Shown here: positions 1 through 64,000 of the stretch, one piece after another
Numbering within the stretch: position 1 is the stretch's first letter
Layout: every line of letters begins with the position of its first letter
NCBI RefSeq assembly: GCF_000002995.4
Contig: NW_025062476.1
Coordinates: 14,131,001-14,195,000 of the forward strand
Length of the DNA: 64,000 nt
Source: Brugia malayi
Lineage: Eukaryota > Nematoda > Chromadorea > Rhabditida > Onchocercidae
Direction: 5' to 3'
Notes under the pieces: generated by a model
Database searches by the model: none
Told to the model about the DNA's origin: nothing
What the model saw: only the letters and a program-made list of their open reading frames with translations
Translations under genes and position numbers: made by a program

Positions 1-2179
1 TTCAATTTCTTTTCCATAAAAGAAACGAAAGACATCTGCTGTATTGTCTTCATCAAATTGCTTCTTTTCCTTTCCTCCTTTAAAACATTTTTCAAATATA
101 AGACACAAATTGAAATAGTTCAATAGTTCCAATGCATACATTTATCACATTATTTATCTCATCACAGCTTTCCCTCTCTCTCTCCCTCTCTCTTCCTAAT
201 TATACTACTAAGATAAAGAAGCTACATTAATTTACCTAACATAGTAAGTATTTGCAACATTTTAGGCTCAAAGCGATGATAAAATGGATGAACAGATCAA
301 CAATGGCAAAACCTTTTGTTTACTTTTCTATTTAATTCATGTAAAAACACTTCGATATTTTAAAGTGCCTCCTTATAAAGTTCCATCCATTCACAAAGCA
401 TCCATTCACACACCCAAATAATAATAGATTAGTAAACTAATTCCACATTCTCCCCTATTATTTTAAAAATAGATATTCTCCACCGAAATAGGTTGCTTAT
501 TCCAGCTATTGTCACTCTATCAATGACATTTTCTTTGCTAACATATAGTAATTTGTTTGAATTTGTAGCCAATTCTTTATGCCTATAAAATCACAATGAT
601 AATTATCATTGCAACAAATTAGATCTTATGAAAGACTAAAGACAGAAAAAGGATTGCTAGGAAAGCAAAGGCATATTTTGAATTCATCGGATGAATAGCA
701 AAAAGAAGTAATGCCTTAAAAAGAGCCAAACACACAATTTAAGGGTTATAATAATGGCCAAAAAAGAACTGAGAGCGAAAGCTAAAGCCCAAGATAAATT
801 GTCATATGTGGAAACAACACCACTGATACTTACTACCACATTTCATCCTTTTCACTTAAAAGAAAAAACATATATATTCCTCAATCAATAGTTCCCATTC
901 ATTATTGTGCAGTAGAAATGCAAAATAATGTGCAAATTTCGATTTTTATTGTTTCAAAAAAAAGAAATCAAAACTTAACATTTATTAAGCATCTGGAAGA
1001 AACTCAAACTCATACTCATTGCTCATTAACCAGTTTTACTGATTTTCCATCTTTTAATTTCTTTATTCTTATTCGCATAAAGCACAGTATTGAAATATTG
1101 CTCGAAGAATTGAATTCTAGAATGATCAGATCATATCTGATCGATGCTGTTCAGCAATACTTTATAAATATTAATAATTTGATTGAATACATAAAATGAA
1201 TTGTCTTTAATTAATCTGATCAAAAATGATATTTCCACTACTAAAAAAAGACAAATATAAAAGGCAAAAAAAGAATGGAACTGAAGTTGAAATCTACGCT
1301 TACTGGCCAAGTGGAGACTGATTGTAATTGATGAAGGAGGCTTTGAAGAAATAAGATTCGATTTTTTAAATTAGACTAAATATTCTTTCATCAACAAGCA
1401 GCATTTAAAAAAAAAAAGCAATTTGAAAATTTAAACTGTATGATCTAATTCACTTCATTTCATTTCGAGTGGCATAATCAATTGCTAATTTGATTAAGCT
1501 CAGTTTATTTTAATTTAATCGATCTGGACAGAATGAAATTAGAATCATTTATTTCATTTTACATTAAATGGAACAACTAACAAGCAAAGTATACTTGCAC
1601 TTTTCAACAATGGATGCTAAATAAAAAATACACTTAACAGAAATATTATTCCTCTTCAAATTAACTTAATAAGAAAAGAATAAAAAAAAAAAAAAAAAAA
1701 AAAAAACACTATCATCATCAGTGCTCCAAAATGAGAAGGAAATGGAGCTGAAAGAAGTATGCAAAGTTAACTTCAATGCCTTTAAAATTCGACTCGTATT
1801 TTGCTTGAATTGAAGAGGAAGGAATCCTTCGACTAAGCACTCCATATTCAATCATCATTTTACATCAGAAGCAGTCATATTCTTGTGGAATGTCTTCTCG
1901 TAAAATTTGAAAGTGCCTTGTTTAGTGAGATGCAAACTGGTGACAAATCGAAAATATGATACGGAACGAATAAATTATCATTTCTGTTTTGTTGCTATGG
2001 TGAATTTATTTTTTATCCACTTTATCATTCCACAATTATTCATCCTTTAACGTTGAGAAAAAGACGCGCACTTCTCTGGTGACGTCCAATGAGCCATAAA
2101 TTTCATTGGCCATAACTTTTACATTTGGATGCAAAAAAAACGAATTGGCAATAGTCTAACTACGCCAATTTCTTTTCCT

Positions 2180-2216
<37 letters not shown>

Positions 2217-2701
2217 AGAACCTAAGCTAATATCATTAATCTTACAAGAATGTTGTAAATATAATCGATAGATCATAGACTAATTAATGGCTCAGTGAAT
2301 TAAACATACAGCATTAGTAATAGTTTCAGCAAAAATTGCAACTGCAATAATTAGATCGAACATTCTCGATAAATTTCTCGAACAGTTCCATAAACATATG
2401 CATTTGAGTCAATGTCATAGCGCAGCATAAGGCATATCTCGTTGGGCGCTTATGTGCGGCCTTCTTCAATTAGAAATACAACAGCGCATGTTGCATAAGT
2501 AATGTCATCTGAGCCACCCACTTGAGCTTGGCGGATAACAGAAGTGAAAATGTGAGCGCTTGAAATAGAATATTTGGAGAAGGATAAATGAGTCGGAAAA
2601 ATGAGAGAAGAGGAATAGAAGTAGGATACCTCGATGGTTTAAATTGTTTTGCAAGGTTGAAATATGTAAAATAGAAGAAAATCACAAAGATATAAATAAA
2701 C
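1..2701. other. AT-rich stretch without a recognisable gene
   Basis: No open frame here has family resemblance or convincing splice-linked partners. Visible simple-sequence elements are a pyrimidine run (about 171-195) and two long A tracts (about 1680-1706 and 2189-2215). A 93-codon frame at 918-1199 is open on the plus strand but is low complexity and I do not recognise it. Confidence 0.5.
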
Positions 2702-2902
2702 AAGGACAGTTGAATGAGAAGGAATGAAAAAGCAGTCCTTTTGAGAATAATGGGAAAGAAGTAGGAGTGGAAGAGGTTTAATTGAGAAGCTCTTATTTTG
2801 AGCTATCGAAACGAACACAGACCACCACCAGAAAAGCAGTAGTGAAAATGATAGCGCCACTACTGCTACTCTTCTACCGCCATGCAATTTTATCTTCCTC
2901 AT
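2639..2902 (-). CDS. Short signal-peptide-like ORF crossing the duplication edge (doubtful)
   Basis: Minus-strand frame of 87 codons. It begins with a basic stretch followed by a strongly hydrophobic run (VAVVALSFSLLLFWWWSVFV), which resembles a signal peptide or a membrane anchor. The first ~67 residues are identical in the second duplication copy (10336-10578). The C-terminal tails differ because the frame runs across the duplication breakpoint. There is no recognised family. It may be a first exon whose partners were lost, or chance. I would not count it as a gene without transcript support. Confidence 0.15.
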   Translation of the reverse strand: MRKIKLHGGRRVAVVALSFSLLLFWWWSVFVSIAQNKSFSIKPLPLLLLSHYSQKDCFFIPSHSTVLVYLYLCDFLLFYIFQPCKTI

Positions 2903-3324
2903 CAGTAATTGAGCAAACAGTTTCAGCTAAAGATAAAAGTAGCAAGCAGTGCAGCAATTGCTTTTCGGACATGGCAATAATATTGAAATCAGCTTGCTTA
3001 TATAATAATATGATTAGCAATAATAATAATAATAATAACGATAATGATAATAATATAACCTGAACTCGATGACATTATAGAACGAACGGCAGAAGTGGAA
3101 TAGTGCTGAGTGATTGTGATACGATGTTTGGAGCGTAGATAGACGGATAATAAATTTTGAAAAGTATTCTGCGATAATGAAATAAATTCTTTTCCTTTTG
3201 ATCATTTTAATTATGAAATGAATGTGATTGCCACAAATAATTTAGCACATTGAAAGAAGCGCCCTTTCAGCTGTCACATAAAAATGACTGTCAAATTGAA
3301 ATGTACGAGATTTCATGTGAACAT

Positions 3325-3344
3325 CAGAGAGAGAGAGAGAGAGA
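3325..3344. repeat. GA dinucleotide microsatellite, duplication copy 1
   Basis: A run of about ten GA units. The allelic position in copy 2 (about 11001-11040) has roughly twice as many. This is the main length difference between the two copies of segmental duplication A. Confidence 0.9.
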
Positions 3345-3584
3345 CTAAAATGACAGAGCAGCAAGGATGCACTGCACGAATGTGATGTATCGTACGCCCT
3401 GCATCTGCAAATTATTGGTGTTAGCAATTAACCGAGGCGGTAAGGGATGGGAGGGAATATGCGCAATAGGACACTTATGGTCAATTGAAGAAGAAAGTGA
3501 AGAGTGGAGAAGGAGATCTGAATAAATTATCAATGATCGTCTTGGTTAATTCACTGATTCACTCTTCAGGTCCGTTAGTAACTC

Positions 3585-3689
3585 ACTCTGTTACAGAGTA
3601 AGGAGTAAGGGAAGCGATAGATTCAAGTTGATCCTTCCGCTGAGTTAATTCGGGTTGTGAGGGTGCCCGTGGGAGAGTAGAATCAACTT
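3585..3689 (+). ncRNA. Candidate structured RNA inside duplication A (speculative)
   Basis: A small perfect hairpin (ACTCTG, TTA loop, CAGAGT at 3585-3599) is followed by an 8-bp stem, AAGTTGAT at 3625-3632 with ATCAACTT at 3682-3689. The stem encloses a locally GC-richer loop with an internal GGGTGCCC. The same sequence is present unchanged in copy 2. It matches no tRNA, spliced-leader or miRNA that I recognise. This is a weak hint of a folded RNA, not a call of one. Confidence 0.15.
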
Positions 3690-5728
3690 AGACTTTAGGT
3701 AAATGTTCCAAAGTGAAAATTTTATATAATTTGTCAGAAAAAAGAAGGAAGAAGGATAGTTGGTGATATGACTGCAATCAGTAAAGCAACGAGAAGGAAC
3801 TTTTCGGCTCGGTCTTTTTCGTCTCCCAGTGATTGGACCAAGAGAGATCTAACATTCTTAATGTAATAAATAATAAATATTCATTACATTATAACGCCCT
3901 GCCATACCTTTCTTCCCTGAGCATACAAATGGATTATCAATTGTGAAAGAAGGGAGGAACCGATTATCTGAATAAAATCGTAAAGCTCTCTTTAATTAGT
4001 CATATCATAACATATCATCTCTTATTAAAATTCCTATTAAATGCTTATTATTGTAGATGAATGAATGAATATCGAAAAATACGCAAATATTATTCGAAAA
4101 TTTTTTATAAAGAAAATATTAGATGGGAAAAAATGGAAAATATTCTGTCTTATCCGTTTGAGCCGCGGTAAATTTTAATTAAATGTACGCAAAATACTCC
4201 GTTTTTCTTATTTCTCCTTACCTCATTGACCTCCTCCTCATATATCTCGACGAGACTCATAAGTTAGTAAACAAATAAATTCAAAAAGAAATAATTCACT
4301 AGAAATGAAATTGTACATTGTTAGTGATACTACAATCGACCGACCGCACATCGTTTCCTTTGCAGACTTCACTTCTTCCTGTTATCGTTTTATAAGAAAT
4401 AATTGAGACGACAAAATGGAAGAATTAAAAAGATATTATAGATGCGTGGAATAATTTGATTCACAAAGAATCTATGAAATTTACTCACACAGAATTAGCG
4501 AAAAGTTACTCGGTGATATGATGCAAAATGTATCAAATTTATGCTCCTGCCAACTGATCACGGGCATATGACAGGTGTTGATTAATTGTTATGAAGTGCC
4601 GAACAATAAAATGTTATCGTCTTGAAATATTCTATATTAATTCGAACTTGCTAAAAAGCCAATTAAAAAGTGTAAAAATTTAAAGCATAAAATTTATTGC
4701 AATGTAGTATATCATAGTTGAAAAATGTGATCATTTATGCAAGAAGAGAAATCGACAAAATTCCCTAATATCCTGAATCATTTTTACCTTTTCACTGTAT
4801 TGCCGCTGATCTAGAAAAATTGATCTCGTTGACGGGTCACAGAAAATGAATCATTTTCACATCCTATTTACTTACTGCAAATGAAGCAAGCAGCGAGAGC
4901 ATTTTTTTTTTTTTTTGCTTTCACCGCATTTAAGACAGTTTTCTCGAATAATAATCTGATAGGTCATTTCTTGTTGAAATGTTGCACACATTATGAAATG
5001 AATCAAAAAATGCCCTGTTCTGGTCATTGTGCTGGTAATATTGTCAAGACCAATTAAATAATGATGACAAGCCACTTTCTTCATTTCCATCTAAAAGTGA
5101 CCCCTCATGATGAGAAATCTATAATATGGCAATGAAATCATCGTAAAGGATTACCCTGTTTAGCCTTGCGGAAAGAAACCGGTAAGGAAGGGCGGTGTTG
5201 CAATGTGCTGATTAATAAAAGTATGTGTATCATTTAATTTTATGATAAATTCGACATTTAATTTCTATAAATTTCTGAAAAGTCCTGGATCTATACGATT
5301 GGCTTACCTACAATTACAATTCACCTTGTTATCTTTAAGTGAATATTTCGCTACAGAATTTTTCATTTTATCTCATTTCTAAAATTGCAAAACGTTAATG
5401 TCATTTGCAATGGTTTAATTATTTACTTCTGAAATTATTCTCTGAAAGAACTCGAAAGGCGTTTTGCATGAATAAGAATTAATTCATGTGATCGGTATCA
5501 AAGCTTTCAAGTGAAAAATTAATGGATGAGTTCTTATCTAATTTTCAATGCAAATTTCGCAGCATTGAAAAAAATGTCGTGACCTCGCCTAAGTGTTGGT
5601 TAAGCAGCATGCTGAATCATACAAGATACTCGAAAACTAGTTTCCGGAACTTCCTAACATAACCTTTATTGGAGATATACCAATAAACACGTAACAGTAC
5701 AAATTTATATTAAAGATCAAAAATATGG

Positions 5729-8071
5729 AGCAGTTCCTTTCAAACAGGAAAATGACTGATTTATTCATTCACCAAAACCAACAATTACAGCTGGTTGGAC
5801 ATGTTGTTTCCGTTCACTGAATAGGTGTTTGAAACACTGAACTGCGGCGTACCGGAAATCTCTTTGACGATATAAAAATAACACGACCAAGTTGAAGGAA
5901 TTCAATAGGCGCAAATATACACAGCACATCACAATGATTTGCGATGTTATAGAAGAATCCATCACGTAAATACATTCCACCGTTGACGGCACAACGACAA
6001 GAACTGCAAGCTAATGGAATATTACCTGTAAAACTCACTATTTAATATTTAAGCAGTCCGACCGAGCCTATCCCAAGGCTATTTGGTCACTTTGGTACTG
6101 AATTCATAAATCAAACTTATGTTTTAGAGTGCAACGGAGCATCACCGTTTCGAAAGAATTTAGCTTTCTGACCACAAAATCTGGGAGGAAGAACATACAA
6201 AATGTAAAACAGCAAGAGATCAATGCTGTTTGAGTGTATCGCTTTTGATTTTTCAGGAAATGTGATAAGTCGCGGTTATGCGAGTGACTTGAAAGGAACT
6301 GTGCGCCGAACTTCCTGAAAGGATATGATAATGATATGATTAAAGTTTCATTCATATTTTGGGTTTGACTTTGTTAATGAATTGTCACCTGCCGTAAATG
6401 ACGTAAAAAAGTGATAATTAAACAAAAAGAGTATATTAGTTCTTTTTTTCTATCGCTATGTGCTCGTTTATGATAATTTTATTTTCATAATCTTATTAAA
6501 AAATTTTATTTTTTTTTGGCAAATGACATATTGCTTTCAATTTTCCATATTGTCTGACAATAAGCAGTTACGTATATTACATTCCTGTTTTAGGATATTG
6601 ATGGCATTTTTAAAATTAGAATGATTCTGATAAATGTTATCTTTGATTAGATGATTAGTAATAAATATTTAAAAGCATACTTTCTCAGCACGACAACTAC
6701 GACGACCATAAAAATAACACTCAGCAATGAAGCAACAGAGGTCAGTACTAGCAGTGCCTCATAAAAATGAGTTAAATATACCTCTTGCACTCTGCAAGAA
6801 ATATTGCATACATTTTGAAATTAAAAAATTGTTATCTATTTTGAAAACTGTCTACTTATAGTGTCCACAAAAGGTAGATTTTTTCCTTAGAATTTATTAT
6901 TGTAGTTGTAATAATGTTTTAAAATATTAATTAGCAAAAGGTCTTGAAAATTGCCTGATTACGGTGCTTGTGATTGAAATTTTTTCCTTGGAATTTATTA
7001 CTCGTAGTGTTCAAAGTAATTTACTTATTATTACTTACACACAAAACTTAGATATAAGCCGAATTGGTTCAATTAAACTTGCAATGACAGCAGCAGTTAC
7101 CACAGTGATGGTAATCACATATTGTGCGGTAATTAACGAATAACTTATTCGTGTGCTGTGAGCATAGTAATATATTGGGAATGCCACAACACAAAACCTT
7201 TCCAAGCTGTTCGTTAACAAACTTAATCCGTTCAGAAAATGTGATGTGAAAAAAAGTACGGATATCTGAAAATTCTTAACATTTACTTTCTTTTATTCTT
7301 CGTAACTTATTGTTGTAACTGTAAAAATTTCATAGAAGGACGTAATTTCCGGAATTCCTTTAAAAAGAAAAAAAAAAACAAACGCTCAGCACACATTCAT
7401 GATGACTAATGAGTTTTTCATCAGCGGAATAGATTAATCGTTTCATCCCTAGTAATATCACGCTAATTCCGGTAAATCCATTATTCAAGAACACAACAGC
7501 GATAACCACATAAGTTTTCCTGAAATACTCGAAATAATGCTTCCATCTGTTGTTATGCAATCCAGGTGTGATTGAGATAAATCGGTTGACCTGAGTGCTT
7601 TACGAATTATCACAAGCAGAAAGGCCGGAATGTTGATCAGTATAAGCATTGTACCGACAACGAAATAGCCATATGTGCGTAGAATATAGGTGATATTTGG
7701 TAGCATTTACTCTTCTTTTAATCTTCACTCTTCACAACGGTGTGACACTTTCACTTTGTCTGCAACAGATCAATTGAAGTGGAAAAGTTTGGTAAAATTG
7801 GTAACCTTAGATTAAATGGGGTTACATCAACAGAAACATTCACTGTTTCACTCTTTCGATGACACTGCAAAATATTAGGACTAAAAACGATAGTTAGGGA
7901 AGGTCGCTATTGTCTGACACTGCTCAAAAGTATGTAACATTTGGCTTGCAATAAATGAGAAATTTGAAATTACTTTCGCATATGATGAAATGAAACTCAG
8001 AATAAATTCTTACATGCAATTTCACTTTAAACTGAACCTTTCGTGTTCGTTTTGCACTTTCAAAATTCAAA
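5729..8071. repeat. Segmental duplication of a receptor gene, copy 1
   Basis: The block is repeated in the same orientation at 28372-30690. Outside one replaced patch (about 7230-7367 here, about 29873-29990 in the other copy) I counted only about four substitutions in roughly 2.2 kb. The block contains the whole receptor gene plus about 360 bp upstream of its ATG. Confidence 0.95.
5765..7706 (-). CDS. Seven-transmembrane receptor, nematode chemoreceptor-like (copy 1)
   Basis: Six exons by hand: 7591-7706, 7384-7546, 7039-7265, 6681-6791, 6146-6314 and 5765-6010. All phases agree and give 343 residues. Seven hydrophobic segments are visible: TM1 in exon 1 after an N-glycosylation site (NIT), TM2 in exon 2, TM3 at the exon 2/3 junction, TM4 in exon 3, TM5 in exon 4, TM6 in exon 5, TM7 in exon 6. 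TM3 ends in LERFCVVAFPIYYY, a DRY-like motif in the style of Srsx receptors. TM7 has LNSFNL and then YRQRDFRYA. The role would be ligand detection at the plasma membrane with G-protein coupling, inferred from family style. The exon 5/6 junction is the least certain, because two acceptors 9 bp apart are possible. It is nearly identical to the gene at 28408-30325 apart from TM3. Confidence 0.82.
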
Positions 8072-10377
8072 AAGAGTACCAAGAACCTTTCAATTGTTGT
8101 TCGCTTTCCATCACTTCAGTTGTAACGAATTTTGATGTAAAATTTTATTTTTTCGTCTAATAAATTATTCAGTAGCACTATTTCAGTAGTAGTCACCCAA
8201 TATTCAATGCCAAATTGTATTAATCATCGAAATCTCAAATTAGTTACTGCCGTGAATTCCTAAACCAATTTTTCAGTAAATTATTGAGGTAACATTCGGA
8301 TTGATGAAGAATTTCTAATTATTATTTATTCACAGGCAACAAATCGTCTATCAAATCTCAAATAACTGCCATGCTGCAATGATGTCAATCAGTCTCTCTT
8401 ACAATTTCAAATAAGTGAAATTTGATCACGAAATTTCTTACAGAATGATACTATCGGACTGTTTTCACCTCTCAAATATGTGACACTTAGTCTCGCAGAT
8501 AATGTCATAACAGTTAACAGCTGGATGACTCCTGAGTTCTTTGTTTTATTCGCTCTCTTTTCTTGCAGTTCTCTGAAAGCAAATATCATGTCTGTCTGTG
8601 GTACTACTTTTATTAACTTTGAAAAACATTGGCTTCGAAGTAGAAGTGCTTCTGTCCATTTTTGCAAGAATTTTTACTAGCTCGAAAAAAAACCGAATTA
8701 TAATAGAAATAAAATTATATTAAATCCACAGAACTAAGGATTGCATTGTTTGAGTTTGGACAAATGTTCTAATGTCACATAAGAGATCATTTATCTGATA
8801 TTCATCTTTCTTGTAGCTGAGCTTATTTGCATTGTTTGTTAACAAAGAATAAGTGTTGATTAAATTGTTTACAATTACTAGCTCCTTACTGTTACAGTTG
8901 ACTCTTTTTGTTGTTTGTCGGTTCCCTATAAACTGTAAATTATATTAAAATTTGACAGGGTTAACAGCACTTTGTTTAGCTGACCTCTCCTCTACAGTAT
9001 TGTAAATGACGCGTCTTGATGCTTACTATTTAAGGAATTACAAGCTTTATTGAGGCTAGGTTTTCTGCTTAGCAATGTGACATTCATGCTGTCCTACAAC
9101 TACTTACTTCCTCAAACTTTCTAACACTGCTCAATAACTACGATCAACAATAATCTTTGTCTCTCAATAAAATAAAGATTGGTCGGTCAAACTTGTCCTT
9201 CCTTCCTGCAAAGTAACAACTATTCAACTCGAATCAGACCCTCTTTCAGGACACAGCTATAGAGAGCAAAGTGATACTTCAATAACATACCGCGAATGCA
9301 TCCTCTGGGCACTGAGATGTAGTCGGTGGGGGCCAATGACCCAAAGGGTCCAGGGTGCACACCGGATTGTTTTTAGGCTGTCTATCTGCTGGAAGACTGT
9401 GTTTGTGATCTGAACAGAACCTTGGAAGGGAAGACCCACTGTCGCTGCAATTCCTAACACAGTGCTTGCGTAGTACTCCTTCCCACACTTCAAAGTTCTT
9501 TCTACTATGGCATTGAAGTCAGGATTATGATCTTATAGTTTGGCGGAACATTTTGGATGGAGGATGAAGGTCAATGTAGGATTTGGTTTTGTCGACAAGG
9601 TGGGTGACAGTTAGAATGTGTGTGCTGAAAAGGACAGCATGTTATTTATTTTGCAATTCAAGGCTTAGCCAGATAATGCGATTAGAATGACCTGTCGGCA
9701 AGTTTAAAGGAAATTGGGTTCCTAATCATGAGGTCAACTTATGAATGGGAACGTCCAGTTTATCTGACGAAAAGAAAATGTAGCTGGCACCATTTTCTTT
9801 TACGTTGCAGCGATGTATTTTCATTTCTTTGTCCGATTCGATCACGCTGAAGACGTCGGTTAACCACGCAGCCAACCAACCGGACTGTAGATCATACAAA
9901 AGATATAAAATAGCTAATTTCATACTGAATGCCCCTGAATCCGTCAAGAAGTATCGTTCTTATAGACATACGGCTTTTATAGGTTAACGAACCCTATTTG
10001 TAAAGATTTGAAATTAGAGTTAATGTATTCATTACACCTGTGAACTTAACTTTTTCTGACTCTTCAGTTTAGGCAAAGAAAATACATAGAAATGTTTAAC
10101 ACGGGACCTTATCTGAGGTATATATCATTTTTAGAATAGCTCGCAAAGGTATGCAAGACAAAGGTAGTCAGCGGATATTTATACATAACAGAATTAATGA
10201 TATGAGGCGCAGTTCAAAGGTTATGCTACGACTTATTATTGATACTGCAAAGCTAGCAGAATATTAAGTTGACATTTGAAGTGACCATTATTTTGAAATC
10301 ATCAAGGCATAGAAAAGTCTGAAATTGAATCAAAGTCAAAGATGCGATGATAATAATACAAAAATGAAATCGAAATA
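8072..10377. other. Region with only doubtful coding fragments
   Basis: Between the receptor block and duplication copy 2. A minus-strand 86-codon frame (8407-8667) and a minus-strand frame at 9726-9947 are open but unrecognised. A cysteine-rich exon-like piece is listed separately. No RNA gene or mobile element was seen. Confidence 0.4.
9293..9490 (-). CDS. Orphan cysteine/proline-rich exon-like fragment
   Basis: The minus-strand frame is locally GC-richer than its surroundings and ends at a strong donor (TTCGCG|GTATGT). Its translation is rich in Cys, Pro and Trp: WEGVLRKHCVRNCSDSG, then NNPVCTLDPLGHWPPPTTSQ, then a Cys. The C..C..G.W.PP...C spacing recalls the end of the hormone-receptor (HRM) domain of adhesion receptors, but that is only a resemblance. 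A second frame is also open over the same bases. I found no phase-matched partner exon nearby. It could be a lone exon of a larger gene, a relic, or chance. Confidence 0.25.
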
Positions 10378-10998
10378 AAGGACAGTTGAATGAGAAGGAA
10401 TGAAAAAGCAGTCCTTTTGAGAATAATGGGAAAGAAGTAGGAGTGGAAGAGGTTTAATTGAGAAGCTCTTATTTTGAGCTATCGAAACGAACACAGACCA
10501 CCACCAGAAAAGCAGTAGTGAAAATGATAGCGCCACTACTGCTACTCTTCTACCGCCATGCAATTTTATCTTCCTCATCAGTAATTGAGCAAACAGTTTC
10601 AGCTAAAGATAAAAGTAGCAAGCAGTGCAGCAATTGCTTTTCGGACATGGCAATAATATTGAAATCAGCTTGCTTATATAATAATATGATTAGCAATAAT
10701 AATAATAATAATAACGATAATGATAATAATATAACCTGAACTCGATGACATTATAGAACGAACGGCAGAAGTGGAATAGTGCTGAGTGATTGTGATACGA
10801 TGTTTGGAGCGTAGATAGACGGATAATAAATTTTGAAAAGTATTCTGTGATAATGAAATAAATTCTTTTCCTTTTGATCATTTTAATTATGAAATGAATG
10901 TGATTGCCACAAATAATTTAGCACATTGAAAGAAGCGCTCTTTCAGCTGTCACATAAAAATGACTGTCAAATTGAAATGTACGAGATTTCATGTGAAC

Positions 10999-11042
<44 letters not shown>

Positions 11043-13142
11043 AAAATGACAGAGCAGCAAGGATGCACTGCACGAATGTGATGTATCGTACGCCCTGCAT
11101 CTGCAAATTATTGGTGTTAGCAATTAACCGAGGCGGTAAGGGATGGGAGGGAATATGCGCAATAGGACACTTATGGTCAATTGAAGAAGAAAGTGAAGAG
11201 TGGAGAAGGAGATCTGGATAAATTATCAATGATCGTCTTGGTTAATTCACTGATTCACTCTTCAGGTCCGTTAGTAACTCACTCTGTTACAGAGTAAGGA
11301 GTAAGGGAAGCGATAGATTCAAGTTGATCCTTCCGCTGAGTTAATTCGGGTTGTGAGGGTGCCCGTGGGAGAGTAGAATCAACTTAGACTTTAGGTAAAT
11401 GTTCCAAAGTGAAAATTTTATATAATTTGTCAGAAAAAAGAAGGAAGAAGGATAGTTGGTGATATGACTGCAATCAGTAAAGCAACGAGAAGGAACTTTT
11501 CGGCTCGGTCTTTTTCGTCTCCCAGTGATTGGACCAAGAGAGATCTAACATTCTTAATGTAATAAATAATAAATATTCATTACATTATAACGCCCTGCCA
11601 TACCTTTCTTCCCTGAGCATACAAATGGATTATCAATTGTGAAAGAAGGGAGGAACCGATTATCTGAATAAAATCGTAAAGCTCTCTTTAATTAGTCATA
11701 TCATAACATATCATCTCTTATTAAAATTCCTATTAAATGCTTATTATTGTAGATGAATGAATGAATATCGAAAAATACGCAAATATTATTCGAAAATTTT
11801 TTATAAAGAAAATATTAGATGGGAAAAAATGGAAAATATTCTGTCTTATCCGTTTGAGCCGCGGTAAATTTTAATTAAATGTACGCAAAATACTCCGTTT
11901 TTCTTATTTCTCCTTACCTCATTGACCTCCTCCTCATATATCTCGACGAGACTCATAAGTTAGTAAACAAATAAATTCAAAAAGAAATAATTCACTAGAA
12001 ATGAAATTGTACATTGTTAGTGATACTACAATCGACCGACCGCACATCGTTTCCTTTGCAGACTTCACTTCTTCCTGTTATCGTTTTATAAGAAATAATT
12101 GAGACGACAAAATGGAAGAATTAAAAAGATATTATAGATGCGTGGAATAATTTGATTCACAAAGAATCTATGAAATTTACTCACACAGAATTAGCGAAAA
12201 GTTACTCGGTGATATGATGCAAAATGTATCAAATTTATGCTCCTGCCAACTGATCACGGGCATATGACAGGTGTTGATTAATTGTTATGAAGTGCCGAAC
12301 AATAAAATGTTATCGTCTTGAAATATTCTATATTAATTCGAACTTGCTAAAAAGCCAATTAAAAAGTGTAAAAATTTAAAGCATAAAATTTATTGCAATG
12401 TAGTATATCATAGTTGAAAAATGTGATCATTTATGCAAGAAGAGAAATCGACAAAATTCCCTAATATCCTGAATCATTTTTACCTTTTCACTGTATTGCC
12501 GCTGATCTAGAAAAATTGATCTCGTTGACGGGTCACAGAAAATGAATCATTTTCACATCCTATTTACTTACTGCAAATGAAGCAAGCAGCGAGAGCATTT
12601 TTTTTTTTTTTGCTTTCACCGCATTTAAGACAGTTTTCTCGAATAATAATCTGATAGGTCATTTCTTGTTGAAATGTTGCACACATTATGAAATGAATCA
12701 AAAAATGCCCTGTTCTGGTCATTGTGCTGGTAATATTGTCAAGACCAATTAAATAATGATGACAAGCCACTTTCTTCATTTCCATCTAAAAGTGACCCCT
12801 CATGATGAGAAATCTATAATATGGCAATGAAATCATCGTAAAGGATTACCCTGTTTAGCCTTGCGGAAAGAAACCGGTAAGGAAGGGCGGTGTTGCAATG
12901 TGCTGATTAATAAAAGTATGTGTATCATTTAATTTTATGATAAATTCGACATTTAATTTCTATAAATTTCTGAAAAGTCCTGGATCTATACGATTGGCTT
13001 ACCTACAATTACAATTCACCTTGTTATCTTTAAGTGAATATTTCGCTACAGAATTTTTCATTTTATCTCATTTCTAAAATTGCAAAACGTTAATGTCATT
13101 TGCAATGGTTTAATTATTTACTTCTGAAATTATTCTCTGAAA
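10378..13142. repeat. Segmental duplication A, copy 2
   Basis: Direct repeat of 2702-5447, offset 7676 bp at its left end and 7695 bp at its right end. It carries the expanded GA tract (about 11001-11040). Near-perfect identity, with both edges abrupt, points to a recent event or ongoing homogenisation. Confidence 0.95.
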
Positions 13143-14097
13143 AATTTTTCTTTATTCGTTTCAAATTTCTTTTTTTGACAAATCTCTCACTTCACACAAA
13201 TTGGGTTTTGCTTTTCGAAAAGCACTTAAGCTTTATTCATTTAAGTTCATTTTTTTTTATTTTTCTCTTCATGATGTCGCACAGTAAGCACATCATCGGT
13301 TTCACCTCCGTATTTTCCACCTTCTTCAATATGCAAATTCAAAATTAATGGTAAGAATGGACTCATTTGAAGTTTGCAAACTGAATAAGGTGTGTAAAAT
13401 TATTCCATTATTATTATATTGAGCTACTGATTCAACTTCTTCTTACCACATAATATTTATAATATTAATCTTTCGTATAATAAAGCATTTGTTCTGAATA
13501 AAACTTCAAAAAATGCAAATTGATTATGTTGTTTATGTTTTGAGTATTCAAAAATTATATCCAATAATACATACCTTTCATGCAATAATGATGGTCAATC
13601 AATCAGGAAGGGCAGCTAATTTATTCAGCACAAATAATCATCGTTTGACACTGATGGAGCCAATTTCACTGAACTGTTTCTACTCGAACTTCTATTAAAT
13701 TCAAGGTTCCATTTTTTTCCTTACCTGTAGTGCAGATTGCAGGTAATATAAGCAATTGTTTTGTACCTCATTTTCCACTTCATTTTACATTATTTCCCTT
13801 CCCACTTTCAAGCAATCACTCACTTTTCTTCCTCATCCTTACATACACATCCATTTTCGCAGCGTGAAAAATCGCTCAAAGTATTAAATTTTAATTTAAA
13901 CAAAAAATTTGGTTTATATTAGCTAATCGTACAAATAATTATTTGATTAATGAATAATATACGCATAATTTTTCATTCTGATAATGCCTTGAACATTTTC
14001 AATTATTTCACTTCAATTACTGTTACTGTTATTGTAACAATTCTTCTGTCATTGATATTTTCAATCATTGAGCAATGATAGTTTTCTAAATGAACGT
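13143..14097. other. Upstream flank of the moulting gene
   Basis: AT-rich DNA with short chance frames only. A pair of small inverted sequences is visible (CTGTAGTGCAGATTGCAG near 13726). Nothing is identified as a gene. Confidence 0.4.
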
Positions 14098-14105
14098 TAT
14101 AAAAG
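14098..14105 (+). promoter_or_regulatory. TATA box of the mlt-10-like gene
   Basis: TATAAAAG lies 81 bp upstream of the ATG at 14186, with a pyrimidine-rich ACTCTCCACTTACTTC stretch between. Position and sequence fit a core promoter for a strongly pulsed gene. This is inferred from sequence only. Confidence 0.5.
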
Positions 14106-14185
14106 AAAGATTGAAGTAATCCAGGTGTCACTCTCCACTTACTTCGTACTCAACTTGTCACCAACACACAGGGAGGAGTATCCCG

Positions 14186-17100
14186 ATGTACCACACCATC
14201 ATTCTTCTCCTGGTGCTGCTTCATAAATCGATGTCACCAAGGATTGACCTCGAAGAAGAAGAAGAAACAAGCCGTTTGCTCAGAAAACACTTCTATGATG
14301 GCAACAAAATTGTACTACCACTTTCCAAAAGTGCCACTCTTCAGTTGTTAAATCATTGGGTTCAGCAAGCAGCTAGTGGCTTTATGGCAGCTTTTGCCAG
14401 CAAAAGGTTAATTTGAATTACAACTTTCCGTGTTTTAATTTATCACTTCAGTACTTTCTTGGAAACTTGGTGCTGATCAGGTTATGTTTGTTGATAATTT
14501 ATAACTGTCGATGACATTTGCAACTGGGAATAGGAGATGATCCTGCAAACATTCACAGTAAATCTGTACTGTCAGTAGTTCTGACTTGAAGGATGTCAAA
14601 CTTTTTAACAGTTCACAAATCATTGCAAATTCTAGGATGAAAAGATTTAACACTCGAAATGGCGAACAATTTCATTATTGTTCTCAGGAAGCAAATTCGA
14701 TTACTAAGCATGCAAAATGTGTTGTGGATCTATTGATGCTGGAAAAAACGCAAAGTTTTCCATTTTTTAACTTTGCACAAAGTCTTGAAGGCTTTTTGAG
14801 AATTAGTAGGGCGGATGGTCAAAGTTCATCGGCATATTTTAGAATTATGGCACCTTAGAAATTCTTTTATAGACTGAAGTTTGGAGCTCTGCAAAACAAT
14901 AGTTCAATTCAGTTGAGGTGACAGTGGTGCTTTTGATATCGAATTTTTTGTCTTTCGTTTCAGCCAAAATCCGTAAATCTGGAAATGCAAAACGGAAGTA
15001 CGAAATGCTAAAATACCTTCCGACCTGGAAAATTACACTGCGCAAACCAGATGCCAGAATTGACCGGAATCGGAAATATATGCCGAAGTCCGATTACTGG
15101 ATAGGCAAATTCCGCATATTTCGACATAAACGAGCTGCAGAAACAGCGAAATGGAAAATAAAAAGAGTTAACAAAGATTCATATCGATTGCTAACTGATA
15201 AAGATACAAAGACACCTTTTGGAATGATTATAAATGGGTTGAAAAAAACTCTTCAGAAATTGAAGCGCCAAGAAACTTCTAAACCGTAAGCCTGCAAATT
15301 TCCTGCAAACCTCAGATAACTCTTTCATTTTTGAATCCTCAAACTATTATTGAATGTTGGAATATATCGCAAAATCTATACGAAATTACTTGCCCTAATC
15401 AAATATATCTGCACAGTATCTGAAGTCTCTCTCGAAATGATCTAGGTGATATCTGGTAAACTTCTCACCAATCAGAATGTTTCAGATGGTCGGCAACATT
15501 AGCTGACATACGACATTTAGTTAAGCAAATGAAGGAACGAGAGGAATTATTGAAGATGTTTGGGATTAAAGCCCAAAATAATGTTCGTTTTTCAAATTTT
15601 CTTCATACACAATTGTTGTAAAGAAAATGCAATAATCCCAAAGAATCCTTTCACCCTTTCAGGGTATCAATTTAAGTAACTTTAAAAAAGTATTGATTGA
15701 TCCGAGAAAGGTAAAGATATCACGAGACAATCGAATGCAGTTAGCTGCATCACTTTCAAAACTGCTTCGTGACGCTACGACACTGCTTGCAGTCACAATG
15801 TCAAATCAAAGCATTTCAAATTTGCATAATAAAACAATCCGAATAGCATCACCCAGATTTTTTTCAATTTTGCCAGATGACGACACACAAAATACTGTAC
15901 GTTCTTCATTGCCTATTACACTTCTTTCCACTTTTTTTTGAAAATGTCTATCATTCCTAAATGCAAATTCAAAGTTAAATTTAGTTTTATATTTTCAAGT
16001 TTTTGCGAGTTAATTTTTCATACTCACCGATTGATCCATTCATTACATGTTTACTTGGACTATATATTGACTAGAAAGTTGAGAATTCTGACCCAAGCAG
16101 ATAATCTTCGTCCCGAAGAAGATTTAATTCCGCCTCATGTCAACCATCACCATCTGACCAGTGTGTGTGCCAATTTGAATTTCAATACTGCATTCGCAGA
16201 AATGGTTGCAGGAAGCTTTATTGTAAAGGCTATAATAAATTCTTTGCAAATTTTGATTTGAAATATACTTACAAGTCTAAAATATGAAAATGCTAGGGCA
16301 CTTGAAACTTGTTCTACAATTATTTCAGATGAATTTACTTTCACCATCAATTTTAAGTCTGCATAATGATGGCGGAAGTATGGAGCGCAAACTGAGTATA
16401 TCAGAATTGCTTGGTGCATTCAAATTGATAAATGAACAAGATCAAAATGCACTGCTCGAACTGATCTCCGAAGCTTCTGGACTTACTGAAGCTATACAAC
16501 AAATTCATGTTTGTTTACATATTTCACATTTTTATCAAAATTCCTAACGTCCATCTGCAGATTGAAATTTCAGCTAAAAGCAAACGATATGAAAAGAGAA
16601 AAATACATTTCTGCATTACTTGTATAATATTTGATCAAATCTCATTCAAACATCTAGGTCAATTCAGTTAGATTGTGATGACTAACTCATAACTGGATGA
16701 ATAAACCTACTAAATCCTTAACTGAAAACTTACAAAAGCACTCAATTTCGAACAATAACTTCCACCATGAAAATTCTAACAGGATGGAAATCTGAGCCTA
16801 ATTAAATGAATTCAATCGAGACATAATTAACTAAAACTGATTGAAACACATTTAAATCTTACAAAAAAAAATCGAGATTTTAGAAAAAACTTGAAATGGA
16901 AAATAACAATATGCGCCACGGCAAAGGTATCGATGGACAACCCCTGTATTTCACGAAACAAAACGTCAGCGAGTTGTACGGCAAAATAGAAAGCGATAAA
17001 ATCGATACATTTGAGAAACTCTACAAGACATTAAGCAAACCACAAGTTAATTTTTAATTTAAATAAGCAAAAATTGAGATTTCATTTAAACTAGGTAAGA

Positions 17101-18173
17101 TAAATTCCATAAATTCTTGTGAAAATTTTCACTTTTTAAAATTAACTCATCCCATGTTGTTAAATTACACATTTGCATTCGCTCATTTATGGCATTCTCG
17201 AACTTTTATATTGCAATTCAATTTAAATAATATCAATTTCAGTTATTAAATAAAACATTGCAAGCTTCTTTCAGTTCTGTCTGAGTGCTTCTCGTTTCTA
17301 ACGTCACTTAAATCCGTATTCATATTACGACGCCGCTCTAACGCTGCGACCTCAACAAAGTGAAACAGATTGTTTAATACGTGGAAAATGTTACAGATTG
17401 GAGAAATGAATGCTACTGGTTACGCAGTACTAAGCAAAAGACAGCTAAGACTCATTTATGGTCAGCGATCACCGTATTACCATCCAGTTGCGCTGAAGAG
17501 ACTGTCGAAGTTGCTCGATCAAAATGACGGAATACAGAAATCGCTTGAAAGTGAACTGAAGAAATTAGCAAAATCTGAAAAATTTGGCTTACAAAAAGAA
17601 GAATTACACCGAAGACAAAAGCGCTTCGGTATTTCCCTTTCACCCTTCCTGCTGTCACCATTTATACTAGCATCGGGAGCTCTGTCACAGCCAGTCCTTC
17701 TTTCTCCAGTAATCTTGTCACCTATAGTCTTGAGTCCAGCGATTCTCGGACCCTTCATCCTAAGCCCTTGGATATTCAACCCAGTGATCTTATCACCTCG
17801 AATTCTTGCTCCTTTCATCCTCAGTCCTTTCATTTTCTCTCCTCTAGTGCTATCACCCGTTGCACTACATCCATTCATCCTTTCCCCCGGCATATTCAAT
17901 CCGCTAATTCTATCACCGCTGTCTTTATCACCCTTTATACTTTCACCTCAGGTGGCAACGCCACTGATACTATCACCGATGATACTAAACCCGCTGATAC
18001 TGAATCCAATGGCTTTGTCACCACTCGTTTTCAGTCCCTTCATTCTATCACCACTTGTGTATTCACCTCAATACCTGTTCGCTCTCGTCTTCAGCCCTTA
18101 TCTGCTCTCGCCAATAATTGAAAGCAAATTGATCAATAGCACGGTTATTATGTCACCAAGTATTTTAAGTTAG
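14186..18173 (+). CDS. mlt-10: Moulting cycle MLT-10-like secreted protein
   Basis: Eight exons by hand: 14186-14406, 14636 to about 14817, 14964-15285, 15486-15582, 15663-15896, 16329-16508, 16884-17045 and 17397-18173. The total is about 724 residues with consistent phases; the exon 2 donor is uncertain by a few codons. The N-terminus is a signal peptide (MYHTIILLLVLLHKSMS). The body carries family signatures such as SITKHAKCVVDLLMLEK, ADIRHLVKQMKEREELL, ISRDNRMQLAASLSKLLRDA, LLSPSILSLHNDGGSMERKL, GIDGQPLYFTKQNVSELYGK and NATGYAVLSKRQLRLIYG. The last ~180 residues are a hydrophobic array of LSPxIL-type repeats. A furin-like site RRQKR (17609-17623) sits directly before the repeats. In C. 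elegans mlt-10 is needed for moulting. Whether this is the true orthologue or one of several paralogues is unresolved. Confidence 0.92.
17628..18170 (+). repeat. Coding repeat: LSPxIL-type tandem motif
   Basis: Within the last exon of the moulting gene, short motifs of 5-9 residues built on [LF][SNA]P with aliphatic residues recur more than thirty times. At DNA level they share TCACC/AGTCC-type Ser-Pro codons, so the array can expand or contract in frame. It ends shortly before the stop codon. Confidence 0.9.
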
Positions 18174-18182
18174 CATTCATGG

Positions 18183-18188
18183 AATAAA
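18183..18188 (+). terminator. Polyadenylation signal of the mlt-10-like gene
   Basis: AATAAA lies 9 bp after the stop codon. This is very close, but nematode 3' UTRs are often short. Confidence 0.45.
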
Positions 18189-18849
18189 AATCTCAAAAAT
18201 TCTCTCCATCTCTCTCCCTCAGTCTCTTTCATTCTCTTTCTCTCTTACATATATAATATACATTGTATGGATAACACTTACTGATAATACTGTTTAAGAA
18301 ATTCCAACTGATAAAAAATGTTGAAAAAATGATTTGTTTCCAGCATGGCAAAGATTCTTTTCCTCAGCTCTCTATTCCGAGATGTAGAGAGAAAAGAAGA
18401 AGAGAATAAACTGCTTATCAGTATAATGCTTAAACGAACTGATTAGCCGATCCTTTAAAATGATCAAAAAAGAAAAACATTTGAATTGCTTCTCAGATCA
18501 TTCATGCGACCACTTTTCTTTTGCCTAAAATCCGATCAAGCAATAAACATTTTCTCCAACATATTTATTCATTTCGAACAATTAATCAGTTAATCAACTG
18601 AAGCACTGTGCTAACTTTAATTAAACTAAATACATCTGCTGATAAGGAATTTACTCTAACGATTAACATCCAAAATTCATTTCTCAAATTTATACAAATA
18701 CGAAACATAAGGAAGTTCTGCTTCTTCAATAATAATTAATAATAAAAAGTGAATTAATTGATTTAATCGAATAAAAGTAAATAAACATGTAATTCATTCG
18801 CTTCAATAAAATCAACCTTCCTTCGGATGCTTTTTTCTCTAGCAATGGA

Positions 18850-19272
18850 GTGCTCACAATGACTGCTTCCATTGTCAACACTCACTATTTTCACATTTTC
18901 CCCACTGCATCGCACTGCTACCTCTCACAATCTCTAGTGCCTCTCTCACATTTCAGCAATCTTGCACCAACCCTCCCACCCACTGTGCAAAACTATCTGC
19001 AACAATCTCTAACCTCCACTAGCACACTATCTCACAAACTCACCCGACCTCCTCCCTCTCCTAAAGCCATGCTATTCACCCAATACCAACGCATCGCAAG
19101 CGGCATCTCTTCCACTTCTCACTGCAACGCAACTTCACAAACGCTTCTGCGAGTGTTGCATGTCCCGTGCATGCAACGATTCATGAAATACAGTTTCGCA
19201 AGCTGTCAATACTGGTGCGATGGCTTTCGAGTATGGCTTGTCCGTTCCTGTTCAATTTGTTGTTCTGCATGA
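18850..19272 (+). CDS. Unrecognised 140-codon ORF in a C-rich patch (doubtful)
   Basis: The open frame lies between the moulting gene and the UQCC2-like gene. The protein would be Ser/Thr/Pro-rich, then end in a short Cys-containing segment (SCSICCSA). There is no signal peptide, family motif or conserved splice context. The unusual strand composition is the only strong feature. It could be a lineage-specific exon, a transcribed UTR or a compositional accident. Confidence 0.15.
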   Translation: MLTMTASIVNTHYFHIFPTASHCYLSQSLVPLSHFSNLAPTLPPTVQNYLQQSLTSTSTLSHKLTRPPPSPKAMLFTQYQRIASGISSTSHCNATSQTLLRVLHVPCMQRFMKYSFASCQYWCDGFRVWLVRSCSICCSA

Positions 19273-19489
19273 ACTGAAATTCAATGTTTATAAGTAAATC
19301 TTTGGAAATAATTGTGAACTGCTCACCATGAATCATGGAATTCAGGCTAATTCACTGTAAACTGTAGACAATTACAAATATTCCCATCAAATTGTAGCAG
19401 TAATTTGGCTAGGTTCTGAATAACAATTTTTAGCGGCTGTGATGAAAATGAAGTGTTCTACAAAGTTTTAGATATTCTCGAGATTACTT

Positions 19490-19498
19490 TTATTTCAG
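19490..19498 (+). promoter_or_regulatory. Probable trans-splice acceptor at the UQCC2-like start
   Basis: TTTATTTCAG abuts the ATG with no 5' UTR between. In nematodes such a site directly before the start codon usually receives a spliced leader. The alternative is an ordinary intron in the 5' UTR. Confidence 0.4.
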
Positions 19499-20168
19499 AT
19501 GGCATCGCAATTTTACAAACGCTTCCTTCGATTAGCTTCACGTTGGCCGCAACATCCCGAGAATTTGCAGCCAGCGAATCGAGATGCAGCGGTATTTCTG
19601 AAGAGTGAAATAGAACGAATATTTCGAAAAGAGCAAAATATTTTCCAGGATGAATTTTGCGAAAAGCGATTTAAAAGTATATTTTTCTTCAATTCAGCTA
19701 TTTACCAATAGCTTTGTGCTTCATATTTGCGGTATATGTGGTAGGAATATTTTGAAGACGATTGAAAATGTATTTTGAAAAAAATATACTTTCGATAGAC
19801 ATCGTAATAATGAATCCATTTTTTCTTTTTCATTGTGGAGCGATGCTGGAATGATTTCAGGTTTGGAACAGCTTGTTTCGAATAGTCATTTGGATAACTT
19901 CCCCTGTAATTACAAAGCAGGTGCGCTGGCTTTGTCGCTTAAACAGTTAAGGAGGATAAATTCACCAGAAGGACGTTTTATGTTAGGCCTAGAATTACAA
20001 CCACCTGGAACAGACACAGTTAATAAAGGAATCTTTGCCAGCCTATTCAGTAAAATGAAATTGGCACTATATCGTAAAGGATTTTTGAGGAAGTCATCGA
20101 TTGAATTTTCAGATATTGAGTTAGATATTTCAGCATTACCGAAACCTAAAAGAGAGTCGGCGAGATAA
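19499..20168 (+). CDS. UQCC2: UQCC2-like mitochondrial complex III assembly factor
   Basis: Two exons, 19499-19676 and 19861-20168, give 161 residues. The N-terminus, Met followed by [15 protein letters not shown], matches the start of UQCC2/MNF1 (RYRRFLKL..WP in human). The following [12 protein letters not shown] and SLEQLVSN...[12 protein letters not shown] stretches align with the family core. UQCC2 helps make cytochrome b and assemble the cytochrome bc1 complex in the mitochondrial matrix or nucleoid. The protein is longer than the ~126-residue human one, with a charged C-terminal extension. The ATG directly follows TTATTTCAG, so a spliced-leader acceptor or a 5' UTR intron is likely. 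The call rests on recalled family sequence. Confidence 0.8.
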
Positions 20169-21060
20169 AAAAACTTGAATTGAAAATATTTTACTGCAGC
20201 ACAAAATACCTTTTGTAATTTGATTAGCACTGATCACTACATAGATATTAATTTAAAAGTGCTGTAATGGTAATCCACTTACACTCGTGTTTTCTTCAAA
20301 TTTTTTGTGAAGTGTCATGCTAGAAATAGGAACTGCTACTTTTACAATCTCTTTCAAACGACTTGTAAATTTTCATCTGTAGGAATAGAGAGCTTCTTGC
20401 AAGAGACTAAGTAATTTCTGCATCCGTTATCCATTCGGTCGTTGACCAATGATTTGACCATTGAGTAACAGTTTCTTTTTTTTTTTTTTTTTTACGTTGT
20501 TTTTCGGCATTCTTTCTAATGCAGAAATAATTACTTAGTCCTCAAATGTGGTCAGAGTGCCGAACTTGAAATAGCCTATACTGCAGAGTGATGTTGGTGC
20601 ATTGTTATTTTTGTATTTGTTTTCATAACTTTTTATTATATGTGTAATTTAGAAAGCATATATGAATGTGATTATGGTATTTTAATATTAATGAGAAGGA
20701 CGTCAATATGTTTTAGTATTCCATAATTGATTTTCTCACGCGAATGACGTAATCAGCCGAATCGTGGTCCATTTTTACTGTATTTAGTGACATGTGTAAC
20801 TTAGGTTGTTTAATTGATTATAGTAATCGGTATTACTTTTTATATGTAAATAAAGAATAATAAAATTCTACTTCGTTATGATTTTTATTATGCCAAGTTT
20901 TTTCTTTGCTACTTTTTACGAATAATTTGTAATTTTCTCCTTGCACTTTTTTTTCCGTTTAAACAGTCTTTTTTTCTAGTAGTACTCCCATTTCAGTCAC
21001 CGTTAATCCTATTAATTTTGTTGATTTCAAGTGAAATTGATAAGTGTTCCAAAAGTTATT
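20169..21060. other. Intergenic stretch, UQCC2-like to SAM gene
   Basis: AT-rich, with a T tract near 20475-20493 and AATAAAGAATAATAAAA near 20849. No gene is recognised. The ~0.9-kb gap on the same strand leaves a shared operon possible but unproven. Confidence 0.4.
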
Positions 21061-23545
21061 ATGGCGTCAACTACAGAAGGCTAGTTTTTTGTTTTCTCAA
21101 TTAATAGATCTTGAAAAATTTAATTCAAATTTGCAGTTCTGCTGATCAACAGTGAACTTATTGGTAATCTGTTTTACATCACTTCTATAGCAGTACTTTA
21201 TCTATGACAAGCAGTTTTGCTGGACCAATAATATATATACATATACTTTAGTAGTTTTAATTTTAATAACTAGTAGTGGGTGACATAACTCTTCATCGAG
21301 CACGCTGATAAGACCCCCCAATGCCTTCTTTTGAAAGAGATTTAAAATACTTATATTTATTAAACCATCAACTGATTAAATTCCTTTTGTATGACTTCTT
21401 ACATTACATTCTGCTTTTTTTTCTGTTTCTTAATTGCTGAAATTTTAGTTTTAAAATGGCAACGTTTCTTCATTGCTGCTGGTATCCCTGGTACAGTTGC
21501 ATTAAAGTACTCTAAATCCTTTGCTGACCAGCGAATGCAGTTTACAATGTTAGATGTTCTGGATAAATCGGTGCTGATTGAGCTTGGTATTGTAACAGTT
21601 GGAGATCAGGTGGGATTAGTTGTTGTGATGTATTCTTAAATCTACAATGCTGATTTCACCTCTTTTGATTTATTAGCTTTTGCTTAATTATATGTCAACA
21701 ACAATACTTTGAATTAATTCAAATATGATAATCATTAAATAATTTAATTTCTCTGTTGTATGATTTAGTTTCTCTGAAAACATTTAGATCGCTATTCTGC
21801 AACACATTCGAAAACTAATGTCATCTAAAAAAGAAAGGGTGGACTGCAACTCGTCAGCACTGGAATCGAATAACATATCCGCTGCAAGAGGTTTCTTGTT
21901 TATTGATGATGAAGAGTAGCTGATGACTTAAGGGGGAGTCATATTTGTTGATTTTTTTAAAATTTGGTGAAGAAATCTATTCTTTGTGCAACTAATTTTT
22001 TGAAAAATTTATGATGCTTTGAAATTTCAGAACCGGAAGTGATATCAGCAGCACCAGACCGTGACGACATTTATCACATCCATCTGCCAGTTGGTACAAC
22101 ACCAAAAACTCGAGCTATTCTTCGAAAACACAGCATGCTAAAATCTGCAGGTTAATAATAATGAGAGTTCATATTCTGCACAGATTATAATCATAAGATC
22201 ATTTGCCTAACATCTTTTTTGATGAATTAGATTGCTTGTTGGTGATTGAAGAGATTGGTGTTCATAACCCGCAACTTTTAATCCATCAACTGAACCGAAA
22301 CCAATAAACTTCTAGGAATCATTCAGTAATTCTTGTTTAGGTTTGTTGAAACGTGGTTCCAGTGGGATACGACAGTCAGGGAAGGATATTCTTCCATCAG
22401 CAAAACAGAAGAATGGAGTTCGTCAGAGCAGTACAGCAAACAACAAATACAGTGTTACTAGTGCGGCAGCATCGTCAGGTATGATAGAGCCTTGTTTTAG
22501 CTTTAAATGAAAGATTCATTTCAGTTATATTCTTTCTGCAATGAATTTGCCAAAAAAATTATCTTGATATCTAACAGACGGTCGGATTTAAAAAGTAGAG
22601 ACGAATTAAAACTTTATTTAGGAAGATTATGTGAGAATAAGTTATTTAATACTTGATAATCTTTTTGAATAGCCTAATGGTCATTATTTATTCACTATAT
22701 GGTAACATTATTGAAATCATGCAGCTAATAACCTTGAAGAGCAGATAATGCAATAGATTTTCAGCTACAGTATCGTGTGAATTTTAGAAGTGTCTTCTAC
22801 AACGGATGAATTTTATGATCGTTTGGGTGTTAAAGGTCTTGTGTCCGACCAGCTGGATACACGAAAATATTCTGGGTAATATTTAAGTACATTTTAAAAC
22901 AGTTTAAATATTTTGAGGAGGAATTATAATTGCCTATTAATATCCGACATGCTTTTTTTCTTTGTGATTTAGATAACCGTTCGTCAGATTTAATGTGGTA
23001 GTTTTAAATTGCATCACCTTTCAGAAGTATTCGAACAAATGCTTCATCATCAACAAGCTTATTTGAACGTGCCATCAATGAAAGTGCAGTGAACCATATT
23101 TCAGAACCAGTATTTCGAGTTAGAATCAGTGGAATGGAGGCGTGGAAGTCTTGCGACAAAATAAATAATCCAGTCAAGATTTCAGTATTTTGAAATTTAT
23201 TTTATACTAAAAATGGTCCACAACTAGTTTTACAAATATTGAGTTTCTTTCAAAATTTCACAATAAATCGTAACTTTTCTGAGGTAGTTGTAATATTCTT
23301 TTATGACAATGGTGATGCCAACTTTTGGGCTATTGTAATTTGAGCCATGGATGCTAATGCATCATTTATATCTAAACCATTCTTCTATCAAGCATAATTT
23401 CTAGATTCGGTCAAAGTTCACCGGAGCAATAAGGAAACAGAGGTTACAAGGTGCTGCATCCGTAAAGAATACAGCGCTCTCCGTTGCTAACACGAGACGG
23501 ATTGTTGGTCGGGGCAGACCATCTGTTTTTTATCGTCTGAGTTGA
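21061..23545 (+). CDS. C19orf47: SAM-domain protein, C19orf47 homologue
   Basis: Nine exons: 21061-21079, 21137-21163 (27-bp microexon), 21449-21609, 21788-21890, 22031-22150, 22341-22478, 22788-22875, 23025-23172 and 23405-23545. They give 314 residues and all phases agree. The SAM domain (about residues 16-80) includes LKWQRFFIAAGIPGTVALKY, QFTMLDVLDKSVLIELGI and VGDQ-IAILQHIRKL, closely following human C19orf47. Downstream, HIHLPVGTTPKTRAIL corresponds to the conserved NMPKGTTPRTRKIL segment and FYDRLGV to the VFDRLG motif. The molecular function of the family is not established as far as I know; SAM domains usually mediate oligomerisation or partner binding. Exon 1 would need a GC donor (GAAG|GCTAGT), so the extreme N-terminus is uncertain. 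Confidence 0.82.
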
Positions 23546-23949
23546 TCACTGATGAGCTACAAATTTGATTTAAAAAACACTAGAAACATTATTCCAGATG
23601 TGTTGTCAGTTTAAATTAAGCTTTTTTAACTAATTTTTTGCCTTTCCTGCTTGGATATGTTTGACTTTGCATGCTGTCGATTAATCCCATGTTCTTTTTT
23701 CCTATAAAGTTACAGGAATCTTTGTAGCATTACGCTGTAGTGTTAATTTTAGTCTGAAGAATTATCTCTTTCTTTGTTCATAATTTTAAATTTATTACTT
23801 TTTTCCTGCCTTCGAAAAATATTTGTCTTCTAATTAGCTTTTTTTAAAGAAATTTCATCTTGTTCGACTCTTATTCAAAAATAAAACTCTTGTTGTCATC
23901 CAGTTCAAGTGATAAATCGTGGTTTTGGCAACACTTTTCAGCATATTTG

Positions 23950-23980
<31 letters not shown>

Positions 23981-24159
23981 CTATTTTTATAAATAACTTT
24001 TCACTGCAAATTCAGTTATTGAAATCTTTACAAAGAGATCTACAATCCAATGTTTTTGATATATTATTTAAATTTTTGATCCATTATTTAAATTATGTAT
24101 ATTTTAAGTGCATATCATTCCAGAAAATGTATGTAATTTAAGTTTGAATTCCAAAGACA
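23546..24159. other. Intergenic stretch before the EAPP homologue
   Basis: AT-rich with a long T tract (about 23959-23980). A 93-codon frame (23860-24141) is mostly encoded by T runs and is not credible as a gene. Confidence 0.45.
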
Positions 24160-27100
24160 ATGGGCAGTGAACGTTTGGAACCGTTGGAAACGCTCGAGAA
24201 AGATTATTACTTAGATGAACGTAACGACTGGTATAGTGAAGGTGAACAAAGAGACAGCGAAAGGTTTGTAATTATCTGTCTCCATCTTTATCTTTTTACG
24301 TGAATTTTTTGTTTGATTTCGGATTTTCGTAAAGCTGCAGTACATTCTAAAGTTTGCAGATCATATATGAATAATACAGCTCGTGACCCAAGAAACATTT
24401 CAAACATATTAAAATAAGACTTTTTTAATTGCCGAGTATTTAATGGGTTAGAGTTGATTTCCAGTGCACTGAAATTTCGCTAAAAGATAAAAGAAAATGA
24501 CAATAGAATCTCTTCTAACGATAAAACCAACCTTAGTTCAAGTGGTCAGCTATAGATGTGATTGGCCGGTTCCGTTGTTGAATTTCTCCAGTCTTGTTTT
24601 TTCTTTAGTTGATCCACTGCTTGTAAATCCATAACTCCTGTCCTGCTGTTGAGATATCGTCTTATTAAATATCTCTTCCTTTTCTCGATCGATTTTTACA
24701 TATCAAATGAATCGCGATTCTCTGCTATTACCGTTGGCTTGCTCTGATCGACCAGAATTAGTGAGTGAGAAATTTTTTGAATTATCCTTTTGGGCTGGTT
24801 ATTCTTAACACCTTTTCTCCTTTTCTTTCTTGTTTTGGTGTCCATTACTTCTGTTTCTCTTCTACCTGTTTTCACGGTTGTTTACTTTACAATTAACTTT
24901 TTCCATTTGGTCAAACCTATTTTAATAACTGCATCCTCTTTCATCTTTATCATGATTAGCTTTATTATTTATATTTGATCAGATACCAAATCACTTATCT
25001 AATAATCAGTTCACTCAGCTCTTTATTCTTACTACGTTAAAAAGTACGAAAATATAACACAATTCAAATGGAAACGAGCAAAGTGTTTATTATGCAAGAA
25101 GGGTTGGATTCACTTTCTCGAATCATGTGTATATACATGACTAATATTTCACAAATTTAACGTGAATTGTATAAAAATTTTTACATAAAAAAAAATTATT
25201 CAAAACTTCTAATTATGTAGCTTTGTTAAACGATGTTACTGGGCATCATTACTGATATAGAACATATTATTATGAGGTACTTATTCACTGACACTTTTCT
25301 TTTTTCCAAGTTCCGATGATGAATTACGCGAGCAGTTACTGGAACTGGCTGGCATGCGGTGTGACTCTGAGAAAGGAAAACGTAATATTTTAAATTACTT
25401 CAAAGCTATCATTTCCTGGAATAATTTGCGTTTAGCAAATCTAATTGTTGAATTTGCGTTCGTTTCAGAACGGGGAAAGGTGAAGAAGTGGGATGAATTT
25501 GAAGCAGATATGAACAGTGAACTGAGCGAAAATTTTGTTGCGCATGCATCGAAAATATTTTCGTTGAAAGAAGGAAATGCAAAGAAATTAGAAAGTATGT
25601 TCCTGTCTTTATTGCATCGTTCTAGGTCTGTTGAGCGCTTTACAGTAATGGTTGCAGTAATCATTTGAAACTTTTCCTTTGCCTTTTGTTGTATACCTTC
25701 AGGTATATTTTCTTCTATTTTCTAATGCAAAATTATTAGTGGCTTTTTTTGTTTTCCATCAAAAATTTAACACTTTTTTTGGTCTGCTTTGACACCTATA
25801 ATGCTTTTGATGGAAATTTTAATAGAGATTTTGACAGGAATAAAGACTAATTTCATGTTTACCCGGATGATGGAAACTCTTCATTTTGGTGATTAAGAAA
25901 AATGTTAATTTTAGTTAACGACGAAAATGAGATTGATGCAAAAGGTCATGACAGCAAAGCCATACAGAATGAAACCACTTCAAACAGCTGTAATCATTAC
26001 ATTTTATAAATAAAATTGGATTAGATGTTTATGGCTAGTTGCTATTATGTTAAACTCATTTTAAGCATCGCAAAATTTTAGATGTTTCCCCATCAACGAG
26101 TAACAACAATTTTTCAAATAACTTTGCGAAATCGGTTAGTGGAACAAAGATAGACTATTTGCATGTTTCCTTTATAATTATTTATTAAAAAATTTGTAAT
26201 TCGTTCGAAATCAGTTAGATTCAAAATACTTATAATTGTTTTTTGAAATATTGTTCACTGTTTATTATCATGCATTTGTTATTTTAGGTAACTTTCGAAA
26301 ACCAGCTCGACAAACTTACTGACTTTGAACGCAGTTCAAAATCTTTCAGTAATAACAGCAATTTATCAGATAAGGCATCAAACAAGGCAACGAAGAAAGC
26401 AAAAAATGAAGCAGTTGAATTTTATGATTCGGATGAAGATGAAGACAATGAATGTTGGGTATTAATGTTTCAGTTTTCCGAAATTTTTATCTTTAGGCAG
26501 AAGTTTTAATTCCTTAATTTTGGAGGACATGGGATTTAGGGGTTGTTAAATTACAATAATTTAGGTACGGCATCATCGAGAACAATTGAAAATCGTAAAA
26601 CCTTTGAACAGTTTTTCCAATGAAGATGACGGATCGAAGCAAAAAAGAGATCAGGATCATGCAACTGATGCAGTACTGTCTTGTCCTGCATGTATGTCGT
26701 TATTAACACGAGATTGTCAAAGGCATGAACTGTATCTTAATCAGTATAGGTATGATTTTCCAAAACTTTTTTGAAATTAGAAATTAGTGGTAATATGAAG
26801 ATTATGGAAAACTCTTGTGTTGAACTGTTGTTCCTCTAGCAGTTTGTAAAATGCAAATTTAGAGATATATTGTCTCTCGTTTTATGATCAGGAAAACAAC
26901 TGCTGGCACTGCCTCTATATGAAAGAGGATATTCTAGAAGATAAGGATCATAGTAGAAGTAACTAATTAAATAAATGTCAGCAATAGCAGCAGCGGGAAC
27001 AGCAGAATTGCAAAAAAGTCACTGCCAAATGAAAATTATAAAATAATACATATGTGAATTAAACCATATTGCATTATACGAGTTAATATTTTCAGGGCTA

Positions 27101-27465
27101 TATTTGTGGAGAACTGTAATGTGGTAAAAAATGAAGTGTTATTTTTGCCTCAGTCAGGAAAAAATAAGCAAAAAGCTCGAAAGAACGTTGCAGGTTGTTA
27201 CCTCATTCCAAATATTTTCAGTTGTTTGCAATTAGAAACACCATTTTTTGTGTCAGAATTTTTTTCTTTAAACTAGTGTCAAAATTTTCGCAAGTCTTTT
27301 CTAGGAATTAAGCCAAACGCTGTCGTTGATGCTGGCGATAGTACAATCCTTCCAAAGGAAGATTTATTTCATCCAGTCCTTTGTAGCATTTGTACCACAA
27401 ATGTTGGAGTGTATGATTATGAGGAGGTTTTTCATTTTTTCAATGTTCTCACAGGTTATGCTTGA
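24160..27465 (+). CDS. EAPP: EAPP (E2F-associated phosphoprotein) homologue
   Basis: Nine exons: 24160-24263, 25311-25381, 25469-25594, 25915-25989, 26082-26134, 26288-26458, 26565-26749, 27096-27193 and 27305-27465. They give 347 residues with consistent phases. The N-terminal half is acidic and low complexity ([24 protein letters not shown], then [13 protein letters not shown]). The C-terminal half is the conserved zinc-binding part: [49 protein letters not shown] and [14 protein letters not shown]. This matches human EAPP nearly motif for motif. In mammals EAPP is nuclear, binds E2F factors and affects cell-cycle gene expression; this role is assumed from homology. Intron 25382-25468 could instead be retained, because the frame stays open through it. 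Confidence 0.92.
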
Positions 27466-28371
27466 AATTTGCATGACATATTGATTTCATTAGATTTTTC
27501 ACTCACAAGTCTTCATCTATATTTTATGCTACTATGATATTTAATATTTATGACATCTCATCTTTATTAAAATTCATGTACCTGATAGCACATTAATTTC
27601 ATTGGCTTATCGTTTCATTTGTGGGATTCATCAAAAATTGTTCCTTTTTTCTAAGTTTAATATTTTGTAAATGGTGTTCTCTTGCTAAAGCAATAGAGAA
27701 GTTAAATTACGTTTCACATTTTAGTATATTACATCATTTCATGACGTTAAAGATACTTTTTGCTGGTACCCAAGTAATTCAGGCAATACTGAACACCGTT
27801 CAGCTGGAGATAGTAACATTCAGAAGTATGTAATTCTTAACAAAAAGTTGAAATAAGCTCCTTCATATTTCTACGAAATACAGCCTTCAACTCTTGGAAG
27901 TGTGTTCCCATGAAAATATTTCATTCTTTTGTGTCAGCTGTTTCTATAAAAACTGAATGGCACAAGAAGGGAAAATGCAAATATTTTAATTTCTGTTCAT
28001 TTCAAATCGAAATTTCTAATTGGAAAATTGTTGATAAACATTAATAGATTAAAGGGAAAAGTAAGATAGTATTAATTGATAAACTATTGCAAGGGTTCAT
28101 TTTTGTTTTGCGTTATTTCCAAAACGCTTCCTAACATTCAAATATTGCGCTACATCACTTTGAAAGAGTGCTTGAAGCCTCTGAAGGAGGAATATAAGGA
28201 GATAGAGAGTGAAGTACTGTGTGATTTGCTGTATGGATTCTTCCAAGTTTTATAATACAGAATTTTGAAAATTTTATGACGAAGAGATAAGATCTTCATT
28301 AAAAGATTTTAAACAAAATACTCATGCGTACAGAGTTGTCTTAGTAGACAAACACGGAATAATAGTAAAGC
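27466..28371. other. Intergenic stretch
   Basis: AT-rich 3' flank of the EAPP homologue up to the left edge of the second receptor block. A 70-codon frame at 27621-27833 is unremarkable. Nothing is recognised. Confidence 0.45.
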
Positions 28372-30690
28372 AGCAGTTCCTTTCAAACAGGAAAATGACT
28401 GATTTATTCATTCACCAAAACCAACAATTACAGCTGGTTGGACATGTTGTTTCCGTTCACTGAATAGGTGTTTGAAACACTGAACTGCGGCGTACCGGAA
28501 ATCTCTTTGACGATATAAAAATAACACGACCAAGTTGAAGGAATTCAATAGGCGCAAATATACACAGCACATCACAATGATTTGCGATGTTATAGAAGAA
28601 TCCATCACGTAAATACATTCCACCGTTGACGGCACAACGACAAGAACTGCAAGCTAATGGAATATTACCTGTAAAACTCACTATTTAATATTTAAGCAGT
28701 CCGACCGAGCCTATCCCAAGGCTATTTGGTCACTTTGGTACTGAATTCATAAATCAAACTTATATTTTAGAGTGCAACGGAGCATCACCGTTTCGAAAGA
28801 ATTTAGCTTTCTGACCACAAAATCTGGGAGGAAGAACATACAAAATGTAAAACAGCAAGAGATCAATGCTGTTTGAGTGTATCGCTTTTGATTTTTCAGG
28901 AAATGTGATAAGTCGCGGTTATGCGAGTGACTTGAAAGGAACTGTGCGCCGAACTTCCTGAAAGGATATGATAATGATATGATTAAAGTTTCATTCATAT
29001 TTTGGGTTTGACTTTGTTAATGAATTGTCACCTGCCGTAAATGACGTAAAAAAGTGATAATTAAACAAAAAGAGTATATTAGTTCTTTTTTTCTATCGCT
29101 ATGTGCTCGTTTATGATAATTTTATTTTCATAATCTTATTAAAAAATTTTATTTTTTTTTGGCAAATGACATATTGCTTTCAATTTTCCATATTGTCTGA
29201 CAACAAGCAGTTACGTATATTACATTCCTGTTTTAGGATATTGATGGCATTTTTAAAATTAGAATGATTCTGATAAATGTTATCTTTGATTAGATGATTA
29301 GTAATAAATATTTAAAAGCATACTTTCTCAGCACGACAACTACGACGACCATAAAAATAACACTCAGCAATGAAGCAACAGAGGTCAGTACTAGCATTGC
29401 CTCATAAAAATGAGTTAAATATACCTCTTGCACTCTGCAAGAAATATTGCATACATTTTGAAATTAAAAAATTGTTATCTATTTTGAAAACTGTCTACTT
29501 ATAGTGTCCACAAAAGGTAGATTTTTTCCTTAGAATTTATTATTGTAGTTGCAATAATGTTTTAAAATATTAATTAGCAAAAGGTCTTGAAAATTGCCTG
29601 ATTACGGTGCTTGTGATTGAAATTTTTTCCTTGGAATTTATTACTCGTAGTGTTCAAAGTAATTTACTTATTATTACTTACACACAAAACTTAGATATAA
29701 GCCGAATTGGTTCAATTAAACTTGCAATGACAGCAGCAGTTACCACAGTGATGGTAATCACATATTGTGCGGTAATTAACGAATAACTTATTCGTGTGCT
29801 GTGAGCATAGTAATATATTGGGAATGCCACAACACAAAACCTTTCCAAGCTGTTCGTTAACAAACTTAATCCATCTAGACAAAGCACTGTTAGAAGAAGA
29901 ACGGGAATCTGAAACTTTTCAAGGTATTTGAATACTTTAATCTAATTTGGTAATATAGCCAGAGGAATAATCTAAAAAAAAAAAAAGAAAAAAAAAACAA
30001 ACGCTCAGCACACATTCATGATGACTAATGAGTTTTTCATCAGCGGAATAGATTAATCGTTTCATCCCTAGTAATATCACGCTAATTCCGGTAAATCCAT
30101 TATTCAAGAACACAACAGCGATAACCACATAAGTTTTCCTGAAATACTCGAAATAATGCTTCCATCTGTTGTTATGCAATCCAGGTGTGATTGAGATAAA
30201 TCGGTTGACCTGAGTGCTTTACGAATTATCACAAGCAGAAAGGCCGGAATGTTGATCAGTATAAGCATTGTACCGACAACGAAATAGCCATATGTGCGTA
30301 GAATATAGGTGATATTTGGTAGCATTTACTCTTCTTTTAATCTTCACTCTTCACAACGGTGTGACACTTTCACTTTGTCTGCAACAGATCAATTGAAGTG
30401 GAAAAGTTTGGTAAAATTGGTAACCTTAGATTAAATGGGGTTACATCAACAGAAACATTCACTGTTTCACTCTTTCGATGACACTGCAAAATATTAGGAC
30501 TAAAAACGATAGTTAGGGAAGGTCGCTATTGTCTGACACTGCTCAAAAGTATGTAACATTTGGCTTGCAATAAATGAGAAATTTGAAATTACTTTCGCAT
30601 ATGATGAAATGAAACTCAGAATAAATTCTTACATGCAATTTCACTTTAAACTGAACCTTTCGTGTTCGTTTTGCACTTTCAAAATTCAAA
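28372..30690. repeat. Segmental duplication of a receptor gene, copy 2
   Basis: Counterpart of 5729-8071, offset 22643 bp on the 3' side of the gene and 22619 bp on its 5' side. The offset changes across the replaced patch at about 29873-29990. Edges are abrupt, with no obvious terminal repeats or target-site duplication. Confidence 0.95.
28408..30325 (-). CDS. Seven-transmembrane receptor, nematode chemoreceptor-like (copy 2)
   Basis: Exons 30210-30325, 30003-30165, 29682-29908, 29324-29434, 28789-28957 and 28408-28653 give 343 residues, the same exon lengths as the 5765-7706 gene. All splice sites are intact. The only other coding change I found is Leu to Met in exon 4 (TM5). The start of exon 3 differs: IPVLLLTVLCLD replaces ISVLFFTSHFLN before the shared GLSLLTNSLERF. 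The preceding intron is also unrelated in sequence. It lies between the EAPP homologue and the zinc-finger gene, on the opposite strand to both. The likely role is membrane chemoreception, by resemblance to Srsx-like receptors. Confidence 0.82.
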
Positions 30691-31232
30691 GAAAAAAAGA
30701 GCCAAGCGAGTTCCATTTGTTTCTTTTCTTTGCTTCAGTAAAATAACAATGAATTTTTGCAAGAAATATTATTTTCATAGCTGCTTTGATTAACGGCTAT
30801 CTGGTGTGTGGAACTTGTATAATCTGAAATCGAAGTATAAAATTAAGTTAAGCCATACTGTTATATATGTTGTGAAGTGTTGGTATAAAATGCTGAATTC
30901 ATTTTTTAATTTCAGTTAAGAGGAGCTGAAATAGTTGAAAATAAAAACAATTTACGCTTCATACTGTGCATATTTGTTCGGGTTTAACGCATTGGAGATA
31001 ATTTAATATGCAAACACTTAAATATGTGCATGGATTTGTGGGAATATTTGTGAGAACTATTATGTGACTTTGTGAGAGTTTCATAAAAATATACGAAATA
31101 GCAGGATTGACTTATCAAGTTAATCTGTTCTTTGTCTTGCTGTAATCGAATTGCAATGCAATCACTTAATTATATTTTAGCATTAAATTCGTTTTCCAAA
31201 CATATCTGTGAATTCTATATACTTGAAGATTT

Positions 31233-31275
<43 letters not shown>

Positions 31276-31718
31276 AGTGTTCGAACAAATATAAATACCA
31301 CAGTAAATTTGGGTGATAGTCGTTGTACAATGTTGCTTCAATCGAAACAGACTATAGAATTATTAGCATGACAATTAAGATGATATTTCAAGTTCCAGTT
31401 TATTTCGACAAACTTAAAATTAATTACAATTATATACGTTCAGTGGTATACTCAAATGTATAATTGGATAAACTAATACCCACCGTAATAAATTCATTCT
31501 TCTTTACTGTTTCTTTTGGATATATAATTTCATAAAATTTTCAAGAAAATGTGTGAATTCTATTAAATCTTTTTTATGTTTATTTAGTTTTTCGTTAATT
31601 GTTTCATTAATTTTATTATTACTATGTGTTATTCTGAGATTTATGAATGATGATTATTAAGGATAAAATTATCAAATCTATAAATGAGATTTACCTAATC
31701 ACAAACGACTTCTAATCT
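30691..31718. other. Intergenic stretch
   Basis: AT-rich. A T tract of about 32 bases lies near 31236-31267. No gene is recognised. Confidence 0.45.
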
Positions 31719-32306
31719 CCTAAGAATAAATATTGGAAATAAGTCAACATATTTCCAATTGTCATTTAATTTACGTCACCAAAATTTAAAACTGAAACTT
31801 TTTTCAAAATGCAAATAATTCATTCAATATTTTACTTACCTTCAATAAACTATATTTTATTAAACAAAGAAGACAGGATTATTTAATACTGCACAACTGA
31901 TTAAATATTTCACCATACGATGACATTTAATCCCAGCTATTCATCAGTTCCCTTTATGCAAATGTTACTCCATTTTGTCAACCAAACTTCTAGAATTTGT
32001 TTCAAACATCAAACATTGCTTATGTTGAAATTCTTTCTGATAATAGCAGTGGATGTATGTCAAAAAGCAATAATTAGCAAATTTCAGGTGATGCTTCCAT
32101 CCGATGAAGTTCCCATCGGTGATACTATCAATAGATGTGAAGATGCTACTTTATTAAATGAACCCATTAAATGCATCGAAAATGATTAGAATCTTATTCC
32201 TCACGTCGTATTACTGAAATGATGGAACAATATCCTTCCTAAGTATCAGATTTACGTACGCGCTATTGTAACACTTCCTTCCGGATTCAAAACAGCATTC
32301 ATAAAC
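31719..32306. repeat. Segmental duplication B, copy 1
   Basis: A 588-bp block repeated in direct orientation at 37228-37815 (offset 5509). I found only about four mismatches, clustered near the right end plus one near the left. Each copy holds the same intact 89-codon frame. Confidence 0.95.
31920..32189 (+). CDS. Small hypothetical protein in duplication B, copy 1
   Basis: The frame is 89 codons. If translation starts at the internal Met near 32022, a 55-residue protein with a short hydrophobic start (MLKFFLIIAVDVCQ) results. The tail includes LPSDEVPIGDTINRCEDATL. An in-frame AAATTTCAG precedes the VMLPSDEV segment, so part of this could be intron with an exon starting there. There is no known family. 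The copy at 37429-37698 encodes an identical protein. It lies 0.3 kb upstream of the zinc-finger gene on the same strand. Confidence 0.25.
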   Translation: MTFNPSYSSVPFMQMLLHFVNQTSRICFKHQTLLMLKFFLIIAVDVCQKAIISKFQVMLPSDEVPIGDTINRCEDATLLNEPIKCIEND

Positions 32307-32460
32307 CACCAGTTGGGCGAGAGAAAAGCGAGAATGTAAAAGAACAAAAAAAAAACGACAAACAATAGGCAGATTAAAAACTGTTTGAACCTTTGATCTT
32401 TAATTGAAATAAAAAGCTTTCATTTGAATATTTCTGTCATTTCACAAATTGTGTTCCATC

Positions 32461-34369
32461 ATGTTCATCACTGTATCTATAACACCAATCATCTGGTTCA
32501 ATCTTCTACTTTGCATCGCTTCTGATAAAAATGAAACTTCTCATCTACCTAATTTCGGTGCTGATAAAATTGTTACAAATAATACTTATTCTGGTATCTC
32601 AGAGAATTTTGATTACAATAACTTTGAGCCATTATTTAGCTCAGAATTTCTGTCCGATCCTTCGCAGTTCATTGATTTCGCTCAGATGAGTGAAATTGAG
32701 GATATAAGCAGTAAAGAATCGAATTCTGAAACTGAACTGTTCACAATTACTCCTCATCCTCTCTTCATCTCATCTAGTTATGATGATTTCATTGTCCACA
32801 CTAATTTGGAGTCATCACTTGACTTAGATTTCGATTCATACAAGAATGTGTGGAGAGATGCCAATGGAGAATTAAAAACGAATGATGATAAAGCACGATA
32901 TCCTTCCATTAGAGGTGAGACTTTTGCTTCAAATATGTGAAAAGTGAACAACTTCTTGTGATCTAAGTTATTTAGATGCTCAAAGTGAAACTTCTTCGTC
33001 ACTTAATGTCAACACCGATGACATTATCACATGTATGTACTTACCTGGTTCACAACAAAATGCGGTTCCGATCTATTTTCACCAACTTACTCTTTCCTCG
33101 GACGATACATTCAGTCAACATGGAAATACTAAAGAGAGCAACATCGATAACAAACAATTCCTGAATAGCTTGAGTATCCACGACTGCAGGGGAAGTACCA
33201 ATGAAGGATCAGAAACAGGTAATGATGAATTGCGCAACGACTTTTCGTTCTATCTCTTATAGTTTTTCACTTTCATTAACAGCATGAAATTGAAGATAGA
33301 AGTAATAACGAATCAAAAACCAAAACTCATTTCGTCGTTCAGAAGGCGACATTAAAAGTATGATTATTGCTTAAAACATGTGAGAAGATAAGTAAATAAC
33401 TACTTGTCACCTAAGTTTCCGCCATAGATCATCATTTTGTTGTTGTCACATGCAAACTCATCAACCTAAGCATCAATGCAGAGATTGCGGCAAACTCTTC
33501 AGTAGGAAGAATATATTTTTTAAATTCGAAAAAAAAAAAAAAACTTTTTTTTGAAAAAAACAATATTTAAAAACGCTCAATTTAAAATATAATGTATGCG
33601 GAAATATGTTTTAAAACATCGCCGACCATGGTATAGCAATATACAATTCAGAAAATGCTGCGACATTTTTCTAACCTCAGTTTCTTTTGTATATGACAAA
33701 AGTCCTGTGGCAGGCAGTCAGCATACAGTGACAACTGATTTTTTAATATCGCGACAGATTAATCTTTTTTTTTTTTAAATAAATTACTTGTCCATTACTC
33801 GATTACTTGAAGTTGGGAGTACAAACAATGACGAAAACTAAACTTGATTTCGCCACAACAGAAAATTCACAATCATTTGTTGTGCTTTCCATTAGAAATA
33901 TAGCATCAAAAGTAAAAAGTAATACCAAAAGTTTTGTTTCAAACATATAAGAAGATAAATAAACAGATTATTATGATTTAAGCAATTTGAAATGATAAAA
34001 AAAAGTGATAATATAGTAAGATTATTTTATGCACTGATATTTTTATGATTTATCACATGGATTAATAATTGCAAAGACCAATATCATAAGAGTTTTTTAG
34101 ACGAACGAAGCTACGAATGTGTCTATCGAGGATGTACTATGGTCACAAAAGATTACAATGAATATATAGCACATAGAAGAGCACATGGTCAACCCTTCAT
34201 CTATGAATGCAAAGTGCTCCGTTGCGGGCGAACATACAAAAATAAATCATCGTTTTGTCAACACAAGCAAACGCATGAACCTCCTCAGTGCAAGGACTGT
34301 GGCAAATTCTTTTGCCGTAGGACTGCATTAAATTTTCACAAGAAATCGTGTTCCAGAGCTCCTAGTTAG
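32461..34369 (+). CDS. C2H2 zinc-finger protein with a signal-like N-terminus
   Basis: Three exons, 32461-32914, 32976-33218 and 34101-34369, all joining in phase 1, give 321 residues. The N-terminus (MFITVSITPIIWFNLLLCIA) looks like a signal peptide or membrane anchor. A long acidic, Ser/Asn-rich middle follows. The last exon has three finger-like modules: YECVYRGC...HRRAH, YECKVLRCGRTYKNKSSF..H...H, and CKDCGKFFCRRTALNFHKKS ending in Cys (C2HC-like). The fingers imply nucleic-acid binding, which does not sit easily with secretion, so the true start may be an unseen upstream exon. The second intron contains a decayed copy of the finger exon (33427-33540). Confidence 0.6.
33427..33540 (+). 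pseudogene. Decayed zinc-finger exon copy inside an intron
   Basis: After an acceptor-like CCGCCATAG, the frame reads SSFCCCHMQTH, then HQCRDCGKLFSRKN. This parallels SSFCQHKQTH and PQCKDCGKFFCRRT of the real last exon at 34101-34369. The final His/Cys pair is lost and the copy runs into an A tract. It looks like a tandemly duplicated exon that has degenerated. Confidence 0.65.
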
Positions 34370-37227
34370 TTTTCCAAAGTTAACAAAACTTATGTGAGCC
34401 TAAGATAGAATGCACGTGAAATGTGTTATGAAAGATTTGTGACCGTTGAGTGACAATACAAAATTCATTAGACACATTCATTAAGATGCTATATATATTT
34501 TTTTTGCACTCAGTAATACCGCTCACGTCCTAAGAACCAACTGCTTAAAGACAGTGGTGACAATAGCGCTTCAATATACATTAACAAACATTGAAAATAT
34601 CAACAAAGGAAAAATTATCCTTTCACTCTTAATCAAATTGCTTTATTTTTCTAATTCGTGGAATGTATGCAGAAAAGCATACATTCCACGAATATTATTC
34701 TATCCACAAAACCAAACTGCGACAAACTGCAATTATTATTATTATTAATTTTTTGGCGTTATAAAACTGAAAATTTTCATTCTAGAAAACGGGACACAAT
34801 TTGGGCATTCTTCGCAAGCATGAGGAAAAGACGTAACAATCGGACGTTTTCGAAGCATCAGATTGTAGCGACCGGTTAATAATTTTATTTTACCATTGGA
34901 TTTTTTAAATATTTCTTCCCTATTTATTATTCCATGAATATCACAGAAATGCATAAATGTACTAATTGACAATAATATTCGGAGGCAAGCATTTAAATGT
35001 TCAAAATGCGCTCACAACTGAAATAAACGATTTGTCATGCCAAAAGCTAATATGAAAAAGCATCATAAATGAGAAAAAAGTATTTACCTAAAAATTTATA
35101 ACAAAATTGACATCACGAAGTGGTTTTAAGCAAAGAAATGGTATTATAAGAAAAAAGTATACCACTTATAATTTAGCCTAAACCTTAACGTGCAAAATAA
35201 ATGGCAGATATTATGTTTAATGAAAAAAACTTCTCCGAGTATTCGACACTAAAAAATTTTTTAAGTTAATCATTGAAAAGTGGATGTAGAAAAACTTCTT
35301 TAAGATCTTCACAAGAACAATATTGCTTTTCTATATATGAAAGGCACTGTTTCACATCTAATACAGAAGGCGACAAAACCAACATTTATCATCAAAATCA
35401 AAATTGTCGTTAAAAAGAACAACAAATGTGCATTTACTCCAATAAAATATGCAATTCTTCATGTAATCATATCATATGGAAAAGGATTAGGATAACACTT
35501 GCATTTAAGCTTAGGGTTAGGTTTAGGATGATACCTATACTTACACACACATTAGATGCTGCAACATTTTTCTCGTCATTATCACTCACTCAGATGTATT
35601 AGCTGTCGATGACCAATGAATCATTTGCTTAAAAGGTTGACAATGGTGAAAGTGATGCTTCAATGATACATCAACAAATTTTGGAAATGTCAATATAGAA
35701 ATGAATACTCTTTGCCCTCTCGGCTAAATTCATAATTCATGAAAGATATGCATTCTATCTGCTAAGCCAAACTGCGACTGTTCATTTATTTTAGCTGAAC
35801 AAATTTTAGCTGAACATTTATTTTAAGCACCTAAAAAATTTTTGTGATCAGTTTATGATCTGATTTTATTTTCATAGTTGTTTATAATTAATTATCATAT
35901 TTGTCACAGCTTAAAAAAAGTAACTATTGACCCTTGAAAAATAAATGTAGCAGAATTTCCGAGGACTTCAGATCTCCTTAAAAACAATTTATTAAATACA
36001 TAATGTGTCAAAGTTTTTTCCTTCTATAATAAAGCATAATTTACCAATATTTGTGACTTAGCAAAAACCTAAATGTGAAGAAAAAAAATTTTTCTTCAAA
36101 ATATTTCCTCAATTAAGCGACAAATTTCCGCTTAACTTTTCCCAATTTTCTAGCACTGAAAAATTTAAAAAAGTAAATGACGAAGATTCAAATCTTTATA
36201 AAAACAATTTATCTACGATGAGAATAAAGAGAAAATGATTAAGATAAGATATATACTAAGTGAAAATTTGCTCAAAAACTATTATTATTTTACAAATTGA
36301 TAGAAAAGCCTAGCACTTAACACATCGAATCATTTTGCAATTTGTCTGCAGTCTACTAAATCGCTTATGATTCGACTTTGACACCTATCATGTCAACACA
36401 CAATAATATTTTTTAGTCTACCACCGAATAAGTTTTTTGCTGTAACTGGCTTACCATTAATCACTCTTATGATCTACATAGAAACAAAAAATGGTGCAAT
36501 CGTAATTACGAAGTATTAAACAATGCTGAAGTAAGTAATCTTCCATATCTTTAAGCCATATCTCGTGAAAATTATAATTCTATATATATTGGTGATTAAA
36601 GTAAGTAGGTAAAATTCATTTGCAATTTAAAATTAAAAGAAAAACTGAAGTGCATCAAAGCTAATCGTGACCCAATTCATTTTTTTATTATTATTTACAA
36701 AGTACTCAAATCACCAAAAGAGAAAAGAAGTAAATATTAAAAAATATTACTTTGGTCATTCAAACAAATGCTGAAGTACTGATTGTTATACCCTATTTTA
36801 ACTTACCTGATATAATGAATAAATTAACCATTATCATACTCTTATACTTTTAATTGTTTGGTGACATAGTCTGGCAGCAAAATTAGCACTTAATCATCAC
36901 AATAAAATTGGACGATAGATTTGAAAATTCCTTTCAACAAATTTATTCGTAATTTTTTAACAAAAAAACAAATGTCACAATAAATAGGAGTTAAATTCAT
37001 CACTTCAATCAGTAATGTATTATCAGTTAATTTTTGATTAAACAAACAAATATATTTTCAAATATTAATGGAATTACTGTTGCAAAAAAAAAAAAAAAAA
37101 AACCATATGTATGGAATATTATTAACTTAATTATTAGGTAAAGAAATTAGTTTAGAAGAACAGATGGGAAGAAAGATCATGGAATTAGATATGATCAATT
37201 AAAATGCCATTAAGCTACCAGGCAGTA
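34370..37227. other. AT-rich stretch with diverged internal repeats
   Basis: No gene is recognised. Segments around 34545-34740 and 35630-35790 are diverged copies of each other (shared GACAATxGxGAAxxxGxGCTTCAAT and CCAAACTGCGAC). A telomere-like degenerate run is at about 35509-35530 (CTTAGGGTTAGGTTTAGG). An A tract lies at about 37084-37100. Confidence 0.5.
34654..34693. repeat. Perfect 17-bp inverted repeat (hairpin)
   Basis: ATTCGTGGAATGTATGC and its exact reverse complement are separated by AGAAAA. The related copy near 35730-35760 has only one arm-like segment, so the hairpin arose after the duplication. Confidence 0.9.
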
Positions 37228-37815
37228 CCTAAGAATAAATGTTGGAAATAAGTCAACATATTTCCAATTGTCATTTAATTTACGTCACCAAAATTTAAAA
37301 CTGAAACTTTTTTCAAAATGCAAATAATTCATTCAATATTTTACTTACCTTCAATAAACTATATTTTATTAAACAAAGAAGACAGGATTATTTAATACTG
37401 CACAACTGATTAAATATTTCACCATACGATGACATTTAATCCCAGCTATTCATCAGTTCCCTTTATGCAAATGTTACTCCATTTTGTCAACCAAACTTCT
37501 AGAATTTGTTTCAAACATCAAACATTGCTTATGTTGAAATTCTTTCTGATAATAGCAGTGGATGTATGTCAAAAAGCAATAATTAGCAAATTTCAGGTGA
37601 TGCTTCCATCCGATGAAGTTCCCATCGGTGATACTATCAATAGATGTGAAGATGCTACTTTATTAAATGAACCCATTAAATGCATCGAAAATGATTAGAA
37701 TCTTATTCATCAGGTCGTATTACTGAAATGATGGAACAATATCCTTCCTAAGTATCAGATTTACGTACGCGCTATTGTAACACTTCCTTCCGGATTCAAA
37801 AGAGCATTCATAAAC
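37228..37815. repeat. Segmental duplication B, copy 2
   Basis: Direct copy of 31719-32306. No zinc-finger gene follows here, so the duplication took only the sequence upstream of that gene. Confidence 0.95.
37429..37698 (+). CDS. Small hypothetical protein in duplication B, copy 2
   Basis: Identical in translation to the frame at 31920-32189 (89 codons, or 55 from the internal Met). As there is no downstream partner exon at this locus, it would have to be a self-contained gene or a passive duplicate. Not recognised. Confidence 0.2.
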   Translation: MTFNPSYSSVPFMQMLLHFVNQTSRICFKHQTLLMLKFFLIIAVDVCQKAIISKFQVMLPSDEVPIGDTINRCEDATLLNEPIKCIEND

Positions 37816-40170
37816 TATCAAGCGAGGAGGTTAAAGAAAAAATATGACAAACAGCGGACAGAGCTCAGGAATAGCAGAAAACCTAGGACTTCCCAGGGAA
37901 ATAAAAGAATTAGATTTGTCGCTAATCAATTAACCGTGGTATTCTTGAATCAATTATGAACATTCTCGATTCTATTCAAAAGGAAAGAAGAAATTTATAT
38001 AGAAATGGTTCATTAAGAACAAGGTATAAAATAAGTCAATGAAGAGATTTGGATGGGATTTGCTAAGGAGTTGCTTGAGTTGTAGTTTAAGAGAGTTCTT
38101 AAGATGCCAAGGCAAAAGCTCTTCGAGAGTATGAAAAAAGTTATTGTGTAGAACTATAAATGAAGAAAGAACTAGATAACGAACTCTTCCTAATGGGTGA
38201 TTTACAAAGATATGCTGTAATACTATTGTGAAGAGAGTTACCTGAACAAAAAAGGAAAACCTTAAATATTAGTTATCAGAGTGAAAATGTGTGAATCGGT
38301 TTTTGGTATTTAACCATTGATGATAAGCTGATAGTTAAAAACAAAGATGAAAATTAGATAAGTAGTTCATTACATCATAACACTCATTTGCATTCATTTT
38401 GAATCATTTGATGAGAAATACAATTGAAGTTATGAAATGAACTGTTCTTAGATTGGATTACAACAGCTCTTTCTGGAGTCCGAAAATCAGGAAAAAAAAA
38501 AACATGGAATTCCTGTTTTCTAAAAAATAATTAAGATCCTAGCTGACATTCGCTTCCATCTCCATTTGGCTTTACAACTAAGTGACTTAGTCAGATGTTA
38601 GAATGCTGTTTCAGCACTTCTATTGTACACAATTTCGTTCTCTTCAACATAACTTTGTCACTTTGATTTTGCTAATATTATGATTCGGTCGCTCAACTTA
38701 AATTTCTAATTGAACCCATTTCGACTGTTTCAATACGAATGTCCCAGCACTACGGTTCACAGTAACCACCAATCCTATCAATTGTCACAAGCTGTTGCTC
38801 CCATAAGTGCTTTAGTCATCGATTGAGTGAGAGGATGGCAAGTCAGCTGCTTTCTGCATCCATTATTATGCGTGGTATTACGATGTGATAACTGTGGTCA
38901 TATCTCTTTGAAATATAAGAGAAATTTAGAGAGTTCAGACGGTGAGGAAATCATACCCGTACATATTTTTTATGCAAATTATTTAAAATTAAAGTTTACA
39001 AAATATGTAGCTAGATGAAAGACAGGTTTAATAGAGTGAGAAGGAAAAATAATTCCATCTTTATTCTCTGTAGGGGCGCTTTGCAGTCGGTGAACTTTTT
39101 ATTGTCGTGCGCTGAGGTGAGACTGCGCTTGATTTTCAAGTTTTTGCTTAAATCTGAAAATGTCAAAAAGAAGATACAGGTGGAAGGAGAACAGGAGGAG
39201 GAGAAATGAGAGGGATCTAAAATGGTGTTACAGCATATGAAATGAAATGATAGTTGTCACTGTCGAGTATCATTTGCAAATGGAGCGACTGGCTACACTT
39301 GAACTGAAATTACAGCCAAATATTGTTTGGGGAGATAGTGAGATGTATTTTCAGGTTGAGAAATTGTTGATTCCTGTCACTCTTAATATAACGTTAACGC
39401 TAATTGTTTGAATTGGTATATATCATACCAAAAAGGATTCGAATTCTGTCTTCTATTATAAGTTCGATCCGGTCCATAATCATACAACCGAAAATGAAAT
39501 CGTCGACGGGATGGCTAGAGCTCTCAAAGCTTGCAAGTAGTCAGAAAATTGGATTGCACAGCAATGGAACTTTATTGACTTCATTTGACCTTTACTTTCT
39601 TCTACTTGATGATTCGAACGAAACACCGCAGTGAATGTTCTTCACTGTCATTACATTAAGTGATAAGTTGGTTATCTTACATTTATGGGTAATGATTTAA
39701 AACAGAGAAAAATCTATTTAATAGTGAAGGCTTGTCGAATGCTGCGGAATAATTGCAATTGTAATTGAGATCACTGAGATTCGCCGGTCAAATTCTCTAG
39801 GGGGATTGATCTTGGTGAATGTCATGCAAAAATGGAACTTGAGACTGCTTCTGGAACAATTTCCAATCAATATGCTTCTAGCTCACAGTAGCTCGAATCG
39901 CTTTACGTAGTATGTTTAAATTCACAGATAAATGGAATCGGATGCGTGTTGATGCTAGCTATAATAAATTTTGCACTAAAAGCCGAATTACAAACATAAA
40001 TCAGAATAACAACCGGTAAAGATTATCCAACCAAGAGTGACTGCAACTTGTACCTGAATCTGAAATCCGGAAGAGGCAGGCTGAATCAAATAGCGTCAAT
40101 TATTAATTAATTGCATCAGAACGATGTACAAAGTGGTGTCACTTTATAAAAAATACATTCGTGCAACAAA
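37816..40170. other. Stretch without a recognisable gene
   Basis: Short frames are open at 38827-39018, 39015-39209 and 39404-39634 on the plus strand. None shows a family motif. Missing N-terminal exons of the presenilin-like gene might lie here, but I could not identify them. Confidence 0.4.
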
Positions 40171-40300
40171 CTGCGTTATTACCACAAGTGCTCATTGTCA
40201 CTGCCTTCAGAGAACGCTTTATAAAATATTTCTTGTCAGTGAACTTAACTCTTCAATTTACTGAAAAGCAAGAGATGTCGCAGTTTAGAAGCTAATGAGT
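40170..40300 (+). CDS. Possible N-terminal exon of the presenilin-like gene (weak)
   Basis: One plus-strand frame reads a hydrophobic LLPQVLIVTAFRERFIKYFL followed by LTLQFTEKQEMSQF. This is faintly like the end of presenilin TM1 and the FTE-containing first loop. The adjacent frame (VVSLYKKYIRATNC) is faintly like TM2. Neither gives a clean splice join to 40336, so this may be decayed or chance. Confidence 0.2.
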
Positions 40301-40335
40301 TAAAAAGTTAAGGAATTCTCTTCAGTGAATTTCAG

Positions 40336-42553
40336 ATGACATTAGCCCAATTATGTCATTAACTATCATTTATCATATTATCCTTAATCTATCCTTTATC
40401 ATATTGATCATAAGAATAGTAAGATATTTCAGAGACTTATTCAAAGCAATTGGCTTCCAGACCGCCCCTCCTATACTCACAACACTTACTGTTATTACAT
40501 ATGGTACCATCGGTATCCTCGTATTCTTCACCAAAAAAACTCCTCTTTACATGCATCAATTCTACGTCATTTGCAACTGTTCATTGGTTTCTGTATTTTA
40601 CCTTCGAATGTTCCCTACACATACTGCGTGGTTTGTATTGGTATGCTTTGGGTTGATGAGTTCGTTATTATTTGGGGTAAGTTGATGAGAGTTCGCTGTA
40701 CCATCTAAGTAATATTTCTGTGAAACCCTCTCTGACTGTAAGCAGTGCATATGAGATTGTGGACAGTTGCAGAATCGTATGAATGCGATCATTGCAACAA
40801 ATTAGATCGCCGATCAAAATGACCAGAAAAGGGGAAAGACTTGAGAAAAGAGATAAATTTTATCTTTTAGAGAAGATAAAACATTCTAATCTTAATTATT
40901 CCATAAAGAGATTGAATTGATTCCTAATCGAATACAAGAAAGCATTCAGATGCATTCGCAGTGCTTGCACCCATCGGTCCATTGCGACGTATCAGTGGAA
41001 AAGCTCACGAATACAGCGACCAAGTAAGTAAGGCAATTACTTCTCAATTGCTTGATATAATAAGCATTAAGAATTGCGACAACTGTTTGCTCCTTACAGT
41101 ATTGCGATTCTTAATGTTCACAGCTGAGGATAGAAATGACGAGCGGAGGGAAGAAATCGTAAGTTCTCTTAGGCAGTGAGCTTTCTGCTGTGGTAGTAAG
41201 TTCTATTTCTCTTGTTGGTTGACTACCATCCGCTTCCCGAAAGAAACAAAGAAAAAGAAAAAATTTTTTAAAAGAAAAAAGGTCTTTGTAGATCAATTTT
41301 GATAAAATTCTTTATTTTCAAAGCAAATTTTAGCAATTCTGTCCTTGACTCCTACAAATCGTTCACATGAGATTTATAACATAACTGAAAACATCAGACA
41401 TGAAAAAAGAAACAAAAGCAGCTTTTTCAAAGTTAATCATTCAGACAAGCAAGAGATGTCTTGTCGAGCCAAAACAACAAAAAGTGAGGAGAAGCCTAAA
41501 ATAAGCTCCAACAAGGCTGGATTCAGTATTTTTCATCGATTTAGCACATCATATCTTTCGATAGATCCATGTCTTGAGTCCTAAAAATTTTGAAGTGAAC
41601 TTTGTCTAAATTACAGGAAGCAAAGAGCAAACATATCCAACAGCGTAAAGCGTTAGGTCACAAAAGTAATATATGTGATGAAACGATCCGGAAAATTTGC
41701 ACAAAGCTTGGAACATCCAAGAATAAAAGAAAGAAACGAAATTTAAAATCTACGATGCTCTGAATGATGGATGTATTCGTGGAAATTTTTTCGTCGAACA
41801 GGTATCGGGAAATTGGCACTTACGAGATTAATTTTTGAATCGAAATAAAAAAATAAATTGAAAATCTCATTCTGATTACAAATCCTTCAGAACGCTTCAT
41901 TCTTTTCGCCGCTATCAATGTGATTAACATGTTTTTTTCTTTCAATAAGTATTTTTTTCAAATAAGAGCAATCAAATAAGTATTACCTGCTCAGAACTTT
42001 ATCTAATTAATTCCTTCAATTAATTTTCATAACGCGACAGAAACGACAGAAAGATAAAGCTGTGGGAAATCCAAGCTGTAAAATACTTATTTCTTTGGGA
42101 ATTATTTTCTTTCCAAATCATCTTCTTGACCTGCCAACTCGGTAACTGACCAGTCATCCCACAATCATCAAGCGAATCATCCCACAATTCAGAATGCCTT
42201 ATAATGTACTATATGATGTTAAATTTAAACTAAAATTCGTAAATATGCAAATTTCAGCATCGGTTCGTCTTGGCATGGGCGACTTCATTTTCTATAGTTT
42301 GCTGGTAGATAAAACCTCCGCGACACGTAGTATGTGCGTTGCTGACTCAATGGCTGGCTGGCTGGCATACTCACCCTGGCAGTACTGTCTAGCTACGATG
42401 AACCCACTACAGCACTGTCTGTTCCGATCGATTACCATCGCTGTACTGCTACATTCCGGCATTTATCTGTTCGTCGAACCATTCCATAATCGCATAGTGA
42501 TGAGCACAAAATTATTTACCTCTAGACAAAACAGAACTATCTCCACCATATGA
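40336..42553 (+). CDS. Divergent presenilin-like intramembrane aspartyl protease (possibly broken)
   Basis: Recognisable exons are 40336 to about 40676, about 40950-41023, and 42258-42553; the large-loop exons between are unclear. Exon 1 covers TM3-TM6: ITYGTIGILVFFTKKTPLY, HQFYVI and FPTHTAWFVLVCFG follow presenilin N(F/Y)G..G, QQ.YLI and LPE.(T/S)AW. The next exon reads DAFAVLAPIGPLRR, the TM6 catalytic-Asp motif. The last exon has VRLGMGDFIFYSLLVDKTSA, the TM7 GxGD motif, almost identical to canonical presenilin. Presenilins are the catalytic core of gamma-secretase; nematodes have sel-12, hop-1 and spe-4 types. Odd points: no clear TM1/TM2; a 6-8-residue insertion or a weak donor before the TM6 Asp; and two frameshifts (42351-42366 and 42425-42432) scrambling TM8 and the PAL region. 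It is either a fast-evolving spe-4-like gene, a pseudogene, or affected by assembly error. Confidence 0.75.
42351..42366 (+). repeat. TGGC tetranucleotide repeat at a frameshift site
   Basis: Four TGGC units lie in the coding frame of the presenilin-like gene. One more unit would put the downstream TM8-like frame (GILTLAVLSS...TALSVPI) in phase with the GxGD exon. Confidence 0.8.
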
Positions 42554-43678
42554 CTTCTCCAGTTGCAGGCAAGTTCATCAGTTCATAAATTTGATACATG
42601 CCAAAGATCATAAGGGATCATCTTAGTGACAGCATATTTTGCATTAAAAAACAATACAAAGGAAGCAACGCTACATTATGAAAGAAATAACGAATAAATA
42701 AAAGAAAGTGAGAATGCAATCAACAATGCCAAATTTAAGAATAAACTTTAAAATACGAAGATGAAACGAAGGAGTCAAAAAGTAAGCAATATAAACTAAT
42801 TAAAAATGCAATACATTCTAGGTATAAATAAATGAAGCGACAAATACTATTATTATTATTATTAAAAATCCAACACTTTAAAAGTCAAAGAGTAAAACAG
42901 TTGAATTAAATCCTTGCTGAACACCCCGATGCTGAATTCATCAAAGTTGAAGTGATACAGGCAAACATTACGCCTAAATAATTAAGTTGCAATTCAAAGC
43001 AGCATAACAGCCAAAAAAATCCACTATTCCTAGAAAGTTCAATCTGTATTAATATTAGATTTAAGGCTTAATGTTTCGTAAAATGTGAACCGAGGAAAGT
43101 TAGGCAATGAATCATTAAATTTCATCTTATAAATATTTCGTATAATATCAATTGATTCAGATAATGAAACTTAACTATTACATACTTCTCTCAAAACTTT
43201 ACTTCGCCGAAATAACTATTTATTACAAGTACCGATTATCCTCCAACTTAAAATTACTATTTTACATGTTTTTTGAAAAAAGCATTCAGAAAAAAAATCC
43301 GAAAAGATTATGCTTCAAAGTGCTAAGGAAAACGAAGAGCAAATAATTTAACCTATTGTGAAAAGTTTTCTAGAAAATTCCAAGAGAAGGAATATCGATT
43401 GCCAAAAACCAATCGATTGGTAACCAAAACTGCATGAGATCCAAGCAAAAAAAAAAAAAAAAAATAAAATAAATAAATAAAAACAAAAAGACACAAAAAA
43501 GAAACAAAAGAATGATTGATGATGATTTCGATAAGAATGAGACGTTGGTCATGGTCGTTTAATAGAAATACATGTAGAAATAACATCAACATAGTTCACA
43601 GTAATATTTTTGTTTCCGAAATTGTACTTTCCTTTGTGTTATTCAAGTAAATGAGATTAAAGGTTGTCTTTATTTTAG
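42554..43678. other. Stretch without a recognisable gene
   Basis: AT-rich. A short ATT run is at about 42848-42863 and an A tract at about 43447-43463. Two short frames (43152-43346 plus strand; 43353-43592 minus strand) are compositionally driven. Confidence 0.45.
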
Positions 43679-44484
43679 TTCGAAGAAGTTTCGGTAGAAT
43701 TTATACTTTCTAACTTAACTGCTCACGTCCGCTTACGCCGTCAATTCTGCTTTCCGATCAGTCTAATCATAGAGAGGATAACAGTTTCCATAACATTTAA
43801 AAGAAGGAAATTCGCAAATGGTACGTGAACCGTGAACCATGAAACGCTATGGACGTAGCTAACAAATCATATTTGAAATTTTGAACAAAATTAGATATGA
43901 AGGGACGGGGAAATGGAACGAAGTGGGAAATAAAAGTGCTAATAAAATGAGTTAGGTGATTCATCGAGGTAAAAATAATAAAGATTAACTGAAATTCATT
44001 TGATAGATTGAGATAGACAATTGAAATTCAAATAGAAATAGTGGAAACTGTTCCTTTGTTTCTTTGATATTTCACGTATATTTGATTTGACTGTGAAACG
44101 TTTTATCGTTTCTTTCTGTTTCTATAAACAATTATTTCTCTGTTATTAATCTTTATTTTCTTTTCGTTGTAATCATCTCCGAAATTTAGGAATTTTAATT
44201 TGAGTAACTGATGCACTATCCTAATCTTTACTATAGTTATAGGAAGTTGCCAATGTTAATTTTACTGTAATCTTTCAGCGATTCATCACCGTAATTGCTA
44301 TTCCTGCAATAGCTGCAACTGTTTTCAAAGTCCAATAGTCAGGGTTAGAGGCATGACTAATGCTAGCAACAGAACTAAATCTGCTAACAATTTCGTCTTA
44401 TCAGTGCCACTTACTCTGTCTGCAAGTACTGCACATGAGAGTGAAAAATCTATATCTAGTAAAAATACCGTAATGACAGCTTAG
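43679..44484 (+). CDS. Unrecognised two-exon candidate gene fragment
   Basis: Two plus-strand segments fit as exons. 43679-43820 follows TATTTTAG and ends at G|GTACGT, phase 1. 44279-44484 follows TCTTTCAG, accepts phase 1 and ends in a stop. The joined frame has about 116 residues, including FEEVSVEFILSNLTAHVRL, FPISLIIERITVSITFKRRK, a small CYSCNSCNCF cluster and a Ser/Thr-rich tail. No start codon or family is recognised, so upstream exons would be needed. The phase match is suggestive, not proof. Confidence 0.25.
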
Positions 44485-44796
44485 TCTTAAACATTTTTTA
44501 CTTCTGATAACCATACTTTTGGATCCTCCCCGACTTCTTTTAATATAACAGTATGACACTCTCTGCACGTCCGTAATGTGTTGACTATATCATCTAAACC
44601 TTTTAAGTCTATTCTCGCCACCACAGCATTAATCCCTTGTTTGACCAAGGGAAAATATAGTACTTGGATCTGTGTGCTTGATTAGTATGTACTCGCGTTC
44701 AGTCAACATGAAAACGTTCCTGTAGACACTAGTAGCTTTTAGATTTGACAAAAAAATCAGTGTTGATGTTTGCTGTACATTTATATTATTTGCTGT

Positions 44797-45560
44797 AATC
44801 TACAAAATAAATTCCAGCAATATCAAAAACTAATTTTAATTAAATGTTAAATTATTGAAAAAAATCAATTCATTAAAAAAATGGATATTTTGCACTTAAT
44901 TGAATAATTTATAAGCGTTCCATAGTACTGGTCATTTAGGGTGTGGTCATTTGACCAGCATTAATAATAAAATAAACTTTAACAATTAAGTTTTAATTGA
45001 TATTTGATAGGCAAAATTAATTAAGTTTTTAATTTGTGACGGTTTTAATTCCTTCTTACAAATCAAATCAATTTTTATTTCAAATTTAGATATCAAATTT
45101 TATGAAAAGTCAATAATTTATTAGAATTTTGCATATTAATCTACAAAATAAATTGTAGTAAATATCAAAAGCTAGTTTTAAATAAATGTTAAAATTTTGA
45201 AAAATATCAATTAATTAAAAAAAAAAATAATGGATATTTTGAACTTAATTGATTAATTTGTGTGCATTGCATAGGTATTGGTCGCATACATTGTGGTCAT
45301 TTGACAAGCAAAAATAAAAAAATCAAGCTTAGAAATTAAGTTCTGAATGATATTTTAGAAGCAAAATTAATTAATTTTTTAATTAATGGCGGTTTTAATT
45401 CATTCTTACAATTAGAATTAATTTTTATTTCTAATTTAAGTACCAAAATTTAGGAAATTTGTACAATTTTTAAAAGCTTTTGCATATTAAAATGCGAAAT
45501 GAATACATGTATTGTCAAAATTTATTTTAATTAATTGTTAAAATATTTATAAATATCAAT

Positions 45561-45593
<33 letters not shown>

Positions 45594-47870
45594 GATATTT
45601 TGAACTTAATTGATTAATTTGTGTGCATTGCATAGGTACTGGTCGCATACATTGTGGTCATTTGAGCAGCAAAAATAATAAAATCAAGTTTAGAAATTAA
45701 GTTTTAATCGATATTTGAATAGCAAAACTAATTAAATTTTTAATTTTTGACGGTTTTAATTCATTCTTACAATTGAAGTTTATTTTTATTTCAAATTTAA
45801 GTGTCAAATTTTATGAAAATTCATTAATTTATTAGAATTTTGCATATTAATCTACAAAATAAATAGTAGTAAATATCAAAAACTAGTTTTAAATAAATGT
45901 TAAAATATTGAAAAATATCAATACATTAAAAAAAATGGTTATTTTGAGCATAATTGATTAGTTATTATTCATTTCATGGATACTGGTTACATACATTGTG
46001 GTCATTTGAGCAGCAAAAATAATAAAATCAAGTTTAGAAATTGAGTTCTGAATGATATTTTAGGAGCAAAATTAATTAAACTTTTAATTTGCCACTGTTC
46101 TAATTAATTCTTACAATTGAAATTAATTTTTATTTCAAATTTAAATATCAAATTTTATGAAAATTCAATAATTTGTCAGAGTTTTGTATATTAAACTATA
46201 AAATAAATTCTAGCAATATCAAAAACTCATTTTATTTAAATGTTAAAATATTAAAAAAAAATCAAATCATTAAAAAAATTAGATAATTTGAACTTGATTG
46301 ATTAATTTATAAGCGTTGCATAGGTACTGGTTAATCACGGTGTAGTCAATTGGTCAGCATAAAATATTAAAAAAAAACTTTAAAAAATAACTTTTAATCA
46401 ATATTTTATTAGCAAAATTAATTAAATTCTTTGTTTGTCACGGTTTTATTTCATTCTCACAATTGTAATTAATTTATTTTCCAAATTTAAATACCATAAT
46501 TTAAGAAAATTGTGCAATTTGCAAAAGTTTTTGCATATTAAACTATGGAATAAATGCCGGTGTTGTCAAATTTCAATTTAATTAAAATGTTAAAACTATT
46601 AAAAAATATCAATTCGTAAAGAAAATTAGATATTTTGAGCTTAATTGATTAATTTATAAGCGTTGCATGGGTACTGGTCATTTATGGTGTGGTCAATTGG
46701 CAACATAAATAATAACATAAACTTTAATAATTAAGCTTTGATCAATTTTTTATTAGCAAAATTAATTAAATTTTTAATTAATGACGGCTTTAATTCATTC
46801 TTAGAGTTAGAATTAATTTTTATTTCTATTTTAAGTATCAAAATATAGGAAATTTGTATAATTTTGCGAAATGAATACATGTATTGTCAGAATTTATTTT
46901 AATTAAATGTTAAAATATTTATAAATATCAATTCCTAAAAAAAAAAAAAAAAAAAAAAAAATGGATATTTTGAACTTAATTGATTAATTTGTGTGCATTG
47001 CATAGGTACTGGTCACATACATCGTGGTCATTTAATCAGCATAAATAATAAAAAAATGCTTAGGCTTAGGCTTAGGGTGTACTTAGGCTTAGGCTTAAGC
47101 ATTATTTCAAATCTAAAATTGATTTTGGTGAAAATTTTATAATTTCCAAGAGTTTTTGTATATTAAACGGGGAAATAATTTCTAGTCCTATCAATTTTGA
47201 TTTCAATTAAAATGTTAAAACTATTAAAAAAATTAGTTATTTTGAAGTCAATTGATTAAATTTATGCATTGCATGGATAACGGTCAGTTACGGTGTGGTC
47301 AATTGACAACATAAATTTCAATAACTAAGCTTTTTTTAATATTTGAGAAGCAAAATTAATAAAATTTTTAATTTGTCGTAGATTTAATTCATTTCTGCAG
47401 CTAAAATTAATTTTTGTTTGAAATCTTAAGATAGAATTTTATGAAAGTTTAATGATTTGCAATGAATCAAAACCTTTTTTGTATATTAGACTTTTTTTCT
47501 ATAATTCCTAATAATATCAAATTTTACATTAATTAAATGTAAAACTGTTAAAATATATATTTCATTAAATTAGTTATTTTGAAGTCAATTGATTAAATTT
47601 GTTTTCATTGCACAGGTACTGGACGCATACATAGTGGTCATTTGACCAGCATAAATAATAAAATAAACTTTAAGAATTGAGTTTTAATCAATTTTTTACT
47701 AGCAAAATTAATTAAATTTTTAATTAATGAGGTTTTAATTCATTCTTACAATTGAAATTAACTTTTATTTGGAATTTAAATACCAAATTTAATGAAAATT
47801 CATTAACTTATTAGAATTTTGCATATTAATCTATAAAATAAATTCTAGTAATATCAAAAATTAACGAATT
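44797..47870 (+). repeat. Diverged HhaI-like repeat units, forward block
   Basis: Consecutive ~335-350-bp units recur, each with ATAGGTACTGGTC, GTGGTCATTTGACCAGCA, TTTTAATTCATTCTTACAAT and AATATCAATTCATTAAAAAA landmarks. Units differ from one another by many substitutions and small indels. They are homologous to the monomer of the array at 59786-64000, here in reverse relative orientation. Poly-A runs inside units vary in length. Confidence 0.85.
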
Positions 47871-50800
47871 CTTAAAGTTTATTTAAATAATTATGCTGAT
47901 CAAATGAACACAATGTGTGTGACCAGTATCTATGCAACGCTTATAAATTAATCAACTAAGTTCAAAATATCTAACTTTTTTTAATGAATTGATATTTTTT
48001 AATAGTTTCAACATTTAATTAAAATGAAAATTGAGAAAACTAGAAATTATTTTCCCGTTTAATATACAAAAACTCTTGCAAATTATAAAATTTTCACCAA
48101 AATTGATTTTTAGATTTGAAATAATGCTTAAGCCTAAGCCTAAGTATACCCTAAGCCTAAGCCTAAGCATTATTTTATTATTTAAGATGTCAAATGACCA
48201 CAATGTATGTGACCAGTTCCCGCACTATGCGTATGTAATAATCAATTTTTTTTTTTATTAAATGATATTTTTTAATACTTTTAACATCCTTTGAAATTAA
48301 ATTTTGATAATAGTAGGACTTCTTACCTAGTTTAGTATGCAAAACACCCGTACAAATTATGGGATTTTTATAAATGTATTATTTAAATTTGAAATATAAA
48401 TTAATTTCAATCGTAAGAATGAATTAAAATCGTGAAAAATTAAAAATTTAATTAATTTTGCTAATAAAATATTGATTAAAACTTAATTTCTAAAGTTTAT
48501 TTTATTATTTTTGCTTGTCAAATGACCACGCTGTGTGTGACCAGTACCTTGCAACGCATAAAATTCAATCAATTAAGTACAAAATATCTATTTCTTTAAT
48601 GATTTGAGATTTTTTAATACTTTAAATTTAATTAAAATTAGTTTTTGATGATTTGATATTATTTAATATTTTAACATTTTAATGATTTGATATTATTTAA
48701 TATTTTAACATTTAATTAAGATTAAATTTGATAATAGCAGGGTTTTTTCCCAGTTTATTACGCAAAAATTCTTACAAATTATAGAATTTTCGCAAAAATC
48801 AATTTTAAATTTGAATTAAAAATTAGCATTAAATGCAAAAATGAATTAGATCGATGACTAATTAAAAATTTTATTATTTTCGCAACTGAAATTTTAATCA
48901 AAACTCAATTTCTAAACTTGATTTTATTATTTTTGCTGGTCAAACGACCACAATGTATGTGACCAGTATCCATGCAATGCATGTAAATTAATCAATTAAG
49001 TTCAAAATATCTATTTGTTTTAAGGAATTGAAATTTTTCAATATTTTGTCATTTAATTCAAATTACTTTTTGATATTGCTAGAATTTATTTTGTAGATTA
49101 ATATGCAAAATTCTAATAAATTAATGAATTTTCACAAAATCTAAATTTCATATTTGAAACAAAAATTTATTATAATTGTGAGAATGAATTAAAACCGTCA
49201 CTAATTTAAAATTGAATTCGTTTTGCTAATCAAATATTGATTAAAACTTAATTATAAAAGTTTATTTAAATATTTATGCTGGTCAAATGACCACAATGTA
49301 TGCGACCAGTACCTATGCAATGCACACAAATTAATCAATTAAGTTCAAAATATCCATTTTATTTTAATTAATTGATGATTTTCGATATTTTAACATTTAA
49401 TTAAAATCAAAATTGATAAAACTAGAAATTATTTCCTCGTTTAATATACAGAAACTGTTGCAAATTATAAAATTTTCACCAAAATAGATTTTTAGATTTG
49501 AAATAATGCTTAAGCCTAAGCCTAAGTATACCCTAAGCCTAAGCCTAAGCATTATTTTATTATTTAAGATGTCAAATGATAACAATGTATGTGGCCAGTT
49601 CCCGCACTATGCGTATATAATAATTATTTTTTTTTTTTTATTAAATGATATTTTTTAATAGTTTTAACATCCTTTGAAATTAAATTTTGATAATAGTAGA
49701 ACTTCTTACCTAGTTTTATATGCAAATACCCGTATAAATTATGGGATTTTTGTAAATGTATTATTTAAATTTGAAATAAAAATTAATTTCAATTGTAAGA
49801 ATGAATTAGAACAGTGGCAAATTAAAAATTTAATTAATTTTGCTCCTAAAATATCATTCAGAACTCAATTTCTAAACTTGATTTTATTATTTATGCTGTT
49901 CAAATGATCACAATGTATGCGATCAGTACCTATGCAATGCACACAAATTAATCAATTAAGTTCAAAATATCCATTTTTTTTAATTAATTGATATTTTTTA
50001 ATAGTTTTAACATTTAATTAAAATCAAAATTGATAAAACTAGAAGTTATTTCCACGTTTAATATACAAAAACTCTTGCAAATTATAAAATTTTCACCAAA
50101 ATCAATTTTTAGATTTGAAATAATGCTTAAGCCTAAGCCTAAGTACACCCTAAGCCTAAGCCTAAGCATTTTTTTATTATTTAAAATGTCAAATGACCGC
50201 GATGTATGTGACCAGTACTATTCAACGCTTATAAATTAATTAAGCTCAAAATATCTATTTTTTTAATGTTTTGATATTTCTTAATTTTTTAACATTTAAT
50301 TAAGATTAAATTTGATAATAGTAGGGTTTATTTTCCAGTTTATTATGCAAAAATTCTTACAAATTATAGGATTTTCATAAAAATCAATTTTAAATTTAAA
50401 TTAAAAATTAGCATTAATTGTAAAAATGAATTACATCTATGACTAATTAAAAATTTTATTATTTTCACGAGTGAAATTTTAATTCAAAACTCAATTCTTA
50501 AAGTTTATTTAATTATTTATGCTGATCAAATGACCACAATGTATGTGACCAGTACCTGTGCAATGCAAACAAATTAATCAATTAAGTTCAAATTATCTAA
50601 TTTTTTAAATGATTCGATTTTTTTTAATATTTCAACATTTAATTAAAATGATTCTTTGATATTGCTAGAATTTATTTTATAGTTTAATATACAAAATCCT
50701 AACAAATTATTGAATTTTCATAAAATTTGAAATAAGAATTGATTTCAATTGTAAGAATGAATCAAAACCGTGATAAATTAAAAATTTTAGTTAATTTTGC

Positions 50801-53800
50801 CTATCAAATATTAATTAAAACTTAATTTTTAAAGTTTATTTTATTATTAATGTTTGTCAAATGACCACATCGTAAATAACTAGTACTATGGAACGCTTAT
50901 AAATTAATCAGTTAAGCTCAAATTATCTATTTTTTTTTTTAAACAATTGATATTTATAATATTTTAACATTTAATTAAAATGAATTTTGACAACACAGGG
51001 ATTCATTTTACTTTTTAATATACAAAACTCTAATAAATCATTAAATTTTCAGAGAATTTGATATTTAAATTTGAAATAAAAATTAATTTGAATTGTAAGG
51101 ATGAATTAAAACCGTGATAAATTAAAAATTTAATCAATTTCGCTAGTCGAATATTGATTGAAACTTAATTTTTAAAGTTTATTTAGTTATTTATGCTGAT
51201 CAAATGAGCAACCGTAGATGACCAGTACCTGTGCAATGCATACAAATTAATCAATTAAGCTCAAAATATCTAACTTTTTTTAATGAATAATATATTTTTT
51301 AACAGTTTTAACATTTAATTAAAGTAAAATTTGATATTACTAGAAATTATAGAAAAAAGTCTAATATACAAAAAAGGTTTTGATTCATTGCAAATCATAA
51401 AACTTTCATAAAATTCTATCTTTAGCTTTCAAACAAAAATTAATTTTAGCTGCAGAAATGAATTAAATCTACGACAAATTAAAAATTTTATTAATTTTGC
51501 TTCTCAAATATTAAAAAAAGCTTAGTTATTGAAATTTATGTTGTCAATTGACCACACCGTAACTGACCGTTATCCATGCAATGCATAAATTTAATCAATT
51601 GACTTCAAAATAACTATTTTTTTTTAATGAATTGATATTTCTTAATTGTTTTAACATTTAATTAAAATCAAAATTGATAAAACTAGAAATTATTTCCTCA
51701 TTTAATATACAAAAACTCTTGGAAATTATAAAATTTTCACCATAATCAATTTTTAGATTTGAAATAATGCTTAAGCCTAAGCCTAAGCCTAAGCATTTTT
51801 TTATTATTTAAGATGTCAAATGACCGCGATGTATGTGACCAGTACTATTCAACGCTTATAAATTAATTAAGTTCAAAATATCTATTTTTTTAATGATTTG
51901 ATATTTTTTAATATTTTAACATTTAATTAAATTGAAAATTGACACTGCCATTTATTATTTATTTGATAATTCCATTTTTCGATTATTCAATGTACATAAA
52001 CTTTTAAAAATTGTGCGACTTTCATAAAAATCAGTATTTAAATCTGAAATAAAAATTAATTTTAATTGCAAGAATGAATTAGATCTATGACTAACTAATA
52101 ATTTTATTATTTTCACAACTGAAATTTTACTCAAAACTTGATTATTAAAGTTTGTTTAATTATTTGTGCTATTCAAATGACCAACCGTATATGACCAGTA
52201 CTATGCAACGCTTATAAATTAATCAATCAAGTTCAAATTATCTAATTTTTTTAATGATTTGATTTTTTTTTAATATTTTAACATTTAAATAAAATGAGTT
52301 TTTGATATTGCTAGAATTTATTTTATAGTTTAATATACAAAACTCTGACAAATTATTGAATTTTCATAAAATTTGATATTTAAATTTAAAATAAAAATTA
52401 ATTTCAATTGTAAGAATGAATTAGAACAGTGGCAAATTAAAAGTTTAATTAATTTTGCTCCTAAAATATCATTCAGAACTCAATTTCTAAACTTGATTTT
52501 ATTATTTTTGCTGCTCAAATGACCACAATGTATGTAACCAGTATCCATGAAATGAATAATAACTAATCAATTATGCTCAAAATAACAATTTTTTTTAATG
52601 TATTGATATTTTTCAATATTTTAACATTTATTTAAAACTAGTTTTTGATATTTACTACTATTTATTTTGTAGATTAATATGCAAAATTCTAATAAATTAA
52701 TGAATTTTCATAAAATTTGACACTTAAATTTGAAATAAAAATAAACTTCAATTGTAAGAATGAATTAGAACAGTGGCAAATTAAAAGTTTAATTAATTTT
52801 GCTCCTAAAATATCATTCAGAACTCAATTTCTAAACTTGATTTTATTATTTTTGCTGCTCAAATGACCACAATGTATGTAACCAGTATCCATGAAATGAA
52901 TAATAACTAATCAATTATGCTCAAAATAACCATTTTTTTTAATGTATTGATATTTTTCAATATTTTAACATTTATTTAAAACTAGTTTTTGATATTTACT
53001 ACTATTTATTTTGTAGATTATTATGCAAAATTCTAATAAATTAATGAATTTTCATAAAATTTGACACTTAAATTTGAAATAAAAATAAACTTCAATTGTA
53101 AGAATGAATTAGAACAGTGGCAAATTAAAAGTTTAATTAATTTTGCTCCTAAAATATCATTCAGAACTCAATTTCTAAACTTGATTTTATTATTTTTGCT
53201 GCTCAAATGACCACAATGTATGTAACCAGTATCCATGAAATGAATAATAACTAATCAATTATGCTCAAAATAACCATTTTTTTTAATGTATTGATATTTT
53301 TCAATATTTTAACATTTATTTAAAACTAGTTTTTGATATTTACTACTATTTATTTTGTAGATTATTATGCAAAATTCTAATAAATTAATGAATTTTCATA
53401 AAATTTGACACTTAAATTTGAAATAAAAATAAACTTCAATTGTAAGAATGAATTAAAACCGTCAAAAATTAAAAATTTAATTAGTTTTGCTATTCAAATA
53501 TTGATTAAAACTTAATTATTAAAGTTTATTTTAATATTTATGCTGGTCAATTGACCACAATGTATGCGACCAGTATCTATGCAATGCATATAAATTAACC
53601 AATTAAGTTCAAAATATCCATTTTTTTTTTTAATGAATTGATATTTTTCAATATTTTAACATTTAATTAAAATTAGTTTTTGATATTGCTGGAATTTATT
53701 TTATAATTTATTATACAAAACCTTAAAAAAATATTGAATTTTGTTAAATTTTGATATTTAAATTTGGAATAAAAATTAATTTTAATTGTAAGAATGAATT

Positions 53801-54240
53801 AAAACCGTCACAAATTGAAAATTCAATTAATTTTGCTAATCAAATATGGGTTAAAACTTAATTATTAAAGATTATTTATATTATTCATGCTGATCAATTG
53901 ACCAATTGTAAATACAAGTACCAATGCAATGCATAAAATTTAATCAATTAAGCTCAAAATATCTAATTTTCTTTACGAATTGATATTTTTTAATAGTTTT
54001 AACATTTTAATTAAATTGAAATTTGACAACACCGGCATTTATTTCATAGTTTAATATGCAAAAACTTTTACAAATTGCACAATTTTCTTAAATTATGGTA
54101 TTTAAATTTGGAAAATAAATTAATTACAATTGTAAGAATGAAATAAAACAGTGACAAACAAAGAATTTAATTAATTTTGCTAATAAAATATTGATTAAAA
54201 GTTATTTTTTAAAGTTTTTTTTAATATTTTATGCTGACCA
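47871..54240 (-). repeat. Diverged HhaI-like repeat units, inverted block
   Basis: The same family as the flanking blocks, but every landmark appears as its reverse complement (for example TGACCAGTACC and ATTGTAAGAATGAATTA). The orientation flips at about 47870 and again at about 54240. The block includes three nearly identical 344-bp units around 52421-53450. Confidence 0.85.
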
Positions 54241-57200
54241 ATTGCATAGGTACTGATCGCATACATTGTGATCATTTGAACAGCAAAAATAATAAAATCA
54301 AGTTTAGAAATTGAGTTCTGAATGATATTTTAGGAGGAAAATTAATTAAATTTTTAATTTGCCACTGTTCTAATTCATTCTTACAATTGAAATTAATTTT
54401 TATTTCAAATTTAAATATCAAATTTTATGAAAATTCAATAATTTGTCAGAGTTTTGTATATTAAACTATAAAATAAATTCCAGTAATGTCAAAAATTTAT
54501 TTTAATTAAGTGCTAAAATATTTAAAAATATCAATTCTTTCAAAAAAAATAGATATTTTGAACTTAATTGATTGATTTATAAGCGTTGCATAGATACTGG
54601 TCAAAAACAATTAAATAAATTTTAATTTTTAAATTCTGATTAAAATTTCAGTTGTGAAAATAATAAAATTTTTAATTAGTCATAGACCTAACTCATTTTT
54701 ACAATTAATGCTAATTTTTATTTCAAATTTAAAATTGATTTTTGTAAAAATCCTATTATTTGTAAGAATTTTTGCATAATAAATTGGGAAAAAAACCCTG
54801 CTATTATCAAATTTAATCTTAATTAAATATTAAAATATTAAAAAATATCAAAACATTAAAAAAAAATGGATATTTTGTACTTCATTGATTGAATTTTATG
54901 CGTTGCGTAGGTACTGGTCACATACATCGTGGTCATTTGACCTGCAAAAATAATAAAATAAACTTTAAAAATTAAGTTTTGATCAAAATTTTATTAGCAA
55001 AATTAATTAAATTTTTAATTTTTCACGATTTTAATTCATTCTTACAATTAAAATTAATTTATATTTCAAATTTAAATAATGCATTTACAAAAATCCCATA
55101 ATTTATACGGGTATTTGCATATAAAACTAGGTAAGAAGTTCTACTATTATCAAAATTTAATTTCAGAGGATGTTAAAACTATTAAAAAATATCATTTAAT
55201 AAAAAAAAAATTGATTATTATATGCGGGAACTGGTCACATACATTGTGGTCATTTGACATTTTAAATAATAAAATAATGCTTAGGCTTAGGGTATATTTA
55301 GGCTTAGGCTTAAGCATTATTTCAAATCTAAAATTGATTTTGGTGAAAATTTTATAATTTCCAAGAGTTTTTGTATATTAAACGGGGAAATAATTTCTAG
55401 TCCTATCAATTTTGATTTCAATTAAAATGTTAAAACTATTAAAAAAATTAGTTATTTTGAAGTCAATTGATTAAATTTATGCATTGCATGGATAACGGTC
55501 AGTTACGGTGTGGTCAATTGACAACATAAATTTCAATAACTAAGCTTTTTTTAATATTTGAGAAGCAAAATTAATAAAATTTTTAATTTGTCGTAGATTT
55601 AATTCATTTCTGCAGCTAAAATTAATTTTTGTTTGAAATCTTAAGATAGAATTTTATGAAAGTTTAATGATTTGCAATGAATCAAAACCTTTTTTGTATA
55701 TTAGACTTTTTTTCTATAATTCCTAGTAATATCAAATTTTACATTAATTAAATGTAAAACTGCTAAAATATATATTTCATTAAATTAGTTATTTTGAAGT
55801 CAATTGATTAAATTTGTGTTCATTGCACAGGTACTGGTCGCATACATAGTGGTCATTTGACCAGCAGAAATATTAAAATAAACTTTAATAATTAAGTTTT
55901 AATCAGTATTTAATTAGCAAAACTATTTTAATTTTCGATTTTTGACGGTTTTTATTCATGCTCACAAATATAATTCATTTTTATTTCAAATTTAAAATTT
56001 AAATTTTATGAAAATTCATTAATTTACTAGAATTTTGCATATTAATCTACAAAATAAATTGTGGTAAATATCAAAAGCTAGTTTTAAATAAATGTTAAAT
56101 TTTTGAAAAATATTAATTAATTAAAAAAAAATTTTGAACTTAATTGATTAATTTGTGTGCATTGCATAGGTACTGGTCGCATACATAGTGGTCATTTGAC
56201 CAGCAAAAATAATAAAATCAAGTTTAGAAATTAATTAAATTTTTAATTTTTCACGAATTCATTCTTACAATTAAAATTAATTTATATTTCGAATTTAAAT
56301 AATACATTTATAAAAATCCCATAATTTGTACGGGTATTTGCATACTATACTGGGTAAGAAGTCCTACTATTCTCAAAATTTAATTTCAAATGATATTAAA
56401 AGTATTAAAAAAAATCATTTAATAAAAAAAACCAAAATTCGAAAGATTTATGTTATTCAGCTATTACTTTATTTATTTTTTTGACTTAACAAAGTTTAAT
56501 TGCAATATTTTAAGTTGAAATTTTGTGAAATTTATTAATATTGCTATATCAAATAAAAAGAGAAACAGAAACAGAAAAATTAATACAAAATAATAAACTA
56601 TGGAAATAATTCAAAGAATACTAATACTTCATTAATTAAATTAGAATTAAATTGGTATAAATACAAATTATGAAATGGAAATTAGGATAGAATGTTGCAA
56701 TTATTTTTCAAAAAATAATAAAATTAAAAAAAAAAATGCAATATTAAATACATTGTGTGATTGATTCAATGGAAAAACTAATTGTATGTCAAGTGTAACT
56801 AAAAAATTCTCATAATTTAAATTTAATTAATTTATACAGAAAGTTATTGATAAGAAGTTGAATTGAATTAATTGATTGAATATTATGCGTTGCATAGGTA
56901 CCGGTAACACAAATCGTGGTCATTTGACCAGCAATAATAATAAAATAAACTTTAGAAATTAAGTTTCAATCAATATTTTATTAGCAAAATTAATCAAATT
57001 TTTAATTTTTCACGATTTTATTTCATTCTTACAATTAAAATTAATTTATATTTCAAATTTAAATAATACATTTATAAAAATCCCATAATTTGTACGGGTA
57101 TTTTCATACTAAAATAGATACGAAGTCCTACTATTATCAAAATTTAATTTCAAAGGATGTTAAAACTATTAAAAAATATCATTTAATGAAAAAAAAAATT

Positions 57201-59785
57201 GATTATTTTATACGCATAGTGCGGGAACTGGTCACATACATTGTGGTCATTTGACATCTTAAATAATAAAAAAATGCTTAGGCTTAGGCTTAGGGTATAT
57301 TTAGGCTTAGGCCTAAGCATTATTTCAAATCTAAAAATTGATTTTGGTGAAAATTTTATAATTTGCAAGAGCTTTTGTATATTAAAGGGAGAAAAAATCT
57401 CTAGTTCTTTTCAATTTTGATTTTAATTAAGTGTTAAAACTATTAAAAAATATCAATTCGTTAAAAAAAAATTAGTTATTTTGAACTCAGTTATTTAATT
57501 TTATGCGTTGCATACGTAATAAGAGAATAAACTTTAATAACTAAGTTTTTTTTTTAATATTTGAGAGGTGAAATTAATAAGATTTTTAATTTGTCGTAGA
57601 TTTAATTCATTTTTGCAGCTAAAATTAGTTTTTGTTTGTTTTTAAAAAATATCAATTATTATTAAAAATATCAATTATTATTTTGAACTCAATTGTTAAA
57701 ATATCAATTAAAACTATTGAAACTATTAAAAAATATCAATTCATTAAAAAAAATTAGTTATTTTGAAGTGAATTGATTAAATTTATGCATTGCATGGGTA
57801 ACGGTCAGTTACGGTGTGGTCAATTGACAACATAAATAAGAAAATATACTTCAATAACTAAGCTTTTTTTAATATTTGAGAAACAAAATTAATAAGATTT
57901 TTAATTTGTCGTAGATTTAATTCATTTCTGCAGCTAAAATTAGTTTTTGTTTGTTTTTAAAAAATATCAATTATTATTAAAAATATCAATTAAAAAAAAA
58001 AATAAAAAAAAAAATATCAATTAAAAATTAAAAATATCAATTAAAATCACTTTTTTTTCTATAATTCCTAGTAATATCAAATTTTACTTTAATTAAATGT
58101 TAAAACTGTTAAAAAATATATATTAATTAAAAAAAGTTAGATATTTCGAGCTTAATTGATCAATTTATATGCATTGCATAGGTACTGGTCATTTACGGTT
58201 GCTCATTTGATCAGCATAAATAACTAAATAAACTTTAAAAATTAAGTTTCAATCAATATTCGACTAGCGAAATTGATTAAATTTTTAATTTATCACGGTT
58301 TTAATTCATCCTTACAATTCAAATTAATTTTTATTTCAAATTTAAATATCAAATTCTCTGAAAATTTAATGATTTATTAGAGTTTTGTATATTAAAAAGT
58401 AAAATGAATCCCTGTGTTGTCAAAATTCATTTTAATTAAATGTTAAAATATTATAAATATCAATTGTTTAAAAAAAAAATAGATAATTTGAGCTTAGTTG
58501 ATTAATTTATAAGCGTTCCATAGTACTGGTTATTTACGGTGTAGTCATTTGACCAACATTAATAATAAAATAAACTTTAATAATTAACTTTTAATCGATA
58601 TTTTATTAGCAAAATTAATTAAAATCTTTATTTGTCATGGGTTTATTTCATTCTTACAATTATAATTAATTTTTTTTCCAAATTTAAATACCATAATTTA
58701 TGAAAATTGTATAATTTTTGAAAGTTTTGTATATTAAACTATGAAATAAATGCCGGAATTGTCAAAATTTAATTTAATTAAATGTTAAAATATTTATAAA
58801 TATCAATTCTTTAAAAAAAAATAGATATTTTGAACTTAATTGATTAATTTATAAGCGTTGCATAGATACTGGTCACATACATTGTGGTCATTTGATCATA
58901 AATAATTAAATAAACTTTAAGAATTGAGTTTTGATTAAAGTTTCACTTGTGAAAATAATAAAATTTTTAATTAGTCATAGATCTAATTCATTTTTACAAT
59001 TAATGCTAATTTTAATTCAAGTTTAAAATTGATTTTTATGAAAATTCAATAATTTGTCAACTTAATTGATTTATTTGTGTGCATTGCATGGGTAACGGTC
59101 AGTTACGGTGTGGTCAATTGACAACATAAATAAGAAAATATACTTCAATAACTAAGCTTTTTTTAATATTTGAGAAACAAAATTAATAAGATTTTTAATT
59201 TGTCGTAGATTTAATTCATTTCTGCAGCTAAAATTAATTTTTGTTTGAAATTTTAAGATCGAATTTTATGAAAATTTTATGATTTGCAATGAATCAAAGC
59301 CTTTTTTGTATAATAGACTACGAAATAATTTCTAGTAATATCAAATTTTACTTTAATTAAATGTTAAAACTGTTAAAAAAATATATATTCATTAAAAAAA
59401 GTTAGATATTTCGAGCTTAATTGATTAATTTATTTGCATTGCATGGATACTGGTCACACACACCATGGTCATTTGACCAGCAAATATAATAAAATATACT
59501 TTAGAAATAAAGTTTCAATCAATATTTTATTAGCAAAAATAATTAAATTTTTAATTTTTCTCGATTTTATTTCATTCTTACAATTAAAATTAATTTATAT
59601 TTCAAATTTAAATAATACATTTACAAAAATCCCATAATTTATACGGGTATTTGCATACTATACTGGGTAAGAAGTTCTACTATTATCAAAATTTAATTTC
59701 AAAGGATGTTAAAAGTATTAAAAAATATCATTTAATAAAAAAAAAAATTGATTATTACATACGCATAGTGCGGGAACTGGTCACT
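54241..59785 (+). repeat. Diverged HhaI-like repeat units, second forward block
   Basis: The orientation is as in 44797-47870. It contains an almost exact copy of part of the first block (about 55279-55860 versus about 47059-47650). It is interrupted at about 56430-56870 by ~450 bp of AT-rich sequence lacking the unit landmarks. It ends abruptly at the homogeneous array. Confidence 0.85.
56430..56870. other. Non-repeat AT-rich interruption
   Basis: About 450 bp without the landmarks of the satellite unit, flanked on both sides by them. It shows no open frame of interest. It may be an insertion into the repeat block. Confidence 0.5.
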
Positions 59786-62700
59786 GAATTAAGTTCAAAA
59801 TATTGCTATTTTTAGCAGTTTTGGCACTTAATTAAAATAAAAATTAATAATTTAGAACCAATTTCCTTGTTTAATGAAAGAAAACTATTACAAATTTTAA
59901 AATTTTTAAAAAGTTCAAAATTTTAATTTTAAATTAAATTTAATTTTGAACCTTAAATTGAATTAAAACCATCATTAATTGAAAGTTCTATTAATTTCGG
60001 TGATCAATTTTTGAGCAAAACTTAATTTCAAAAGCGTATTTTAATATTTAAACTATAAAATGAACACACTATATATGACCCGCTCTGCTGCAATGCTTAC
60101 AACATAATGAATTAAGTTCAAAATATTGCTATTTTTAGCAGTTTTGGCAATTAATTAAAATAAAAATTAATAATTCAGAACCAATTTCCTTGTTTAATGA
60201 AAGAAAACTATTCAGATTTTAAAATTTTTAAAAAGTTCAAAATTTTAATTTTAAATTAAATTTAATTTTGAACCTTAAATTGAATTAAAACCATCATTAA
60301 TTGAAAGTTCTATTAATTTCGGTGATCAATTTTTGAGCAAAACTTAATTTCAAAAGCGTATTTTAATATTTAAACTATAAAATGAACACACTATATATGA
60401 CCCGCTCTGCTGCAATGCTTACAACATAATGAATTAAGTTCAAAATATTGCTATTTTTAGCAGTTTTGGCACTTAATTAAAATAAAAATTAATAATTTAG
60501 AACCAATTTCCTTGTTTAATGCAAGAAAACTATTACAAATTTTAAAATTTTTAAAAAATTCAATATTTAAATTTGAAATTAAATTTAATTTTCAACCTTA
60601 AATTGAATTAAAACCATCATTAATTGAAAGTTTTATTAATTTTGCCGGTGAAATATTGCGCCAAACTTAATTACAAAAGCGTATTTTAATATTTAAACTA
60701 TAAAATGAACACACTATATATGACCCGCTCTGCTGCAATGCTTACAACATAATGAATTAAGTTCAAAATATTGCTATTTTTAGCAGTTTTGGCACTTAAT
60801 TAAAATAAAAATTATTAATTTAGAACCAATTTCCTTGTTTAATGCAAGAAAACTATTACAAATTTTAAAATTTTTAAAAAATTCAATATTTAAATTTGAA
60901 ATTAAATTTTATTTTCAACCTTAAATTGAATTAAAACCATGATTAATTGAAAGTTTTATTAATTTTGCCGGTGAAATATTGCGCCAAACTTAATTACAAA
61001 AGCGTATTTTAATATTTAAACTATAAAACGAGCACACCGTATATGACCCGCTCTGCTGCAATGCTTACAACATAATGAATTAAGTTCAAAATATTGCTAT
61101 TTTTAGCAGTTTTGGCACTTAATTAAAATAAAAATTAATAATTCAGAACCAATTTCCTTGTTTAATGAAAGAAAACTATTACAAATTTTAAAATTTTTAA
61201 AAAATTCAATATTTAAATTTGAAATTAAATTTAATTTTGAACCTTAAATTGAATTAAAACCATGATTAATTGAAAGTTTTATTAATTTTGCCGGTGGAAT
61301 ATTGCACCAAACTTAATTACAAAAGCGTATTTTAATATTTAAACTATAAAATGAACACACTATATATGACCCGCTCTGCTGCAATGCATATAACATAATG
61401 AATTAAGTTCAAAATATTGCTATTTTTAGCAGTTTTGGCACTTAATTAAAATAAAAATTAATAATTTAGAACCAATTTCCTTGTTTAATGCACGAAAACT
61501 ATTACAAATTTTAAAATTTTTAAAAAATTCAATATTTAAATTTGAAATTAAATTTAATTTTGAACCTTAAATTGAATTAAAACCATCATTAATTGAAAGT
61601 TCTATTAATTTCGGTGATCAATTTTTGAGCAAAACTTAATTTCAAAAGCGTATTTTAATATTTAAACTATAAAATGAACACACTATATATGACCCGCTCT
61701 GCTGCAATGCTTACAACATAATGAATTAAGTTCAAAATATTGCTATTTTTAGCAGTTTTGGCACTTAATTAAAATAAAAATTATTAATTTAGAACCAATT
61801 TCCTTGTTTAATGCAAGAAAACTATTACAAATTTTAAAATTTTTAAAAAATTCAATATTTAAATTTGAAATTAAATTTAATTTTCAACCTTAAATTGAAT
61901 TAAAACCATCATTAATTGAAAGTTTTATTAATTTTGCCGGTGAAATATTGCGCCAAACTTAATTACAAAAGCGTATTTTAATATTTAAACTATAAAATGA
62001 ACACACTATATATGACCCGCTCTGCTGCAATGCTTACAACATAATGAATTAAGTTCAAAATATTGCTATTTTTAGCAGTTTTGGCACTTAATTAAAATAA
62101 AAATTATTAATTTAGAACCAATTTCCTTGTTTAATGCAAGAAAACTATTACAAATTTTAAAATTTTTAAAAAATTCAATATTTAAATTTGAAATTAAATT
62201 TAATTTTCAACCTTAAATTGAATTAAAACCATGATTAATTGAAAGTTTTATTAATTTTGCCGATGAAATATTGCGCCAAAACTTAATTACAAAAGCGTAT
62301 TTTAATATTTAAACTATAAAACGAGCACACCGTATATGACCCGCTCTGCTGCAATGCTTACAACATAATGAATTAAGTTCAAAATATTGCTATTTTTAGC
62401 AGTTTTGGCACTTAATTAAAATAAAAATTAATAATTTAGAACCAATTTCCTTGTTTAATGAAAGAAAACTATTACAAATTTTAAAATTTTTAAAAAATTC
62501 AATATTTAAATTTGAAATTAAATTTAATTTTGAACCTTAAATTGAATTAAAACCATGATTAATTGAAAGTTTTATTAATTTTGCCGATGAAATATTGCGC
62601 AAAACTTAATTACAAAAGCGTATTTTAATATTTAAACTATAAAATGAACACACTATATATGACCCGCTCTGCTGCAATGCATATAACATAATGAATTATG

Positions 62701-64000
62701 TTCAAAATATTGCTATTTTTAGCAGTTTTGGCACTTAATTAAAATAAAAATTAATAATTTAGAACCAATTTCCTTGTTTAATGCAAGAAAACTATTACAA
62801 ATTTTAAAATTTTTAAAAAATTCAATATTTAAATTTGAAATTAAATTTAATTTTCAACCTTAAATTGAATTAAAACCATGATTAATTGAAAGTTTTATTA
62901 ATTTTGCCGGTGAAATATTGCGCCAAACTTAATTACAAAAGCGTATTTTAATATTTAAACTATAAAATGAGCACACCATATATGACCCGCTCTGCTGCAA
63001 TGCATATAACATAATGAATTAAGTTCAAAATATTGCTATTTTTAGCAGTTTTGGCACTTAATTAAAATAAAAATTAATAATTTAGAACCAATTTCCTTGT
63101 TTAATGCAAGAAAACTATTACAAATTTTAAAATTTTTAAAAAATTCAATATTTAAATTTGAAATTAAATTTAATTTTCAACCTTAAATTGAATTAAAACC
63201 ATCATTAATTGAAAGTTTTATTAATTTTGCCGGTGAAATATTGCACCAAACTTAATTACAAAAGCGTATTTTAATATTTAAACTATAAAATGAACACACT
63301 ATATATGACCCGCTCTGCTGCAATGCATATAACATAATGAATTAAGTTCAAAATATTGCTATTTTTAGCAGTTTTGGCACTTAATTAAAATAAAAATTAA
63401 TAATTTAGAACCAATTTCCTTGTTTAATGAAAGAAAACTATTACAAATTTTAAAATTTTTAAAAAATTCAATATTTAAATTTGAAATTAAATTTAATTTT
63501 GAACCTTAAATTGAATTAAAACCATGATTAATTGAAAGTTTATTAATTTTGCGATGAAATTTTTCAGCAAAACTTAATTACAAAAGCGTATTTTAATATT
63601 TAAACTATAAAATGAACACACTATATATGACCCGCTCTGCTGCAATGCATATAACATAATGAATTAAGTTCAAAATATTGCTATTTTTAGCAGTTTTGGC
63701 ACTTAATTAAAATAAAAATTAATAATTTAGAACCAATTTCCTTGTTTAATGAAAGAAAACTATTACAAATTTTAAAATTTTTAAAAAATTCAAAATTTAA
63801 ATTTGAAATTAAATTTAATTTTGAACCTTAAATTGAATTAAAACCATCATTAATTGAAAGTTCTATTAATTTCGGTGATCAATTTTGAGCAAAACTTAAT
63901 TTCAAAAGCGTATTTTAATATTTAAACTATAAAATGAGCACACCATATATGACCCGCTCTGCTGCAATGCATATAACATAATGAATTAAGTTCAAAATAT
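59786..64000 (-). repeat. HhaI-type 323-bp satellite array (homogeneous)
   Basis: Thirteen complete head-to-tail monomers start at 59786, 60109, 60431, 60754, 61077, 61400, 61723, 62046, 62370, 62693, 63016, 63339 and 63661. A fourteenth begins at 63983 and is cut by the window end. Lengths are 322-324 bp. Monomers are highly similar but mosaic for a short variable patch: GCGC-containing types, GCAC types, and a TGATCAATTTTTGAGC type. The stretch at 62597-62619 matches the Brugia HhaI primer region as I remember it, and the 322-bp length also fits that satellite. The orientation is opposite to the neighbouring diverged block. Confidence 0.93.

What the first reader, a model, noticed from the sequence alone, without database searches (positions are those of the whole stretch)
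7230..7383. Mosaic receptor pair: only the TM3 half-exon and its intron were swapped
The receptor genes at 5765-7706 and 28408-30325 lie in blocks with only about four substitutions in roughly 2.2 kb. Yet one patch (about 7230-7367 versus 29873-29990) is unrelated in sequence. It covers nearly all of intron 2 plus the first 36 bases of exon 3. Both versions keep a working acceptor, the same exon length and frame, and encode different outer TM3 halves (7 of 12 residues differ). TM3 is a main ligand-contact helix in class A receptors. A targeted gene-conversion tract from a third paralogue, changing specificity while leaving the rest untouched, is a plausible reading.
Basis: partly seen in the sequence, partly recalled or inferred. 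Interest (0 to 1): 0.8.

Follow-up and report, generated by a model that had tools for sequence, protein, structure and literature searches.

The report
Twin worm receptors, one ancient patch
Two almost identical smell/taste-type receptor genes of the filarial worm Brugia malayi differ only in one short stretch of a presumed ligand-contact helix and the intron beside it; [quoted passage not shown]

Summary
Genes A (5765-7706, -) and B (28408-30325, -) lie in blocks with four substitutions in 2.2 kb, except a 132/109-bp patch (most of intron 2 plus the first 36 bases of exon 3) where 7 of 12 residues differ. Both genes are intact. The genome is Brugia malayi.

The reading 'duplicate, then recent swap from a third paralogue' is only partly supported. 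No donor was found: each patch matches only itself in this assembly. The patches look older than their surroundings: two B. pahangi proteins carry the B version (12/12), and the W. bancrofti orthologue carries an A-like version (8/12 to A, 3/12 to B), while A and B flanks are 0.18% apart. A second receptor group 9 Mb away shows the same design: rest of exon 3 189/191 identical, outer TM3 27/36, breakpoint within 2 nt of the same place, patch types shared across species.

Best reading: two long-lived TM3 versions kept apart while gene conversion (or a recent duplication from two alleles) made everything else alike, as in primate red/green opsins. Shown: the mosaic, and both patch versions in relatives at protein level. 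Inferred: the age of the flanks (no relative's DNA could be read), conversion as agent, selection, ligand specificity.

The parts
5729..8068 (-). Block A: near-identical unit holding receptor gene A, with about 360 bp upstream of its start codon
   Evidence: Matches 28372-30687 with 4 substitutions outside the patch; flanks unrelated
5765..7706 (-). Receptor gene A (protein identical to P0001; the Bm9109 record P0003 has the same patch): exons 7706-7591, 7519-7384, 7265-7039, 6791-6681, 6314-6199, 6003-5765; 314 aa
   Evidence: Open six-exon model equal to P0001; P0003 = Bm9109 on a 14,214,749-bp contig
7230..7361 (-). Patch A: intron 2 beyond its first bases plus the first 36 bases of exon 3 (ISVLFFTSHFLN)
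   Evidence: Alignment; only itself in the genome; A-like version in W. bancrofti P0004, 8/12
7266..7383 (-). Intron 2 of gene A (118 bp, GTTTGT..TTTCAG)
   Evidence: not alignable with intron 2 of B once T-run and acceptor are trimmed
28372..30687 (-). Block B: near-identical unit holding receptor gene B
28408..30325 (-). Receptor gene B: exons 30325-30210, 30138-30003, 29908-29682, 29434-29324, 28957-28842, 28646-28408; 314 aa
   Evidence: Open six-exon model
29873..29981 (-). Patch B: intron 2 beyond its first bases plus the first 36 bases of exon 3 (IPVLLLTVLCLD)
   Evidence: Alignment; only itself in the genome; identical 12/12 in B. pahangi P0002 and P0020
29909..30002 (-). Intron 2 of gene B (94 bp, GTTTGT..TTTCAG)

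Best explanation
A and B are a linked pair of filarial chemoreceptor-type, class-A-like GPCR genes. The intron-2/outer-TM3 patch exists in two old versions that were already distinct before B. malayi and B. pahangi (B version) and before Brugia and Wuchereria (A version) separated. The rest of the two genes has been made nearly identical much more recently by non-reciprocal exchange between the copies (gene conversion), with the patch left unconverted. Most likely the patch is retained because the two versions give the two receptors different ligand preference while they share the same signalling body, the arrangement known from primate red/green opsins. Shown: the mosaic, intactness of both genes, presence of each version in another species inside a closely related body, a second receptor group with the same breakpoint. 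Inferred: that the flanks are younger than the species splits, that the homogenising agent was gene conversion between the copies (rather than a recent duplication that captured two alleles), selection as the reason for retention, and a role in ligand choice.
For: B patch 12/12 in B. pahangi P0002 and P0020 (contigs of 10.7 Mb and 8.4 kb, so presumably two assemblies); W. bancrofti P0004 patch 8/12 to A and 3/12 to B, agreeing with A at 5 and with B at 0 of the 7 sites where A and B differ. Outside the patch A and B differ at 1 of 302 residues and 4 of about 2.2 kb, against 14 of the 220 comparable residues to P0004 (its last exon is read in another frame and was left out) and against Bm-Bp orthologous DNA that PMC7330237 (whole text read) describes as typically >90% identical with more variation at chromosome ends. 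Patch-free tree of 43 rows: A, B, P0002 and P0004 one clade (100/99); holding B's body with the clade that its patch resembles is rejected (p-AU 3e-9). Second case: E (4.80/4.807 Mb) and F (4.827 Mb): 9 of 36 patch bases differ, 2 of the other 191 of exon 3; last patch difference at base 34, in A/B at base 36 (Fisher p 1e-6 on the first 156 bases). E and F patches differ 0-2/12 between orthologues of three species but 5-6/12 within each species.
Against: No DNA of B. pahangi or W. bancrofti could be read. Outside the patch A-B (1 of 302 residues) and B-P0002 (1 of 262 besides a splice-model difference, exon 4 missing from that record) cannot be ranked. In the E/F group likewise: outside the patch B. 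malayi E and F differ by 1 of 63, but B. malayi-B. pahangi orthologues by 1 and 3 of 63; only against Wuchereria (6-10 of 63, versus 1-5 between E and F within species) does the contrast show. The species-versus-type site count is weak (Fisher p 0.05 without, 0.08 with the last exon-3 residue). B. malayi and B. pahangi can cross (PMC8575316, passages), so introgression could mimic a shared old patch. Protein records are clustered at 90%, so whether either relative holds both versions is unknown. The block ends are abrupt without decayed homology outside, which a recent duplication explains more simply than conversion between old paralogues. The patch is not the most variable stretch of the family (mean pairwise identity 0.47; several other windows are lower). 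Confidence lowered from a first 0.58 after the recount.
Confidence: 0.52

Rival explanations
1. Captured alleles: one ancestral locus carried both patch versions as a long-lived balanced polymorphism; ordinary recombination kept the flanks alike, and a recent 2.3-kb duplication in B. malayi put one allele at a second site.
For: Abrupt block ends without decayed homology outside; A-B flank difference of 4 in 2.2 kb is of the order of allelic differences (inference, no diversity figure was looked up); the B. pahangi records found show only B and the W. bancrofti record only A, as single-allele sampling would give.
Against: The E/F group shows the same breakpoint between separate loci; protein clustering at 90% hides second copies, so the 'one version per species' pattern is not secure.
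Confidence: 0.24
2. One reading: whole-gene duplication, then a short conversion tract from a third paralogue replaced the patch in one copy.
For: B's patch resembles the VLC-type patch of a sister clade (Litomosoides P0012 8/12, Cercopithifilaria P0017 6/12: ranks 1 and 2 of 41; the clade's four members rank 1, 2, 5, 18, rank-sum p 0.004) while its body does not join that clade; short tracts between paralogues do occur in this family.
Against: No donor found in the genome; the B version is already in B. pahangi, so the swap, if any, is older than the flank identity suggests and would still need later homogenisation that spared the patch.
Confidence: 0.14
3. Neutral escape: no selection; intron 2 and the fast-changing start of exon 3 had diverged too far to pair, so conversion tracts simply stop there. 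It shares the age order of the best explanation and differs only on cause.
For: Both cases stop at the edge of the conserved GxSLLxNSxER block (G97 invariant in the 45-row alignment), as homology-limited tracts would; in E/F exon 2 is also unconverted.
Against: In A/B the other four introns are identical but for two substitutions (6561 and 6909), although their interiors give no BLAST match in the C, D and E loci. If they had once diverged as far between A and B, heterology did not stop exchange there.
Confidence: 0.25
4. Assembly chimera or collapsed haplotypes.
For: Repeat-rich window about 20 kb from a contig end with several recent duplications.
Against: Other records carry each version: A in P0001 (another source, organism not stated) and A-like in W. 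bancrofti, B in two B. pahangi records; flanks of the two blocks are unrelated.
Confidence: 0.04

Closest known systems
Primate L/M (red/green) opsin genes: conversion with a protected divergence peak
   Same: Linked class A GPCR pair about 24 kb apart (here 22.6 kb); surroundings homogenised; a short specificity segment where orthologues are closer than paralogues (PMC3924837, passages read; PMC3213168, abstract and outline read)
   Different: In opsins the peak is a few exonic substitutions and introns are homogenised; here most of an intron plus part of an exon is strongly diverged, and the ligands are unknown
Mammalian TLR1/TLR6
   Same: Paralogues closer in one part, orthologues closer in the other, by independent conversions in several species (PMC2077338, abstract and outline read)
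   Different: Not a GPCR; the diverged part is a long N-terminal region, not a 12-residue helix half
CCR2/CCR5 conversion in mammals
   Same: Class A GPCRs shaped by conversion (PMC8877049, search listing and start of abstract only)
   Different: No comparable trans-species part-exon known to me (recalled)
Filarial srsx-like chemoreceptors
   Same: Filarial radiations of srx, srab, srbc and srsx receptors (PMC7302863, passages read); 2 of 45 family members match Pfam Srsx
   Different: P0001 (= A) itself matches no Pfam family at E 0.1

Membership tests
Conversion-homogenised paralogues with protected specificity segment (L/M opsin type) | Linked duplicates on one chromosome | tested here: met
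   22.6 kb apart on contig C136
Conversion-homogenised paralogues with protected specificity segment (L/M opsin type) | Outside the segment paralogues closer than orthologues | tested here: inconclusive
   Met against W. bancrofti (1/302 vs 14/220 residues); undecided at protein level against B. pahangi (1/262; E/F group 1/63 vs 1-3/63); DNA not available
Conversion-homogenised paralogues with protected specificity segment (L/M opsin type) | Inside the segment orthologues closer than paralogues | tested here: met
   A-Wb 8/12 and B-Bp 12/12 identical, A-B 5/12; E/F group likewise
Conversion-homogenised paralogues with protected specificity segment (L/M opsin type) | Segment determines what the receptor detects | not testable with these tools
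   No ligand known; position only
Conversion-homogenised paralogues with protected specificity segment (L/M opsin type) | Conversion shown by population or recombination tests | not tested
   One genome only; no GENECONV-type test was run
Class A (rhodopsin-like) GPCR | Seven helices, Cys at the start of TM3, E/DR at its inner end | tested here: met
   Helix order fits seven segments in a low-confidence model (pLDDT 60.5); C81 and R107 invariant in the 45-row alignment and aligned to FFAR3 8j20, E 0.0049; the ten best Foldseek hits are class A receptors, 3 at E<=0.001
Class A (rhodopsin-like) GPCR | Match to the family's public profile | tested here: inconclusive
   0 Pfam families for P0001 at E 0.1; of the 45 members scanned 2 match 7tm_1 (best 3e-4) and 2 Srsx (best 4e-8); many relatives bear the UniRef name 'G-protein coupled receptors family 1 profile'

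The most novel reading that the evidence does not exclude
In this filarial receptor family the intron-2/outer-TM3 segment behaves as a specificity cassette of its own: gene bodies are repeatedly copied between paralogues within a species, in both cases seen stopping at the codon before Gly97, while the cassette passes down through species unmixed, giving pairs of receptors with one signalling body and two ligand-contact helices.
Probability: 0.28. Interest if true: 0.72.

Novelty: new member of a known kind. Interest (0 to 1): 0.5.

Why it matters
If the age order holds, the patch marks, by evolution alone, the stretch in which two otherwise identical parasite receptors must differ. That makes a clean natural comparison for finding the ligands of filarial chemoreceptors and gives a nematode counterpart to the opsin textbook case. 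It also warns that gene trees of these receptors can mix two histories in one exon.

Tried and rejected
Donor search: both patches alone against the genome, E up to 10, found only themselves (that search skips simple repeats and common words). The protein found 63 exon-level matches, 62 of them on C136, which I read as ten loci besides A and B (4.80, 4.807, 4.827, 11.32, 11.34, 11.35, 11.37, 12.21, 12.22 and 12.46 Mb); at 12.46 Mb and on C139 only later exons matched, so no patch was seen there; the others have other patches. Intron 2 kinship: of the 15 pairs only E-F and D-F clearly exceed shuffles; A-E, C-E and D-E are at p 0.01-0.04, uncorrected, so introns cannot name a donor. Patch as the most variable part of the family: rejected (52 of 71 rows). 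A first 326-aa splice model for the last two exons was wrong and was replaced by the 314-aa model of P0001. AlphaFold model of P0001 too weak to place side chains in a pocket (pLDDT 60.5); Foldseek superpositions are poor (rmsd about 6-11). Rfam: 0 matches. Which patch is ancestral at this locus: undecided; the sister clade with VLC-type patches (support 79/86, not starred; a one-residue loop deletion is shared by A, B, P0004, P0012, P0014 and P0017 but also by P0056) hints at B, W. bancrofti at A. Print searches (best 15-20 rows of each seen) listed no paper whose title or shown abstract describes this mosaic, and the main text of PMC7302863 has 0 occurrences of 'Bm9109', 'conversion' and 'tandem'. 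The count ran one residue past exon 3 and was redone.

Full report
WHAT IS THERE. The window is 14,131,001-14,195,000 of a 14,214,749-bp contig of an 86.8-Mb genome. A database record on a contig of that length, P0003, is Bm9109 of Brugia malayi. The two receptor genes sit on the minus strand in blocks 5729-8068 and 28372-30687. Outside the patch they differ by four substitutions (6121, 6561, 6754, 6909). Inside, 7230-7361 and 29873-29981 differ in length and sequence: the introns align no better than chance once T-run and acceptor are trimmed (12 of 500 shuffles with the acceptor left in), and 14 of 36 exon bases differ, against 0 of the remaining 191 of exon 3 (Fisher p 5e-13). Six exons with GT..AG introns give 314 aa in both; A equals P0001. 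Flanks of the two blocks are unrelated as far as BLAST shows.

WHERE THE PATCH LIES. It encodes residues 85-96, just after the conserved cysteine C81 at the start of TM3 and before the invariant Gly97. A family profile aligns this helix with that of free fatty acid receptor 3 (8j20, E 0.0049), cysteine and ER motif in register apart from one gap. Counting from either landmark the patch is about 3.28-3.40 in the usual class A numbering (the numbering, and the statement that 3.32-3.37 often touch ligand, are recalled). The predicted model agrees on a helix from 85 on but is of low confidence.

FAMILY. Protein search of the genome gives 63 exon-level matches, 62 of them on this contig, mostly as pairs: 4.80/4.807 plus 4.827 Mb (E1, E2, F), 11.32/11.35 (C), 12.21/12.22 (D), 14.138/14.160 (A, B), a distant pair near 11.34/11.37 and a last exon at 12.46. 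C and D pairs are 99.4% alike over 5.8-6.0 kb. No member other than A and B whose exon 3 was seen has either patch, and each patch alone finds only itself.

AGE OF THE PATCH. Among 69 related proteins, W. bancrofti P0004 has the same kind of body (14 of 220 residues different from A) with an A-like patch: 8 of 12 to A, 3 of 12 to B; at the 7 sites separating A and B it agrees with A at 5, with B at none and with neither at 2. B. pahangi P0002 and P0020 have B's patch 12 of 12; P0002, which lacks exon 4, differs from B outside it by 1 of 262 residues besides a splice-model difference. In the four other Brugia-Wuchereria pairs of neighbours in the tree the patch agrees at 10-11 of 12 (patch labels), so 3 of 12 is far outside what orthology gives; A's own 8 of 12 is also somewhat low. 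A tree without patch columns puts A, B, P0002 and P0004 together (100/99). Holding B with the clade that its patch most resembles (Litomosoides P0012 8/12; Cercopithifilaria P0017, P0014 6/12) is rejected, p-AU 3e-9. So B's body belongs with A while its patch does not.

AGE OF THE REST. A and B differ by 0.18% in 2.2 kb including four introns. The B. pahangi genome paper gives orthologous regions as typically above 90% identical to B. malayi, with more variation at chromosome ends (PMC7330237, whole text); family members elsewhere differ in some residues of most exons between the two species (exon by exon, not summed). The flanks therefore seem to coalesce later than the patch. The weak points: I could not read B. 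pahangi DNA; at protein level A-B (1 of 302) and B-P0002 (1 of 262) cannot be ranked; and the two species can cross (PMC8575316, passages), so introgression is not excluded.

A SECOND CASE. E and F at 4.80-4.83 Mb are patchworks: upstream and exon 1 shared in turn between F and the E copies, exon 2 and intron 2 diverged, then from the codon before Gly97 to the exon end near identity (189 of 191), with the outer TM3 at 27 of 36. The last patch difference is at exon base 34, in A/B at base 36. The E patch and the F patch each differ by 0-2 of 12 among B. malayi, B. pahangi and W. bancrofti, while E and F differ by 5-6 of 12 within each species. Outside the patch E and F differ within species by 1 (malayi), 3 (pahangi) and 4-5 (bancrofti) of 63, Brugia-Wuchereria orthologues by 6-10, but malayi-pahangi orthologues only by 1 and 3, so the concerted pattern shows against Wuchereria only. 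Sites that separate E from F in all three species: five in the patch and the last residue of the exon; sites that separate Wuchereria from Brugia in both genes: one in the patch, four outside (Fisher p 0.05 without and 0.08 with that last residue). This second case was found after the fact; it supports but does not prove a rule.

HOW IT MOST LIKELY WORKS. Copies exchange sequence within a species, which keeps bodies alike; the outer TM3 with its intron stays in two lineages. For red and green opsins, about 24 kb apart, the same signature is read as selection against conversion at the spectral sites (PMC3924837, passages; PMC3213168, abstract). That neutral heterology alone stops the tracts is not excluded; against it, in A/B the four other introns, whose interiors have no BLAST match in the C, D and E loci, differ by only two substitutions. 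A recent duplication taking a second allele is the main structural rival, favoured by the sharp block ends.

VERDICT. Observation right; interpretation half right; the order of events is probably the other way round. It is an opsin-like case in a parasite chemoreceptor pair, new as an instance, not as a kind.

Noticed in passing
2702-5447 and 10378-13142: A second recent direct duplication, 2.7 kb at 99.1% identity, one copy on each side of block A.
   Followed up: no
31719-32306 and 37228-37815: 588-bp direct duplication at 99.3%, holding the same 94-aa stop-to-stop frame, beyond block B.
   Followed up: no
L019 (4.800-4.810 Mb) and L055 (4.822-4.832 Mb): Three receptor copies E1, E2, F form an exon-by-exon mosaic; E2 shares upstream and exon 1 with F but exons 2-3 with E1.
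   Followed up: partly
L017/L018 and L020/L021: Receptor pairs C (direct) and D (inverted) are 99.4% identical over 5.8-6.0 kb; D keeps an 89% tail next to the 99.4% tract, as a conversion edge might leave.
   Followed up: partly
59785-64000, continuing to L059:1889: 323-bp AT-rich tandem repeat, 13 copies at 96%; preceded by less uniform 343-bp arrays from 44796. No TTAGGC telomere repeat in the last 9.8 kb of the contig (L060).
   Followed up: partly
17364-18173: 269-aa open frame rich in short proline-containing repeats (LSPxILxP-like) after an RRQKR stretch; not identified.
   Followed up: no
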